From: Mumia quercus
Lineage (GTDB): Bacteria; Actinomycetota; Actinomycetes; Propionibacteriales; Nocardioidaceae
Reading direction: 5' to 3'
Assembly: GCF_025506335.1 (NCBI RefSeq)
Contig: NZ_JANZYO010000005.1
Span: 340,453 to 404,452, forward strand
Length of the DNA: 64,000 nt
Shown: piece by piece, positions 1-64,000 of the stretch
Layout of the letters: every line of letters starts with the position of its first letter
How positions within the stretch are numbered: the stretch's first letter is position 1
Notes under the pieces: generated by a model
Seen by the model: the letters and a program-made list of their open reading frames with translations, nothing else
The model's database searches: none
Told to the model about the DNA's origin: nothing
Program-made: the position numbers and the translations under genes

Positions 1-76
1 GCGGGGGCGCCCCCCCCCCCCCCGCCGCCCGCGCCCCCCCCCCCCCCCCCGGGGGGGGGCCCCCCCCCCCCCCCGC
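1..76. repeat. C/G homopolymer low-complexity stretch
   Basis: The first 76 bases are almost only C and G, with runs of C up to about 19 long and a run of nine G. No reading frame, promoter or hairpin with a normal loop can be supported. Nothing else in the window looks like this. It may be a genuine poly-C tract, but a low-quality contig end is at least as likely. Confidence 0.7.
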
Positions 77-101
77 CGCTCCTAACCCCGGGGTCAGGCC
101 C

Positions 102-1382
102 TCAGGGGCGCAGCGTCTCGGCGGCCGCGGCGGCGCCCAGCGCCACCATCTCGGTGGAGGGCCCGGGGTGGGCGTTCACCCCGATGCGCAGGTACCCCGG
201 ACGCAGCTGGCCCACGCCCGGCACCGACGGAGCCGTCCGCCACCCCGACCACTGCCATCCGTAGCGCGCGCCGCGTCGGACCAGGTCCACCGCGCTGACG
301 TCCTCGCGGTGCAGCACGTGGTCCTCGACGTCGATCCCCAGCCGTCGCATGCTGACGAGCGGGTCCTCGGCCCCCGCGTGCTCGACCGTCCACGCCTGGC
401 CGTCGCCGGTGTGGGTCGCGCTCGGGGAGATCCGGACGGGCGTGCCCCCGTGGAGCATGGTCTGCTGGGCGAGGACGGGCGCGTGCGGGCCCAGCCCGAG
501 ATAGGTGCGCGCGGCGGGGACGCGGGGGAGCGCGCTGCTCTCCGAGCGCCCGCCCGGCGGGCCGGGTGCCGCCCACACGACGACGTCGGCGCTGACCACG
601 CCCTCGTCGGTCACCACCCCGGTCACCGGGTGCGACCCGACCACGTCGTGCGCGCGGGTCGACAGCCGGACGTCGACGCGCCGTTCCTCGAGCCGTCGCT
701 CCAGGGCAGCGAGCAGCGCGCTCGTACCCCCGTCGATCCGCCACCGGCCGAAGGAACGCTCGACGAGGTCGAACACGCCGAAGAACATCGGGAGCGAGCG
801 GGGCTGCTGACCGTCGAGGACATGACGGTCGAGCACCATCGACTGGAGCGACGGATCGCGCAGTCCGCGCCGCACGGCGCGTGCCAGCATCGTGCGAGGG
901 CTCAGCGTGCGCCACTGCTCACGGGTGAAGGAGCTGCGCCCGAGGAGCCGCTGCTCGAGCGCCTGTCGCCGCAGCACCTCCCACATCTCGTCGAAGGCGT
1001 CGACCCACCGCGTCCAGCTCGCCCCGGCGCCCTCGCCAAGGACGGCGTCGAGCGCGTCGATCTGCGCGCCGCGGCTGCCGGCGGGCAGGTCGACGACGAG
1101 GTCGCGAGCGAGCACGTGCCGACGCGCGACGGGGAGCGGCTCGAGGTCGAGCACGCGGTCGAGCGGACGTCCGGACTTCTTGAAGAGGTCGCGGACGGTC
1201 GCGGGCAGCGTGAGCTCCGACCACCCGTGGTCGAAGGACCAGCGCCCGGTCTCGTACGGGAGCAGCTGCCCGCCGAGCCGGTCGGACTCCTCGAGGAGGA
1301 TCACCCGGTGCCGGAGCTTGGCGATCCGCACGGCCGCCGCGATGCCGGCGAACCCGCCTCCGACCACGACGACGTCAGCCAC
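102..1382 (-). CDS. FAD-dependent oxidoreductase (amine oxidase/protoporphyrinogen oxidase-like)
   Basis: 426-residue putative flavoenzyme. The N-terminus has the dinucleotide-binding GGGFAG (residues 8-13) and a following acidic strand end plus LGG turn (VILLEESDRLGG), as in the NAD(P)-binding Rossmann/FAD family that includes amine oxidases, phytoene desaturases and protoporphyrinogen oxidase. The C-terminus (LRIGVNAHPGPSTEMV region) resembles the second FAD contact of that family. The substrate cannot be told from the sequence. I chose the GTG at 1382 because TAGCCT (1389-1394, minus) lies 6 nt upstream, a leaderless-promoter arrangement; GTG at 1388 is an alternative. No signal peptide is seen. 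Confidence 0.75.
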   Translation of the reverse strand: MADVVVVGGGFAGIAAAVRIAKLRHRVILLEESDRLGGQLLPYETGRWSFDHGWSELTLPATVRDLFKKSGRPLDRVLDLEPLPVARRHVLARDLVVDLPAGSRGAQIDALDAVLGEGAGASWTRWVDAFDEMWEVLRRQALEQRLLGRSSFTREQWRTLSPRTMLARAVRRGLRDPSLQSMVLDRHVLDGQQPRSLPMFFGVFDLVERSFGRWRIDGGTSALLAALERRLEERRVDVRLSTRAHDVVGSHPVTGVVTDEGVVSADVVVWAAPGPPGGRSESSALPRVPAARTYLGLGPHAPVLAQQTMLHGGTPVRISPSATHTGDGQAWTVEHAGAEDPLVSMRRLGIDVEDHVLHREDVSAVDLVRRGARYGWQWSGWRTAPSVPGVGQLRPGYLRIGVNAHPGPSTEMVALGAAAAAETLRP

Positions 1383-1388
1383 CAGCAC

Positions 1389-1394
1389 AGGCTA
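1389..1394 (-). promoter_or_regulatory. -10 element of a leaderless promoter for the FAD oxidoreductase
   Basis: TAGCCT on the minus strand, 6 nt before the GTG at 1382. TANNNT placed 6-7 nt before a start codon is the usual arrangement of actinobacterial leaderless mRNAs. No clear -35 box. Confidence 0.45.
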
Positions 1395-1610
1395 CCGAGA
1401 GGCCCGGACGGCGACTCGCAGAGCCTTCCGGTCCGGGTCGGGCACGGTGCTCAGGCGGAATGAGTACGAACGCTCATAGCGCCGGTCCGGCGCCGCGCTG
1501 CACACTGGTCAGGACGCCGCTCGTCCGGCTCGCGTCGGGGGTCGGGCCGGACGGGAGGCATCCAGGCGCCGAGCGGGGATCCGCCCGGCGCCTTCGCTGT
1601 GCCCCGTGGC
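1389..1610. other. Non-coding spacer with an ATGAG-N8-CTCAT palindrome
   Basis: The 222 nt between two minus-strand genes hold no convincing gene. Besides the -10 of the FAD gene there is an interrupted palindrome, ATGAG at 1460-1464 and CTCAT at 1473-1477 (core TACGAACG). It has the size and look of a TetR-family operator, but no regulator gene is adjacent. Confidence 0.35.
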
Positions 1611-2111
1611 TCACGCGACCTCGGTCGGGGTCCCGCCGGTGATCTCGACGAGCTGCTCGTACGACGTCGCGAACACCGCGTGCGGGTGACCGGCGGCCGC
1701 CCACACCACGTCGTGCTCGCGCAGCGCCACGTCCACGAAGGTCCGGATCGGGGCAGGGTGTCCGACGGGGGCGACGCCGCCGATGACCTGCCCCGTGGCG
1801 GCGCGGACGAAGTCGGGGTCAGCACGCTCGAGAGGAGCGAGGCCGTGCGTGGCGGCGACCAGTGCGGTGTCGACGCGGTGCGAACCGCTGGTGAGGACCA
1901 GGACCGGCTCACCGGCCGAGGCGAACACGAGGCTGTTGGCGATCGCCCCGACGCCGACGCCGAGCGCGTCGGCCGCCTCGCGCGCCGTACGGGCGGAGTC
2001 GGGGAGGACGCGGACGACCTCGTCGACGACTCCGTGCGCGGCGAGCGCGTCGACCACCTGTTGGATCCGGGGGTGCAGGGCGTCGGCCTGCGGACCGTCA
2101 GCTCCAGGCAC
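1611..2111 (-). CDS. YbaK/ProX-family aminoacyl-tRNA deacylase-like protein
   Basis: 166-residue member of the YbaK/prolyl-tRNA-synthetase-associated domain family, which hydrolyses misacylated tRNAs (for example Cys- or Ala-tRNAPro). Visible family features are AIANSLVF (57-64), VLTSGSHRVD (72-81) and the GGVAPVGHP loop (111-119). At residue 59 there is Asn where YbaK has its catalytic Lys; the second family member in this window (39052-39540) keeps FKTL. It is therefore either a variant subgroup or has changed activity. The GTG start overlaps the 3' end of the upstream L,D-transpeptidase gene by 14 nt, so the two are probably cotranscribed. Confidence 0.75.
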   Translation of the reverse strand: MPGADGPQADALHPRIQQVVDALAAHGVVDEVVRVLPDSARTAREAADALGVGVGAIANSLVFASAGEPVLVLTSGSHRVDTALVAATHGLAPLERADPDFVRAATGQVIGGVAPVGHPAPIRTFVDVALREHDVVWAAAGHPHAVFATSYEQLVEITGGTPTEVA

Positions 2112-2907
2112 CGTAGACCGTGACCTTGAGCTTCTTGTCGGCCGTCAAGGCCCAGAGCTGCTTGGCGTCAGGGATGTACATGTTGACGCAGCCGTGGCTG
2201 TGCCCGACGAACGGATCCATCATCAGGTACGAGGCGTGGAAGGCCTGCCCGCCGGAGAAGAACTGGGCGTACGGCATCTTCGCCTCGTAGATCGAGCTGA
2301 CGTGGCTCTTGCTGCGGAAGAACACCGTGAACTTGCCGGTGCGCGTCTTCGAGGAGGCAGCGCCGCCGCGGACCAGCCAGGAGTTCCAGAGGGTGCCGTT
2401 CTTGTAGAGCACGACCTGGTGGCGCTTGCGGTCGTAGCAGGCGTTCCAGCCCGACGACTTGCAGCGCTTCGGGATGCTCGACTTCCCTCGGACGGTCTTG
2501 GCGATGAGGACCTTCCACGTCGCGGTGTTCGCGACGCCGGAGCGCTTCAGCCCGTGCCGCTTCTGGAACTTCTTGACGGCCTTCTTGGTGCGCGCCGTGT
2601 AGGTGCCGTTGACGGCGCCTCCGTAGACCCCTGCCCAGCGGAGGCGGTACTGGAGCTCGCGCACGTGCTTGATCGAGGTCACCGAGCGGTCGCGGTCGCC
2701 CGGTCGCGTCGTCGCGCGGAAGAAGCGGTCCTTCTTCGAGGCCTTGGCCTTCGCTGCCTTGACGCCGGCAGGCGCCGCCGCGACGCTCGCCGCGACGGTG
2801 GCCGAGGTCTGGGCGGCTGCGGTCGCCGGGGCCGCGGAGGCGAGGGCGACCAGCGTGCCGGACACCACGAGAGTGGCAGCGCTGGCGAGTGCGGTGAACC
2901 GGAGCAT
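2098..2907 (-). CDS. Secreted L,D-transpeptidase with peptidoglycan-binding domain
   Basis: 269 residues. An N-terminal signal peptide (about 1-30, hydrophobic core then AAPATAAA) is followed by an Ala/Lys-rich linker, a PG_binding_1-type domain (about 75-135) and a C-terminal YkuD catalytic domain with SHGCVN at 237-242 (nucleophile Cys240). Family knowledge: such enzymes make 3-3 cross-links in peptidoglycan or attach proteins to it outside the membrane. I used the ATG at 2907 rather than upstream in-frame codons because GGAAGGA lies just before it and the signal peptide begins there. It fits the envelope theme of the region. The exact reaction is not determinable. Confidence 0.88.
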   Translation of the reverse strand: MLRFTALASAATLVVSGTLVALASAAPATAAAQTSATVAASVAAAPAGVKAAKAKASKKDRFFRATTRPGDRDRSVTSIKHVRELQYRLRWAGVYGGAVNGTYTARTKKAVKKFQKRHGLKRSGVANTATWKVLIAKTVRGKSSIPKRCKSSGWNACYDRKRHQVVLYKNGTLWNSWLVRGGAASSKTRTGKFTVFFRSKSHVSSIYEAKMPYAQFFSGGQAFHASYLMMDPFVGHSHGCVNMYIPDAKQLWALTADKKLKVTVYGAWS

Positions 2908-3052
2908 CGGGTTCCTTCCGGGGGCAGGAGGGGGCACCGACGCCCCCGTGCGCACAAACAATAGCCCGTGCTGTGGCGTTGCCGTGAGCGCCTGCCTAGA
3001 CTGGGCGCTGTAGGTGCTGGCAACGGCCGGTCGAATGTCAGGGAGGCCCGAA

Positions 3053-3466
3053 GTGCCGCTCTCAGAGGAAGAGCAGAGGCTGCTCGAGCAGTTGGAGCAA
3101 GCGCTCGCTGCCGAGGATCCGAGACTCGCGTCGACCCTGCGCGGCTCAAAGCTTCGCGCCCGCGCCCGACGCATCGTCGTGGTCGCGGCGGTGGGCTTCG
3201 TCGCCGGCGTCGGTCTGCTCATGACAGGCGTGATCGCCGCATCGACGCCGTTGGGCGTCCTCGGCTTCGTCCTGATGGTCGCGGGGGCCTACTTCTTCCT
3301 CACGGCCTGGAAGTCCCGCGACGTCGACTCGCCGCAGGACCCGCGCCAGGCGCCACCGTCCCAGCCGGGACACGGCGGGCGCGCCGGTCGTGCCGCCACG
3401 TCGGACTCCTTCATGCACCGCATGGAGGAGCGCTGGAAGCGCCGCCGCGACGACTCGGGCTCCTGA
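3053..3466 (+). CDS. DUF3040 family membrane protein
   Basis: 137-residue protein starting with the typical DUF3040 opening (MPLSEEEQRLLEQLEQAL, then AEDPRLASTLRG). A basic stretch is followed by two membrane helices (about 41-60 and 65-85) and a hydrophilic C-terminal tail. This family is widespread in actinobacteria and its function is not established. The GTG at 3053 is chosen over an upstream in-frame codon at 3014 because the family N-terminus starts there and GGGAGG precedes it. It is divergent from the L,D-transpeptidase gene; the 145-nt region between them must carry both promoters. Confidence 0.85.
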   Translation: MPLSEEEQRLLEQLEQALAAEDPRLASTLRGSKLRARARRIVVVAAVGFVAGVGLLMTGVIAASTPLGVLGFVLMVAGAYFFLTAWKSRDVDSPQDPRQAPPSQPGHGGRAGRAATSDSFMHRMEERWKRRRDDSGS

Positions 3467-3491
3467 CCCGCCGCACTGACCTGCCGGGCCC

Positions 3492-5813
3492 TCACTCCCG
3501 CAGCGACAGCACCTCGTCGGCCTCGCGCGAGGTGCCTCGCGTCTCCCTGACGGCGAGGACCGAGCGCGGCAGCACCGCCGCGAGCACGTGCTGCCCGCGT
3601 GAGGTGGCGTCCGTCATCGCCGTACGGAGCCGGCGGACCACCGGGGTGAGGTCGACGTCCTCGTACGACGGCGCGTAACGGCTGCGCTCCACCGCCTCGA
3701 CCAAGGTGTCGAGCGCCGCGCGGATCTCGGGGTCGTCGCGCAGGCGCGCGCGCAGCGGGGCGACCGTCGCCCGCGGCGAGGCGCCGTCCGTCCAGCCGAG
3801 GCCGAGGTCGGTCGCCGTGTCCCGCACCTCCGCCCACGCGTCCTCGACCGAGGTCTCGCCGCTGCCGGCACCCACCCGTCGGTGGCGCCTCGTCGCGCGC
3901 ACGACCGCGGGGATCGCGAGGACGAGGAGGGCCAGCGCGCCCAGGACGAGGAACAGCACGCCGCGCGACGACGAGTCGGCCGAGTCGTCGGCCGCCGTCG
4001 TCCCGGTCTCGCGCCCCGGAGCGGCGGTAGGAGCGGTGTTGGGTGCCGCGGTCGGCGCCAAGGACGAGAGAGGCTCCTCGGGAGCCGTCGAGTCGCCTCG
4101 GGCGAAGCTCGGCGGCGCGTAGCCGCTGCCGCCGGGGGTCGGCTCGAACGCCACCCAGCCGACGCCGGCGAAGTAGAGCTCCGGCCAGGCGTGCATGTCG
4201 GTGCCTCGGAAGACCCACGCGCCGGGGGCGCGTCCGGGCTCGCCGGACAGGAATCCCACCGAGACCCGCGCCGGGATGCCCAGCGACCGCGCCATCATCG
4301 CCATCGCGGTCGCGAACTGCTCGCAGTAACCGACCCGGTCGTCGGTGAGGAAGCGCTCGATGGTCTCCATCCCCGAGCCGGCCCGCTGGTCGAGGGAGTA
4401 CTCGAAGCCGCCTTCGGAGCGGAACCACCGCTGGAGGGCCAGGGCACGGTCGAAGGCGTTGTCCGCGCCTTCGGTGACCTCTTCCGCACGCTCGGCGACG
4501 ACGTCCGGGGTGCTGTTGGGGAGGTCCACGTACGAGGACATCGTCAGCGTCGACGGCGGAGCGGTGCGCAGGTCGCTCTCCGTGGGCCGGGCGATCGTGG
4601 CGTCGAACGTGTACGTCTCCCCGGCGAAGCTCCCGAGGCGCTCGATTCGGCTGACGTCGAGCATGCTCCGGTTGACCTCGACTCCCTCGGGATCGGTCAT
4701 CGAGACGGCGGTCGGCGCGTACACGAGGGGGAGCCATCGCGTGTCGAAACCGGGTGCCACCGCGACGGAGTAGCGCGCCTCTCGGCGGTCGGTGCCGGGG
4801 TTGAGGCCGGGGATCGAGGGGAGGTCGTCGTCGAGCTCCTGGCCCGCGCCGATCCGGTCGCCGAGCGTCCACCCTCGGTCGCCGACGTTCTGCAGGGACG
4901 CCAGCCGGACGTACCGCGGACGAGGGGAGCCCTCGAGCTCCTGCACGGTCAGCATGACCTCCGGGCTCTGCCCGCGGAGGTTGCGTCGCATGTCCAGCAC
5001 CGGGTTGTGGAGTCCTGTGCCGTTGCCGCCGTCACCGTTGCCCCCGCCGTCGAAGAGGCTCTGCGACGCGGTGGGAGTGAGAGCAGGGAGGAGCATCGCG
5101 ACCGCGATGGCGACGACGGTGATGCCCGCGGCGGGGAGCGCCGACGCGAGCCTGGCGAAGGGCGCAGGGGCGCCCGCCCCGGACCGCGTGGTGGCGTCGG
5201 CGGTGCCGACCATCCGGGGACCCCAGGACCCGGCGTCGTCGCGGCGCGTGACGGCGAGCAGGCCCGCGTACGCCGCCGCGCCGAGGACGAACGCCCACGG
5301 CTGGAGCTCGCCGCCGAGGAGCGTCGCGGGGATCATGAGGACGGCCAGCAGCACGAGACCGAGCGCGGGGGTCCACCGCAGCTCGGAGGCCATCACGTCG
5401 ATGACCAGCGCGAGGGCGATGATCACCGTGGCGAGGGTCGCGTCGAGCGCCGCGAGGTCGGGGACGGGGGCGGCGTAACGCTGCGCGTGCTCGTAGGTCG
5501 CCTGCCCGATCGCGCGTGCCTCCTCGAGGGTCCGGCCCGTCGGGATGAGGCCGGCGATGCCGGTGCCGGCGCCGTAGGCAGCCGTCACCCAGCCCAGCCC
5601 GACGACGGCCTGGCCGGCCACGACGAAGCCCCGAGGGGCGGCCACCGCCCGCAGGAGGATGCCGGTGAGGACGACGGCTGCCGCGCCCAGCGCGCCCTCG
5701 GCGAGGAAGGAGCTGTCGACGACCAGCGGGGCGAAGGCGGCGCCGACCGCGACCGCGAGCACCCAGACCCACAGCCCTGTCCACGCGGCGCGCACCGCTC
5801 GGGCGGTGCTCAT
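3492..5813 (-). CDS. TgpA-type transglutaminase-like membrane protein
   Basis: 773 residues. The N-terminal half is a block of membrane helices, followed by an extracytoplasmic transglutaminase-like domain and a final membrane helix near 618-640, then a DUF4129-like C-terminal tail. Catalytic residues visible: Cys497 in GYCEQFATAMAM and His541 in DMHAWPEL. The third position is FEPTPG (Glu557), where classical transglutaminases have Asp. The start at 5813 forms an ATGA overlap with the DUF58 gene. MoxR-DUF58-transglutaminase is a common actinobacterial operon; a role in envelope protein assembly is often proposed, but the substrate is unknown. Confidence 0.87.
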   Translation of the reverse strand: MSTARAVRAAWTGLWVWVLAVAVGAAFAPLVVDSSFLAEGALGAAAVVLTGILLRAVAAPRGFVVAGQAVVGLGWVTAAYGAGTGIAGLIPTGRTLEEARAIGQATYEHAQRYAAPVPDLAALDATLATVIIALALVIDVMASELRWTPALGLVLLAVLMIPATLLGGELQPWAFVLGAAAYAGLLAVTRRDDAGSWGPRMVGTADATTRSGAGAPAPFARLASALPAAGITVVAIAVAMLLPALTPTASQSLFDGGGNGDGGNGTGLHNPVLDMRRNLRGQSPEVMLTVQELEGSPRPRYVRLASLQNVGDRGWTLGDRIGAGQELDDDLPSIPGLNPGTDRREARYSVAVAPGFDTRWLPLVYAPTAVSMTDPEGVEVNRSMLDVSRIERLGSFAGETYTFDATIARPTESDLRTAPPSTLTMSSYVDLPNSTPDVVAERAEEVTEGADNAFDRALALQRWFRSEGGFEYSLDQRAGSGMETIERFLTDDRVGYCEQFATAMAMMARSLGIPARVSVGFLSGEPGRAPGAWVFRGTDMHAWPELYFAGVGWVAFEPTPGGSGYAPPSFARGDSTAPEEPLSSLAPTAAPNTAPTAAPGRETGTTAADDSADSSSRGVLFLVLGALALLVLAIPAVVRATRRHRRVGAGSGETSVEDAWAEVRDTATDLGLGWTDGASPRATVAPLRARLRDDPEIRAALDTLVEAVERSRYAPSYEDVDLTPVVRRLRTAMTDATSRGQHVLAAVLPRSVLAVRETRGTSREADEVLSLRE

Positions 5814-7048
5814 CGGGCGACCTCCTTGGCGGCGCTCGCCGCGAGCGCGCGCCAGGCGTCGGTGACGCTCTGCCCGCCGCCGACGGCGACCGCGTCCCAC
5901 CCGCGTGCGCGCGCGGTGGCCGCCAGGTCGGCGGCCGCGCCGGAGCCGGCGTCCTGACGGTTCAGCCACCGGTCCGCGTCGAGGACCAGCGCGAGCCGGC
6001 GGCCGGCGCTGGCGGCGCACCGGTCGAGGTGGTCCAGAGCTTCGGGGTCGGCGCCGGTGACGAGGGCGACGACCGTCCCGCGCGAGGCGAGGATGTCGGC
6101 GGGGACCATCGCGTTGCTGTGGCGCGAGGACGTCCCGACCGCTGCCAGCTCGTCGAGGATCAGCCCGAGCTCGTCGGGGGCGGAGTCGTGGGAGTCGGTC
6201 GTGTCGGTCGCGAGCCGGACGTCCCAGCCGTTGCCGGCGAAGTGCGCGGCGATCGACGCGGCTGCCGACACGGCCCACTCGAAGGTGCCGTCCTTGCCCG
6301 GACGGTGCACGTCGCGCCGGGTGTCGAGGAAGACGGTGACGTCGGCGTGGCGTCCCTCCTCCTCGCGTCGCACCATGAGCTCGCCGGTACGGGCGGTCGT
6401 CCGCCAGTGCACGCGGCGCAGGTCGTCGCCGGTGCGGTACTCGCGGACCGACGCGTCGTCCGGACGGCCGGTCGCCCCCAGGCGTACGCGGTGGTCGCCG
6501 CGCTCGGCGCCGACGCCGCCGGCCCACATGCGGCCCAGCGGGTGGACCGTGGGGGTCACGACCAACGGCGTGGTCGCGTGGAAGGTGCGGCCCACCGACA
6601 GGAAGCCGAACGGGTCGCCGACACGGACCGTGAGCGGCCCGATGGCGTGGAAGCCCCGTCGCCGCGGAGTCACGGCGTACCGGACCAGGCAGTGCCACTG
6701 GCTGCCGCGGCTCTCCACGGCGAAGCGACGGCGACCGCCGAGCGCGTCGGGGAGCTGGTCCTCCAGCAGGAGGGTGCCCGAGGCGCCGCGGCCGCCCCCG
6801 TCGACCCGCAGCGCGACCTCGACGTCGCTGCCGGCGGGCACGCGCGGAGGCGTGACCTCACGAGAGGCACTGACGGTGCTGCGGCTGCGGGCGACGACCA
6901 GGACCGCGGCGAGCGGCAGCGCCAGGGCCAGCACCCCGATCCGTACGAGGACGTCGAGCCCCAGGAGCATGCCGCCGACGAGCACGGTCGATCCGGCGGC
7001 GACGAAGGCGCGGCCGCGGGAGGTCAGGGCTGCGAGCGTCGCGCGCAC
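5810..7048 (-). CDS. DUF58 domain-containing membrane protein
   Basis: 412 residues with two N-terminal membrane helices (within about 10-50) and a large cytoplasmic part carrying the DUF58 signature GDDLRRVHWR (207-216) followed by RTGELMVRREE. The C-terminal half resembles a von Willebrand A-like fold with VFLDTRRD. Genes of this type sit next to MoxR ATPases and are thought to be their client or adaptor. It starts with GTG 1 nt after the MoxR stop codon and overlaps the transglutaminase gene by 4 nt, so the three genes are translationally coupled. Confidence 0.88.
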   Translation of the reverse strand: MRATLAALTSRGRAFVAAGSTVLVGGMLLGLDVLVRIGVLALALPLAAVLVVARSRSTVSASREVTPPRVPAGSDVEVALRVDGGGRGASGTLLLEDQLPDALGGRRRFAVESRGSQWHCLVRYAVTPRRRGFHAIGPLTVRVGDPFGFLSVGRTFHATTPLVVTPTVHPLGRMWAGGVGAERGDHRVRLGATGRPDDASVREYRTGDDLRRVHWRTTARTGELMVRREEEGRHADVTVFLDTRRDVHRPGKDGTFEWAVSAAASIAAHFAGNGWDVRLATDTTDSHDSAPDELGLILDELAAVGTSSRHSNAMVPADILASRGTVVALVTGADPEALDHLDRCAASAGRRLALVLDADRWLNRQDAGSGAAADLAATARARGWDAVAVGGGQSVTDAWRALAASAAKEVAR

Positions 7049-7049
7049 G

Positions 7050-8045
<996 letters not shown>

Positions 8046-8409
8046 TGCGGTCCTCCTCGGGTCCACGCATCGGGTAGGGCGACGGCGCTCCCGGCGACCC
8101 CCCAGGATGCCGAGCGTACCGGTGCGATCAACGCCAGAGCCTCGCCCGTCGCGACCGGGCTCCGCTCTCCCCACCTGCGCTCCACTCTTCACCATCGCGG
8201 CGGCGCGGGCCACAGGAATGCCGCAATCAGGGCGATCGGACGAGGTCGGCTGCGCGAGGCGAGCGAGGGCCGACGGGAGCGGGAGGGGCGCGCCGGGGTG
8301 CAAGATCGGTTGACGGTGGAGCGTTGTGGAGTAGAGTGGCGCAAAGTGGAGCAAGCAGTCGACTGACTCGGGGCCGACTGACGGCGAGACGGGGGAGGTT
8401 GCGGTGCGA
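8046..8409. other. Divergent intergenic region between moxR and mraZ
   Basis: About 360 nt without a gene. The right end carries the mraZ promoter and operator (8310-8351) and the mraZ ribosome-binding site GGGGGAGG (about 8392-8399). The left end must hold the promoter of the moxR operon; I see no strong -35/-10 pair for it. The middle shows no repeat or RNA structure I can support. Confidence 0.6.
8310..8351 (+). promoter_or_regulatory. mraZ promoter overlapped by four MraZ operator repeats
   Basis: TTGACG (8310-8315) and TAGAGT (8332-8337) are spaced by 16 bp. Inside and around this lie four direct repeats exactly 10 bp apart: GTGGAG at 8316, 8326 and 8346 and GTGGCG at 8336. MraZ proteins bind direct repeats with one-helical-turn spacing upstream of their own gene. 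The overlap with the -10 box suggests autorepression. Confidence 0.8.
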
Positions 8410-8840
8410 TGTTCTTCGGCACGTACACCCCTCGCCTCGACGAGAAGGGGCGCTTGTTCCTCCCCGCCAAGTTCCGCGACCGACTCACGGAGGGCCTCGT
8501 GCTGACGAAGGGGCAGGACCGCTGCATCTACGTCTGGCCGCAGGCGAGCTTCGAGGAGTTCAGCGACCGGATCAGCAAGACGCCGTTCACCAACAAGGCC
8601 ACCCGCGACTTCATCCGCGTCCTCTTCTCGGGAGCGTCGGACGAGGTCCCGGACAAGCAGGGACGCATCACCGTCCCCGCCCCGCTGCGCGAGTACGCCC
8701 GGCTGGGGCGTGACTGCGTCGTGGTGGGAGCCATGGAGCGGGTGGAGATCTGGGACGCCGGCCGCTGGGCGGAGTACTCCGACGCGCAGGAGGAGAGCTT
8801 CGCGTCGCTCTCGGAAGAGGTGATCGAGGGACTGCTCTAG
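8409..8840 (+). CDS. mraZ: Transcriptional regulator MraZ
   Basis: 143 residues, the usual MraZ length, opening with the diagnostic [19 protein letters not shown] and holding two SpoVT/AbrB-like halves (about 5-47 and 76-119; the second carries DKQGRITVP). MraZ forms ring oligomers that bind phased direct repeats in its own promoter and control the division and cell-wall cluster; such repeats are present at 8316-8351. GGGGGAGG precedes the ATG. It is followed by a 219-nt structured gap before rsmH. Confidence 0.95.
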
Positions 8841-8851
8841 CAGGGCTCGTA

Positions 8852-8987
8852 CGACCTGGCCTCTGGGCCGCTTGCTCCACCACCTGGCGCCACTTCCCCG
8901 GTGCCAGAGGTGACTTCCCAGGGCAAGCGGCCAGGGACCAGGTCGCACGATCCGCAGACGACCGGCCCCCTCGGGGTGAGGGGCCGG
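8852..8987 (+). ncRNA. Candidate structured leader upstream of rsmH (mraW-motif-like)
   Basis: Two hairpins lie between mraZ and rsmH. The first spans 8852-8945: CGACCTGG (8852-8859) pairs with CCAGGTCG (8938-8945), GCCGCTTGC (8867-8875) with GCAAGCGGC (8923-8931), and CACCT (8881-8885) with AGGTG (8908-8912). The second pairs CCGGCCCC (8962-8969) with GGGGCCGG (8980-8987). A conserved actinobacterial RNA called the mraW motif is known in front of this gene; position fits, but I cannot confirm identity. Confidence 0.5.
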
Positions 8988-9059
8988 GGCGACACACGCT
9001 GAACCACACGGAACGAGGGGTCGAGATGGTGGTCGGACGTCCTAGGGGGGCCGGGACGG

Positions 9060-10010
9060 ATGGGTGAGGCACAGCATGTTCCTGTGCTCCTGGAGCGCAC
9101 GGTGGAGCTGCTCGAGCCCGCCCTGGCAGGGAGCGACGCGGTCCTGGTCGACGCGACGCTCGGGCTGGGCGGGCACACCGAAGCGGTGCTGACGCGCTTC
9201 TCCGAGGTGCACGTCGTCGGGATCGACCGGGATCCCGAGGCGCTGCGCCGTTCTCGCGAGCGGCTCGCGCCGTTCGAGGGCCGGGTCACGTTCTTCGCGG
9301 GCGTGTACGACGAGATCGCCGACGCCGTCGCGGCGGCCGGCCGTACGTCGGTGGACGCCGTGCTCTTCGACCTCGGGGTGTCGTCGATGCAGCTCGACCT
9401 CGATGAGCGCGGGTTCTCCTACTCCCGTCCCGCTCCGCTCGACATGCGGATGGGGCAGGAGGGGATGACCGCTGCGGACGTCCTCGCGACGTACGACAAG
9501 GCAGAGCTGGTCCGCGTCCTGCGCACGTACGGCGAGGAGAAGCACGCCGGCCGGATCGCCGATGCGATCGTCCGGCGACGCGAGACCGCGCCGCTGCGGA
9601 CGAGCGACGAGCTCGTGGCGCTCGTCCGCGAGGCGCTGCCGGCGGCCGCGATGCGGACGGGTGGCAACCCGGCCAAGCGGACGTTCCAGGCGCTGCGCAT
9701 CGAGGTGAACGACGAGCTCGGCGTGCTGCGCCGCGCGCTGCCCGCGGCTCTCGACGCGGTCCACGTCGGTGGCCGCGTGGTCGCGATGTCCTACCACTCC
9801 TTGGAGGACCGCCTCGTCAAGCGCGCGTTCGCCGCCGTCACCACGGTCGACGTGCCGCCCGGGCTCCCCGTCGTGCCCGAGGACCGTCAGCCGCGGTTCC
9901 GGTCGCTGACGCGAGGGGCCGAGACGGCCTCCGAGGCCGAAGTCGCCGAGAACCCCCGCGCGAAGCCCGTGCGGCTCCGTGCGGTCGAGCGTGTGAGGGA
10001 AGCGGCATGA
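9060..10010 (+). CDS. rsmH: 16S rRNA (cytosine(1402)-N4)-methyltransferase RsmH
   Basis: 316 residues, normal family length. The protein opens with [13 protein letters not shown] and has the S-adenosylmethionine-binding ATLGLGGHT stretch ending at residue 40, then [22 protein letters not shown] and the RSLTRG-type C-terminal segment of MraW/RsmH proteins. It N4-methylates C1402 of 16S rRNA in the small ribosomal subunit. Second gene of the dcw cluster. Its stop codon overlaps the ftsL start (ATGA at 10007-10010). Confidence 0.95.
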
Positions 10011-10462
10011 GCCTCGCGCAGAACGCACCCCGCCGTAGCCCTGTCCGCCCGCCGCAGCAGCCGCGCCGCAACCTGCGGGTGGTGCCGGCGCGCCGCCCGA
10101 GCAGCCCCCGCGCGCCGTTCGTGCTGCTCGTGGTCACCCTGCTCGCCGGTGGGCTGATCGGCCTCCTCCTGCTCAACACGTCCATGCAGAACGGGGCGTT
10201 CGAGCTGGCCGAGCTGGAGAAGAAGGCGGAGACGCTGCAGAGCGAGCGGGCCCAGCTGGCCCTCGAGGTGGAGCAGCGCTCGACGCCGGCCGCTCTCGCC
10301 GACCGGGCGTCGGCGCTCGGCATGGTCCCGAACGTCAACCCTGTGTTCCTGCGCCTGAAGGACGGCTCGGTGGTCGGCGACATGGTCCCGGCCTCCCGCG
10401 CGGGCCGTGCTGCCTCGGGGGTCGGAGGACCCTCGCCGGCCGCGGTGGGAGACCGCGGGTGA
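10007..10462 (+). CDS. ftsL: FtsL-like septum formation protein
   Basis: 151 residues with a basic, Pro/Arg-rich cytoplasmic N-terminus, one membrane helix (about 37-57) and a short predicted coiled coil (about 66-95) outside the membrane. Sequence conservation in FtsL/DivIC proteins is weak, so identity rests on topology, size and the position between rsmH and ftsI. Known role: with FtsQ and FtsB it forms the subcomplex that activates FtsW-FtsI at the septum. Coupled to both neighbours by 4-nt overlaps. Confidence 0.82.
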
Positions 10463-12198
10463 GCCCCGCGGTGCGCAACCGCGCGCGGTTCTGCTTCGTC
10501 GTGGTCGCCACCCTCCTGGTGGTCTTCGCCGGTCGTCTCGTCCAGATCCAGGGCGTCGACGCCAACGCGTACGCCGCGCGTGCACTGAAGGAGACGCTCC
10601 AGCCGACGGTGCTGCACGCCGACCGTGGCGAGATCCTCGACCGCGACGGGCAGCCGCTCGCGACCTCGCTCGACGCGAAGGCGATCATCGCGAACCCGCG
10701 GTTCACGTCGGAGAACGCGCCCGGGATCGCGAAGGTGCTGGCCGCCGAGCTGGAGGTCGACTACTTCGACGCCCTGGAGAAGCTGCGCCGCCAGGACACG
10801 CAGTTCGTCTACGTGGCGCGCAAGGTGCCGGCCCACAAGGTCGACGCCGCGATGGCGAAGCTCACCGAGGCCCAGATCGCCAACGGGGTGACGACCGAGC
10901 GGGACGCGGTCAGGACGTACCCGGGCGGCACGCTGGCCGCGACCCTCGTCGGGCTGGTGTCGGGGGAGACGGGCGCGGGCACCAGCGGGCTGGAGAAGCA
11001 GTACGACAAGTGGCTCACCGGCGTCGACGGCGAGGCCACGTACGAGACGTCGCCCAAGGGCGTGCGCATCCCGCTCGCGCGACAGACGACGCAGGAGCCG
11101 GTCCCCGGCGCCGACGTCGTGACCACGCTCGACCGCGACCTGCAGTGGTACGCCGACAAGCGGCTCGCCCAGGCGGTGCGCCAGAGCGGCTCTGACTGGG
11201 GTATCGCCGTGACCGTCGACCTGGAGTCGATGCAGGTCCTGCAGCTGTCCCAGCTGCCGACGTTCGACGCCGAGGACCGCTCGACGGTCACGCCGGCGTC
11301 GATGAACAACCGTGCGGTCCAGAACGTGTACGAGCCCGGCTCGGTCCAGAAGGTGATCACGATGGCGGCGCTGGCCGACGCCGGGCTGGTCACGCCGCAG
11401 ACCAAGGTCAGGGTGCCGAGCGAGCTGCGGCTCGACGGCTTCACCATCAGCGACTGGTGGGACCACGGGCGACTCAAGCTGACCGCCGCCGGCGTCGTGG
11501 CGAAGTCCTCGAACCTCGGCACGATCGCCCTGGCGCAGCAGATGGACGACGAGACGCTGCACGACTACCTCACGAAGTTCGGCTTCGGTGCCCCCACGGG
11601 TGTCGGGCTGCCGTCGGAGTCGCGCGGCATCCTCGCCGACCCCGAGCGGTGGTCCTCGGCCCAGCACGCGACGATCTCGTTCGGGCAGGGCATCTCCGTG
11701 ACGGCCCTGCAGGAGGTGGCCGCGGTGGCGACGATCGCCAACGGCGGGCGCTACACCGCGCCCTCGCTGGTGACCGAGGTGCGCCGCGCTGACGGGACGA
11801 CCGTCGAGCAGGAGGCGCCGGAGACGCGGCAGGTCGTGTCGCCGGAGGCCGCGAAGATGGTGACGACGATGATGGAGGCGGTCACCGGCCCGGACGGCTC
11901 GGCGCCGGACACCGCGATCCCGGGCTACCGGGTCGCGGGCAAGACCGGCACCGCCTGGCGGGTCGACCCCGACACCGGACGTTACGTCCGCGGGCAGAAC
12001 ACCGTGTCGTACATCGGCTTCGCTCCGGCGGAGCGTCCGCGCTTCCTCACGTACGTGGTCCTGGACAACCCGCGAGGCGGCGGCTCCGGCAGCGGCACCG
12101 CGGGCCCGGTCTTCCGGGACGTCATGCAGCAGGCGCTGCAGCGCTACGGCATCGCTCCGAGCGGGTCGCGAGCGCCCAGGACTCCGGTGAAGTGGTGA
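10459..12198 (+). CDS. ftsI: Septal peptidoglycan transpeptidase FtsI (class B PBP)
   Basis: 579 residues. A short cytoplasmic tail and membrane anchor (about 8-27) are followed by a PBP dimer domain and the transpeptidase domain with SVQK (nucleophile Ser295), SSN (350-352) and KTG (495-497). These are the three motifs of penicillin-binding transpeptidases, in the right order and spacing. It cross-links septal peptidoglycan, working with FtsW. The GTG start overlaps the ftsL stop (GTGA at 10459). A 21-nt gap follows before murE. Confidence 0.95.
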   Translation: MSPAVRNRARFCFVVVATLLVVFAGRLVQIQGVDANAYAARALKETLQPTVLHADRGEILDRDGQPLATSLDAKAIIANPRFTSENAPGIAKVLAAELEVDYFDALEKLRRQDTQFVYVARKVPAHKVDAAMAKLTEAQIANGVTTERDAVRTYPGGTLAATLVGLVSGETGAGTSGLEKQYDKWLTGVDGEATYETSPKGVRIPLARQTTQEPVPGADVVTTLDRDLQWYADKRLAQAVRQSGSDWGIAVTVDLESMQVLQLSQLPTFDAEDRSTVTPASMNNRAVQNVYEPGSVQKVITMAALADAGLVTPQTKVRVPSELRLDGFTISDWWDHGRLKLTAAGVVAKSSNLGTIALAQQMDDETLHDYLTKFGFGAPTGVGLPSESRGILADPERWSSAQHATISFGQGISVTALQEVAAVATIANGGRYTAPSLVTEVRRADGTTVEQEAPETRQVVSPEAAKMVTTMMEAVTGPDGSAPDTAIPGYRVAGKTGTAWRVDPDTGRYVRGQNTVSYIGFAPAERPRFLTYVVLDNPRGGGSGSGTAGPVFRDVMQQALQRYGIAPSGSRAPRTPVKW

Positions 12199-12205
12199 GT
12201 CTCGA

Positions 12206-12211
12206 TACGCT
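12206..12211 (+). promoter_or_regulatory. Possible internal promoter -10 before murE
   Basis: TACGCT lies 8 nt before the murE ATG in the only true gap between ftsI and murE. The surrounding GTCTCGATACGCTCGG also resembles one half of a palindromic repeat I recall from other high-GC actinobacteria, so the element may be a repeat remnant and not a promoter. Confidence 0.25.
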
Positions 12212-12219
12212 CGGCCACG

Positions 12220-13776
12220 ATGTCTGCTGAGCCTCCACTCCCGCTCGACACCCGACCGCCGTCGGTGGTTCCCGTGTCCCTCGCCACGCTGGCGACCTCG
12301 ACCGGAGGGCGGGTCACCGGCCCTCGTCCCGACGCGGTCGTGACCGGCGTCACCCTCGCCTCGGGGGAGGCTCGAGAGGGTGACCTGTACGCGGCGCTGC
12401 CGGGTGCACGGACGCACGGAGCCCGGTACGCCGCGCAGGCCGTCGACGCTGGTGCCGTCGCCGTCCTGACCGACCCCGAGGGCGCGACGATCCTCGCCGA
12501 GGGCGCGGTCGCCGGACGGGTGCCGCTGCTGGTCGTCGACGACCCGCGCGCGGTGCTCGGCGCGGTGGCCGCCACCGTGTACGCCGACCCGTCCGAGCGC
12601 CTGACCACGCTCGGCATCACCGGGACGCAGGGCAAGACGACCAGCGCCTACCTCGCGGCGGCGGCACTGCGGGCGTGCGGCGACCAGGTCGGCGTGATCG
12701 GCACCACCGGGGCGTTCCTCGAGGGCAGCCCGCTCGCCTCCGCGCTCACCACCCCGGAGGCACCTGCCCTGCACGCCCTCTTCGGCGTCATGGAGGCGCA
12801 CGGCGCCGACGCGGTCGTGATGGAGGTCTCCAGCCACGCCCTCGCGCTGCACCGCGTCGACGGCGTCGTCTACGACGTCGCGGTCTTCCTCAACCTGGGA
12901 CGCGACCACCTCGACTTCCACGCCGACGTCGAGGACTACTTCGCCGCGAAGGCCGCGCTGTTCACGCCGGAGCGTGCCTCGCGTGCCGTCATCGACATCG
13001 ACGACCCGTACGGCCGCCGGCTCGCCGACGAGACGACGCTCCCGGTCACGACCGTGTCGCTGGAGGGTCGCGTCGAGGCGGACTGGAGGGTCGTCGCGCT
13101 CGAGACGTCGGCCGCCGGCTCCCGTGCGCGCGTCGTGGGTCCGGACGAGGCCGAGCACGACCTGGTCGTCCGTCTGCCCGGCCGCTTCAACGTCGCCAAC
13201 GCGCTGGCCGTCCTCGCCGCGGTGACCCAGACGGGTCGTGCCGTCGAGGACGCGCTCGCCGGCATCGCGTCATGCGAAGGGGTGCCGGGCCGCATGGAGC
13301 CTGTCGCCGAGGGCCAGGACTTCACCGCGATCGTCGACTACGCCCACAAGCCCGACGCGCTGCGCGCCGTCCTCGCGTCCCTGCGGGGCCTGGGCGACGG
13401 GCGCCTGCTCGTCGTGGTCGGTGCCGGGGGAGACCGCGACCCGGGCAAGCGTCCGCTGATGGGCGCGGTCGCGGCCGAGCTGGCCGACGTGGTGGTCGTC
13501 ACCGACGACAACCCCCGCAGCGAGGACCCGACCGCGATCCGTGCCGCCGTCCTCGAGGGCGCGCGCACCGCCGCGACGTCGGCCGAGCTCGTCGAGATCG
13601 GTGACCGTCGCGCCGCCATCGCGCGCGCCGTCGCCCTCGCCCGTCCCGGCGACGTCGTCGTCGTCGCGGGCAAGGGTCACGAGCGCGGCCAGATCGTGGG
13701 AGACGCCGTCCACCCGTTCGACGACCGCAGCGTGCTCGTCGAGGTCCTCCGCGACCGGCTCGGGAGCGCGCGATGA
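12220..13776 (+). CDS. murE: UDP-MurNAc-tripeptide synthetase MurE (meso-DAP-adding type)
   Basis: 518 residues. The ATP-binding loop is GTQGKTT (135-141), the Mur ligase central domain has the VMEVSSHALALHRVD stretch, and the C-terminal domain carries DNPR (430-433), the motif that goes with meso-diaminopimelate as the third residue. It adds meso-DAP to UDP-MurNAc-L-Ala-D-Glu in the cytoplasm. The start is the ATG after a 21-nt gap. The stop overlaps the murF start by 4 nt. Confidence 0.95.
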   Translation: MSAEPPLPLDTRPPSVVPVSLATLATSTGGRVTGPRPDAVVTGVTLASGEAREGDLYAALPGARTHGARYAAQAVDAGAVAVLTDPEGATILAEGAVAGRVPLLVVDDPRAVLGAVAATVYADPSERLTTLGITGTQGKTTSAYLAAAALRACGDQVGVIGTTGAFLEGSPLASALTTPEAPALHALFGVMEAHGADAVVMEVSSHALALHRVDGVVYDVAVFLNLGRDHLDFHADVEDYFAAKAALFTPERASRAVIDIDDPYGRRLADETTLPVTTVSLEGRVEADWRVVALETSAAGSRARVVGPDEAEHDLVVRLPGRFNVANALAVLAAVTQTGRAVEDALAGIASCEGVPGRMEPVAEGQDFTAIVDYAHKPDALRAVLASLRGLGDGRLLVVVGAGGDRDPGKRPLMGAVAAELADVVVVTDDNPRSEDPTAIRAAVLEGARTAATSAELVEIGDRRAAIARAVALARPGDVVVVAGKGHERGQIVGDAVHPFDDRSVLVEVLRDRLGSAR

Positions 13777-15215
13777 TCACGACGTCGTTGGACCGTCTGG
13801 CCGAGATCGTCGGGGGCACCGCCTACGACGCGCACGGCGTGGAGGTGACCGCCCCGGCGACGCTGGACTCGCGCCACGTCGAGCCCGGCGGCCTGTTCGT
13901 CGCCGTGCGCGGCGAGCACGTGGACGGGCACGCGTTCGCGCCCGCCGCGCTCGCCGCCGGCGCCGCCGCCGTGCTCGCGGAGCGCCGCGTCGAGGGTCCC
14001 TGCGTCGTCGTCGACGACGTCGAGCTCGCGCTGGCGCGGCTCGCGCGCGACGTCCGTGACCGTCTGGACGACTGCGTCGTCGTCGGGGTCACCGGGTCGC
14101 AGGGCAAGACGAGCGTGAAGGACCTGCTCGCGCAGGTGCTCGGTGCGGCCGCCCCGACCGTCGCGACGGCCGGCAACTACAACAACGAGCTCGGCGTCCC
14201 GCTGACCGTGCTGCGCGCCGAGGTGGGCACACGCTTCCTGGTGGTCGAGATGGGGGCGCGGGCGATCGGCAACATCGCCGAGCTGTGCGCCATCGCCCGT
14301 CCGGACATCGGGGTCGTCCTCAACGTCGGGAGCGCCCACCTCGGAGAGTTCGGGTCGGTCGAGGCGATCGCCCGTACGAAGGGTGAGCTCGTCGAGTCGC
14401 TGCCGGCGCAGGGCGTGGCCGTGCTCAACGCCGACGACCCCGCCGTCGCGGCGATGCGCTCGCGCACGACGGCGACCGTGCGGACGTACGGCACCGCGCC
14501 GGGCGCCGACGTCCGCGCCGAGGACGTCCGGGTGGGGGAGGACGGCGAACCCCGCTTCGTCCTGCGCGCCGCAGGCGAGGCGGTCGCGGTGCACGTGCCG
14601 CTGCTCGGCGCACACCAGGCGTCCAACGCCGCCGCCGCGGCGACGGTCGCGCTCGCGGCAGGGATGAGCCTCGACGCGGTCGCCCAGGCGCTCTCGCAGG
14701 TGACGACCCGCTCGGCCTGGCGGATGGAGCGCTCCGTGCGCGCCGACGGCCTCGTCGTCGTGAACGACGCGTACAACGCGAACCCGGAGTCCGTCGCCGC
14801 CGCCCTGCAGGCCCTCGCCGCGATGGGGCACGGCCGACGCGTCGTGGCGGTGCTCGGCGAGATGCTCGAGCTCGGCGGTGCGGCAGACGCCGCGCACGCC
14901 GCCGTTGGTAGTCTCGCGGCTGACCTCGGCGTCACCCAGGTCGTCGCCGTCGGAGCCGGCGCGCACGCGGTCCACGAGGCCGCCGCGGCAGCCGGCGCCG
15001 CCTCCGTCGCGGTCGACGACCTCGACGGCGCCCTGGCGTGGCTGCGCGGATACCTCCGCGCAGATGACATCGTGCTGGTCAAGGCCTCACGGGCCAGCGG
15101 TCTGGAGCGGGTGGCGGCAGCGCTGCTGGCCGAGCCGGACCGACAAGGAACAGTCGCGGATGCCGAGTCCCGCAGTGACGAGGCGCGCGACGACGAAGGG
15201 AACGACGCTCGATGA
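13773..15215 (+). CDS. murF: UDP-MurNAc-tripeptide-D-Ala-D-Ala ligase MurF
   Basis: 480 residues with the Mur ligase three-domain layout: N-terminal substrate domain ([22 protein letters not shown]), central ATPase domain with GSQGKTS (108-114) and [11 protein letters not shown], and C-terminal domain containing [11 protein letters not shown], the MurF-specific segment. It adds D-Ala-D-Ala to complete the pentapeptide precursor. ATGA overlaps on both sides (murE and mraY). The tail after about residue 455 is hydrophilic and not conserved in the family. Confidence 0.95.
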
Positions 15216-16276
15216 GGGCCATTCTGATCGCCAGCGGCTTCGGGCTGATCGGCACGCTGCTGGGCACCCCGCTGGCGATCCGCCTGCTGGTGCGCAAGGG
15301 CTACGGTCAGCTCATCCGCGACGACGGACCCACCTCGCACCACACCAAGCGCGGCACGCCGACCATGGGCGGTCTCGTCATCATCATCTCGGTGGTGGTC
15401 GCGTACGCGCTGGCCAAGCTGATCACGGGCACCGCCCCGTCGGCCTCGGCGCTGCTGCTGCTCTACCTCTTCGTCGGCCTCGGCCTCGTCGGCTTCCTCG
15501 ACGACTACATCAAGGTCATCAAGCAGCGCAGCCTCGGTCTGCGCTCCAAGGCCAAGCTCGCGGGGCAGGCGATCGTCGCGCTGAGCTTCGCCCTGCTCGC
15601 GCTGAACTTCCCCGACGGCAACGGTCGTACGCCGATCTCGGAGGGCATCTCGTTCATCCGTGACATCCCGGGCTGGACGCTCCCGGCCGCGCTGATCGTG
15701 GTCTGGGTCCTCGTCATGATCTGGGGCACCAGCAACGCGGTGAACCTCACCGACGGCCTCGACGGCCTCGCCACGGGCGCGTCGGTGATGGTGTTCGGTG
15801 CGTACATGCTCATCAACCTCTGGCAGAGCAACCAGTCCTGCGCCTTCAACCCGGGGCCGAAGTGCTACGACGTCCGCGACCCCCTCGACCTCGCGGTCGT
15901 CGCCGCGGCGCTCACCGGCGCGTGCTTCGGGTTCCTCTGGTGGAACGCCTCGCCGGCCAAGATCTTCATGGGCGACACGGGCTCGCTCTCGCTCGGCGGC
16001 GTCATCGCCGGCTTCGCCATCATGACCCGCACCGAGATCCTGCTGCTCGTGCTCGGCGGCCTCTTCGTCCTCATCACGCTGTCGGTGATCCTGCAGGTCG
16101 GCTGGTTCAAGATGTCCGGCGGCAAACGCCTGTTCCGGATGGCGCCGCTGCAGCACCACTTCGAGCTGATGGGCTGGGCGGAGATCACGATCGTGGTCCG
16201 CTTCTGGATCATCAGCGGGCTCTTCGTCGCGCTCGGGCTCGGCATCTTCTACTCCGAGTGGGTCAGCGGCCTGTGA
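15212..16276 (+). CDS. mraY: Phospho-MurNAc-pentapeptide transferase MraY
   Basis: 354-residue integral membrane enzyme with about ten hydrophobic helices. Family signatures are KRGTPTMGG near 46-54, FLDDYIKV with the Asp pair at 97-98, [10 protein letters not shown], and the C-terminal [12 protein letters not shown]. It transfers phospho-MurNAc-pentapeptide to undecaprenyl phosphate, forming lipid I on the cytoplasmic face. Coupled to murF (ATGA) and murD (GTGA). Confidence 0.96.
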
Positions 16277-17739
16277 GCGCACCAGACGTCGAACGCCTCG
16301 GTCGCGAGGACTCCTGGGAGGGCGTCCGGGCGGTGGTGGCCGGGCTCGGAGCCAGCGGCTTCGCCGCCGCCGACGCCCTGGTCCAGATGGGCGCGCAGGT
16401 CACGATCCTCGACGACAGCGACGACGACCGCGTCCGCGAGCGCGCCCAGATCCTCGAGGTGCTCGGGGCCGAGGTCCGTCTCGGGGCCGGCGCCACGGCG
16501 ACGCTTTCAGAGCGCGCCGACCTCCTCGTGCCGTACCCCGGGCTCCCCCCGCGGACGCCGATCGTCGCCGAGGCGCTCGGCCGCGAGATCGCCGTGTGGT
16601 CCGAGCCGGAGCTGGCCTGGCGGCTGCGCGCACCCGGCGCCGCGCCGTGGCTCGCGGTGACCGGGACGAACGGCAAGACGACCACGGTGTCGATGCTCGA
16701 GTCGATCCTGGCCGCTGCCGGCCTGCGCGGCCCCGCCGTCGGCAACATCGGCGTGCCCGTCACCGAGGCGGTCATGGACCCGGTCGGGTACGACGTGCTC
16801 GTGGTGGAGCTGTCGAGCTTCCAGCTGCACTTCGCCGACCGGATCGCCTGCGAGGCCTCGGCGGTCCTCAACGTCGCCGACGACCACCTCGACTGGCACG
16901 GCGGGCTCGCGGGCTACACGGGCGACAAGGGGCGGATCTACGAGCACGTCGAGCGCGCGTGCGTGTACAACGTCGAGGACCCGCAGACGGAGCATCTCGT
17001 CCGCGCGGCCGACGTCGCCGAGGGCGCGCGGGCCGTCGGGTTCACGCTCGGCGTCCCGTCGGTCGGGATGCTCGGGATCGTCGACGACGTCCTCGCAGAC
17101 CGGGCGTTCGTCGAGGAGCGGCGTACGAGCGCCGCCGAGCTCGCGACCCTCGCCGACCTCGCCGGACCCGCCGGGGAGCCGCCCGCACCGCACGTCGTGG
17201 CCAACGCGCTCGCCGCAGCCGCGCTCGCCCGGGCGCACGGGGTCGCCCCGCGCGCGGTGCGCGACGGGCTGCGCGCCTACCAGCCGGGAGCCCACCGGAT
17301 CCAGCGCGTCGACGAGGTCGACGGCGTGACGTACGTGGACGACTCGAAGGCCACGAACCCGCACGCGGCGCTGTCGTCGCTGCAGGCGTACCCGTCGGTC
17401 GTCTGGGTCGCCGGCGGCCAGGCCAAGGGCACCCGCTTCGACGACCTTGTCACGCGTGCCGGCGACCGCCTGCGCGCCGCCGTGCTCATCGGCGCCGACC
17501 GCGCGGTGATCCACGACGCGTTGCGACGACACGCGCCCGAGGTACCCGTCGTCGAGGTCGACGCGGGCAAAGATGTGCTCATGGATCGTGTCGTGGACAC
17601 GGCCGCAGGGTTCGCCCGGCCGGGCGACACCGTGCTGCTGGCTCCGGGATGCGCGTCCTTCGACCAGTTCACGGGCTACGCCGAACGAGGGGACTCCTTC
17701 GCCGCAGCCGTGGCCAGGTACGCAGCGTCGCGGCGGTGA
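16273..17739 (+). CDS. murD: UDP-MurNAc-L-alanine:D-glutamate ligase MurD
   Basis: 488 residues from the GTG at 16273, which overlaps the mraY stop by 4 nt. The N-terminal Rossmann-like domain begins [19 protein letters not shown]. The ATP loop is GTNGKTT (131-137), and the C-terminal domain has [12 protein letters not shown] and [12 protein letters not shown], both typical of MurD. It adds D-Glu to UDP-MurNAc-L-Ala. Only upstream starts that run far into mraY exist in this frame, so this start is well supported. Confidence 0.94.
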
Positions 17740-17777
17740 CCTCGACGCCTTCGACGTCCAGCAGCGGGAGGCGCGCG

Positions 17778-19049
17778 GTGAGCAGGTCCGACAGGCAGTC
17801 GTGGACCGCGACCGTACGCGAGGTGCTCGAGAAGCCGCTGACGTCGTACTACCTCGTCCTCGCCGTCTCCGGCCTCCTGATCGGTTTCGGCATGGTGATG
17901 GTGCTCAGCTCGAGCTCGGTCACCTCGTACCAGAACAGCGGGAGCCCGTACGCCCTCGCGGGGCGGCAGGCGGGGTTCTTGGTGGCCGCGCTCGTCTTCG
18001 GGGCGATCGCGTGGAAGGTGCCGCTGCGGATGCTGCGGTGGTGCGTCTACCCGCTGCTGCTCCTCGCGCTCGTGCTGCTCGCGCTCACGTTCACCCCGCT
18101 GGGCTACGAGGTCCGCGGCAACCGCAACTGGCTCGACTTCGGCGGGCCGTTCCTGATCCAGCCCTCCGAGATCGCCAAGCTCGCGGTCGTGCTGTGGACC
18201 GCCGACCTGTACGCCCGCAAGCAGCGCCTGCTGCGCGACCCCAAGCACGTGCTGATCCCGATGGTGCCCGTCACGGGCTTCGTCGCGATGCTCGTCGTGC
18301 TCCAGCGCGACCTCGGGACCGCGCTCGTGCTGTTCGCGATCATCCTCGGCATGCTGTTCGTGGCCGGGCTGCCGGGGCGCGCCTTCCTCGTCGCGCTCTT
18401 GGGGACCGCGACGCTCGCCCTCTACTTCGTCCAGGCGAGCGAGGAGCGGATCAAGCGCATCACGTCCTTCACCGACCCGTTCGCCGACGCCCAGGGGAGC
18501 GGCTACCAGGCCGCGCACGGGCTCATGGGACTGGCGACCGGTCAGTGGCTCGGTGTCGGTCTCGGAGGCAGTCGCCAGAAGTGGGGCTCGCTCCCGGGTG
18601 CCCACACCGACTTCGTGTTCGCGGTGATCGGCGAGGAGCTCGGCCTCGTGGGCGCGCTGTGCGTGCTGCTCCTCTTCGGCCTGCTCGCGTACGTGGGCTT
18701 CCGGATCGCCCGCCGTGCCCGCGACCCGTTCGCGCGCTACGCGGCGGCCGGCATCACGGTGTGGCTGATGGTCCAGACGATCATCAACATCGGCATGGTG
18801 CTGGGGATGCTGCCGGTCATCGGCATCCCGCTGCCCCTCATCTCGTACGGTGGGTCTGCACTCGTCCCGACCGTCGTCGCGCTCGCCCTGCTGGCGAACT
18901 TCGCACGGACCGAGCCGGGGGCGGCTGCCGCCCTTCGCGCGCACCGCCGCCGACGCGGCCGGCGCACCGAGCACCGGCCCGGGAAGGTGCAGAGACCGTC
19001 GAACCCCGCACCACGACCCGTCGGACGTACCGTCCGAGAGGAAGGATGA
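17778..19049 (+). CDS. ftsW: Septal peptidoglycan polymerase FtsW
   Basis: 423-residue SEDS-family protein with about ten membrane helices; QPSEIAKLAVVLW, DLGTALVLF and the C-terminal PLPLISYGGSALV are SEDS landmarks. It polymerises lipid II at the septum together with FtsI. I chose GTG 17778 because GGGAGG sits 6 nt before it. GTG 17736 would give 14 more low-complexity residues and a GTGA overlap with murD, like most junctions here, so it is a real alternative. The hydrophilic C-terminal tail after about 375 is rich in Arg and Pro. Confidence 0.92.
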   Translation: MSRSDRQSWTATVREVLEKPLTSYYLVLAVSGLLIGFGMVMVLSSSSVTSYQNSGSPYALAGRQAGFLVAALVFGAIAWKVPLRMLRWCVYPLLLLALVLLALTFTPLGYEVRGNRNWLDFGGPFLIQPSEIAKLAVVLWTADLYARKQRLLRDPKHVLIPMVPVTGFVAMLVVLQRDLGTALVLFAIILGMLFVAGLPGRAFLVALLGTATLALYFVQASEERIKRITSFTDPFADAQGSGYQAAHGLMGLATGQWLGVGLGGSRQKWGSLPGAHTDFVFAVIGEELGLVGALCVLLLFGLLAYVGFRIARRARDPFARYAAAGITVWLMVQTIINIGMVLGMLPVIGIPLPLISYGGSALVPTVVALALLANFARTEPGAAAALRAHRRRRGRRTEHRPGKVQRPSNPAPRPVGRTVREEG

Positions 19050-19053
19050 CCTG

Positions 19054-20154
19054 GTGGCGCTACGCGTCCTGCTGGCCGGTGGAGGAACCGCCGGCCACAC
19101 CTCACCTCTGCTGGCGACCGCGGGCGCGGTCGGCCGGCTCGCTCCCGACGCCGAGATCACGGCGCTCGGGACACCGCGCGGGCTGGAGGTGACGCTGGTG
19201 CCGCAGGCGGGATATCCGCTGGAGCTGGTGCCCGCGGTGCCGCTGCCGCGCAGCATCGGCACCGACCTCCTGAAGGTGCCGGGCAAGCTCGCCGGCACGG
19301 TCAAGGCGACGGGTGAGGTGTTCGACCGCGTGCGTCCCGACGTCGTCGTCGGGTTCGGGGGCTACGTCTCCGTCCCGGCGTACCTCGTGGCCCGCAAGCG
19401 CAAGATCCCCATCGTCGTGCACGAGCAGAACGCGCTGCCCGGTGTCGCGAACAAGCTCGGTGCGCGCTTCACCGAGCGCGTGTTCACGAGCTTCCCGGAG
19501 ACCCCGCTCGCCCACTCGCGCTACATCGGCCTGCCGATGCGCGAGCAGATCGCGCACCTCGACCGCGCGGCGGAGCGTGCCCAGGCGCGGGCGGAGTTCG
19601 GGCTCGACCCCGACCTCCCGACGCTGCTGGTGACCGGCGGCTCGCAGGGGGCGCGCCGGATCAACCAGGCGGTCTCCGGCGCCGCAGACGAGCTCGCCGC
19701 CGCAGGCATCCAGGTGCTGCACGCCGCCGGCCGCGTCGAGGAGGCCCAGGTGGAGCGGGCGCCGGGCGAGCCGCCGTACGTGACGCTCCCGTTCATCGAG
19801 CGGATCGACCTCGCGTACGCCGCCGCCGACGCGATCGTGTGCCGCTCCGGCGCCAACACGGTTGCCGAGGTCGCGGCCGTCGGGCTGCCGGCCGTCTTCG
19901 TGCCGCTGCCGATCGGCAACGGCGAGCAGGCGCTCAACGCCCACCCCGTCGTCGGCGCCGGCGGCGGCATCCTCGTGGAGGACGCCGCGCTGACGCCCGA
20001 GTGGGTCTCCACCGCGGTCGTGTCGCTCTTGCGCGACTCCTCGCGGCTGGAGCGGATGTCGGCTGCGGCGTCCGACCTCATGCCTCGTGACGCCGACGAC
20101 GTGCTCGCCCGCGAGGTGCTGGCGGCGGCAGGCACGGAGGCGGGCCGGGGATGA
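19054..20154 (+). CDS. murG: Lipid II synthase MurG (UDP-GlcNAc transferase)
   Basis: 366 residues. The N-terminal glycine loop GGGTAGHTSP (9-18) and the C-terminal donor-site segment (CRSGANTVAEVAAVGLPAVF region) are typical of MurG. VHEQNALPG and VTGGSQGARRIN are further family landmarks. It adds GlcNAc to lipid I on the cytoplasmic membrane face. The GTG at 19054 follows the ftsW stop by 4 nt and has GAGGAAGGA upstream. The stop overlaps murC by ATGA. Confidence 0.95.
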   Translation: MALRVLLAGGGTAGHTSPLLATAGAVGRLAPDAEITALGTPRGLEVTLVPQAGYPLELVPAVPLPRSIGTDLLKVPGKLAGTVKATGEVFDRVRPDVVVGFGGYVSVPAYLVARKRKIPIVVHEQNALPGVANKLGARFTERVFTSFPETPLAHSRYIGLPMREQIAHLDRAAERAQARAEFGLDPDLPTLLVTGGSQGARRINQAVSGAADELAAAGIQVLHAAGRVEEAQVERAPGEPPYVTLPFIERIDLAYAAADAIVCRSGANTVAEVAAVGLPAVFVPLPIGNGEQALNAHPVVGAGGGILVEDAALTPEWVSTAVVSLLRDSSRLERMSAAASDLMPRDADDVLAREVLAAAGTEAGRG

Positions 20155-21575
20155 GGATCGACGTCCCCTCGACCATCGCTCCCGCCGAGGAGCTCGGAAC
20201 GGTCCACTTCGTCGGCATCGGCGGCGCCGGGCTCTCGGCGATCGCGCGGATCATGCTCGAGCGCGGGGTCGCCGTCCAGGGCAGCGACGCGCAGGACTCG
20301 CCGGTGCTGCGGGCGCTGGAGTCCGACGGCGCGGTCGTCCACGTCGGCCAGGCGGCCGACAACCTCGGCGACGCCCAGACGGTGGTCGCGTCCACCGCGG
20401 TGCGCGAGGACAACCCTGAGATCGTGGCGGCACGGGCCCGCGGCCTGCGCCTCTACCCGCGCTCGGCCGGTCTCCAGTCGGTGATGATCGGGCGCGACGT
20501 CGTGGCCGTCGCCGGCACCCACGGCAAGACGACCACCACGTCGATGCTCGCGACCGCCCTGGTGCGCGCCGGCCTCGACCCGTCGTACGCGATCGGCGCG
20601 CCGGTGCCGTCCCTGGGGACCAACGCCCACGCCGGCGGCGGCTCGTGGTTCGTGGCCGAGGCCGACGAGAGCGACGGCGCGTTCCTCGTCTACGAGCCGT
20701 ACGGGGCGATCGTCACCAACGTCGACGCCGACCACCTGGACGTCTGGGGGACCCCCGAGGCGTACGAGGCCGCGTTCGGCGACTTCGTCGACCGGATCGA
20801 CCCCGCCGGCTTCCTCGTGCTGTGCGCGGACGACCCCGGTGCGAGCAGGCTGGCCGAGCGCGCCCGCGAGCGCGGTCTGAGGGTCATCACGACCGGACTC
20901 GGCGCGGGCACCGACCTGCGCGGCGTCGACCTGCTCACCTCCGGCGGCGGCACCTCCTTCACCGTGGTCCGCGGTGACGACGAGCTGGGCCGCGTGATGC
21001 TCCAGGTGCCGGGGCAGCACTACGTCGCCGATGCCCTCTGCGCGCTCGCCGCCGCCCTCGAGTGCGGCGCGTCGTTCGCCGACGCTGCCGACGGTCTCGG
21101 CAGCTACGTCGGCGCCAGCCGCCGCATGGAGCTGGTCGGGGAGGGTGACGGCGTGCGCGTCTACGACTCGTACGCGCACCACCCCGTCGAGATCGCCGGC
21201 GACCTGGAGGCCGCACGCGCGCTGGCCGGCGAGGCGAGGGTGCTCGTCGCCTTCCAGCCGCACCTGGTCAGCCGGACGCGGATCTTCGGCGAGGCGATGG
21301 GCCGCGCCCTCGGGGCCGCCGACGAGGTGGTCGTCACGGAGATCTACCTGGCCCGCGAGGACCCGGACCCATCCGTCACCGGCCAGCTCGTCCGTGACGC
21401 GGTCGGGCTGCCCGCCGACGTCGTGCACGCCGGTGAGCCGCCCGCGACGCTCGACGCCCAGCTCGCCTCGCTCGCCCGGCGCGGGGACCTCGTCCTCCTG
21501 CTCGGAGCCGGGGACATCACGACGGTCGGTCCGCGCCTGGTGGCGCGGCTGGAGGAGAGGACAGCGGCGAGGTGA
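20151..21575 (+). CDS. murC: UDP-MurNAc:L-alanine ligase MurC
   Basis: 474 residues. N-terminal VHFVGIGGAGLSAIARIML, ATP loop GTHGKTTT (122-129), DESDG and YAHHPVEIAGDLEAA mark it as MurC. It adds the first amino acid to UDP-MurNAc. It lies between murG (ATGA overlap) and ftsQ (GTGA overlap). No murB is present between murC and ftsQ, so the UDP-MurNAc reductase gene must lie elsewhere in the genome. Confidence 0.95.
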   Translation: MRIDVPSTIAPAEELGTVHFVGIGGAGLSAIARIMLERGVAVQGSDAQDSPVLRALESDGAVVHVGQAADNLGDAQTVVASTAVREDNPEIVAARARGLRLYPRSAGLQSVMIGRDVVAVAGTHGKTTTTSMLATALVRAGLDPSYAIGAPVPSLGTNAHAGGGSWFVAEADESDGAFLVYEPYGAIVTNVDADHLDVWGTPEAYEAAFGDFVDRIDPAGFLVLCADDPGASRLAERARERGLRVITTGLGAGTDLRGVDLLTSGGGTSFTVVRGDDELGRVMLQVPGQHYVADALCALAAALECGASFADAADGLGSYVGASRRMELVGEGDGVRVYDSYAHHPVEIAGDLEAARALAGEARVLVAFQPHLVSRTRIFGEAMGRALGAADEVVVTEIYLAREDPDPSVTGQLVRDAVGLPADVVHAGEPPATLDAQLASLARRGDLVLLLGAGDITTVGPRLVARLEERTAAR

Positions 21576-22288
21576 CGGTGACGGACCGGTTCGCGGGGCG
21601 CCGCTGGAGGGCGCGGTTCCAGCGGCTGCGTCCGTACCTGCTCGTCGCCGTGTTCCTGGCGGCGGTCGGGGGGCTCACGTGGACGGTGCTCGAGACCCCG
21701 CTCCTCGGTGCCCACCACGTCGACGTCCGAGGTGCCGCGACGATCGGTGCGGCGGACGTCCGTGAGCAGGCGGCGGTCCCGGACGGCCGGCCGCTCGCGC
21801 GCCTGGACGTGCAGGCGGTTCGCGAGCGCGTCGAGGAGATCCCGCAGGTGGCTTCGGTCGAGGTCCGTCGCCAGTGGCCGCGGACCGTGGTGCTGGACGT
21901 CGTCGAGCGCCGCCCCGTGGCGCGGCTGTCCGGGGGTGACGACGTCCGCCTGATCGACTCCGAGGGCGTCGTCTACCCGCCGGCGGGCAAGCCGCCGCGC
22001 CGGCTGCCGTCGGTCGAGCTGGCCCCTGGCTCCGGGCCGCGCTCGGAGGCCCTGAAGGAGGTCGCGCAGGCGGTCTCGGCGATGGACGGCTCGCTCGCGC
22101 GCAAGGTGCGCGAGGTCCGCGTGGGCAGCCGGGACGCGATCACCCTCGAGCTGCGCGACGGAGCCGAGGTCGCGTGGGGGAGTGCGGACCACGCGGACCT
22201 GAAGGCGGAGGTCCTCGCCGCGCTGCTCGCCCGAGAGGCGAAGGCCTACGACGTGAGTGCACCGGAGCGCCCGACGATCGTGCCGTGA
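21572..22288 (+). CDS. ftsQ: Cell division protein FtsQ (DivIB)
   Basis: 238 residues: cytoplasmic basic N-terminus, one membrane helix (about 21-40), a POTRA domain beginning LGAHHVDVRGAATIGAADVR (about 45-115) and a beta domain containing RQWPRTVVLDVVERRPVA. FtsQ links FtsL/FtsB to the septal synthase. The GTG at 21572 overlaps the murC stop. Shorter than Gram-negative FtsQ, as usual for actinobacteria. Confidence 0.9.
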   Translation: MTVTDRFAGRRWRARFQRLRPYLLVAVFLAAVGGLTWTVLETPLLGAHHVDVRGAATIGAADVREQAAVPDGRPLARLDVQAVRERVEEIPQVASVEVRRQWPRTVVLDVVERRPVARLSGGDDVRLIDSEGVVYPPAGKPPRRLPSVELAPGSGPRSEALKEVAQAVSAMDGSLARKVREVRVGSRDAITLELRDGAEVAWGSADHADLKAEVLAALLAREAKAYDVSAPERPTIVP

Positions 22289-22318
22289 GCACGAGTCGCG
22301 CGCCAGGAGGTGCGCGAG

Positions 22319-22324
22319 TACGCT
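22319..22324 (+). promoter_or_regulatory. -10 element of a leaderless promoter before 22332
   Basis: TACGCT followed by exactly 7 nt and then ATG 22332. It lies in the 43-nt gap after ftsQ and supports the ATG over an upstream in-frame GTG. Confidence 0.45.
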
Positions 22325-22331
22325 CCGCGGC

Positions 22332-22775
22332 ATGAGCGCCGCTCCACGCCGCGCGACCAGGGGCACGGCAGCCGTCGGGATCGCCCAGTGCGTCGTGCTG
22401 GGCGTGGCGGCGCTGGCGATCACGGCGTGGGCGTTCGTCGAGCTCACGAAGCAGCTCGCTCTGACCACCGCGCCGCTGCTGTCGGAGGCGATGCTCTTCT
22501 GGTCGCTCGTCGGGTCCGTCGCCGTGCTCCTGCTCGCCGGCGTCGCCGGCGCGATGCTCTGGCGGGGGAGGGCGGTGGGGTTCGTCGTCCTGGCCGTGGC
22601 GTGGCTGCCGGCCGTGCCGTTGGGGTGGACGGCCGTGTCGTCGTACCTGGATCTCGTCGCGGACGAGGAGATGTCGCGTGCTGTCACGGTGTCCCTGGTG
22701 GCGGCCGGCGCGAACCTCGTCCTCGGTCTCCTGCGCGCTCCCGCGTCGTCGGCCCATCCGCCGCTGGCCCGCTGA
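22332..22775 (+). CDS. Small four-helix membrane protein of unknown function
   Basis: 147 residues with four hydrophobic segments (about 13-34, 51-76, 78-97 and 116-134) and short charged loops. I do not recognise a family. It lies between ftsQ and ftsZ, where ftsA would sit in many bacteria, but it has no actin-like ATPase motif and is not FtsA. It looks separately transcribed from a leaderless promoter. The ATG at 22332 is preferred because of the -10 spacing; an in-frame GTG lies at 22257 inside ftsQ. Confidence 0.6.
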   Translation: MSAAPRRATRGTAAVGIAQCVVLGVAALAITAWAFVELTKQLALTTAPLLSEAMLFWSLVGSVAVLLLAGVAGAMLWRGRAVGFVVLAVAWLPAVPLGWTAVSSYLDLVADEEMSRAVTVSLVAAGANLVLGLLRAPASSAHPPLAR

Positions 22776-22877
22776 GTCCTTCGTACGCGAGGCAAATCCT
22801 CTGTGGCCCACGTCGCGGCGGCGTGTCGGCGCCGAGGCCGCGCGGGCACCCCGTAGGTTCGTCACAGAACGCCGAGG

Positions 22878-22914
22878 TTGACATAACTATAACCCTGAAG
22901 TAGAGGGTTAGGGT
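22878..22914 (+). promoter_or_regulatory. ftsZ promoter with palindrome over the -10
   Basis: TTGACA (22878-22883) and TAGAGG (22901-22906) are 17 bp apart, one of the best -35/-10 pairs in the window. A perfect 7-bp inverted repeat, TAACCCT (22890-22896) and AGGGTTA (22904-22910), straddles the -10 and is followed by another GGGTT. This looks like an operator or a conserved initiation-control element. The 175-nt gap 22776-22950 holds no gene. Confidence 0.65.
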
Positions 22915-22950
22915 TCGGCTCGAGACACCAAGCATGTGAGGGGCACCATC

Positions 22951-24204
22951 GTGGCAGCTCAGAACTACCTGGCCGTGATCAAGGTGGTCGGTATCGGAGG
23001 AGGCGGCGTCAACGCCGTCAACCGCATGATCGAGGCCGGCCTCAAGGGAGTCGAGTTCATCGCGATCAACACCGACGCCCAGGCGCTGCTGATGAGCGAC
23101 GCCGACGTCAAGCTCGACATCGGACGCGAGCTGACCCGCGGCCTCGGTGCGGGCGCCAACCCCGACACCGGCCGCCAGGCCGCAGAGGACCACGCCGACG
23201 ACATCGAGGAGGTCCTCAAGGGCGCCGACATGGTGTTCGTCACCGCGGGTGAGGGCGGCGGCACCGGCACCGGCGGCGCACCCGTGGTCGCGCGCATCGC
23301 CCGGTCGCTCGGCGCGCTGACCATCGGCGTCGTCACGCGCCCCTTCTCGTTCGAAGGGCGCCGTCGCGCCAACCAGGCCGACGACGGCATCGAGTCGCTG
23401 CGCGAAGAGGTCGACACCCTCATCGTCATCCCGAACGACCGGCTCCTGTCGATCAGCGACCGCAACGTCACGATGATCGACGCCTTCAAGCAGGCCGACC
23501 AGGTCCTCCTGCAGGGCGTCTCCGGCATCACGGACCTCATCACGACCCCCGGCCTGATCAACCTCGACTTCGCCGACGTGAAGTCCGTCATGTCGGACGC
23601 CGGCTCGGCCCTCATGGGCATCGGCTCGGCCCGCGGCGACGACCGCGCGGTGGCGGCGGCCGAGATGGCGGTCTCCAGCCCGCTGCTCGAGGCGTCGATC
23701 GACGGCGCCCACGGGGTGCTGCTCTCCATCGCCGGCGGGTCCGACCTGGGTCTGTTCGAGATCAACGAGGCCGCCGCGCTGGTCAGCGAGGCCGCGCACG
23801 CCGAGGCCAACATCATCTTCGGCGCCGTGATCGACGACGCGCTGGGCGACGAGGTCCGCGTCACGGTGATCGCGGCAGGTTTCGACGGCGGGACGCCCAA
23901 GCGTCGCGACGCGTCGCGTCCGGCGCTGCGCCGTGAGGCCGCCCCCGCGCGTCCGGTCCAGAAGGAGGCCCCTTCCGCGCCGGCCGCCCGTGAGGAGGCG
24001 CCTTCGCCCAGCCACGAGCGGACCCCGGTCGGAGTCCGCGCCGCGGGTTCCGACGCCGCGCAGGAGCGTCCGTCGACCAACGGCACGTCCACGAACGCGC
24101 CGGCCACCGCGGGCGGCGTGGGCAACGGCACCCGTCCGGTCCCGCCGAAGCGCCAGGCCGACCCGTTCGAGGACGACCTCGACATCCCCGACTTCCTGAA
24201 GTAG
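22951..24204 (+). CDS. ftsZ: Cell division GTPase FtsZ
   Basis: 417 residues. The tubulin signature GGGTGTGG is at 102-109; the N-terminus [18 protein letters not shown] is the actinobacterial form. A Pro/Ala-rich linker (about 315-400) leads to the C-terminal peptide [10 protein letters not shown] that binds partners such as SepF and FtsW. GTG 22951 is preferred to GTG 22936 because the family N-terminus starts there and GAGGGG precedes it. FtsZ polymerises into the Z-ring at midcell. It has its own promoter and is followed after 3 nt by pgeF. Confidence 0.96.
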
Positions 24205-24207
24205 GAG

Positions 24208-24945
24208 ATGTTCGCCTACGAGGAGTCCCTGCCGCACGTGGACCTGGCGTTCACCGACCGGCAGGGAGGTGTCAGCACGGGCCCATGGGCCTCGCTCAAC
24301 CTGGCCGCGAGCAACGGTGACGACGAGGACTCGGTCCGGCGCAATGTGGCCGCGGCCGTCCAGGCGCTCGGAGGAGACCCGGCCGAGGCGTGGCTGATGC
24401 GGCAGGTGCACGGAGCCGAGGTGCACGTCGTCGACGGTGCCCCGGACACGGTGCCTCCGGAGGCCGACGCGCTCGTCACCGCCCGGCCGGGCGCGGTCCT
24501 GGTGGTCCGCGTCGCCGACTGCCTGCCCATCGTGCTCGCGGACGACGAGGCCCGGGTGGTCGGCGTCGCGCACGCCGGCCGCAGGGGAGTCGTCCTCGAC
24601 GTCGCCGCGGCGACCGCCGAGGCGATGCGCGACCTCGGAGCCCGGCAGATCAGCGCCTGGATCGGTCCGCGGATCTGCGGGCGCTGCTACGAGGTGCCCG
24701 AGGAGATGCGTGGCGAGGTCGCCGCACGCCTTCCCGTCGCGTGGGCGGAGACGACCTGGGGCACGCCGGCGCTGGACCTCGCCGCCGCGGCCGCCGAACA
24801 GCTGGAGAAAGTCGGAGTGAGCGTGCACGACCTGGCCTCCGAGCACGCGGTCTGCACCTACGAGGACGAGGAACGCTACTTCTCGTACCGGCGGCAGGGC
24901 GAGAAGTCCGGCAGGCTCGGCGGGCTCGTACGGATCCGCCCGTGA
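24208..24945 (+). CDS. pgeF: Peptidoglycan editing factor PgeF (YfiH/YlmD family)
   Basis: 245 residues. Metal ligands of the family are visible as His68 (RQVHGAEV), Cys105 (VADCLPIV) and His122 (VAHAGRRG). These proteins were once called multicopper polyphenol oxidases or laccases; PgeF in Escherichia coli removes wrongly incorporated L-Ser from UDP-MurNAc precursors, and related enzymes act on purine nucleosides. Location right after ftsZ is typical and favours the peptidoglycan role. It starts 3 nt after ftsZ and overlaps the next gene by GTGA. Confidence 0.88.
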   Translation: MFAYEESLPHVDLAFTDRQGGVSTGPWASLNLAASNGDDEDSVRRNVAAAVQALGGDPAEAWLMRQVHGAEVHVVDGAPDTVPPEADALVTARPGAVLVVRVADCLPIVLADDEARVVGVAHAGRRGVVLDVAAATAEAMRDLGARQISAWIGPRICGRCYEVPEEMRGEVAARLPVAWAETTWGTPALDLAAAAAEQLEKVGVSVHDLASEHAVCTYEDEERYFSYRRQGEKSGRLGGLVRIRP

Positions 24946-25655
24946 GCACCCGTCGCGAGGAGCTCTCCCGCAACCTCGAGTCCGTACGCCGCCGCATCGC
25001 CGACGCGGCGACCGAGGCGGGACGCGCGCCCGACTCGGTGACCCTCGTCGTGGTGACCAAGACGTACCCCGCCTCCGACGTCGTCGACCTGGCCGCGCTC
25101 GGCGTCACCGACGTGGGGGAGAACCGCCACCCCGAGGCGGCCCGCAAGCGTGACGAGGCCGGCGAACAGGCTGCAGGCCTGCGCTGGCACTTCGTCGGGG
25201 CTCTCCAGACGAACAAGGCGGCCGCCGTCGCCCGCTATGCCGACGTCGTCCACTCCGTCGACCGCCCACGGCTCGTCGACGCCCTCGCGAAGGGCGCCGT
25301 CCAGGCCGGCCGCGAGGTCGAGGTGCTGATCCAGGTCAACCTCGAGGGCCGCGACGACGACCCGGTCGGGCGCGCGGGTGCCGATCCGGGCGACGTCCTC
25401 GCGCTCGGCGAGCGGGTCGCCGCCGCCGAGGGACTCGTCCTCGGCGGGGTCATGGCGGTCGCCCCGCTGGGCGCCGACCCCGACCCGGCGTTCGCGCGGC
25501 TGGCCGAGATCTCGGCCAGCCTGGCCGCCACCTTCCCCGGGGCGACGGCGATCTCGGCGGGCATGAGCGGGGACCTCGAGGCCGCCGTACGACACGGCGC
25601 GACACACGTAAGGATCGGGCGTTCAGTGCTCGGAGAGAGGCCACCGCTCGGGTAG
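24942..25655 (+). CDS. YggS-family PLP homeostasis protein
   Basis: 237 residues from the GTG at 24942, which overlaps the pgeF stop. The PLP-binding Lys is Lys40 in VVVTKTYP; GENRHPEA, WHFVGALQTNK and the C-terminal AISAGMSGDLEAAV with HVRIGRSVLGER are family landmarks. These single-domain alanine-racemase-fold proteins bind pyridoxal phosphate and keep its pool balanced; they are not known to catalyse a reaction. The gene sits between pgeF and sepF as in most actinobacteria. Confidence 0.9.
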   Translation: MSTRREELSRNLESVRRRIADAATEAGRAPDSVTLVVVTKTYPASDVVDLAALGVTDVGENRHPEAARKRDEAGEQAAGLRWHFVGALQTNKAAAVARYADVVHSVDRPRLVDALAKGAVQAGREVEVLIQVNLEGRDDDPVGRAGADPGDVLALGERVAAAEGLVLGGVMAVAPLGADPDPAFARLAEISASLAATFPGATAISAGMSGDLEAAVRHGATHVRIGRSVLGERPPLG

Positions 25656-25711
25656 GTTGAGTGCGACAGTGAGCACCGTTCAACCCGAAGTGGTTCCAGG
25701 GAGGTCAGGCG

Positions 25712-26212
25712 ATGGCTGGCGCGATGCGCAAGATGGGTGAGTACCTCGGCCTCGTCGAGCAGTCGGGCGAGTACGACGACTACGACGACTACGAGACGGA
25801 CATGGAGACGCCCCGTCGTCCCGCGGCACGGCCTGCCGCGCACGACGTCGAGTCTCGCACCGTGGCACGCATCGACGAGCGTCGTCGCCCTGCTCCTACG
25901 CCCGGGCCCACGGCTGTCCCGGCTCCGGCGGAGTTCACCAGGATCACGACCCTGCACCCGCGGACGTACAACGAGGCACGCACGATCGGCGAGCACTTCC
26001 GCGAGGGCACCCCGGTCATCATGAACCTCACGGAGATGGACGACAACGACGCCAAGCGTCTCGTCGACTTCGCCGCGGGCCTGATCTTCGCCGTCTATGG
26101 CTCGATCGAGCGGATCACCAACAAGGTCTTCCTGCTGTCGCCGCCGAACGTGACCGTGACGGCCGAGGACCGCCAGCGCCTTGCGCAGGGCGGGTTCTTC
26201 AACCAGAGCTGA
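25712..26212 (+). CDS. sepF: Cell division protein SepF
   Basis: 166 residues. N-terminal amphipathic segment ([14 protein letters not shown]) for membrane binding, an acidic Asp/Tyr-rich linker, then the SepF core (about 75-160) with the [19 protein letters not shown] and DFAAGL segments. SepF anchors FtsZ to the membrane; where ftsA is absent, as in this cluster, it is the expected main anchor. GGGAGG precedes the ATG. Confidence 0.93.
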
Positions 26213-26219
26213 CGCGAGG

Positions 26220-26225
26220 CACACT
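26220..26225 (+). promoter_or_regulatory. Weak leaderless -10 before the YggT-family gene
   Basis: CACACT, one mismatch from TANNNT, ends 7 nt before the ATG at 26233. The gene could equally be read through from sepF. Confidence 0.25.
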
Positions 26226-26232
26226 GTCGTCC

Positions 26233-26526
26233 ATGGTCGTTGCCGGCGAGATCATCAACTTCATCCTGTGGGCTTGCATCCTGCTCTTGCTGGCCCGCTT
26301 CATCATCGACTGGGTCCAGGTGCTGTCGCGCTCGTGGCAGCCCAAGGGTTTCGTGCTCGTCCTTTGCGAGGCCGTCTACTCTGTGACGGACCCCCCGATG
26401 CGCGCCGTGCGCCGGGTCATCCCGCCGCTCCGTCTCGGCGGGATGGCACTCGACCTGTCGCCGATGGTGCTGCTGATCGGGCTCTACCTCCTGCAGATCA
26501 TCAATGCACAGATCTTCTTCAGGTGA
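26233..26526 (+). CDS. YggT-family membrane protein
   Basis: 97 residues with two membrane helices (about 7-27 and 75-94) and the family's VTDPPMRAVRRVIPPLR loop between them. YggT proteins sit between sepF and divIVA in actinobacteria and Firmicutes; a link to division or envelope upkeep is assumed from this conserved place, not shown by the sequence. It lies 20 nt after sepF. Confidence 0.9.
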   Translation: MVVAGEIINFILWACILLLLARFIIDWVQVLSRSWQPKGFVLVLCEAVYSVTDPPMRAVRRVIPPLRLGGMALDLSPMVLLIGLYLLQIINAQIFFR

Positions 26527-26541
26527 GCAGGACACTTCATC

Positions 26542-26600
26542 GGGGGAGGGAGCCGCACTAGTGTGGTCTCCCGCAGGGTGCCGCAGGCACTGCTTCCCCC
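26542..26600 (+). ncRNA. Compact three-way-junction RNA candidate before divIVA
   Basis: GGGGGA (26542-26547) pairs with TCCCCC (26595-26600) and encloses two further hairpins. The first is 26548-26572, with GGGAG and CTCCC arms plus CCGCA/TGTGG. The second is 26573-26593, with GCA/TGC and GTGCC/GGCAC around a GCA loop. Almost no unpaired bases remain at the junction. No U-run follows, so it is not a usual terminator. It could be a leader element of divIVA or a small RNA; I know no described family matching it. Confidence 0.45.
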
Positions 26601-26653
26601 ACCGAGTACCGTTGTCAGGACTGTCCGATGAAACATGACCCCGAGGTGAAACC

Positions 26654-27433
26654 ATGCCGTTGACGCCAGAGGACGTGCGGAACAAGCGATTTACCCCGGT
26701 CAGGCTTCGTGAGGGCTACGACATGGGCGAGGTCGATCAGTTCCTCGACGAGGTCGAGGCCGAGCTCGAGCGTCTGACCCTGGAGAACGAGGACCTGCGG
26801 AGCAAGCTTGCCGCCGCCTCGACCGGCTCCGGCTCGTCGACCTCTTCGTTCGACACCTTCCGCGCCCCTGCCCCGGCTCCGGCCCCGATCGCTGCTCCGC
26901 CGCCGCCGCCCGCACCGACCCCGGTGCCTGCCGCCGCCCCGACCTCCTCGGTCGGCGACGCGTCGAGCGCGGCCGCGCGGCTCCTGGAGATCGCGACGCA
27001 CAACGCCGACGAGCTCGTCGAGGCGGCCAAGAACGAGGCCGACCGTATCCTCGGCGAGGCCCGCACCAAGGCCGACCGCGTCGAGAACGAGGCGCGTGGC
27101 AAGGCCGAGCGCCTCGAGAGCGAGGCCCGCATGCGTGCCCAGAAGCTCGACGCGGAGACGGCAGAGCGCCGCCAGCAGGCGTTCGGCAACATCGAGAAGG
27201 AGCGTGACGACCTCAACCGCGAGGTGGAGCGTCTGCGCACCTTCGAGCGCGAGTACCGCAGCCGCCTCAAGAGCTACTTCCAGGCGCAGCTGTCGCACCT
27301 GGAGGGTGAGCAGTCGGTCGCCGCAGCGCTCCCGACCTCGGCTCCGGCTCCCGCCGCCGTGCACAGCTCCACCCCGGAGCACGCTCCGCGCCGCCTCAAG
27401 TCGCTCTTCGGCGACGACGACGTGCGCTCCTGA
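26654..27433 (+). CDS. divIVA: Polar growth protein DivIVA (Wag31)
   Basis: 259 residues. The N-terminus (MPLTPEDVRNKRFTPVRLRE, then GYDMGEVDQFLDEV) is the membrane-curvature-binding DivIVA head. A Pro/Ala-rich linker (about 65-105) separates it from a long coiled coil (about 115-215, repeated Glu/Ala/Lys/Arg heptads). DivIVA marks the cell pole and directs wall synthesis in actinobacteria. GAGGTG lies 5 nt upstream of the ATG. It ends in front of a strong hairpin facing the convergent ileS. Confidence 0.94.
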   Translation: MPLTPEDVRNKRFTPVRLREGYDMGEVDQFLDEVEAELERLTLENEDLRSKLAAASTGSGSSTSSFDTFRAPAPAPAPIAAPPPPPAPTPVPAAAPTSSVGDASSAAARLLEIATHNADELVEAAKNEADRILGEARTKADRVENEARGKAERLESEARMRAQKLDAETAERRQQAFGNIEKERDDLNREVERLRTFEREYRSRLKSYFQAQLSHLEGEQSVAAALPTSAPAPAAVHSSTPEHAPRRLKSLFGDDDVRS

Positions 27434-27449
27434 GCCACCCGTACGACAG

Positions 27450-27489
27450 AGAGGGCCCCGTACGACCGCAAGGTCGTACGGGGCCCTCT
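27450..27489. terminator. Strong hairpin terminator after divIVA
   Basis: A perfect 18-bp stem (27450-27467 with 27472-27489) closed by a GCAA tetraloop begins 17 nt after the divIVA stop. There is no T-run, as is common for actinobacterial terminators. It may work in both directions. Confidence 0.75.
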
Positions 27490-27516
27490 GTCTGTGTCCT
27501 GGCCTTGCCCGGCCGC

Positions 27517-27558
27517 CCCGCTCGGGTACCCCAGCGAACGTGCACTGCCCCGAGCGGG
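27517..27558. repeat. Inverted repeat between the divIVA and ileS terminators
   Basis: CCCGCTCGGG (27517-27526) pairs with CCCGAGCGGG (27549-27558) with 22 nt between. It lies between the two longer hairpins at this convergent junction. Confidence 0.5.
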
Positions 27559-27570
27559 CCCCGTGGGGTC

Positions 27571-27608
27571 GGTGAGGCTCCGCTGGGGTATCCCAGCGGA
27601 GCCTCACC
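27571..27608 (-). terminator. Hairpin terminator after ileS
   Basis: A perfect 17-bp stem (27571-27587 with 27592-27608) with a 4-nt GTAT loop begins about 10 nt after the ileS stop codon on the minus strand. No T-run. Confidence 0.7.
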
Positions 27609-27617
27609 CACGGGCTG

Positions 27618-30600
27618 TCAGGCCTTGACGAGCGAGACGGTGACGCCGAGGTCCTCGTCGGTGGCGGTGAACCCGCCCTCGAGCGCGGCACCCTCCGTCA
27701 GCTCCCGCGCGAGCACCTCGCCGGCGATCTGGTCGGTGTGGGTGCGGAGGGCGTCGGCCGCGTCACCGGTGGCCGACCAGGTCACCCGGATGCGGTCGCT
27801 GACCTCGAGCCCGGCGTTCTTGCGTGCCTCCTGGAGCATCCGGACGACCTCTCGGGCCACGCCGGCGCGGATCAGCGCGTCGTCGAGCTCGAGGTCGAGG
27901 GCGACGGTCTCGCCCTGGTCGTTGACGACCGCCCAGCCCTCGCGGGGTCGCTCGGAGACGATGACGTCGTCCGCGGTCACGGAGACGGGCTCGCCCTCGA
28001 CCTCGAGGTCCAGCGTGAACGCGCCGCCGTCGGCGACGCCGGCCGCGAGTGCAGCGGCGTCCGCGGCCGCGACGGCCGAGGCGACCGTGGGCGTCTGCTT
28101 GCCGAAGCGCTTGCCGAGGCTGCGGAAGTTGCCCTTCGCCGAGTACTCGACCAGGTCCCCTCCGGCGCCGGCGAGCGACTCGAGGCTGCCGACGTTGAGC
28201 TCGTCACAGACCTCCGTCCGCAGCTCGGCACCGAGCTGGTCCCAGGCGCGCGAGGGCACCAGGGCGCGTCGCAGCGGCTGGCGCGTACGGACCTTGGCCT
28301 CCGCGCGAGCGGCGCGGCCGAGCTCGGTGATCCGGCGGGCGAGCGCGACCTGCTCGTCGAGCCCCTTCACGACCAGCGTCTCCTCGGCGACGGGCCAGGA
28401 CGCGAGGTGCACCGAGGCCGCGGCCTCCGGGTCGGCCGGACGGAACAGGTCCTGCCACACGCGCTCGGTCACGAACGGCGTCAGCGGCGCCATCAGGCGC
28501 GTCAGCACGTCGAGCGTCTCGTGCAGCGTCGCGAGCGCCGACGGGTCCCCGTCCCAGAACCGACGCCGCGACCGGCGGACGTACCAGTTGGACAGGTCGT
28601 CGATGAACTGCGACAGCAGGGCACCGCTGCGCTGGGTGTCGAAGCGCTCGAGGCACGTCGTCACCTCGCTGACCAGCTCCTGGGTGCGTGAGGTCAGCCA
28701 CCGGTCGAGCACCGGACGCTCCGCGACCGGCGGCGCGCCGTCGGCCGGCGACCACCCCGCCGTACGGGCGTACAGGGCGTGGAACGCGACGGTGTTCCAG
28801 TACGTCAGGAGGACCTTGCGGACGATCTCCTGCAGCGCGCCGTGACCGACCCGCCGCGCCTGCCACGGCGAGCCGGAGCACGCCATGAACCACCGGACGG
28901 CGTCCGCGCCGTGCTCGTCCATGAGCGGGACCGGCAGCAGGATGTTGCCGAGGTGCTTGGACATCTTGCGGCCGTCCTCGGCGAGGATGTGGCCGAGGCA
29001 GACGACGTTCTCGTACGAGTTCTGGTCGAAGACGAGCGTCGAGACGGCCATCAGCGAGTAGAACCAGCCACGCGTCTGGTCGATCGCCTCGCAGATGTAC
29101 TGGGCGGGGAACGCCTGGCGGAACTTCTCCTCGGACCCGGGCAGGTGCGGGTAGCCCCACTGCGCGAACGGCATCGAGCCGGAGTCGAACCAGGCGTCGA
29201 TCACCTCCGGCACACGCCGGTAGGTGCCCTCCTCGCCGTCGAGGGTGAAGGTGACGTCGTCGATGTACGGGCGGTGGGGGTCGAGGCCGGCGAGGTCCCG
29301 CCCGCTGAGCTCGGACAGCTCGGCCAGCGACCCGACGCAGACCAGCTTGGACGGGTCGGCGTCATTGCGCCAGATCGGCAGCGGCGTACCCCAGTAGCGG
29401 TTGCGCGACAGGGACCAGTCGATGTTGTTGCGGAGCCAGTCGCCGTACCGGCCCCACTTGATCGTCTCGGGGAACCAGTTGGTGCCCTCGTTCTCCCGCA
29501 GCAGCGCGTCCTTGGCGGCCGTCGTACGGACGTACCACGCGGGGGAGGCGTAGTACATCAGCGGCGTGTGGCAGCGCCAGCAGTGCGGGTACGTGTGCTC
29601 GTACGGGACGTGGCGGAACAGCAGTCCACGCGCCTCGAGGTCGTCGACGAGCGTCGCGTCGGCCTTCTTGAAGAACGCGCCGCCGATGAGATCGAGGTCG
29701 GCGAAGAAGTGCCCGGTGGGGTCGATCGGGTTGACCATCTCGACGCCGTTGCGCCGGCAGGACTGGAAGTCGTCCTCGCCGAAGGCGGGAGACTGGTGCA
29801 CCAGACCGGTGCCGTCCTCGGTCGTCACGTACTCCTCGTTGACCACGAAGTGCGCGCGGCCCGGCCACTCGACGATCTCGAACGGGCGCTGATACGTCCA
29901 GCCGACGAGGTCGGTGCCCTCGAAACGTGCGTCGACGGTCCACCCCTCGCCGAGCACCTGGTCCATCAGCGGCTCCGCCACCACGAGGGTCTCGTGGCCG
30001 TTGCTCGCGGCAACGTAGGTGACCTCGGCCTTCGTGGCCACCAGGGCGTTGGACACGAGCGTCCACGGCGTCGTCGTCCAGACCAGCAGCGACGCCTCGC
30101 CGGCCAGCGGTCCGGAGGTCAGAGGGAACCGGACGTAGACCGACGGGTCGACGACGGTCTCGTACCCCTGGGCGAGCTCGTGGTCGGACAGGCCGGTGCC
30201 GCAGCGCGGGCAGTACGGGGCGACGCGGTAGTCCTCCTTGAGCAGCCCCTTCTCGAAGATCTGCTGGAGGGCCCACCACACGCTCTCGACGTACGGGGTG
30301 TCCATGGTGCGGTACGGGTCCTCGGTGTCGACCCAGTAGCCCATCCGCTCGGTCATCTGCTCGAACAGGTCGACGTTACGCAGCACGGCCTCGCGGCACT
30401 TGGCGTTGAACTCGGCGACGCCGAACGCCTCGATGTCCGGCTTGCCGTTGAAGCCGAGCTCCTTCTCGACGGCGATCTCCACGGGGAGGCCGTGACAGTC
30501 CCACCCTCCCTTGCGCTCGACGAGGTAGCCCTGCATCGTGCGGAAGCGCGGGAAGACGTCCTTGAACACGCGCGCCTCCACGTGGTGGACGCCCGGCGTG

Positions 30601-30764
30601 CCGTTGGCGGTGGGTGGGCCCTCGTAGAAGGTCCAGCGGGGAGCGCCCTCGCGGCGGGCGAGGGACTCCTCGAAGGTGCCCTCGCTCTCCCAGAGCGCGA
30701 TGACGTCGCGTTCCATGGCAGGGAGGTCCACATGGGCGGGGACGGGACGGTACGCGGCGGTCAC
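27618..30764 (-). CDS. ileS: Isoleucyl-tRNA synthetase
   Basis: 1048 residues, class I synthetase. The HIGH signature appears as GVHH (58-61) in PPTANGTPGVHHVEA, and KMSKH is at 600-604. The large editing insertion, the WDCHGLPVE segment and a long C-terminal anticodon-binding region match the eukaryote-like IleS found in many actinobacteria. It charges tRNAIle. The GTG at 30764 has GGAGGAAG upstream (30768-30775, minus). Expression is very probably controlled by the T-box leader directly upstream. Confidence 0.95.
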   Translation of the reverse strand: MTAAYRPVPAHVDLPAMERDVIALWESEGTFEESLARREGAPRWTFYEGPPTANGTPGVHHVEARVFKDVFPRFRTMQGYLVERKGGWDCHGLPVEIAVEKELGFNGKPDIEAFGVAEFNAKCREAVLRNVDLFEQMTERMGYWVDTEDPYRTMDTPYVESVWWALQQIFEKGLLKEDYRVAPYCPRCGTGLSDHELAQGYETVVDPSVYVRFPLTSGPLAGEASLLVWTTTPWTLVSNALVATKAEVTYVAASNGHETLVVAEPLMDQVLGEGWTVDARFEGTDLVGWTYQRPFEIVEWPGRAHFVVNEEYVTTEDGTGLVHQSPAFGEDDFQSCRRNGVEMVNPIDPTGHFFADLDLIGGAFFKKADATLVDDLEARGLLFRHVPYEHTYPHCWRCHTPLMYYASPAWYVRTTAAKDALLRENEGTNWFPETIKWGRYGDWLRNNIDWSLSRNRYWGTPLPIWRNDADPSKLVCVGSLAELSELSGRDLAGLDPHRPYIDDVTFTLDGEEGTYRRVPEVIDAWFDSGSMPFAQWGYPHLPGSEEKFRQAFPAQYICEAIDQTRGWFYSLMAVSTLVFDQNSYENVVCLGHILAEDGRKMSKHLGNILLPVPLMDEHGADAVRWFMACSGSPWQARRVGHGALQEIVRKVLLTYWNTVAFHALYARTAGWSPADGAPPVAERPVLDRWLTSRTQELVSEVTTCLERFDTQRSGALLSQFIDDLSNWYVRRSRRRFWDGDPSALATLHETLDVLTRLMAPLTPFVTERVWQDLFRPADPEAAASVHLASWPVAEETLVVKGLDEQVALARRITELGRAARAEAKVRTRQPLRRALVPSRAWDQLGAELRTEVCDELNVGSLESLAGAGGDLVEYSAKGNFRSLGKRFGKQTPTVASAVAAADAAALAAGVADGGAFTLDLEVEGEPVSVTADDVIVSERPREGWAVVNDQGETVALDLELDDALIRAGVAREVVRMLQEARKNAGLEVSDRIRVTWSATGDAADALRTHTDQIAGEVLARELTEGAALEGGFTATDEDLGVTVSLVKA

Positions 30765-31042
30765 GGGCTTCCTCCGACAAGTCTGCAGTGGTGCTCGGCT
30801 TGGCGAAGGGACGAGGCCTCACGGCCCCGCGGTACCACCCTCCTTGGCGTACGGCGAGGCGTACGCCCTCTCGTGGCGTGCCGCTGCGCGGGTCTACTGA
30901 CCTCGTCCGGCGGGCCGTACGAGGTGTTCTTCCGGCGGCTCCGGGGTGATGCGGCGAGCGGCTGTGCTCCGGGCTCCCACCGTCCCCGGATCGCTTCGGC
31001 ACAGGGGTCGTTCGTCGCGTGTCCCCATCGATACCTGCGGCT
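30765..31042 (-). promoter_or_regulatory. T-box leader of ileS (ultrashort Stem I, AUC specifier)
   Basis: Minus-strand reading. TGGTACCGCGG, the conserved T-box, is at 30827-30837. A short Stem I pairs CTGTGC (30999-31004) with GCACAG (30962-30967) and holds CGAAGCGATC in its loop, so the specifier is ATC (30989-30991), an Ile codon. A second hairpin, GGCGTACG/CGTACGCC (30846-30867), precedes the T-box as Stem III. Known actinobacterial ileS T-boxes control translation by exposing the ribosome-binding site. The transcript probably starts near 31042, after TAGACT at 31049-31054. Confidence 0.9.
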
Positions 31043-31114
31043 CCGGCAAGTCTAGTGCAGAGCACCGAATGGGGGCGCGGGGGTTTCGTCCAGGGCGACA
31101 CGCGGCAAATCGGC

Positions 31115-31143
31115 TTGTGAACCGCTCAGGCCGCGCCTACAGT
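31115..31143 (+). promoter_or_regulatory. Promoter of the dksA-like gene
   Basis: TTGTGA (31115-31120) and TACAGT (31138-31143) with 17 bp between. The expected transcription start, about 31150, lies just before the switch-like hairpin segments. Confidence 0.55.
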
Positions 31144-31156
31144 TCGGGCACCACGT

Positions 31157-31215
31157 CACATCGAGGCAATCCAGAGCGGATCGCCTCGATGTGTGGCATT
31201 TCGTGCACATCGAGG
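31157..31215 (+). promoter_or_regulatory. Candidate RNA switch (A-A'-A) in the 5' UTR of the dksA-like gene
   Basis: CACATCGAGG occurs at 31157-31166 and again at 31206-31215. Its exact complement CCTCGATGTG lies between them at 31184-31193. The middle segment can pair with the first copy (11 bp, extended by ATCC/GGAT at 31169-31172 and 31178-31181) or with the second copy. The second copy overlaps the Shine-Dalgarno GAGGGGG (31212-31218), 7 nt before the ATG. Two mutually exclusive folds would thus hide or free the ribosome-binding site. Confidence 0.5.
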
Positions 31216-31225
31216 GGGCTCAGAG

Positions 31226-32122
31226 ATGGCAAGCACGACCAAGACGCGAGAGGCGAGCGCGGTGAGCCGCGGCGCCGCAGCGGTGAAGGCTGCCGCGCGC
31301 AAGGTGGGGGCGGCCAAGAAGGCACCCGCGAAGAAGTCCGCGCCGGCGAAGAAGTCCGCGCCGGCCAAGAAGACCGCCGCGAAGAAGGCAGCGCCCGCGA
31401 AGAAGGCCGCCGCGAAGAAGGCAGCGCCCGCGAAGAAGGCCGCCGCGAAGAAGGCAGCGCCCGCGAAGAAGGCAGCGAGCAAGAAGGCCACGGCCAAGAA
31501 GGCAGCGCCCGCGAAGAAGAGCACGGCGAAGAAGACCGCCGCCAAGAAGACCACGACGGCCAAGAAGGCGACGGCCACCAAGGCAGCGCCCGCGAAGAAG
31601 GCCGCGGCCAAGAAGGCGCCCACCAAGAAGGCGCCCACCAAGAAGACGACCGCGAAGAAAGCCGCGGCGAAGAAGTCCCGTACGACAGGAGCGAAGAAGA
31701 CTGTGACCAACCCCACTGTGGCAACGCCGGGATCGCTTGCGGTCAAGCCGGACGAGACGCCTTGGACCGCCGAAGAGCTGGGAGAGGTGCGTGACGGGCT
31801 GGTCGCAGACCGTACGCGGCTCCTCGAGGAGATCGGGATCGCCGAGCGCGGGCTCGCCGACCTGCTCAGCGGGGGCGTCGACGGCGCCGGCAACGACCAG
31901 GCCGACGTGGGGTCCACGTCGCTGGAGCGCGACGCCGAGATGTCGCTCGTGGCCAACCACCGCGAGCTGCTCGTCCAGGTCGAGAAGGCCCTCGAGCGGA
32001 TCGAGTCCGGGACGTACGGCAACTGCGAGAACTGCGGGCAGCCGATCGGGAAGATGCGGTTGATGGCGTTCCCGCGTGCCACACTGTGCATGACATGCAA
32101 GCAACGCGAGGAACGTCGCTGA
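31226..32122 (+). CDS. DksA/TraR-type zinc-finger protein with histone-H1-like Lys/Ala N-terminus
   Basis: 298 residues. Residues about 25-155 are an almost pure Ala/Lys/Pro repeat ([13 protein letters not shown] units), like the tail of bacterial H1-like proteins and expected to bind DNA or RNA. The C-terminal part (about 175-298) is a DksA/TraR fold: a coiled segment, then a four-Cys zinc finger with CENC (267-270) and CMTC (288-291). DksA-family proteins bind RNA polymerase; what the fused basic tail adds is unknown. The ATG at 31226 follows GAGGGGG. It precedes lspA, overlapping it by 28 nt. Confidence 0.88.
31311..31680 (+). repeat. Degenerate tandem repeats encoding Lys/Ala/Pro units
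   Basis: Repeated GCGCCCGCGAAGAAGG-type units of 15-45 nt code for the basic tail of the dksA-like protein. The number of units is likely to vary between strains by slippage or recombination. Confidence 0.75.
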
Positions 32123-32673
32123 CCCCCGAGAGCGACCCCGTCCACCCCCGAGCACGCTCGAAGAGGATCGTGCTCTTCGGGGTGGTGGCAGTTCTCGGCT
32201 ACCTCACCGACCTCATCACCAAGATCGTCGCCGTCGCCCGCCTCGAAGACGCGGACCCGGTCGTCGTCATCCCCCACGTCCTGCACCTGACCTTCCTGCG
32301 CAACCCCGGCGCCGCCTTCGGGATGGCGACGGGGTTCACGATCGTCCTCACGGTCATCGCGTTGACGGTGTGCATCGTCGTGATCCGGATGGCGCGCCAG
32401 CTCCGCGACCCGATGTGGGCGATCGGCCTCGGCCTTCTGCTGGCAGGAGCGCTCGGGAACCTCACCGACCGGGTCTTCCGCGAGCCGTCGCCCCTCCAGG
32501 GGCACGTGGTCGACTTCCTGCAGTTCCCCGACTGGCCGCCCAGCTGGCCGGTCTTCAACATCGCCGACGTCATGATCAACGTGGCTGCGGTGATCATCGT
32601 CGTCCAGACGATCCGCGGAGTCGGCCTCGACGGCACGAAGGTGTCCAAGAAGGCGTCCGAGGAGTCGGCATGA
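32095..32673 (+). CDS. lspA: Lipoprotein signal peptidase LspA
   Basis: 192 residues with four membrane helices. Catalytic aspartates are Asp125 in [10 protein letters not shown] and Asp158 in [18 protein letters not shown] is the third family motif. It cleaves signal peptides of prolipoproteins after Lgt has added diacylglycerol; lgt is also in this window (56568). The start is not certain: ATG 32095 and GTG 32086 both lie inside the end of the dksA-like gene, in another frame. The stop overlaps the next gene by ATGA. Confidence 0.92.
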
Positions 32674-33617
32674 CGGCAGATCCCGTCGGGGCTGAGCAAC
32701 GGGCGTACTTCGTGCCTGACGGCCTGGCGGGCGAGCGGCTCGACGCAGCCCTCGCCCGCCTGCTCGGCCTCTCCCGTACGCGGGCGGCCGAGCTGGTCGC
32801 CGACGGCCACGTGACGGTGGACCACCAGCCCGCGGCGAAGTCGGACCGCGTCGAGGCGGGTGCCTTCCTCGAGGTGACGATCCCGCGCCGGCGCGACGTC
32901 GCCGAGGTGGTCCCGGAGATCGTGGAGGACCTGCGGATCGTGCACGACGACGACGAGATCGTCGTGGTCGACAAGCCCGCCGGCGTCGCCGCGCACCCGA
33001 GCGTCGGCTGGACCGGCCCGACGGTCGTCGGCCATCTCGCCGGCGCCGGGTTCCGGATCAGCACCTCGGGCGCCCCTGAGCGTCAGGGCATCGTCCAGCG
33101 GCTCGACGTCGGGACCAGCGGCCTCATGGTCGTCGCGAAGTCCGAGCACGCCTACACCGTCCTCAAGCGCGCCTTCCGCAACCGCGAGGTCGACAAGACC
33201 TACCACGCGCTGGTCCAGGGCCACCCGGACCCGTTGGAGGGCACGGTGGACGCCCCGATCGGGCGTCATCCCAAGCACGACTGGAAGTTCGCGGTGATGG
33301 CCGACGGCCGCGCCAGCGTCACCCACTACGAGACGCTCGAGGCGCACCGCTTCGCGAGCCTGCTCGAGATCAAGCTCGAGACCGGGCGTACGCACCAGAT
33401 CCGGGTCCACATGGCGGCTCTCAAGCACCCGTGCGTCGGTGACCCGCTGTACGGCTCCGACCCGACGCTGACCAAGCGGGTGGGCCTCGACCGGCAGTGG
33501 CTGCACGCCGTGCGCCTCGGCTTCGAGCACCCTCGTACGCGGGACTGGATCACGTTCGAGTCGCCGTACCCGGCCGATCTCCGGCACGCCCTCGAGGTCA
33601 TCCGCGCGGCAGACTAA
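32670..33617 (+). CDS. RluA-family rRNA pseudouridine synthase
   Basis: 315 residues: an N-terminal S4-like RNA-binding domain (about 20-75, [20 protein letters not shown]) and a RluA catalytic domain. The catalytic Asp is Asp146 in [33 protein letters not shown] and GDPLYG are further landmarks. Likely target is 23S rRNA (RluC/RluD type), but the exact uridine cannot be read from sequence. ATGA overlap with lspA gives the start. Confidence 0.92.
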
Positions 33618-33692
33618 TCTGTCAGCCCCGGTCGTCTAACCTGAACTTCTCTGAACCCCTCCCGTACGTGTGCCTGAGGAGGCCCCACCCCC

Positions 33693-36600
33693 ATGTCGAG
33701 CGCCGACTCGTTCGTGCACCTGCACGTCCACACCGAGTACTCCATGCTCGACGGCGCGGCACGACTGACGGAGATGTTCGCGCGGACCGCCGAGCTCGGC
33801 ATGGACGCGATCGCGATGACCGACCACGGCAACGTCTTCGGCGCGTACGACTTCTACAAGAAGGCCAAGGCGGCCGGGGTCAAGCCGATCATCGGCATGG
33901 AGGCCTACCTGACGCCCGACACGCACCGTACGGAGCGCAAGCGGGTCCAGTGGAACAAGGGCGGCAGCGACGACGTCTCCGGCGGCGGCGCGTTCACCCA
34001 CATGACGTTGCTGGCGCAGAGCACGGCCGGCATGCACAACCTCTTCCGGCTCTCGTCGCGCTCGTCGATCGAGGGGTTCTTCTACAAGCCGCGCGCCGAC
34101 CGGGAGCTGCTCTCGGAGTACGCCGAGGGCCTGATCGCGACGACCGGGTGCCCGTCCGGCGAGGTGCAGACCTGGCTGCGGATCGGTGACTACGCCCGTG
34201 CGCGGCAGTCGGCGGCGGAGTTCATGGACATCTTCGGCCGCGAGAACTTCTTCGTCGAGCTGATGGACCACGGCCTCTCGATCGAGACGCGCGTGCGCGA
34301 CGACCTGCTGCGGCTCGCCAAGGACCTCGACCTGCGGCTCGTGGCGACCAACGACTCCCACTACACCCACCCCGACGACGCCACGGCCCACGAGGCGCTG
34401 CTGTGCGTGCAGTCCGGCAAGACGCTCGCCGACCCGACGCGCTTCAAGTTCGACGGGAACGGCTACTACATCAAGTCCCCGCAGGAGATGCGTCAGCTCT
34501 GGGAGCGCGACGCGGGGCTGCCCGAGGCGTGCGAGTCGACCCTCCTGATCGCCGAGCGCTGCGAGGTCGAGTTCAGCGAGGGCATCGGCACGTACATGCC
34601 GCGCTTCCCGGTCCCTGAGGGCGAGTCCGAGGAGACCTGGCTCCTCAAGGAGGTCGACCGTGGGCTGGCCGCGCGCTACCCCGACGGCATCACCGAGGAG
34701 GTCCGCGAGCGTGCCGACTTCGAGGTCGACGTCATCCTCAAGATGGGCTTCGCCGGCTACTTCCTCGTCGTCGCCGACTTCATCAACTGGGCCAAGGAGA
34801 ACGGCATCCGGGTCGGGCCCGGCCGTGGCTCGGGCGCAGGCTCGATGGTCGCGTACGCGATGCGGATCACCGACCTCGACCCGATCGTCCACGGCCTGCT
34901 CTTCGAGCGGTTCCTCAACCCCGACCGCGTCTCGATGCCGGACTTCGACGTCGACTTCGACGAGCGTCGGCGCGGTGAGGTCATCCGCTACGTGACGGAG
35001 AAGTACGGCGACGACCGGGTCTCGCAGATCGTCACGTACGGCACGATCAAGTCGAAGCAGGCCGTCAAGGACGCCTCGCGCGTGCTCGGCTACCCGTTCT
35101 CGATGGGGGAGCGGATCACCAAGGCGATGCCGCCGCTGGTGATGGGCAAGGACGTCCCGCTCAAGGAGATCTTCAACGCCGAGCACCCCCGCTACAACGA
35201 GGGCGGCGAGTTCCGGTCGCTGTACGACACCGACCCCGACGCCAAGAAGGTCGTCGACACCGCCGTCGGGCTGGAGGGCCTCAAGCGCCAGTGGGGCGTC
35301 CACGCCGCCGGCGTGATCATGTCGAGCGAGCCGCTGCTCGACATCATCCCCGTGATGAAGCGTGAGCAGGACGGCGCGATCATCACGCAGTTCGACTACC
35401 CGACCTGCGAGTCGCTCGGGCTGATCAAGATGGACTTCCTGGGGCTGCGCAACCTCACGGTCCTCGACGACGCCCTCGACAACATCCGCAGCAACCGCGG
35501 CGAGGAGGTCGTCCTCGAGGACCTGACCCTCGACGACGCCGAGACGTTCGCGCTGCTGAGCCGCGGCGACACGCTCGGGGTGTTCCAGCTCGACGGCGGG
35601 CCCATGCGGGCGCTGCTGCGCAGCATGCGTCCCGACAGCTTCGAGGACATCTCGGCCGTCGGCGCGCTCTACCGTCCGGGCCCGATGGGCGCCGACTCGC
35701 ACAACAAGTACGCCCGCCGCAAGAACGGGCGCGAGAAGGTCGAGCCGATCCACCCCGACCTCGCCGACGCGCTCGAGGACATCCTCGGCGAGACGTACGG
35801 CCTGATCGTCTACCAAGAGCAGGTCATGGCGATCGCCCAGCAGCTGGCGGGCTACTCGCTCGGACAGGCCGACCTGCTCCGCCGTGCCATGGGCAAGAAG
35901 AAGAAGTCCGAGCTGGACAAGCAGTTCGAGAACTTCTCCGCCGGCATGAAGGAGCGCGGGTTCTCCGCGGCGTCGATCAAGACGCTGTGGGACATCCTGC
36001 TGCCCTTCTCCGACTACGCGTTCAACAAGGCGCACTCGGCGGCGTACGGCGTCGTCTCGTACTGGACGGCCTACCTCAAGGCGCACTACCCGGCCGAGTA
36101 CATGGCCGCGCTCCTCACCAGCGTGCGCGGCGACAAGGACAAGTCGGCGATCTACCTCAACGAGTGCCGCCGGATGGGCATCAAGGTGCTGCCGCCCGAC
36201 GTCAACGACTCCGAGGCCAACTTCACCGCCGTCGGCCCGGACATCCGCTTCGGCCTGTCGGCGGTCCGCAACGTCGGCCACAACGTCGTCGACGCGATCG
36301 CCGAGGCCCGTACGGAGAAGGGCGCCTTCACCGACTTCTCCGACTTCATGGAGAAGGTCCCGCCGGTCGTCTGCAACAAGCGGGTGATCGAGTCGCTGAT
36401 CAAGTCCGGCGCGTTCGACTCGCTCAAGCACCACCGCCGTGCGCTGGTGACGATCCACGAGGACGCCGTCGACCAGTACGTCGACCTCAAGCGCAACGAG
36501 GCGATCGGCCAGGACTCGCTCTTCGCCGGCCTCGACGACAGCGACGCCGGGTTCGCGGGCACGTCCGTGGTCGTCCCCGACCTCGACGAGTGGGACAAGA

Positions 36601-37229
36601 CGACCCTGTTGGCCCACGAGCGGGAGATGCTCGGCCTCTACGTGTCCGACCACCCGCTGTTCGGCCTCGAGCACGTCCTCCGCGCGGCCAGCGACTGCAC
36701 GATCGGCGACCTGCTGGCCGACGAGGACCGTCCCGACGGCACGAACGTCACCGTCGCGGGCCTGGTCACGTCCATCCAGCGCAAGCTCACCAAGAAGGGC
36801 GACCCCTGGGCGATCGTCACCGTCGAGGACCTCGAGGGTGCCGTCAACGTCATGCTCTTCCCGTCGGTCTACACCTTGTCGGGCCACCTCCTCGTCGAGG
36901 ATGCGGTGGTGGTGGTCAAGGGGCGCCTCAAGCGCAAGGAGGACACCCCCGAGATCTCGGCCACCGAGCTGAGCGCGGCCGACCTCAGTGTCGGTGACGA
37001 CGGTCCCGTGGTGCTCACGCTGCCGACGGCACGCTGTACGCCGCCGACGCTCGACTCGCTGCGCGAGGTCCTGTCGAGCCACCCGGGTGCGACCGAGGTG
37101 CACCTGCGTCTCGTCGGCAGCCGCAGCACCAAGCTCATGCGGCTGGACGCACGGCTGCGGGTGAACCCGTCGTCCTCGCTCATCGCCGACCTCAAGGCCC
37201 TCCTCGGGCCCGGGTGCCTCGCCTCGTGA
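33693..37229 (+). CDS. dnaE: DNA polymerase III alpha subunit DnaE
   Basis: 1178 residues, usual DnaE1 length. The PHP domain begins FVHLHVHTEYSMLDG (7-21) with the metal-binding His pair. The polymerase active-site aspartates are in PDFDVDFDERR (Asp417, Asp419). Helix-hairpin-helix and OB-fold (TVAGLVTSIQRKLTKKGD, near 1025) regions follow. It is the replicative polymerase catalytic subunit. A -10-like TAACCT (33637-33642) and a GAGGAGG ribosome-binding site precede the ATG. The stop overlaps the next gene by GTGA. Confidence 0.96.
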   Translation: MSSADSFVHLHVHTEYSMLDGAARLTEMFARTAELGMDAIAMTDHGNVFGAYDFYKKAKAAGVKPIIGMEAYLTPDTHRTERKRVQWNKGGSDDVSGGGAFTHMTLLAQSTAGMHNLFRLSSRSSIEGFFYKPRADRELLSEYAEGLIATTGCPSGEVQTWLRIGDYARARQSAAEFMDIFGRENFFVELMDHGLSIETRVRDDLLRLAKDLDLRLVATNDSHYTHPDDATAHEALLCVQSGKTLADPTRFKFDGNGYYIKSPQEMRQLWERDAGLPEACESTLLIAERCEVEFSEGIGTYMPRFPVPEGESEETWLLKEVDRGLAARYPDGITEEVRERADFEVDVILKMGFAGYFLVVADFINWAKENGIRVGPGRGSGAGSMVAYAMRITDLDPIVHGLLFERFLNPDRVSMPDFDVDFDERRRGEVIRYVTEKYGDDRVSQIVTYGTIKSKQAVKDASRVLGYPFSMGERITKAMPPLVMGKDVPLKEIFNAEHPRYNEGGEFRSLYDTDPDAKKVVDTAVGLEGLKRQWGVHAAGVIMSSEPLLDIIPVMKREQDGAIITQFDYPTCESLGLIKMDFLGLRNLTVLDDALDNIRSNRGEEVVLEDLTLDDAETFALLSRGDTLGVFQLDGGPMRALLRSMRPDSFEDISAVGALYRPGPMGADSHNKYARRKNGREKVEPIHPDLADALEDILGETYGLIVYQEQVMAIAQQLAGYSLGQADLLRRAMGKKKKSELDKQFENFSAGMKERGFSAASIKTLWDILLPFSDYAFNKAHSAAYGVVSYWTAYLKAHYPAEYMAALLTSVRGDKDKSAIYLNECRRMGIKVLPPDVNDSEANFTAVGPDIRFGLSAVRNVGHNVVDAIAEARTEKGAFTDFSDFMEKVPPVVCNKRVIESLIKSGAFDSLKHHRRALVTIHEDAVDQYVDLKRNEAIGQDSLFAGLDDSDAGFAGTSVVVPDLDEWDKTTLLAHEREMLGLYVSDHPLFGLEHVLRAASDCTIGDLLADEDRPDGTNVTVAGLVTSIQRKLTKKGDPWAIVTVEDLEGAVNVMLFPSVYTLSGHLLVEDAVVVVKGRLKRKEDTPEISATELSAADLSVGDDGPVVLTLPTARCTPPTLDSLREVLSSHPGATEVHLRLVGSRSTKLMRLDARLRVNPSSSLIADLKALLGPGCLAS

Positions 37230-37756
37230 CCACCACGGACCCCCGACCTCCGGGGACGGTGGCGACGGTCGTCGGGTTCCTCGTGGCAGGCGTGCTCGCG
37301 GGGGTCGCGTGGGCCTGGCTCGCCGAGCCGCTGCGGTACACGGTCGTCCGGGTCGACGACCGCTCCGGGCTCAGCGCGGACGAGGTGGCGGCCTCCGCCG
37401 CGTTCGGCGTGCTCCTCACGTACGTGTGGGTGAGCGCGCTCGCGGCCGCGCTGTGGTCGGCGTTCGCCACCTGGCGCTGGGGGCGGGAGGGTGGCACCCT
37501 CGTCATCGTCCGTACGGCCCTCGGCGCGGCCGCGGCGGCGTTCGTCGCCTGGGGCGTCGGCGTGCTGCTCGGGCCGCCCACCCCCGAGGTCGGCTCGCGA
37601 CCGGCCGGTGCCGAGGTCTCCGCTCGCCTCGAGATCGATGCGTACGGCATCTTGCTCGTCTGGCCCGTGGCGGCGCTGCTGGCGCTGATCCTGGTCGCGT
37701 GGCTGACGCTTCCGCGCGAGCCGGCCGAGGAGCTCCGCGCCGTCGAGCACGCCTGA
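37226..37756 (+). CDS. Four-helix membrane protein of unknown function
   Basis: 176 residues with four hydrophobic segments (about 11-31, 54-76, 89-113 and 140-161). The layout recalls mycobacterial DUF2567 proteins, but I am not certain of the family. No enzyme motif. The GTG at 37226 overlaps the dnaE stop by 4 nt, suggesting coupled translation; a GTG at 37214 is the other candidate. Confidence 0.65.
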   Translation: MTTTDPRPPGTVATVVGFLVAGVLAGVAWAWLAEPLRYTVVRVDDRSGLSADEVAASAAFGVLLTYVWVSALAAALWSAFATWRWGREGGTLVIVRTALGAAAAAFVAWGVGVLLGPPTPEVGSRPAGAEVSARLEIDAYGILLVWPVAALLALILVAWLTLPREPAEELRAVEHA

Positions 37757-37884
37757 GTGCATCGCGGTTGTCCGCCGCGCCCGCCTGGGGCAGGGTGGAG
37801 GCAGGCCGGTGACCTCGTACGACGGCGGCCGCCTCGCGGCATCGCCTCGGCAGGAGCCGGGAACGCACGCAGAGAGGGGCGCGG

Positions 37885-39048
37885 ATGCACTTTCAGTGGC
37901 TGACCGAACAGCTTCCGTCCGACGAGATGCTGGCGACGGTGGTGATGGATGCCAGCCGGGACACCGAGAGCGGCGACAGGACCGTCGCTGCGCGATGGTC
38001 GGAGCTTCGCAAGTCGCTGGACGGTGCGGGCATCACGAAGGAGATGGCGGGCGTCCTCGAGGAGCAGGCGCTGCAGCCGACGCGCGGTGCCGGGCCGCAC
38101 GGGCGCCTGATCGTCGCGGGGGAGAGCGGGGTCCTGATGGACCGCCTGCTGCTGTTCCCGCCGCGCAAGGACGAGGCCGTGCTCTCGATGGGTCCGGACG
38201 TGTTCGCCCTGGCCCGCGAGGCCGACGACACCGTCCGCTACCTGCTCGCGGAGATCGACCGTACGGGCGCCGACGTCACGCTCTACGACTCGACGTCGGG
38301 AGCCGTCGGCGGTGAGCCGCACCGCGAGCGCGTGGACGGCAGCCACGACGTCCTGAACAAGATCCGGGGCGGAGGGCTGTCCCACAAGCGGATCGAGAGC
38401 AGGGTCGAGGACTCCTGGGAGCGCAACGCCGAGACGGTGGCTGCCGACCTCGACCGGATCGTGACGGAGCGTCGCCCGGACCTGCTCGTGGTGACGGGTG
38501 ACGTACGGGCGGTGGCGCTGGTGCAGGCGGCGCTCGGCGCGGCCGCCCGCGAGATCACCGAGCACGTTCCCGGCGGGTCGCGCAACAACGAGGTCCACAG
38601 CGCGTTCGAGGCGCGCGTCGACGAGGCGCTGGAGGCGTTCCGGATCCGCCGGCGCGAGGCCGTGATCGGCCGCTTCCGCCAGGAGCTGGGACGCAACGCG
38701 ATGGCCGTCACCGGTCTCAACCGCGTGCTCGACGCGCTGCGCAAGGCCCAGGTCGAGGAGCTGCTGATCTCCGATCCGGTCGCGGGCCCGGTGAGCACGC
38801 TGGCCGACACGAAGGTCTGGGTGGGAGACAAGCCGCTCGAGCTGTCGATGCACCGCGACGAGATCCGTCAGCTGTCCTCCGGCGATGCGCGGGCGCGCCG
38901 CGCCGATCTCGCGCTCGGCACGGCCGCCGCCGTCCAGGACGCGGGGATCACGATCGTCTACCACGACGACGAGATCCTCACCGACGGGATCGGAGCGCTG
39001 CTGCGTTGGGATCCGGCCAAGCCGTCCGGGGTGGTCGAGCCCGGCTGA
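37885..39048 (+). CDS. baeRF-type eRF1-like protein (Rv2629-like)
   Basis: 387 residues. The middle and C-terminal parts look like archaeal/eukaryotic release factor 1 domains 2 and 3: VVTGDVRAVALVQAAL with HVPGGSRNNEVHSAFEARVDEAL, then AVTGLNRVLDALRKAQVEELLISDP. The N-terminal THLHV-type opening of classical RF1 and a GGQ motif are not seen. Such bacterial eRF1-like proteins (baeRF) are related to the Vms1 tRNA-cleaving family and are thought to act on stalled ribosomes; activity here is inference. GAGGGG precedes the ATG. It is convergent with ybaK, with only 3 nt between stop codons. Confidence 0.75.
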   Translation: MHFQWLTEQLPSDEMLATVVMDASRDTESGDRTVAARWSELRKSLDGAGITKEMAGVLEEQALQPTRGAGPHGRLIVAGESGVLMDRLLLFPPRKDEAVLSMGPDVFALAREADDTVRYLLAEIDRTGADVTLYDSTSGAVGGEPHRERVDGSHDVLNKIRGGGLSHKRIESRVEDSWERNAETVAADLDRIVTERRPDLLVVTGDVRAVALVQAALGAAAREITEHVPGGSRNNEVHSAFEARVDEALEAFRIRRREAVIGRFRQELGRNAMAVTGLNRVLDALRKAQVEELLISDPVAGPVSTLADTKVWVGDKPLELSMHRDEIRQLSSGDARARRADLALGTAAAVQDAGITIVYHDDEILTDGIGALLRWDPAKPSGVVEPG

Positions 39049-39051
39049 CGC

Positions 39052-39540
39052 CTAGCGGCGGGCGATCGGGGCGAGGGCGGCGCGGGTGAGTGCGACGAGG
39101 TCCGCAGGTGCGAGGCCGACGTCGTACCCGCGCCGCCCACCTGAGACGTACACGACGTCCCACTCCTCGGCGCTCGCGTCCACCACGGTCCGCAGCGCCC
39201 GCTTCTGGCCGAGCGGCGAGATCCCTCCGACGACGTAGCCGGTCACCCGCTCGGCCAGCGCCGGGTCGGCCATCGCGGCCTTCTTCGCGCCGACCGCCTT
39301 GGCGAGACCCTTGAGGTCCAGCTGGGCGTCGACGGGGACCACACCGACGACGAGCGTCCCGTCGCAGTCGGCGAGCAGCGTCTTGAACACCTGCGCGACC
39401 GGCACGCCGAGCGCCTCGGCCGCCTCGAGGCCGTACGAGGTGGCGCGGGGGTCGTGCGCGTACGGGTGCGCCGTCCAGGGCACGCCGGACTTCTCCAGCA
39501 CGCGGGTCGCGGGCGTGCCGGTGGACTGCTTCTTTGCCAT
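39052..39540 (-). CDS. ybaK: Cys-tRNA(Pro)/Cys-tRNA(Cys) deacylase YbaK
   Basis: 162 residues with the full YbaK pattern: TPATRVLEKSGVPW, the catalytic-Lys segment VFKTLLADCDG, VAVGAKKA-like helix and VGGISPLGQKR. It removes cysteine misattached to tRNAPro. This is the second YbaK-domain protein in the window; unlike the one at 1611-2111 it retains the Lys. It follows the LON-domain gene by 12 nt and has a GGAGA ribosome-binding site. Confidence 0.92.
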   Translation of the reverse strand: MAKKQSTGTPATRVLEKSGVPWTAHPYAHDPRATSYGLEAAEALGVPVAQVFKTLLADCDGTLVVGVVPVDAQLDLKGLAKAVGAKKAAMADPALAERVTGYVVGGISPLGQKRALRTVVDASAEEWDVVYVSGGRRGYDVGLAPADLVALTRAALAPIARR

Positions 39541-39552
39541 GGGTCTCCGAGA

Positions 39553-40215
39553 TCAGTTGGGGGACCAGGACGTCCGGGCGACGTCGACGGCGGGGAGGCT
39601 GGGGACCGCGCGCATCGCGGCGATCTCGGTCAGCATCAGGTGGTGGTAGTAGCGCAGGCGCTCGGCGGCGTCGTCGGCCTCGAGGAGCTCCTGGCGGTCG
39701 GGGAGCGTGAGGACGGCGCTGGAGGCCAGCAGGTACGAGAGGTCGACCGGGTCGCCCGGGAGCTCCTCGACCTGGGCGTCGAGCCGGAAGCGGTTGAGCT
39801 CGGTGCGGTAGGCGTCGAAGACCGCGTGGGCGCGGTCGGCGGCCTGGTCCACGCCCTCGCCGACGGGCTCGTCGAGGTCCTCGACGTGGCCCCACATGAA
39901 GCTCTCGCCGGTGACCCCGGCGTCGAGGCGGATCCGCCCCAGCGCGTCCACGGTGAGGTCGTACCGGCCGTCGTCGTAGCCGGTCACGTCGGTGAGGACG
40001 ACCTCGACACCGACCCGGTGGATCGACTGGACGCCGCTCTCGCCGACCTCGTACCCCTCGCGGATCGACACGATGCCGAAGCGCCGCTCGGCCTCGGGCA
40101 GCGTCAGCAGGTAGGCGACGAGGTCGCGGTAGCGGTCCTCGAAGACGTGCAGCGACAGCGTCTGTCCGGGAAGGACGACGCTCCCGAGCGGAAAGAGCGG
40201 GATCGAGCGGGCCAC
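39553..40215 (-). CDS. LON peptidase substrate-binding (LAN) domain protein
   Basis: 220 residues beginning IPLFPLGSVVLPGQTLSLHV, the classical start of the Lon N-terminal domain, with the domain covering roughly 4-200. No AAA+ or Ser-Lys protease part is present, so it is a stand-alone LON-N protein. Such proteins are common in actinobacteria; function unknown, possibly substrate recognition. The GTG at 40215 lies 6 nt after a -10 TAGGCT, so the mRNA is probably leaderless. Confidence 0.87.
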   Translation of the reverse strand: MARSIPLFPLGSVVLPGQTLSLHVFEDRYRDLVAYLLTLPEAERRFGIVSIREGYEVGESGVQSIHRVGVEVVLTDVTGYDDGRYDLTVDALGRIRLDAGVTGESFMWGHVEDLDEPVGEGVDQAADRAHAVFDAYRTELNRFRLDAQVEELPGDPVDLSYLLASSAVLTLPDRQELLEADDAAERLRYYHHLMLTEIAAMRAVPSLPAVDVARTSWSPN

Positions 40216-40221
40216 CTCGCC

Positions 40222-40227
40222 AGCCTA
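40222..40227 (-). promoter_or_regulatory. -10 element of a leaderless promoter for the LON-domain gene
   Basis: TAGGCT on the minus strand with 6 nt to the GTG at 40215. It shares the 93-nt region 40216-40308 with the divergent hisD promoter. Confidence 0.5.
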
Positions 40228-40296
40228 ACCACGCCGGGCGGTCAGGAGCGCCGTATCAACGGCTGCCGTGGTGGGTGTCGCCCCGCGTACCGTCCG

Positions 40297-40302
40297 TAGA
40301 CT
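40297..40302 (+). promoter_or_regulatory. -10 element of a leaderless promoter for hisD
   Basis: TAGACT, 6 nt before the hisD ATG at 40309. No ribosome-binding site is present, which supports a leaderless transcript for the his genes. Confidence 0.55.
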
Positions 40303-40308
40303 TGAGTC

Positions 40309-41634
40309 ATGATCCGTCGCACCGACCTGCGGGACACCCCTGCGGGCACGACCGCCGCGCAGTACCGCGCGATGCTCCCGCGCGCGCCGTTCGACGTCGA
40401 GGCGGCCGTCGCCGTCGTCCGGCCGATCGTCGACGACGTACGACACCGGGGCGTCGAGGCAGTCCTGGATGCGACGGAGCGGTTCGACCACGTACGCCGC
40501 GAGACCCTCGCGGTCGACCCCGCCGAGACGCGCGCGGCGCTCGAGGCTCTCGCGCCGGACGTCCGCGCGGCGCTGGAGGAGTCGATCTCCCGGCTGCGCG
40601 CCACCTGCGAGGCCGAGCTCGAGTCCGACGTCGTGACCGAGGTCGCTCCCGGGGCGCGGGTGGAGCGTCGCATCGTCCCCGTCGGCCGGGTTGGGCTCTA
40701 CGTGCCGGGCGGCCTGGCGCCGCTGGTCTCCAGCGTCATCATGAACGTCGTCCCCGCCCAGGTCGCCGGGGTGGCGTCGCTGGCGCTCGCGACCCCACCG
40801 CAGCAGGAGTTCGGCGGTGCCCCGCACCCGACGGTGCTGGCGGCGTGCGCGCTGCTCGGCGTCGAGGAGGTGTACGCGGTGGGCGGCGCCCAGGCCATCG
40901 CGATGTTCGCCTACGGCGCAGGCCCGTGCGAGCCGGTCGACCTGGTCACCGGACCCGGCAACATCTACGTGGTCGCGGCCAAGCGGATCGTCCAGAGCGT
41001 GACCGGCATCGACTCCGAGGCGGGCCCGACCGAGATCGCGATCCTCGCCGACGACACCGCCGACCCGGCGTTCGTCGCCGCCGACCTCATCAGCCAGGCC
41101 GAGCACGACCCGCTCGCCGCCGCGGTGCTGGTGACGCCGAGCGCCACGCTCGCCGACGCCGTCGACACCGAGCTCGCCCGCCAGGTCCCGGCGGCCAAGC
41201 ACGCCGAGCGCATCGAGACCGCACTGACGTCGCCGCAGTCGGCGACCGTGCTGGTGCGTGACGTCGCGCAGGGGCTCGACGTCGTCAACGCCTACGCGGC
41301 CGAGCACCTCGAGATCCAGACCGCGGACGCCGCGACGGTGGCCGGGGCTGTGACGAACGCCGGTGCGGTGTTCGTCGGTGGCTGGTCGCCTGTCTCGCTC
41401 GGCGACTACGCCGCCGGCTCGAACCACGTGCTCCCCACCGCGGGCTGCGCGTGCCACTCGTCGGGGCTGTCGGTGCGCTCCTTCTGCAAGAGCATGCAGG
41501 TCGTCTCGTACGACGAGCGCGCGCTGCGTCAGATCGGGCCCCAGGTCGTCGTCCTCGCCGAGGCGGAGGACCTTCCCTCGCACGGCGCGGCCGTGACGGT
41601 GCGCCTCGACGCACCCGAGGGGAGCGCCTCGTGA
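40309..41634 (+). CDS. hisD: Histidinol dehydrogenase
   Basis: 441 residues. [45 protein letters not shown] and [10 protein letters not shown] are HisD landmarks; the last contains a Zn-site His. It oxidises L-histidinol to L-histidine in two NAD-dependent steps, the end of the pathway. First gene of hisD-hisC-hisB-hisH. Stop overlaps hisC by GTGA. Confidence 0.96.
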
Positions 41635-42734
41635 GCGTCCCCGACTGGGTGCCGATCCGCGACGACCTGCGCCCGTACGAGCCGTACGGCGCGCCTCAGC
41701 TGGACGTGCCGGTCCAGCTGAACGTCAACGAGAACCCGTACGGCCCGTCCAAGGCCACCGCCGACGAGATCGCGGAGTCGCTGCGTACGGCAGCGACCGA
41801 GCTCAACCGCTACCCCGACCGGGAGGCGTGGGCGCTGCGCGAGGCGCTCGCGGAATACCTCGGGCACGGCCTGAACGCAGGCTCGGTCTGGGCCGCGAAC
41901 GGGTCGAACGAGATCATGCAGCAGATCCTGCAGGCCTTCGGGGGCCCCGGTCGTACGGCTGCGTCGTTCACGCCGACGTACTCGATGTATCCCGAGTACG
42001 CCCGCAACACCCACACCCGGTGGGTCGTCGGGCGCCGCGCGGAGGACTTCACCTTCGATGTCGAGGCCGCGCTGGCGCTGATCGCCGAGGAGCAGCCGGA
42101 CGTGGTGCTGCTCGCCTCGCCCAACAACCCGACGGGGGAGTCGCTGACGCTCGAGGCGGTCCGCGCCGTCTGCGACGCGGCGCCCGGCATCGTGGTCCTC
42201 GACGAGGCGTACGCGGAGTTCCGGCGGCCGGACACGCCGACGGCGCTGTCGGTGCTGGCCGACTACCCGCGGCTGGTCGTCACGCGCACCATGAGCAAGG
42301 CGTTCGCCTTCGCCGGAGGGCGCCTCGGCTACCTGGCAGCGGACCCGGCGGTCGTCGACGCGCTGCGCATCGTGCGCTTGCCGTACCACCTCTCGACGGT
42401 CACCCAGACCGTCGCACTGGCGGCCCTGCGCCACGCCGACGAGATGCTTGCCCGGGTCGCCGAGCTCCGCGCGACGCGCGACGAGACCGCGGCCTGGCTG
42501 CGCGCGCAAGGCCATGACGTCGTCGACTCGGACGCCAACTTCATCCTCTTCGGCACCTTTGCCGACCGCCACGCCGTGTGGCAAGGCCTGCTCGACCGCG
42601 GTGTCCTGATCCGGGAGACCGGCCCCGACGGCTGGCTGCGCGTCAGCATCGGGACGCCCGAGGAGATGGCCGCCTTCCGCACCGCCCTGACCGCCACCCT
42701 GGCCACCCCCGCACCCCGCGAGGAGAACGCATGA
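41631..42734 (+). CDS. hisC: Histidinol-phosphate aminotransferase
   Basis: 367 residues, class II PLP aminotransferase. The PLP Lys is Lys223 in [28 protein letters not shown] and [11 protein letters not shown] are typical of HisC. It converts imidazole acetol phosphate to histidinol phosphate. The GTG at 41631 overlaps the hisD stop; start codons farther upstream would run into hisD. Confidence 0.95.
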
Positions 42735-43354
42735 CCACCACGATCGAGACCACCGGCCCTCGACGGGCCCGCGTCGAGCGCAAGACGTCCGAGTCCCACG
42801 TGGTGGTCGAGGTCGACCTCGACGGGACCGGGACCCACGACATCGCGACGGGGGTCGGGTTCTACGACCACATGCTGACGGCGCTGTCGCGGCACTCGCT
42901 GATCGACCTCACGGTCCGCTCGGAGGGAGACCTCCACATCGACGCCCACCACACGGTCGAGGACACCGCGATCTGCATCGGTGAGGCGATCAAGGCGGCG
43001 CTGGGCGACAAGGCGGGCATCCGACGCTACGGCGACGCGCTCGTCCCGCTCGACGAGGCGCTCGCGCAGGCCGTCGTCGACGTGTCCGGCCGGCCCTACT
43101 TCGTGCACTCGGGCGAGCCGGACTCGCAGGTCACGGTCGTCATCGGCGGCCAGTACAGCGGATCGCTGACCCAGCACGTCCTCGAGTCGCTCGCGCACCA
43201 CGCCGGGCTCACGATGCACGTGCGTCTGGTCGCCGGTCGCGACCCGCACCACATCGCCGAGGCTCAGTACAAGGCCGTGGCACGCGCGCTGCGCCAGGCC
43301 GTCGAGCGCGATCCCCGCGAGACCGGCGTCCCCAGCACGAAGGGGGCGCTCTAG
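42731..43354 (+). CDS. hisB: Imidazoleglycerol-phosphate dehydratase
   Basis: 207 residues, monofunctional HisB length. The Mn-binding His clusters are [30 protein letters not shown]-type and [14 protein letters not shown]. It dehydrates imidazoleglycerol phosphate. ATGA overlap with hisC; hisH starts immediately after its stop codon. Confidence 0.95.
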
Positions 43355-43990
43355 GTGGGCGCGGACGTCGTCGTGCTCGACTATGGGTCGGGCAACCTGC
43401 GTTCTGCCGTACGGGCGATGGAGCGGGCGGGCGCCGACGTCACGCTGACCGCGGACTTCGACACGGCGCTGGAGGCCAAGGGCCTCGTCGTCCCTGGGGT
43501 CGGCGCGTTCGCCGCGTGCATGCAGGGACTGCGCGCGGTCCGCGGCGACCGGGTGATCGGACGGCGTCTGGCCGGCGGCCGCCCGGTGCTCGGGATCTGC
43601 GTGGGCATGCAGATCCTCTTCGAGACCGGGATCGAGCACGGCGTGACGACGGACGGCTGCGGCGAGTGGCCGGGGACCGTCGAGCGCATCGAGGCCGACA
43701 TCGTGCCCCACATGGGCTGGAACACCGTCGAGGTCCCGACCGGTTCGACGCTCTTCGACGGGATCGAGGACGAGCGGTTCTACTTCGTGCACTCCTACGG
43801 CGTCCGGCACTGGGAGCTCGACGACACGCACCCGTCGATGCCGGCACGCGTGACGTGGACCTCGTACGGGGGCGACCGCTTCGTGGCGGCAGCCGAGAAC
43901 GGCCCGCTGTCGGCGACGCAGTTCCACCCGGAGAAGTCCGGCGACGCGGGTGCTGCGCTGCTGCGCAACTGGGTGACGTCGCTCTCCTGA
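43355..43990 (+). CDS. hisH: Imidazole glycerol phosphate synthase glutaminase subunit
   Basis: 211 residues, class I glutamine amidotransferase. Catalytic Cys82 is in LGICVGMQ, with His191 and Glu193 in TQFHPEKS. It supplies ammonia to HisF. The GTG start follows hisB with no gap. Its partner hisF lies 2.1 kb downstream, beyond an unrelated oxidoreductase gene. Confidence 0.95.
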
Positions 43991-44055
43991 GCGGCGCGGG
44001 GGCGCGGGTTGCGTTCAGGCCGCACGAAACCCTGACCGTACGGTCCGGGCGGGCC

Positions 44056-44061
44056 TAGCCT
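44056..44061 (+). promoter_or_regulatory. -10 element of a leaderless promoter for the molybdopterin oxidoreductase
   Basis: TAGCCT followed by exactly 7 nt and then ATG 44069. It suggests the oxidoreductase has its own promoter inside the his gene cluster. Confidence 0.5.
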
Positions 44062-44068
44062 CGCGGGC

Positions 44069-45304
44069 ATGTCGCCCGATCCTGCGCCCACGCCCGCCCT
44101 CGCGCGGCGCGACGTCCTCCGCCTCGGTGCCGGTGCTGCCGCCACCCTCGTCGCTGCCGGCACGCTCGGCGCCGGGCAGGCGCTGGCGGCGCCCTCCGTG
44201 CTGACGACGCCGACCGGTCCGATCCTCAAGCCGCTCCCGCCGGAGTGGTTCGTCACGTACGGGACGAACGCCGAGATGCGGTGGGACGCGGTCGACCCTC
44301 GCCAGTACCTCACGTCTGCCGAGCGGTTGTTCGTGCGCAACCACACGCGGACGCCCACGATCGACGCGTCGTCGTACGCGCTGCGCATCCATGGCGACGG
44401 GCTGGCCGACCCTCGTTCGCCGGAGCGCGCTCACGTCCTGTCCTACCGCGACCTGCTGCGCCTTCCCTCTCGCACGGTGACGAGCCTGCTCGAGTGCACG
44501 GGCAACGGGCGCAGCTTCTTCGCCAGCCAGCAGGGCACCCCTGCGAGCGGGACGGCATGGGGGCTCGGAGCCGTCGGCACGGTGCGGTGGACGGGCGTCC
44601 CGCTCGGCACCGTGCTGAGGGCCCTCGGGGTGCGCCGCGACGCGGTGGACGTCCAGGCCTCGGGGCTGGACGACCCGTTCGTGAGCGGGGGAGTCGACTA
44701 CGGCCGCGTCCGTCGGCCCTTCCCGGTGGCGAAGGCGCTCGACGACGCCCTGCTGGTCTACGCGATGAACGGCCGTCCGCTGCTGCCCGACCACGGCTTC
44801 CCCGTAAGGCTGCTGCTGCCCGGCTGGGTCGGGATCGCCAACATCAAGTGGCTCGGCGAGCTGGAGGTGTCGCGTGCGTCGCTGACGTCGCCCTGGAACA
44901 CCAAGTGGTACCGGATGACCGGAGGCGCCTACCCGAGCGACGCGCCGCCGCTGACGGTGATGCCGGTGAAGTCGGCCTTCGAGCTCGCCCGCGACGCGGT
45001 GCTGCCCGCCGGTCGCCGTACGGTCCTGACCGGGCGCGCCTGGTCGGGCGCGGGCCGCGTCACGCGTGTCGAGGTCAGCACCGACGGCGGAGCGTCGTGG
45101 GGCGACGCGCGGCTGACGCGCCGCGGGCACGGCGGCGGCTGGGCCCAGTGGGCGTACCCGTGGCGGCCGCGCACCACCGGCTCGCACGTGCTCCTCGCCC
45201 GCGCCACCGACAGCACCGGACAGACGCAGCCCGACACCGTGCCCTTCAACGACAACGGCTACCTGTTCTGGGCGGTCGTCCGGCACCCCGTCTCGGTGGC
45301 GTGA
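44069..45304 (+). CDS. Tat-exported sulfite oxidase-like molybdopterin enzyme
   Basis: 411 residues. A twin-arginine signal (RR at 13-14, then [11 protein letters not shown] and an Ala-rich core ending near AALA) is followed by an oxidoreductase molybdopterin-binding domain with the presumed Mo-ligand Cys143 in [12 protein letters not shown], and a C-terminal Mo-co dimerisation domain (about 290-400, [13 protein letters not shown]). No haem domain is present, so it is not a complete animal-type sulfite oxidase. Substrate unknown; sulfite or a protein methionine sulfoxide are possibilities. It splits the his genes and is apparently independently transcribed. Confidence 0.88.
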
Positions 45305-45355
45305 CGCCGCGGCGTCCGCGTCCTGGGCGCGAGGAGTCCTGTCGGCGACGGTCAG

Positions 45356-45361
45356 TACGAT
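45356..45361 (+). promoter_or_regulatory. -10 element of a leaderless promoter for priA
   Basis: TACGAT, 7 nt before the GTG at 45369. It would restart his transcription after the inserted oxidoreductase gene. Confidence 0.5.
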
Positions 45362-45368
45362 CGAGGAC

Positions 45369-46124
45369 GTGACCACGCTCGAGCTCCTCCCCGCCGTCGA
45401 CATCATCGAAGGACAGGCCGTCCAGCTCGTCCAGGGGGTGGCCGGCTCCGAGAAGACCTTCGGTGACCCCCTCGCCGCAGCACGGCGCTGGCAGGACGGC
45501 GGCTCGCAGTGGCTGCATCTCGTCGACCTTGACGCCGCCTTCGGACGCGGCTCCAACGCCGAGCTGCTCGCCGAGATCGTCGCCTCCGTCGACATGGCGG
45601 TCGAGATGTCTGGTGGCATCCGCGACGACGCCTCGCTCGAGCGCGCGATGGCGACGGGCTGCCGGCGCGTCAACATCGGCACCGCCGCCCTCGAGGACCC
45701 TGACTGGTGCGCGAAGGCGATCGCCACGTACGGGGACCGGGTGGCCGTCGGCCTCGACGTCCGCGGCCGTACGCTCGCCGCGCGCGGGTGGACCCGCGAG
45801 GGTGGCGACCTGTACGAGGTGCTGGCCCGGCTCGACGCCGAGGGCTGCGCCCGCTACGTCGTCACCGACGTCAACAAGGACGGGATGCTCCAGGGCCCCA
45901 ACCTCCAGCTCCTGCGCGACGTCTGCGCCGCGACCGACCGTCCTGTGGTCGCCTCCGGCGGCGTGACCACGCTCGACGACCTGCGCGCGATCGCAGGGCT
46001 CGTGGACGAGGGGGTGGAGGGCGCGATCATCGGCACGGCGCTCTACGCCGGCAACTTCACGCTCCCCGACGCCCTCGCGGCAGTCGCCCAGATCGGCGAG
46101 CGCACCGAGGGCTCGGCCTCGTGA
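45369..46124 (+). CDS. priA: Phosphoribosyl isomerase PriA (HisA, possibly also TrpF)
   Basis: 251-residue (beta-alpha)8 barrel. Catalytic aspartates are Asp11 (LLPAVD) and Asp171 (VTDVNKDG). Similarity to Streptomyces PriA is high ([37 protein letters not shown]). PriA isomerises ProFAR for histidine and, in most actinobacteria, PRA for tryptophan; no trpF is in the window, though it could lie elsewhere. Residue 19 is Gln in AVQLVQG where the M. tuberculosis and Streptomyces proteins I recall have Arg, so the second activity should not be taken for granted. Confidence 0.88.
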
Positions 46125-46882
46125 GCCTGGCCGTCCGCGTCATCCCGTGCCTGGACGTCGACGCCGGTCGCGTCGTGAAGGGCGTCAACTTCGTCGACCT
46201 CCGTGATGCCGGGGACCCGGTGGAGATGGCCCGCGTCTACGACGTCGAGGGTGCCGACGAACTGACCTTCCTCGACATCACCGCCTCCTCCGACGCGCGC
46301 GCGACGACGTTCGAGGTCGTGTCGGAGACGGCCGAGCAGGTGTTCATCCCGCTCACGGTCGGAGGCGGCGTGCGGTCCGTCGACGACGTCGACCGTCTGC
46401 TGCGCGCCGGCGCCGACAAGGTCGGCGTCAACACCGCCGCGCTCCAGCGTCCCGAGCTGATCGCCGAGATCGCGCAGCGGTTCGGCAACCAGGTCCTCGT
46501 CCTGAGCGTCGATGCGCGGCGCGCCGCCGACCAGCCGTCCGGCTTCGAGGTGACGACCCACGGAGGGCGGACCTCGGCCGGTCGCGACGCGATCGCGTGG
46601 GTGCGCACCGCCACCGAGCTCGGCATCGGGGAGGTCCTGCTCAACTCGATGGACGCCGACGGCACACGTGACGGGTTCGACCTCGAGATGATCCGTGCGG
46701 CCCGCGCCGTCACGCACGTGCCGCTGATCGCCAGCGGTGGAGCAGGCACGCCCGCCCACTTCTGCGAGGCCGTCGACGCCGGTGCCGACGCACTGCTCGC
46801 GGCCAGCGTCTTCCACTTCGGTGTCCTCACGATCGGTCAGGTCAAGGACGCACTCCGCGCCGCCGGGCACGTCGTACGGTGA
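46121..46882 (+). CDS. hisF: Imidazole glycerol phosphate synthase cyclase subunit
   Basis: 253 residues. [20 protein letters not shown] holds the catalytic Asp12, and [14 protein letters not shown] holds the second Asp near 131. [11 protein letters not shown] and [11 protein letters not shown] are phosphate-binding loops. It joins PRFAR with ammonia from HisH. GTGA overlap with priA at the start and with the ABC transporter gene at the end. Confidence 0.95.
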
Positions 46883-48690
46883 CCTCGCGCCGCTCGACGT
46901 CCACTCTCTCCGGCGTACGCCCGGCCCGCAGCGTGACCCGCCGCGGGTTCGGTGTGGTCGCCAAGGGTGTCGCCGAGGAGAAGCGGCGCTTCACCCTCGC
47001 CGTCGTCGGGTCGCTCGTCTACGGTGCGATGACCGTCGCCGACGCGTGGGTGCTGGGCTGGGCAACGGACCACGTCATCACGCCGTCGTTCCGCGACGGC
47101 GAGATCGTGACCGGGGCGGCGGTGGCCGCGTCGCTGCTCTTCCTCTCGGTCGCGCTGCTGCGCGCCTGGGGTGTGATCATGCGCCGGCTGATCGGCGGCA
47201 TCGTCTACTACCGGCTGATGGCGTCGTACCGACGCCGAGTCACCCGGCGCTACCTCGCCCTCCCGATGTCCTGGCACTCCCGGCACCCCACCGGTCAGCT
47301 GCTCTCCAACGCCAACGCCGACGTCGAGGCCACCTGGGCGGTGATGATGCCGCTGCCGATGGCCGTCGGCGTCATCGCGATGCTCGTGACCGCCGTCATC
47401 GCGATGCTCACGGCCGACGTCGTGCTCACGCTCGTCGGCCTGGTGGTCTTCCCCCTGCTCTTCGCGATCAACGTGGGCTACCAGCGGCTGCTCTCGCCGC
47501 GCGTCACCCGCGCCCAGGAGCTGCGCGGCCACGTGAGCGCGGTCGCGCACGAGTCGTTCGACGGCGCGCTCGTGGTCAAGACCCTGGGCCGCGAGACCGA
47601 GGAGACGGCGCGCTTCGCCGCGTCCGCCGAGGAGCTGCGCGACGCGAACGTCGCGGCTGGCCGGATCCGGTCGGTGTTCGACCCGCTGATCGAGATGCTG
47701 CCCAACCTCGGCGTCCTCCTCGTGGTCGTCCTCGGGGTCGAGCGCGTGCTCGCCGGTGACATCGCCGCGGGCGCCGTCGTCCAGGTCGCCTACCTCTTCA
47801 CGGTGGTCGGGTTCCCGGTGCGCGCGTTCGGCTGGGTGCTCGGCGAGCTGCCGCGGACCGTGGTCGGGTGGGAGCGGATCCAGGCCGTGCTGCGCGCGAC
47901 CGGCGACATGCCGTACGGCGACGGGTCGCTGCCGGGTGACGGACCGCTGCGCGTCGAGGTCAAGGGCGTCACGTACGGGTACGACGCGCGGCGCCCCGTC
48001 CTGGACTCCCTCGACCTCACGCTGGATCCGGGCACCGTGACGGCGGTCGTCGGCCTCACGGGCTCGGGCAAGAGCACCCTCGCGTCGCTCCTCGACCGGC
48101 TCGTCGATCCCGACGACGGGCGGATCCTGCTCGACGGGGCCGACATCGCTTCGCTGTCGCACGACGCGCTCGCCGAGGCGGTCGCGCTCGTCCCGCAGCA
48201 CACCTTCATTTTCGACGACACCGTCCGGGACAACATCACGCTCGGTGCCGACGTGGACGACGACCGCGTGCGCGAGGTGCTCGCGCTGACGCAGGCCGCC
48301 GAGTTCGTCGACGCGCTGCCCGACGGCCTCGACACGCGGCTGGGGGAGCGGGGCACGACGCTGTCGGGCGGGCAGAGGCAGCGCCTGGCGCTCGCCCGGG
48401 CGCTGGTCCGTGACCCGCGCCTGCTCATCCTCGACGACGCGACGAGTGCTCTCGACCCCGACGTCGAGCAGCGGATCCTGTCGGCGCTGGCACGCTCGAC
48501 CGCCTCCGGCAGCGGGCCGACGGTCTTCGTCGTCGCCTACCGCAAGGCCACCATCGCGCTCGCCGACGAGGTCTTGTTCCTCCGCGACGGCCGCGTGGTC
48601 GACCGTGGCACGCACGCAGAGCTGGTCGCGCGCTCGCCCGAGTACGCCGACATCGTCCAGGCCTACGACACCACCCGGGAGGCCTCGTGA
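46879..48690 (+). CDS. ABC exporter half-transporter, subunit A
   Basis: 603 residues: six-helix membrane domain (about 25-320) and C-terminal ATPase with Walker [10 protein letters not shown] (392-400), signature [15 protein letters not shown] and Walker [14 protein letters not shown]. Together with the next gene it looks like a heterodimeric exporter of the lipid/multidrug family. The cargo cannot be inferred. It is joined to hisF and to the partner gene by GTGA overlaps, so it is cotranscribed with histidine genes. Confidence 0.88.
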
Positions 48691-50570
48691 GCACGCAGAC
48701 GAGTCCCGTGGGCAGTGCCGTAGGTGGCCCGGACGCGCCGCGCGTCCGCGGCTTCGGGGTCGTCCGCCGCGGCTTCGCCCTCACGCCCTCGCTCGCCCAG
48801 GGCCTGCCGTTCACCCTCCTGCTCGCGGCGCTGAGCACGGTCGGAGGTGCGGTCGTCCCCGTCGTCGTGCAGGTCGCGATCGACCGCGGCCTCGGTGCCG
48901 AGGGCGGCCCCGACGAAGGCGTCGTCCTGCGGTGGAGCGCGGTGGCCGCCGGCATCGTCGTCCTGACCGCGCTGTGCGCCTGGGCGATGAAGGTCCGCCT
49001 CTTCGTCGCCAGCGAGCGCGGGCTCACCGACCTGCGGGTGAAGGCCTTCCGGCACGTCCACGACCTCTCCGTGCTCACCCAGGACCGCGAGCGGCGCGGT
49101 GCGCTCGTGTCGCGGGTGACCTCCGACATCGACCAGGTCTCGCTCTTCCTTCAGTTCAACGGGATCATGATCGTCACCAGCCTCGGTCAGGTGGCCGTCG
49201 CGACCGTGATCATGGCGTTCTACAGCTGGCAGCTGACGCTCGTGGTGTGGGCGTGCTTCGTCCCGCTCGTCGTCACGCTCGTGGCGCTGCAGGGCCGCAT
49301 GGCACGTGCGTACGACCATGCGCGAGCGACCGTCGGCACGATGCTGGCGGTGATCGCCGAGCCCGTCGTCGGCGCGTCGGTGGTCCGCTCGTACGCGGTG
49401 GAGCGCCGGACGCAGCGCCGGATCGACGAGGCGATCGGCGTCAACCTCCGGGCCAACATCCGCGCCCAGCGTCTGGTGGCGGGCACGTTCGCCTCGGCTG
49501 GTGTCGCGGGTGGTCTCGCCAACGCGGCCGTCGTGGTCGTTGGAGTGATGCTCGGCGTTGCCGGAGACCTCACGCTGGGCGGCGTCATCGCCTTCGCGTT
49601 CCTGGTGTCGCTGTTCATCGGACCGGTCCAGACGGCGACCCAGGTCATCACCGAGGCCCAGAACGCGATCTCCTCGTGGCGGCGGGTGATCGAGATCCTC
49701 GACACCCCTGCCGACGTTCGTGACCCCGGCGAGCACGTCATGCTCCCTCCGGGGGCGCTGGAGGTCGGGTTCGACCACGTCCGCTTCGCCTACCCCGGCG
49801 GGCCGGACGTGCTCCACGACGTCGACGTCACCATCCCGGCGCGCCAGCGGGTAGCGGTGGTGGGGGAGACCGGCTCGGGCAAGAGCACCTTCGCGAAGCT
49901 CCTGACCCGACTCTCCGACCCGACGGCCGGCACCGTGACGCTTGACGGTGTCGACCTGCGGACGATCGGGTTCGCCACGTTGCGCTCGCGCGTCGTCATG
50001 GTGCCGCAGGAGGGCTTCCTGTTCGACGCGACGCTGGCCGAGAACCTGCGCTACGGCGACCTCGACGCCACCCCGGAGCGGATGCGCGAGGCGTTCGCCG
50101 ACCTGGGGATCGACGACTGGTTCGCGTCGCTGCCCGACGGCCTCGAGACGCAGGTCGGGCAGCGCGGCGAGTCGCTGTCCGCGGGGGAGCGCCAGCTCGT
50201 CGCCCTCGTCCGCGCGTACCTGGCCGACCCCGACCTCCTCGTGCTCGACGAGGCGACCAGCGCCGTCGATCCCCAGACCGAGATGCGCGCGTCGCGTGCG
50301 CTGGAGCGGCTGCTCGCCGGGCGTACCTCGGTCGTCGTCGCGCACCGTCTCTCCACGGCCGAGGCTGCCGACCGCGTCCTCGTCTTCGACGCGGGCGTCC
50401 TGGTCGAGGACGGGCCGCACGAGGCCCTCGTGGCTCAGGGCGGGGCGTACGCCCGTCTGCACGCCTCCTGGGTGGCACAGGCCCACCTCGGTATCGATGC
50501 CGCACCGTCGGGCGAGGGCATCGACGACGCTCAGGCTGGACCTGCCTGGGACAATGGGCTCCGTGACTGA
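48687..50570 (+). CDS. ABC exporter half-transporter, subunit B
   Basis: 627 residues with the same layout: membrane domain (about 30-335), Walker [10 protein letters not shown] (393-401), signature [15 protein letters not shown] and Walker [14 protein letters not shown]. The signature is LSAGE here and LSGGQ in subunit A, and subunit A has Asp where a catalytic Glu normally follows Walker B (LDDATSA against LDEATSA here). This asymmetry is typical of heterodimeric exporters with one degenerate site. It overlaps hisI by about 8 nt. Confidence 0.88.
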
Positions 50571-50922
50571 CTCCGCTCGCCTCGACCCCGCGATCGCCGC
50601 CCGGCTCAAGCTCGACGCCGACGGCCTCGTGCCCGCCGTCGTCCAGGAGGCCGACACCCATGCGGTGCTCATGGTCGGCTGGATGGACGACGAGGCGCTG
50701 CGCCGCACCCTGACCACCGGCCGCTCGACCTTCTGGAGCCGCAGCCGGCAGGAGTACTGGGTCAAGGGGGCGACCTCCGGCAACGTCCAGCACGTCCGCG
50801 AGGTCCGCCTCGACTGCGACGGCGACACCCTGCTGGTGAAGGTCTCCCAGACGGGGCCGGCCTGCCACACCGGCGCCACGACCTGCTTCGACGACGACGT
50901 GCTCCTGGAGGAGCAGGCGTGA
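50563..50922 (+). CDS. hisI: Phosphoribosyl-AMP cyclohydrolase
   Basis: 119 residues. The metal-binding DCDGD (84-88), the [18 protein letters not shown] substrate segment and the Cys pair in CHTGATTC (101, 108) define HisI. It opens the purine ring of PR-AMP. GTG 50563 is used; ATG 50554 would add three residues. GACAAT ends 7 nt before the GTG and may be an imperfect leaderless -10. hisE (the pyrophosphohydrolase domain) is not fused and not present here. Confidence 0.92.
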
Positions 50923-51500
50923 GCGCGCGCGGGTACGGTCCCACCGTCCTGCTCGGTGTCGTCGGCGGGGCCGCGGCGTTCTTCTCCGCCTCGCAGCCTT
51001 GGTCGCGCGTCACGGTCGAGACCGAGGGGTTGGCGCGCGACGTGGTGAGCGTCACCGGCAACGAGGCGCTGCCGGTCGTGGGCGGTCTCGCGCTGGTGGC
51101 CCTCGCAGGCACCGTCGCCGTCCTGGCGTCCGCGGGCCGGGTGCGCACGGCCGTCGGCCTGGTCGTCACGCTCGCCTCCCTGGCCGGGGCGGTGGCCGTG
51201 ACGCTCGGCGGGGACGCCGTCCACGACGCCCTCGTCACCTCGCTCGCCGAGTCTCCCGCGATGGCGGGAGACGCCGCGCTGCAGAGCCGCCTCGCCGACG
51301 ACGCGGCGACGACTGCCTGGCGGTGGGCGAGCCTGGCGTCCCTGCTCATGAGCGCGGTCGCTGGTGCCGCCGTGGTCCGTTGGGGTCGCGCGTGGCCGTC
51401 GATGGGGCGCCGCTACGAGTCGGTCGCGCAGCAGCGTACGGAGAGCGCCGACGACGACCCGTGGAAGGCACTCGACCGCGGCGAGGACCCGACCGTCTAG
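50919..51500 (+). CDS. Trp biosynthesis-associated membrane protein
   Basis: 193 residues with about four membrane helices (near 6-24, 46-68, 72-98 and 125-148), matching the actinobacterial family that sits between trpE and trpC (opening [22 protein letters not shown]). Function unknown. Here it is coupled directly to hisI by GTGA and no trpE lies before it. The C-terminal tail is acidic and hydrophilic. Confidence 0.82.
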
Positions 51501-51549
51501 GCTTGGGGCAGCTTCCGAGCACCAGTTCCGTAGAGAGGTATTGAGAACG

Positions 51550-51738
51550 ATGCATGGTTCTTCCCCCGCAGCCTGGACCGCGGTCGTCATCTGTCTGATC
51601 GGCTTCACGATCGGCGGCGTGGCGCTGCTCATGGGGCCGAACTGGGTGCTCTTCTGGATCGGCGTCGGCCTCACGCTGGGCTCGGCCGTCGTCGCCAAGA
51701 TCATGTCCGCGGCGGGTCTGGGCGCCAAGGCGCACTGA
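51550..51738 (+). CDS. HGxxPAAW-motif small membrane protein
   Basis: 62 residues starting MHGSSPAAW, which is the name-giving motif of this actinobacterial family, followed by two membrane helices (about 10-28 and 32-52). It commonly lies in the trp region. Function unknown. The ATG is chosen because the motif is N-terminal; GAGAGG lies upstream. Confidence 0.85.
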   Translation: MHGSSPAAWTAVVICLIGFTIGGVALLMGPNWVLFWIGVGLTLGSAVVAKIMSAAGLGAKAH

Positions 51739-51808
51739 TCTACGGGAGACTGCTCCCCGACGGCGTCTGAGCGACGCCGGCGACTCCGTCGACGAAGGGA
51801 GAGCGCTC

Positions 51809-52468
51809 GTGTCCTCCGACCAGCCCCCGTACCCCCCGCAGCAACCGCCCTCGGGTCCGTACGGGCCGCCGCAGGGCACGCCTCCCGGGTACGGCCAGCA
51901 GGGTCCGCCCCCGCCGCCGTACGGCCAGCCGCCTCAGTACGGCCCGTATGGGGGTGGCGGCGGGTACGCCCCGGTCCCGCAGTACGTGCCGCCGGCGCCG
52001 TACGCCAGCTGGTGGTCACGGGTCGGCGCTCTGCTCATCGACAGCCTCCTCGCGACGCTGCTGACGATCGTCCCGGTCGTCGTGGGCGCGATCGTGCTCG
52101 CCGGCGCGACGGAGACGACGACCAACTCGTTCGACGAGACGACGAGCGAGGTCGTGAACGGCGGCCAGTTCGCCCTCGGTATCGGGCTGCTCCTGCTCGG
52201 CTGGCTGGTCGGTCTGGTGTTCCAGATCTGGAACCAGGGCATCCGCCAGGGGCAGCGCGGTCAGAGCCTCGGCAAGCAGCTGCTCGGGATCAAGGTGATC
52301 GAGATGAGCACGGGCCAGTCGCAGGGCGCGGGCAAGGGTGTGCTCCGCTTCCTGCTGTACGCCGTCCTCTCCGGTGCGTGCTTCCTCGACGTACTGTGGC
52401 CGTTGTGGGACGCGAAGAAGCAGACCTGGCACGACATGATCGTCTCGTCGGTCGTCGTGAAGGCGTGA
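51809..52468 (+). CDS. RDD-family membrane protein with Pro/Tyr/Gly-rich N-terminus
   Basis: 219 residues. Residues 1-65 are low-complexity Pro/Gly/Gln/Tyr. The RDD domain follows, with YASWWSRVGALLIDSLLATLL (Arg and Asp of the name) in the first helix, two more helices, and QSLGKQLLGIKV then WHDMIVSSVVVK at the end. RDD proteins are small transport-like membrane proteins of uncertain role. GGGAGA precedes the GTG. The stop overlaps the next gene by GTGA. Confidence 0.85.
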   Translation: MSSDQPPYPPQQPPSGPYGPPQGTPPGYGQQGPPPPPYGQPPQYGPYGGGGGYAPVPQYVPPAPYASWWSRVGALLIDSLLATLLTIVPVVVGAIVLAGATETTTNSFDETTSEVVNGGQFALGIGLLLLGWLVGLVFQIWNQGIRQGQRGQSLGKQLLGIKVIEMSTGQSQGAGKGVLRFLLYAVLSGACFLDVLWPLWDAKKQTWHDMIVSSVVVKA

Positions 52469-52905
52469 GCGCGGCCGCCGCGCCCGACGCGACGCCTCGC
52501 TCGGTGTCGAGCTGGCGGGCGTTGCGGGCTCCGCTGGCCGTGGGCGCCGGCGGTCTCGCGGCTGCTGCGCTGCTGCACTTCCGCGACCCCCACGTGTCGG
52601 GGAGCTACGGCTACTGCCCCTTCGCTCTCCTCACCGGTCTGGACTGTCCCGGCTGCGGCGGGCTGCGGGCGGCGCACGCCCTCACCGACCTGGATCTCCC
52701 GGCGGCGGCGTCGAGCAACCTGCTGGCCGTGGTGCTGGCCGGCGTGCTCCTGGTCGCGTGGGTGGCGTGGATCCCGCGTCGGCTGCGCAACCCCGAGGCG
52801 CGGATGATCGTCCTCACCTCACGCGTGGGGGTCGTCGTGCTGGGCGTCGCGCTCGTCTTCACCGTCGCGCGCAACACACCGTGGGGCGCATGGTTCGGCT
52901 CGTGA
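52465..52905 (+). CDS. DUF2752 membrane protein
   Basis: 146 residues with three hydrophobic segments and the DUF2752 core CPFALLTGLDCPGCGGLRA (two CxxC-like cysteines near 56-68, depending on the start). Function unknown; the conserved CPGCG suggests metal or redox chemistry, which is inference. The GTG at 52465 overlaps the RDD gene by 4 nt, so both are probably made together. Confidence 0.82.
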   Translation: MSAAAAPDATPRSVSSWRALRAPLAVGAGGLAAAALLHFRDPHVSGSYGYCPFALLTGLDCPGCGGLRAAHALTDLDLPAAASSNLLAVVLAGVLLVAWVAWIPRRLRNPEARMIVLTSRVGVVVLGVALVFTVARNTPWGAWFGS

Positions 52906-52923
52906 CGCCGGTCTCGCATACGA

Positions 52924-52962
52924 CGAGGGCCGCCCCGGATCCAGGATCCGGGGCGGCCCTCG
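52924..52962. terminator. Bidirectional hairpin terminator
   Basis: A perfect 19-nt inverted repeat (52924-52942 and 52944-52962) lies between the convergent DUF2752 and DUF4190 genes. Allowing for a realistic loop, about 17 bp can pair. Confidence 0.75.
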
Positions 52963-52987
52963 GTGTCAGTGGCTCACGACGAGCCGC

Positions 52988-53383
52988 TCACGCCTGAACG
53001 TCGATCGACCCCGTCGCGAAGAGGATGCCGTAGACGACGACGCCGAGCACGGTCAGGGCGACCGAGACGATGCCGAGGATGAAACCGGCCTTGGCCATCC
53101 CGGCGCCGGTGAGGCGCCCCTGCGACGCCTCGATCTCGGCCTGCGCCTGCTTGCCGAGGATGATGCCGGCGATGCCGATCACGCCGCAGCACAGCAGGCC
53201 GAGGAGGCCGGTGACAAGCGCCCAGACCGCCTTGTTGGAGTTCTGCGGCGGCATGCCGTACGGGTCACCCCCGGGCGGGGGGTTGTAGCCGGGAGGCGGC
53301 GAGCCGTACCCGCCGGGAGGGGGGTTGTAGCTCGGCGGCTCGTTTCCCGGGGGCGTCTGACCGCCGGAAGGGGGATAGCTCAT
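52988..53383 (-). CDS. DUF4190 membrane protein with Pro/Gly/Tyr-rich N-terminus
   Basis: 131 residues. The first 48 are PPPGGY-type low complexity, as in the RDD protein nearby. Two membrane helices follow (about 52-76 and 100-122) with the DUF4190 pattern VTGLLGLLCCGVIGIAGIIL and GQLxxxGMAKAGFILG-like spacing. AAGGAG lies 5 nt upstream of the ATG. Function unknown. It is the only minus-strand gene between hisI and gltD. Confidence 0.83.
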   Translation of the reverse strand: MSYPPSGGQTPPGNEPPSYNPPPGGYGSPPPGYNPPPGGDPYGMPPQNSNKAVWALVTGLLGLLCCGVIGIAGIILGKQAQAEIEASQGRLTGAGMAKAGFILGIVSVALTVLGVVVYGILFATGSIDVQA

Positions 53384-53533
53384 CGTGCTCCTTCGTCATG
53401 GGCTGGGTGGCGCAATTCTGCCGTAGCGGTCGGCGCGGGACGAAAGGCCCCGCCGCTGCGGCCGGGACGGCCTGTGCGAGCATCGGGCGAACGTGCTACC
53501 AGGGCCCGGTGATCCTCCGCACACCCGCCTGGC

Positions 53534-53539
53534 TACTCT
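53534..53539 (+). promoter_or_regulatory. Possible trpC promoter -10
   Basis: TACTCT in the 225-nt region upstream of trpC (53384-53608). No good -35 is seen. The region contains no Trp-rich leader peptide, T-box or attenuator hairpin that I can support. Confidence 0.3.
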
Positions 53540-53608
53540 GGGACGGACAGGCTGCGGCGCGGAGGCGAGACGCGACGCAGTGTCCACGGGTGGGAAGGCA
53601 GGTCGGCG

Positions 53609-54415
53609 ATGTCCGTACTCGACGACATCCTCGAAGGAGTGCTCGAGGACCTCGAGGACCGCATGGCCGCGGTCCCGCTCGACGACCTCAAAGAACGCGC
53701 GAAGCGTCAGGACGTCGCGCTCGACCCGATGCCGGCGTTCCGTGCCGACGGCGTCTCGGTCATCGCAGAGGTCAAACGGGCGAGCCCCTCGAAGGGTTCC
53801 CTGGCCGACATCAAGGATCCCGCCGCGCTGGCGGTCGACTACGCGGAGGGCGGCGCCGCGGCGATCTCGGTGCTCACCGAGCGTCGGCGCTTCTCCGGCA
53901 GCCTCGACGACCTGAAGGCCGTCCGTGCCCGCGTCGACTGCCCGGTGCTGCGCAAGGACTTCATCACGACCTCCTACCAGCTGTGGGAGGCCCGCGCGGC
54001 CGGCGCCGACATGGCGCTGCTGATCGTCGCGGCGCTCGACCAGCCCGCGTTGGAGTCGCTGATCGAGCGTGCGCGCTCGATCGGCCTGACGCCGCTGGTG
54101 GAGGTGCACGACGAGGAGGAGGTCGAGCGGGCGGTCGCCGCCGGCGCCGACCTCGTGGGCGTCAACGCCCGCAACCTCAAGACGCTCGAGGTGGACCGCT
54201 CCACGTTCGCGCGGCTCTCTCCGCGGATCCCCGACTCGGTCGTCAAGGTGGCCGAGTCCGGCGTCCGTGACACCAAGGACGTCATCGAGTACGCCCGCGC
54301 GGGCGCGCAGGTCGTCCTGGTGGGAGAGACGCTGGTGACGGGTGGCAACCCGCGCTCGACCGTCGCCGACCTGGTGGCCGCCGGATCGCACCCGGCGCTC
54401 CAGCACCGATGGTGA
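53609..54415 (+). CDS. trpC: Indole-3-glycerol phosphate synthase
   Basis: 268-residue (beta-alpha)8 barrel. [13 protein letters not shown] with catalytic Lys56, LRKDFITT and [12 protein letters not shown] are family landmarks, and the phosphate loop is near VAESGV. It closes the indole ring from CdRP. The family opening [14 protein letters not shown] supports the ATG at 53609. Not fused to trpF. Confidence 0.95.
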
Positions 54416-54487
54416 CGGCGGTCGCACCCCGCCGTCCGCACCATCCTCGTCGACAAGCCTGTTGACGCGACCTGCAAGGATCGACGC

Positions 54488-55735
54488 ATGACCAGCACCT
54501 CGGCCTCGGCCGACCCGCGTCCCTCGAGCCTCCCCGACGAGCACGGCCACTTCGGCCGGTTCGGCGGTCGCTTCATGCCCGAGGCGCTCATCGCGCCTCT
54601 CGACGAGCTCGAGCGCGCCTGGCGGGAGGCGGTCGTCGACCCGACGTTCACCGCCGAGCTCGACCGGATGCTCCGCGAGTACGCGAACGTCCCGAGCCCG
54701 CTGTACGAGGCCACGCGGCTGTCCGAGCGTGCCGGTGCCCGGTTCCTCCTCAAGCGTGAGGACCTCAACCACACCGGTGCCCACAAGGTCCGCAACGTCC
54801 TCGGTCAGGCCCTGCTCACCAAGCGCATGGGCAAGCACCGGGTGATCGCCGAGACGGGCGCGGGCCAGCACGGCGTCGCGACCGCGACCGCCTGCGCGTA
54901 CCTCGACCTCGAGTGCGTCGTCTACATGGGCGAGGTCGACACGCAGCGTCAGGCCCTCAACGTGGCGCGGATGCAGATGCTCGGGGCGACCGTGATCCCG
55001 GTGACGACGGGGAGCCGCACGCTCAAGGACGCCATCAACGAGGCGCTCCGCGACTGGGTGAGCACCGTCGACGACACCCACTACCTGCTCGGGACCGCCG
55101 CGGGTGCCCACCCGTTCCCCGAGATCGTGCGCGACCTCACGCGTGGCATCGGTGACGAGGCCCGGGCGCAGTCGCTGGAGCTGACCGGTGCGCTCCCCGA
55201 CGCGGCCGCGGCCTGCGTGGGCGGCGGCTCGAACGCGATCGGCCTGTTCGCCGGTTTCCTGCACGACGACGCGGTGCGGCTGTACGGATTCGAGGCCGGT
55301 GGCGACGGCTTCGAGACCGGACGCCACGCGGCCACGATCACCGCCGGAGACGTGGGCGTCCTGCACGGCACCCGCTCGTACCTGCTGCAGGACGAGGACG
55401 GCCAGACGATCGAGTCGCACTCCATCTCTGCCGGCCTCGACTACCCAGGGGTAGGGCCGGAGCACGCCTATCTCGCCGAGACCGGGCGTGCCTCGTACGA
55501 GCCGGTCACCGACGACGAGGCGATGGCGGCCTTCGACCTGCTCTGCAAGACCGAGGGCATCATCCCGGCGATCGAGTCGGCGCACGCCCTCGCGGGCGCC
55601 CTTCGTCTCGCGCCGCGACTGGCCGAGGAGCTCGGCCGCCCGGCGACGATCCTGGTCAACCTCTCCGGGCGCGGCGACAAGGACGTACACACCGCCGCCG
55701 AGTACTTCGGCCTTCTCGACAAGGACGACGCATGA
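54488..55735 (+). CDS. trpB: Tryptophan synthase beta subunit
   Basis: 415 residues. The PLP Lys is Lys100 in [23 protein letters not shown] and the phosphate-binding GGGSNAIG are present, and the N-terminal [13 protein letters not shown] is standard. It condenses indole with serine. AAGGA lies 7 nt before the ATG. It overlaps trpA by ATGA, as expected for the two subunits. Confidence 0.96.
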
Positions 55736-56571
55736 GCGCGCTCGCTGACCTGCTGGCGCGTACACGTGCCGAGAACCGGCCCGCGCTGGTCGGCTACCTC
55801 CCCGCGGGGTTCCCCGACAAGCAGACCGCCATCGACGCGATGGTCGCGATGGTCGAAGGCGGTGTCGACATCGTCGAGGTCGGCCTGCCGTACTCCGACC
55901 CGGTCATGGACGGGCTGACCATCCAGCGGGCCGCCGACGCGGCGCTCGCCGGCGGCACGAAGGTCGCCGACGTCCTGGACACGGTCGAGGCGGTCGCCGC
56001 GACCGGGGCGCCGACGCTGATCATGACCTACTGGAACCCCGTCGAGCGGGTCGGTGTCGAGGACTTCGCGTCGCGTCTCGCGGCGGCCGGGGGAGCGGGC
56101 CTGATCACCCCTGACCTGATCCCCGACGAGGCGGAGGAGTGGGTGTCGGCCTCCGACGCGCACGGGCTCGACCGCGTCTTCCTCGTGGCGCCTTCGTCGA
56201 CCGACGAGCGCCTCGCCATGACCGCGCAGGCCTCCAGCGGCTTCCTCTACGCCACGTCGGTGATGGGCGTCACGGGCACGCGCTCGGCGACCAGCAACGC
56301 CGCTCCGACCCTGGTCTCGCGCGTTCGGGCCGTCTCGGACATCCCGGTGGGGGTCGGCCTCGGAGTCAGCAACGGCGACCAGGCGGCGGAGGTCGGCGAG
56401 TTCGCCGACCTCGTTATCGTCGGCTCCGCCCTGGTGGCACGCCTTCTGGGGGCCGGCTCTGACACGGCCAAGGGCGTCGCCGACGTACGCCGCCTGGCGG
56501 AGGACCTGCGCGCAGGCGTCGAGCGTGCGCGTACGGCCGACCGACCCCTCGACAAGGGAGCCCTCGCGTGA
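55732..56571 (+). CDS. trpA: Tryptophan synthase alpha subunit
   Basis: 279 residues. Catalytic Glu49 and Asp60 lie in [28 protein letters not shown] and SVMGVTGTR are typical. It cleaves indole-3-glycerol phosphate and passes indole to TrpB. ATGA overlap with trpB, GTGA overlap with lgt. Confidence 0.95.
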
Positions 56572-57527
56572 ACCTCGCCTCGATCCCGAGTCCGTCGCAG
56601 TCGGTGTGGGAGCTCGGACCGTTCCCCGTCCGTGCGTACGCGCTGTGCATCATCCTCGGTGTCGTCGCCGCCATCTGGGTCGGTGACAAGCGGTTCCAGG
56701 CCCGTGGCGGCAAGCCCGGTGCCGTCGCGGACGTCGCGGTGTGGGCGATCCCGTTCGGGCTCGTGGGCGCCCGCCTGTACCACGTCGTGACGAACCCCGA
56801 GCTCTACTTCGCCGAGGGGCGCGAGCCGATCAAGGCCCTCTACATCTGGGAGGGCGGCCTGGGGATCTGGGGAGCGATCGGGCTCGGTGCGCTCGGCGCG
56901 TACATCGGGTGCCGGCGTCAGGGCATCAAGTTCGCCCCGTTCGCCGACGCCCTCGCGCCGGGCATCCTCCTGGGTCAGGCGATCGGCCGGTGGGGCAACT
57001 GGTTCAACCAGGAGCTCTTCGGCGGCCCGACGGACCTGCCCTGGGGCCTGGAGATCGATCCTGCCCGGCGGCCGCAGGGTTACGAGCAGTTCGAGACGTT
57101 CCACCCGACGTTCCTGTACGAGTCGCTGTGGAGCCTGGCCGGGTTCTTCGTGCTCATCTGGGCCGACCGGCGCTTCAAGCTCGGCGGCGGCCGAGTCGTG
57201 GCGCTGTATGTCGCGGTGTACACCGCGGGCCGGTTCTGGATCGAGGGCATGCGCATCGACACCGCCCACGAGTTCCTCGGACTGCGGCTCAACCAGTGGA
57301 CGTCGCTGGTGCTCTTCGCCCTCGCCGTCGCGGCGTTGGTCTGGCTCACCAAGACCGGCCGCGGTGCGCGGGAGACGGTCGTCCAGGTCGGGGCGGACGA
57401 TGACGCCGACACGTCTGCGGCCGAGGACACCCTCACCGAGGATGCGGCGGCAGAGGACGACGGCGAGGACGATGCGACCGCTGAGGCAAGCCGATCCTCG
57501 GATGACGCAGACGGCTCCCGGTCGTAG
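56568..57527 (+). CDS. lgt: Prolipoprotein diacylglyceryl transferase Lgt
   Basis: 319 residues with seven membrane helices. The Lgt signature is GRWGNWFNQE (from 140), followed by HPTFLYESLW and the GRFWIEGMRID segment. It transfers diacylglycerol to the lipobox Cys, upstream of LspA. A hydrophilic, strongly acidic tail of about 45 residues (after roughly 275) extends past the usual end and has no recognised fold. The trpA-lgt neighbourhood is typical for actinobacteria. Confidence 0.95.
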   Translation: MNLASIPSPSQSVWELGPFPVRAYALCIILGVVAAIWVGDKRFQARGGKPGAVADVAVWAIPFGLVGARLYHVVTNPELYFAEGREPIKALYIWEGGLGIWGAIGLGALGAYIGCRRQGIKFAPFADALAPGILLGQAIGRWGNWFNQELFGGPTDLPWGLEIDPARRPQGYEQFETFHPTFLYESLWSLAGFFVLIWADRRFKLGGGRVVALYVAVYTAGRFWIEGMRIDTAHEFLGLRLNQWTSLVLFALAVAALVWLTKTGRGARETVVQVGADDDADTSAAEDTLTEDAAAEDDGEDDATAEASRSSDDADGSRS

Positions 57528-57530
57528 ATT
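57525..57530 (+). promoter_or_regulatory. -10 element of a leaderless promoter for the VIT1-family gene
   Basis: TAGATT, whose first three bases are the lgt stop codon, is followed by 6 nt and the ATG at 57537. Confidence 0.5.
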
Positions 57531-57536
57531 CGAGAC

Positions 57537-58289
57537 ATGACCGAGGCACAGGTGCCCCAGGAGTCGCCGGGCGAGCCCCATCCGCTGCCCGATCCGGAGA
57601 CCATCGGCCAGGAGCATCCTGACGTCACCGGCGGGTGGTTGCGACCGTCCGTCTTCGGTGCCTCCGACGGCCTCGTCTCAAACTTCGCGCTCATCATGGG
57701 CATGGCGGGCGGTACGGACGACCCCAAGCCGGTGATCATCGCCGGGGTCGCGGGCCTGGCTGCCGGCGCCTTCTCGATGGCGGTGGGCGAGTACACGTCC
57801 GTCGCCAGCCAGACGGAGTTCGCGCGTGCCGAGGTCACGCGGGAGCGACGCGAGATCCTGCGCCACGACGCCCAGGAGCAGGCGGAGCTCGCGTCGATGT
57901 TCGTCGCCAAGGGGGTCGACGAGGAGGTCGCCCGCGAGGTCGCCCAGCAGATCCACAGCGATCCCGACAACGCCGTCCGCGTCCATGCGCGGGAGGAGTT
58001 CGGCGTCGACACCGAGGACCTGCCGTCGGCGATGCTCGCCGCCGTCTCGTCCTTCCTGTCGTTCGCGGTCGGCGCCTTCATCCCGCTGGTCCCGCTGATC
58101 TTCGGCGTGACGTCGATGATCCCGACGGTCGCCGTCTCGCTCCTGGCCCTGTTCGGTACGGGTGCGCTCGTCACGATGCTCACCGACCGCCCGTGGTGGT
58201 TCGGCGGTCTCCGCCAGCTGGTCCTCGGCAGCGCCGCGGCAGGCCTGACGTTCCTCGTGGGCTCGCTGGTCGGCGGCGTCGCGGTCTGA
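57537..58289 (+). CDS. VIT1/CCC1-family membrane transporter
   Basis: 250 residues. GWLRPSVFGASDGLVSNFALIMGMAGG is split here by the family as its first helix region (about 36-65); a metal-binding cytoplasmic helical segment rich in Glu (about 83-130) and four further helices follow. CCC1/VIT1 proteins move Fe2+ or Mn2+; the specific metal here is not known. It seems to have its own leaderless promoter inside the lgt stop. Confidence 0.85.
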   Translation: MTEAQVPQESPGEPHPLPDPETIGQEHPDVTGGWLRPSVFGASDGLVSNFALIMGMAGGTDDPKPVIIAGVAGLAAGAFSMAVGEYTSVASQTEFARAEVTRERREILRHDAQEQAELASMFVAKGVDEEVAREVAQQIHSDPDNAVRVHAREEFGVDTEDLPSAMLAAVSSFLSFAVGAFIPLVPLIFGVTSMIPTVAVSLLALFGTGALVTMLTDRPWWFGGLRQLVLGSAAAGLTFLVGSLVGGVAV

Positions 58290-58490
58290 CGCCCTCGTCC
58301 CGGCGTCGCCGCCGGAATGTACCGGGGAGTCGTGGCCCGCAACAATCGTGTAACCTAGCCAGACCATGTGAGGGCCAAGGTCGTCCCTTCGGTGTGGTTG
58401 TTCCCCGCTGACGGACCCGGCACCTCTCGTGATTCCCCCGTGAGGCCCCCGTCCGCAGCGCCATAGCGATGACGACGGGAGACGAACGGC
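58290..58490 (+). other. Leader region of gltB
   Basis: 201 nt without a gene. A -10-like TAACCT (58351-58356) lies at the left, and near 58406 an imperfect stem pairs GCTGACGGA with TCCGCAGC across about 35 nt. GGGAGA precedes the gltB ATG. No known riboswitch is recognised. Confidence 0.4.
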
Positions 58491-63006
<4,516 letters not shown>

Positions 63007-63014
<8 letters not shown>

Positions 63015-64000
63015 TCCGAAGGGTTTCATGAAGACACCGCGCCAGGTTGCGCAGCGGCGGCCGGTCGAGGAGCGGATCCACGACTGGAACGAGGTGTATC
63101 CGGGCACGCCGGGGCGCGCGCTGCTGCCGATCATCACCGAGCAGGCCGGTCGGTGCATGGACTGCGGCATCCCGTTCTGTCACAACGGGTGCCCGCTCGG
63201 CAACCTCATCCCGGAGTGGAACGAGCTGGTCTGGCGTGACGACTGGGAGGCGGCGCTTTCCCGTCTGCACGCGACCAACAACTTCCCCGAGTTCACCGGT
63301 CGCCTCTGCCCGGCGCCGTGCGAGACGGCGTGCGTCGTCGGGATCAACCGCGAAGCGGTGACGATCAAGAACGTCGAGGTGTCGATCATCGACCGCGCCT
63401 GGGACGACGGCCGGGTCGCGCCCGAGCCGCCCGAGTGGCTGACCGGCAAGACCGTGGCCGTCGTCGGCTCGGGGCCGGCCGGTCTCGCCGTCGCGCAGCA
63501 GCTCACGCGTGCGGGGCACACCGTCGCCGTCTACGAGCGCGACGACGCGCCCGGGGGACTGCTCCGTTACGGCATCCCTGAGTTCAAGATGGAGAAGTCG
63601 GTCCTCGACCGCCGGATCGAGCAGATGGAGGCGGAGGGCACGATCTTCCGCACCGGTGTCGCCGTCGGCGTCGACCTGACCGGCGAGGAGCTGCGTAGCC
63701 GCTACGACGCGGTGGTCCTCGCGACCGGCGCGACCGTACGCCGCGACCTGCCGACGACCGGCCGCGACCTCGGCGGCATCCACCAGGCGATGGAGTACCT
63801 CCCTCAGGCCAACCGCGTCGCGCGAGGCGAGACGGTCGACGACCAGATCACCGCGGAGGGCAAGGACGTCGTCATCATCGGCGGCGGGGACACCGGCGCC
63901 GACTGCCTCGGTACGGCGATCCGCCAGCAGGCCCGTTCGATCACGCAGCTGGAGATCATGCCGCGTCCGAGCGAGGAGCGTCCAGATCACCAGCCGTGGC
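63007..64000 (+). CDS. gltD: Glutamate synthase small subunit (partial, runs off the window)
   Basis: The first 331 residues are present. The N-terminal Fe-S cysteines are Cys50, Cys53, Cys58 and Cys62 ([15 protein letters not shown]), with a second cluster in [13 protein letters not shown]-binding [13 protein letters not shown] and a later NADPH-binding [10 protein letters not shown] are visible. It passes electrons from NADPH to GltB. The GTG at 63007 lies within the end of gltB. Confidence 0.95.

Follow-up and report, generated by a model that had tools for sequence, protein, structure and literature searches.

What does a short mRNA leader do when it carries the same ten nucleotides twice, with their perfect complement in between? 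This question is raised by a dksA-like gene of Mumia quercus, which lies in the 64,000-nt stretch of DNA analysed here (the window). Its leader contains segment A (CACATCGAGG), the complement A′ (CCTCGATGTG) and a second copy of A, designated A2, that overlaps the ribosome-binding site (Table 1). The initial annotation read this arrangement as a candidate RNA switch with two exclusive hairpins, A:A′ leaving the ribosome-binding site free and A′:A2 hiding it. A check of the sequence confirmed all of its positions for the three segments, the promoter boxes, the Shine–Dalgarno (SD) sequence and the start codon. Here, we will argue that A:A′ is probably a constitutive 5′-terminal stem-loop of the dksA-like mRNA, and not a switch.

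The dksA-like leader and its gene

Table 1. Features of the dksA-like locus (positions within the window)
Feature	Position	Strand	Basis
Predicted sigma-70-type promoter, TTGTGA-17-TACAGT (−35 box 31115–31120, 17-nt spacer, −10 box 31138–31143)	31115–31143	+	Sequence; arrangement kept in relatives
Predicted 5′ leader of the dksA-like mRNA	31150–31225	+	Start inferred from the −10 box
5′-terminal stem-loop; pairs 31151–31154/31193–31196, 31158–31167/31183–31192, 31169–31172/31178–31181	31151–31196	+	Folding
Segment A, 5′ arm of the hairpin	31157–31166	+	Sequence
Segment A′, 3′ arm of the hairpin	31184–31193	+	Sequence
Segment A2, repeat of segment A that overlaps the ribosome-binding site	31206–31215	+	Sequence conserved, without A′ covariation
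Shine–Dalgarno sequence GAGGGGG	31212–31218	+	Sequence; invariant in six Mumia species
DksA/TraR zinc-finger protein with Lys/Ala-rich N-terminal arm, 298 aa (ATG at 31226)	31226–32122	+	Pfam PF01258

Transcription of the dksA-like gene presumably starts from the predicted promoter. The same arrangement of −35 and −10 boxes is found in the other Mumia leaders, bearing out the proposed promoter placement, and other Nocardioidaceae leaders carry a TTG..TACCCT/TATCCT version. The encoded protein has a DksA/TraR C4 zinc finger (PF01258, E 2e-13) and an arm composed of repeated AKKA-type units (31226–31700), with a match to PF07382 (HC2) that stays below the curated cut-off. The distance between start codon and zinc finger varies widely in relatives. 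The gene is flanked by two ORFs that, from reading their translations, we take to be a divergent ileS and an lspA-like gene. In the ileS leader region, on the minus strand (30807–30872), a T-box-like match to RF00230, which at 30.4 bits falls short of the gathering score of 93, is compatible with an actinobacterial translational ileS T-box. Elsewhere in the window, an mraW RNA (RF01746; 8841–8960, plus strand) scores barely above its gathering score. The dksA-like leader itself matches no Rfam family, and a known RNA family was rejected as its identity. A leader peptide was also considered and rejected: the ATG at 31190 overlaps A′, no SD sequence is seen upstream of it, and it is absent in one Mumia species (G001).

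The combination of the three segments is rare. The 4.1-Mb genome contains a single instance of the A-N-A′ pattern, and exact 10-nt A-A′-A triples within 100 nt are limited in the window to the leader triple and one homopolymer artefact. The long C and G runs at positions 1–75, possibly an assembly or sequencing artefact themselves, cause spurious hits at the start of the window. As none of 60 first-order Markov windows of the same size contained an exact triple, the leader triple exceeds chance for this window. The exact triple is common to three Mumia species (G000, G003 and G002), which are close relatives and were therefore counted as one event.

The A:A′ hairpin in Mumia and counterparts in other Nocardioidaceae

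When the leader is folded from its predicted start, A:A′ forms the main helix of the predicted ground state, in a stem-loop beginning about 1 nt from the predicted transcript start. The first 50 nt of the leader have a fold z of -6.2 in the window species, -3.9 to -5.2 in four other Mumia species, and -1.3 (p 0.11) in G004, the most distant one. The prediction extends to all six Mumia species, where the A:A′ duplex has z values of -2.3 to -5.4. The arms of the hairpin vary between these species, and in G001 and G005 the outer and inner pairs are in different registers, but folding predicts a long stem for each species. In a MAFFT alignment of the six leaders, 84.8% of the A:A′ cells are paired, a level reached by 0 of 500 shuffles, and two pairs have changed on both sides, although six sequences provide low power. 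The claim that A and A′ form an RNA hairpin is thus upheld, with the pairing persisting through sequence change.

Counterparts were sought in leaders of the orthologous gene, covering 80 named GTDB loci, further loci, 40 more genomes, and 113 loci that are nearly all from Nocardioides. Many of these leaders have a stem-loop after the −10 box. RNAalifold returned no consensus structure for 70 Nocardioides leaders because the alignment is too heterogeneous; pairs were therefore tested on hairpins selected on the core TGTGG-N4..9-CCACA alone, with the flanking pairs examined afterwards. This resulted in 37 distinct hairpins from Nocardioidaceae outside Mumia, located 9–15 nt 3′ of the −10 box. 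The first pair outside the core is standard in 30 of the 37, against 17.4 expected by shuffling (p 1e-4), and occurs as C-G, G-C and T-A. The innermost pair is standard in 28 (23.6 expected, p 0.02) and is C-G, T-G or T-A in 26, while outer pairs 2 and 3 are at chance and do not covary. The fold is kept despite sequence change both in Mumia and in these family hairpins.

Of 102 non-Mumia leaders (less than 85% identical), 38 have a stem score of 5.5 or more, versus 10.4% of shuffles; this threshold was fixed once and reused for the control sites. In a control set of 60 other noncoding −10-like sites from Nocardioides, 8 reach that score (Fisher p 7e-4); the noncoding material yielded only 9 full promoter-like sites, one of which has a stem. 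These statistics ignore phylogenetic dependence, and the binomial and Wilcoxon p-values for the 102 leaders are too small because the leaders are related. The non-Mumia stems are short and GC-rich, and many of these leaders are unremarkable in overall folding (mean fold z over all 70 scored leaders, -0.9). By eye, Kribbella leaders have no clear counterpart of the stem-loop, and Aeromicrobium, where the protein is short and the leader minimal or missing, has no obvious one. Also by eye, a Marmoricola-like group (L073, L080, L105, L111) carries a different palindrome, TATGACGTACGTCATA or similar, at the same position. Separately, Nocardioides leaders such as L226, L237 and L205 share a recurring possible small hairpin, GGCC-GAGGA-GGCC, with the SD sequence in its loop, which could just be conserved SD context.

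A stem-loop that is fixed in position near the predicted 5′ end while its sequence drifts fits a stabilising 5′-terminal stem-loop. In this model, a stable, essentially permanent A:A′ hairpin would stand at the start of the leader of the dksA-like mRNA. Most likely, it would limit attack on the mRNA from its 5′ end, with the downstream ribosome-binding site staying open. For the three species whose segments are identical, the hairpin would also occupy A′, which is otherwise able to pair with the SD sequence.

The A′:A2 pairing and other roles for the hairpin

The A′:A2 helix behaves differently from A:A′. In the five nearer Mumia species A2 and the SD sequence are unchanged and A′ has changed, so that A′:A2 pairs drop from 10/10 to 8/10, 6/10 and 5/10 across the genus. 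Compared with shuffled A2, the A′:A2 duplex has z values of -2.4, -2.3 and -2.0 in the three species whose segments are identical, 0.0 in G001 and +0.4 in G005, both at background, and a marginal -1.8 in G004. Over the six species, 81.7% of the A′:A2 cells are paired, a level that 246 of 500 shuffles reach. The proposed comparison among relatives therefore supports covariation in one of the two suggested hairpins, A:A′, and gives none for A′:A2, with the low power of six species applying to both.

Energetics and timing also bear on a two-state translational switch, in which A:A′ opens and A′:A2 closes the ribosome site once a trigger disrupts A:A′. At 37 °C, A′:A2 has a predicted probability of 4e-6, rising to 7e-4 at 60 °C. 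Barring the A arm from pairing costs the fold about 16 kcal/mol in stability, and folds of the growing transcript complete A:A′ before A2 is transcribed. The two states are thus neither near in energy nor ordered in time with the closed state first. A thermosensor requires the state hiding the ribosome-binding site to be the ground state in the cold; the temperature scan contradicts this part of the annotation, as the open state remains the most stable one at all temperatures computed. When the A arm is blocked in silico, A′:A2 does form, lowering the mean SD openness in the window species from 0.59 to 0.17 (0.17–0.33 in the three close species). A switch would therefore be physically possible if something removes A, and the exact triple, absent from random windows, and the z values in the three species are in its favour. 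Nothing in the species comparison says that such a switch is in use, and no second copy of A was seen by eye, in an unsystematic survey, in leaders of other genera. Considering all of this, we regard a switch as improbable. Slightly less probable still is a lineage-specific translational switch in the Mumia clade of the window, where the 5′ arm of a protective hairpin would have been copied beside the SD sequence, with a trigger freeing A′.

The main rival to a stabilising stem-loop is a hairpin that binds a protein or small RNA, with the structure mattering and no switching involved. For example, the Lys/Ala-rich DksA-like protein might autoregulate through its own leader, its arm being basic. 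The fixed position of the hairpin, and a TGTGG/CCACA core that is partly conserved in Nocardioides beyond the needs of plain stability, favour such a role. Against this, the core is not common to Mumia or the Marmoricola-like clade, making a common ligand unlikely across the family. Binding is unlikely to be the primary role; the hairpin may bind a regulator as well. The perfect inverted repeat with symmetrical half-sites adjoining the −10 box could also be a DNA operator, bound by a repressor just 3′ of the promoter without any RNA folding. An operator would be expected to have conserved half-sites and usually several sites per genome. Instead, half-site letters differ between sister species with the pairing kept, T-G occurs beside C-G and T-A at the innermost pair of the 37 hairpins, and loops range from 5 to 9 in length. 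The palindrome is present 0–3 times per genome, usually more rarely than a reversed-pattern control, and Nocardioides genomes show no enrichment of it elsewhere. Because the sequence drifts with pairing kept and the palindrome is scarce elsewhere, an operator or regulon was rejected and seems very unlikely. The constitutive 5′-terminal stem-loop, probably acting without regulation, is the reading we prefer.

Relation to known leaders and significance

Stem-loops at the 5′ end that stabilise mRNAs are established for ompA, papA and aprE, according to works cited in PMC3997798. Like those of Escherichia coli ompA and papA and Bacillus subtilis aprE, the Mumia stem-loop would lie within a few nt of the predicted 5′ end, with an open ribosome-binding site downstream, and the sequence drifts while the fold is kept. 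Unlike in these mRNAs, the 5′ end in Mumia is a prediction from sequence, and in the window species the 5′ arm is repeated beside the SD sequence. An upstream segment that can pair with the SD sequence and has a competing partner is also found in type I toxin mRNAs, such as hok and Helicobacter pylori aapA3. There, as far as PMC6733600 describes, metastable hairpins that hide the SD sequence arise while the RNA is being transcribed and are then replaced. In Mumia, by contrast, the SD-hiding pairing would form after the stabler hairpin has closed, and it lacks covariation. Alternative pairings near the ribosome-binding site are shared with the actinobacterial ileS T-box, a translational riboswitch, in the account given in PMC10651847. 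Unlike translational riboswitches, the Mumia leader has no conserved ligand-binding domain that we could find and no covarying alternative helix. The portions of the literature covered here, on DksA in Streptomyces or Nocardioides and on leader stem-loops, describe neither this leader, which may be described elsewhere, nor a comparable DksA-like gene from actinobacteria.

With moderate confidence, the hairpin would be a new example of an established type, the 5′-terminal mRNA stem-loop. The locus illustrates how three conspicuous repeats in a single genome can mimic a switch when only one of two hairpins is conserved. The hairpin is predicted in 6/6 Mumia species, its position beside the −10 box recurs in the family, and one core-flanking pair covaries in relatives. 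Retention of a structured leader in much of the Nocardioidaceae, before an uncharacterised DksA-like protein with a histone-like arm, points to post-transcriptional control of this protein.
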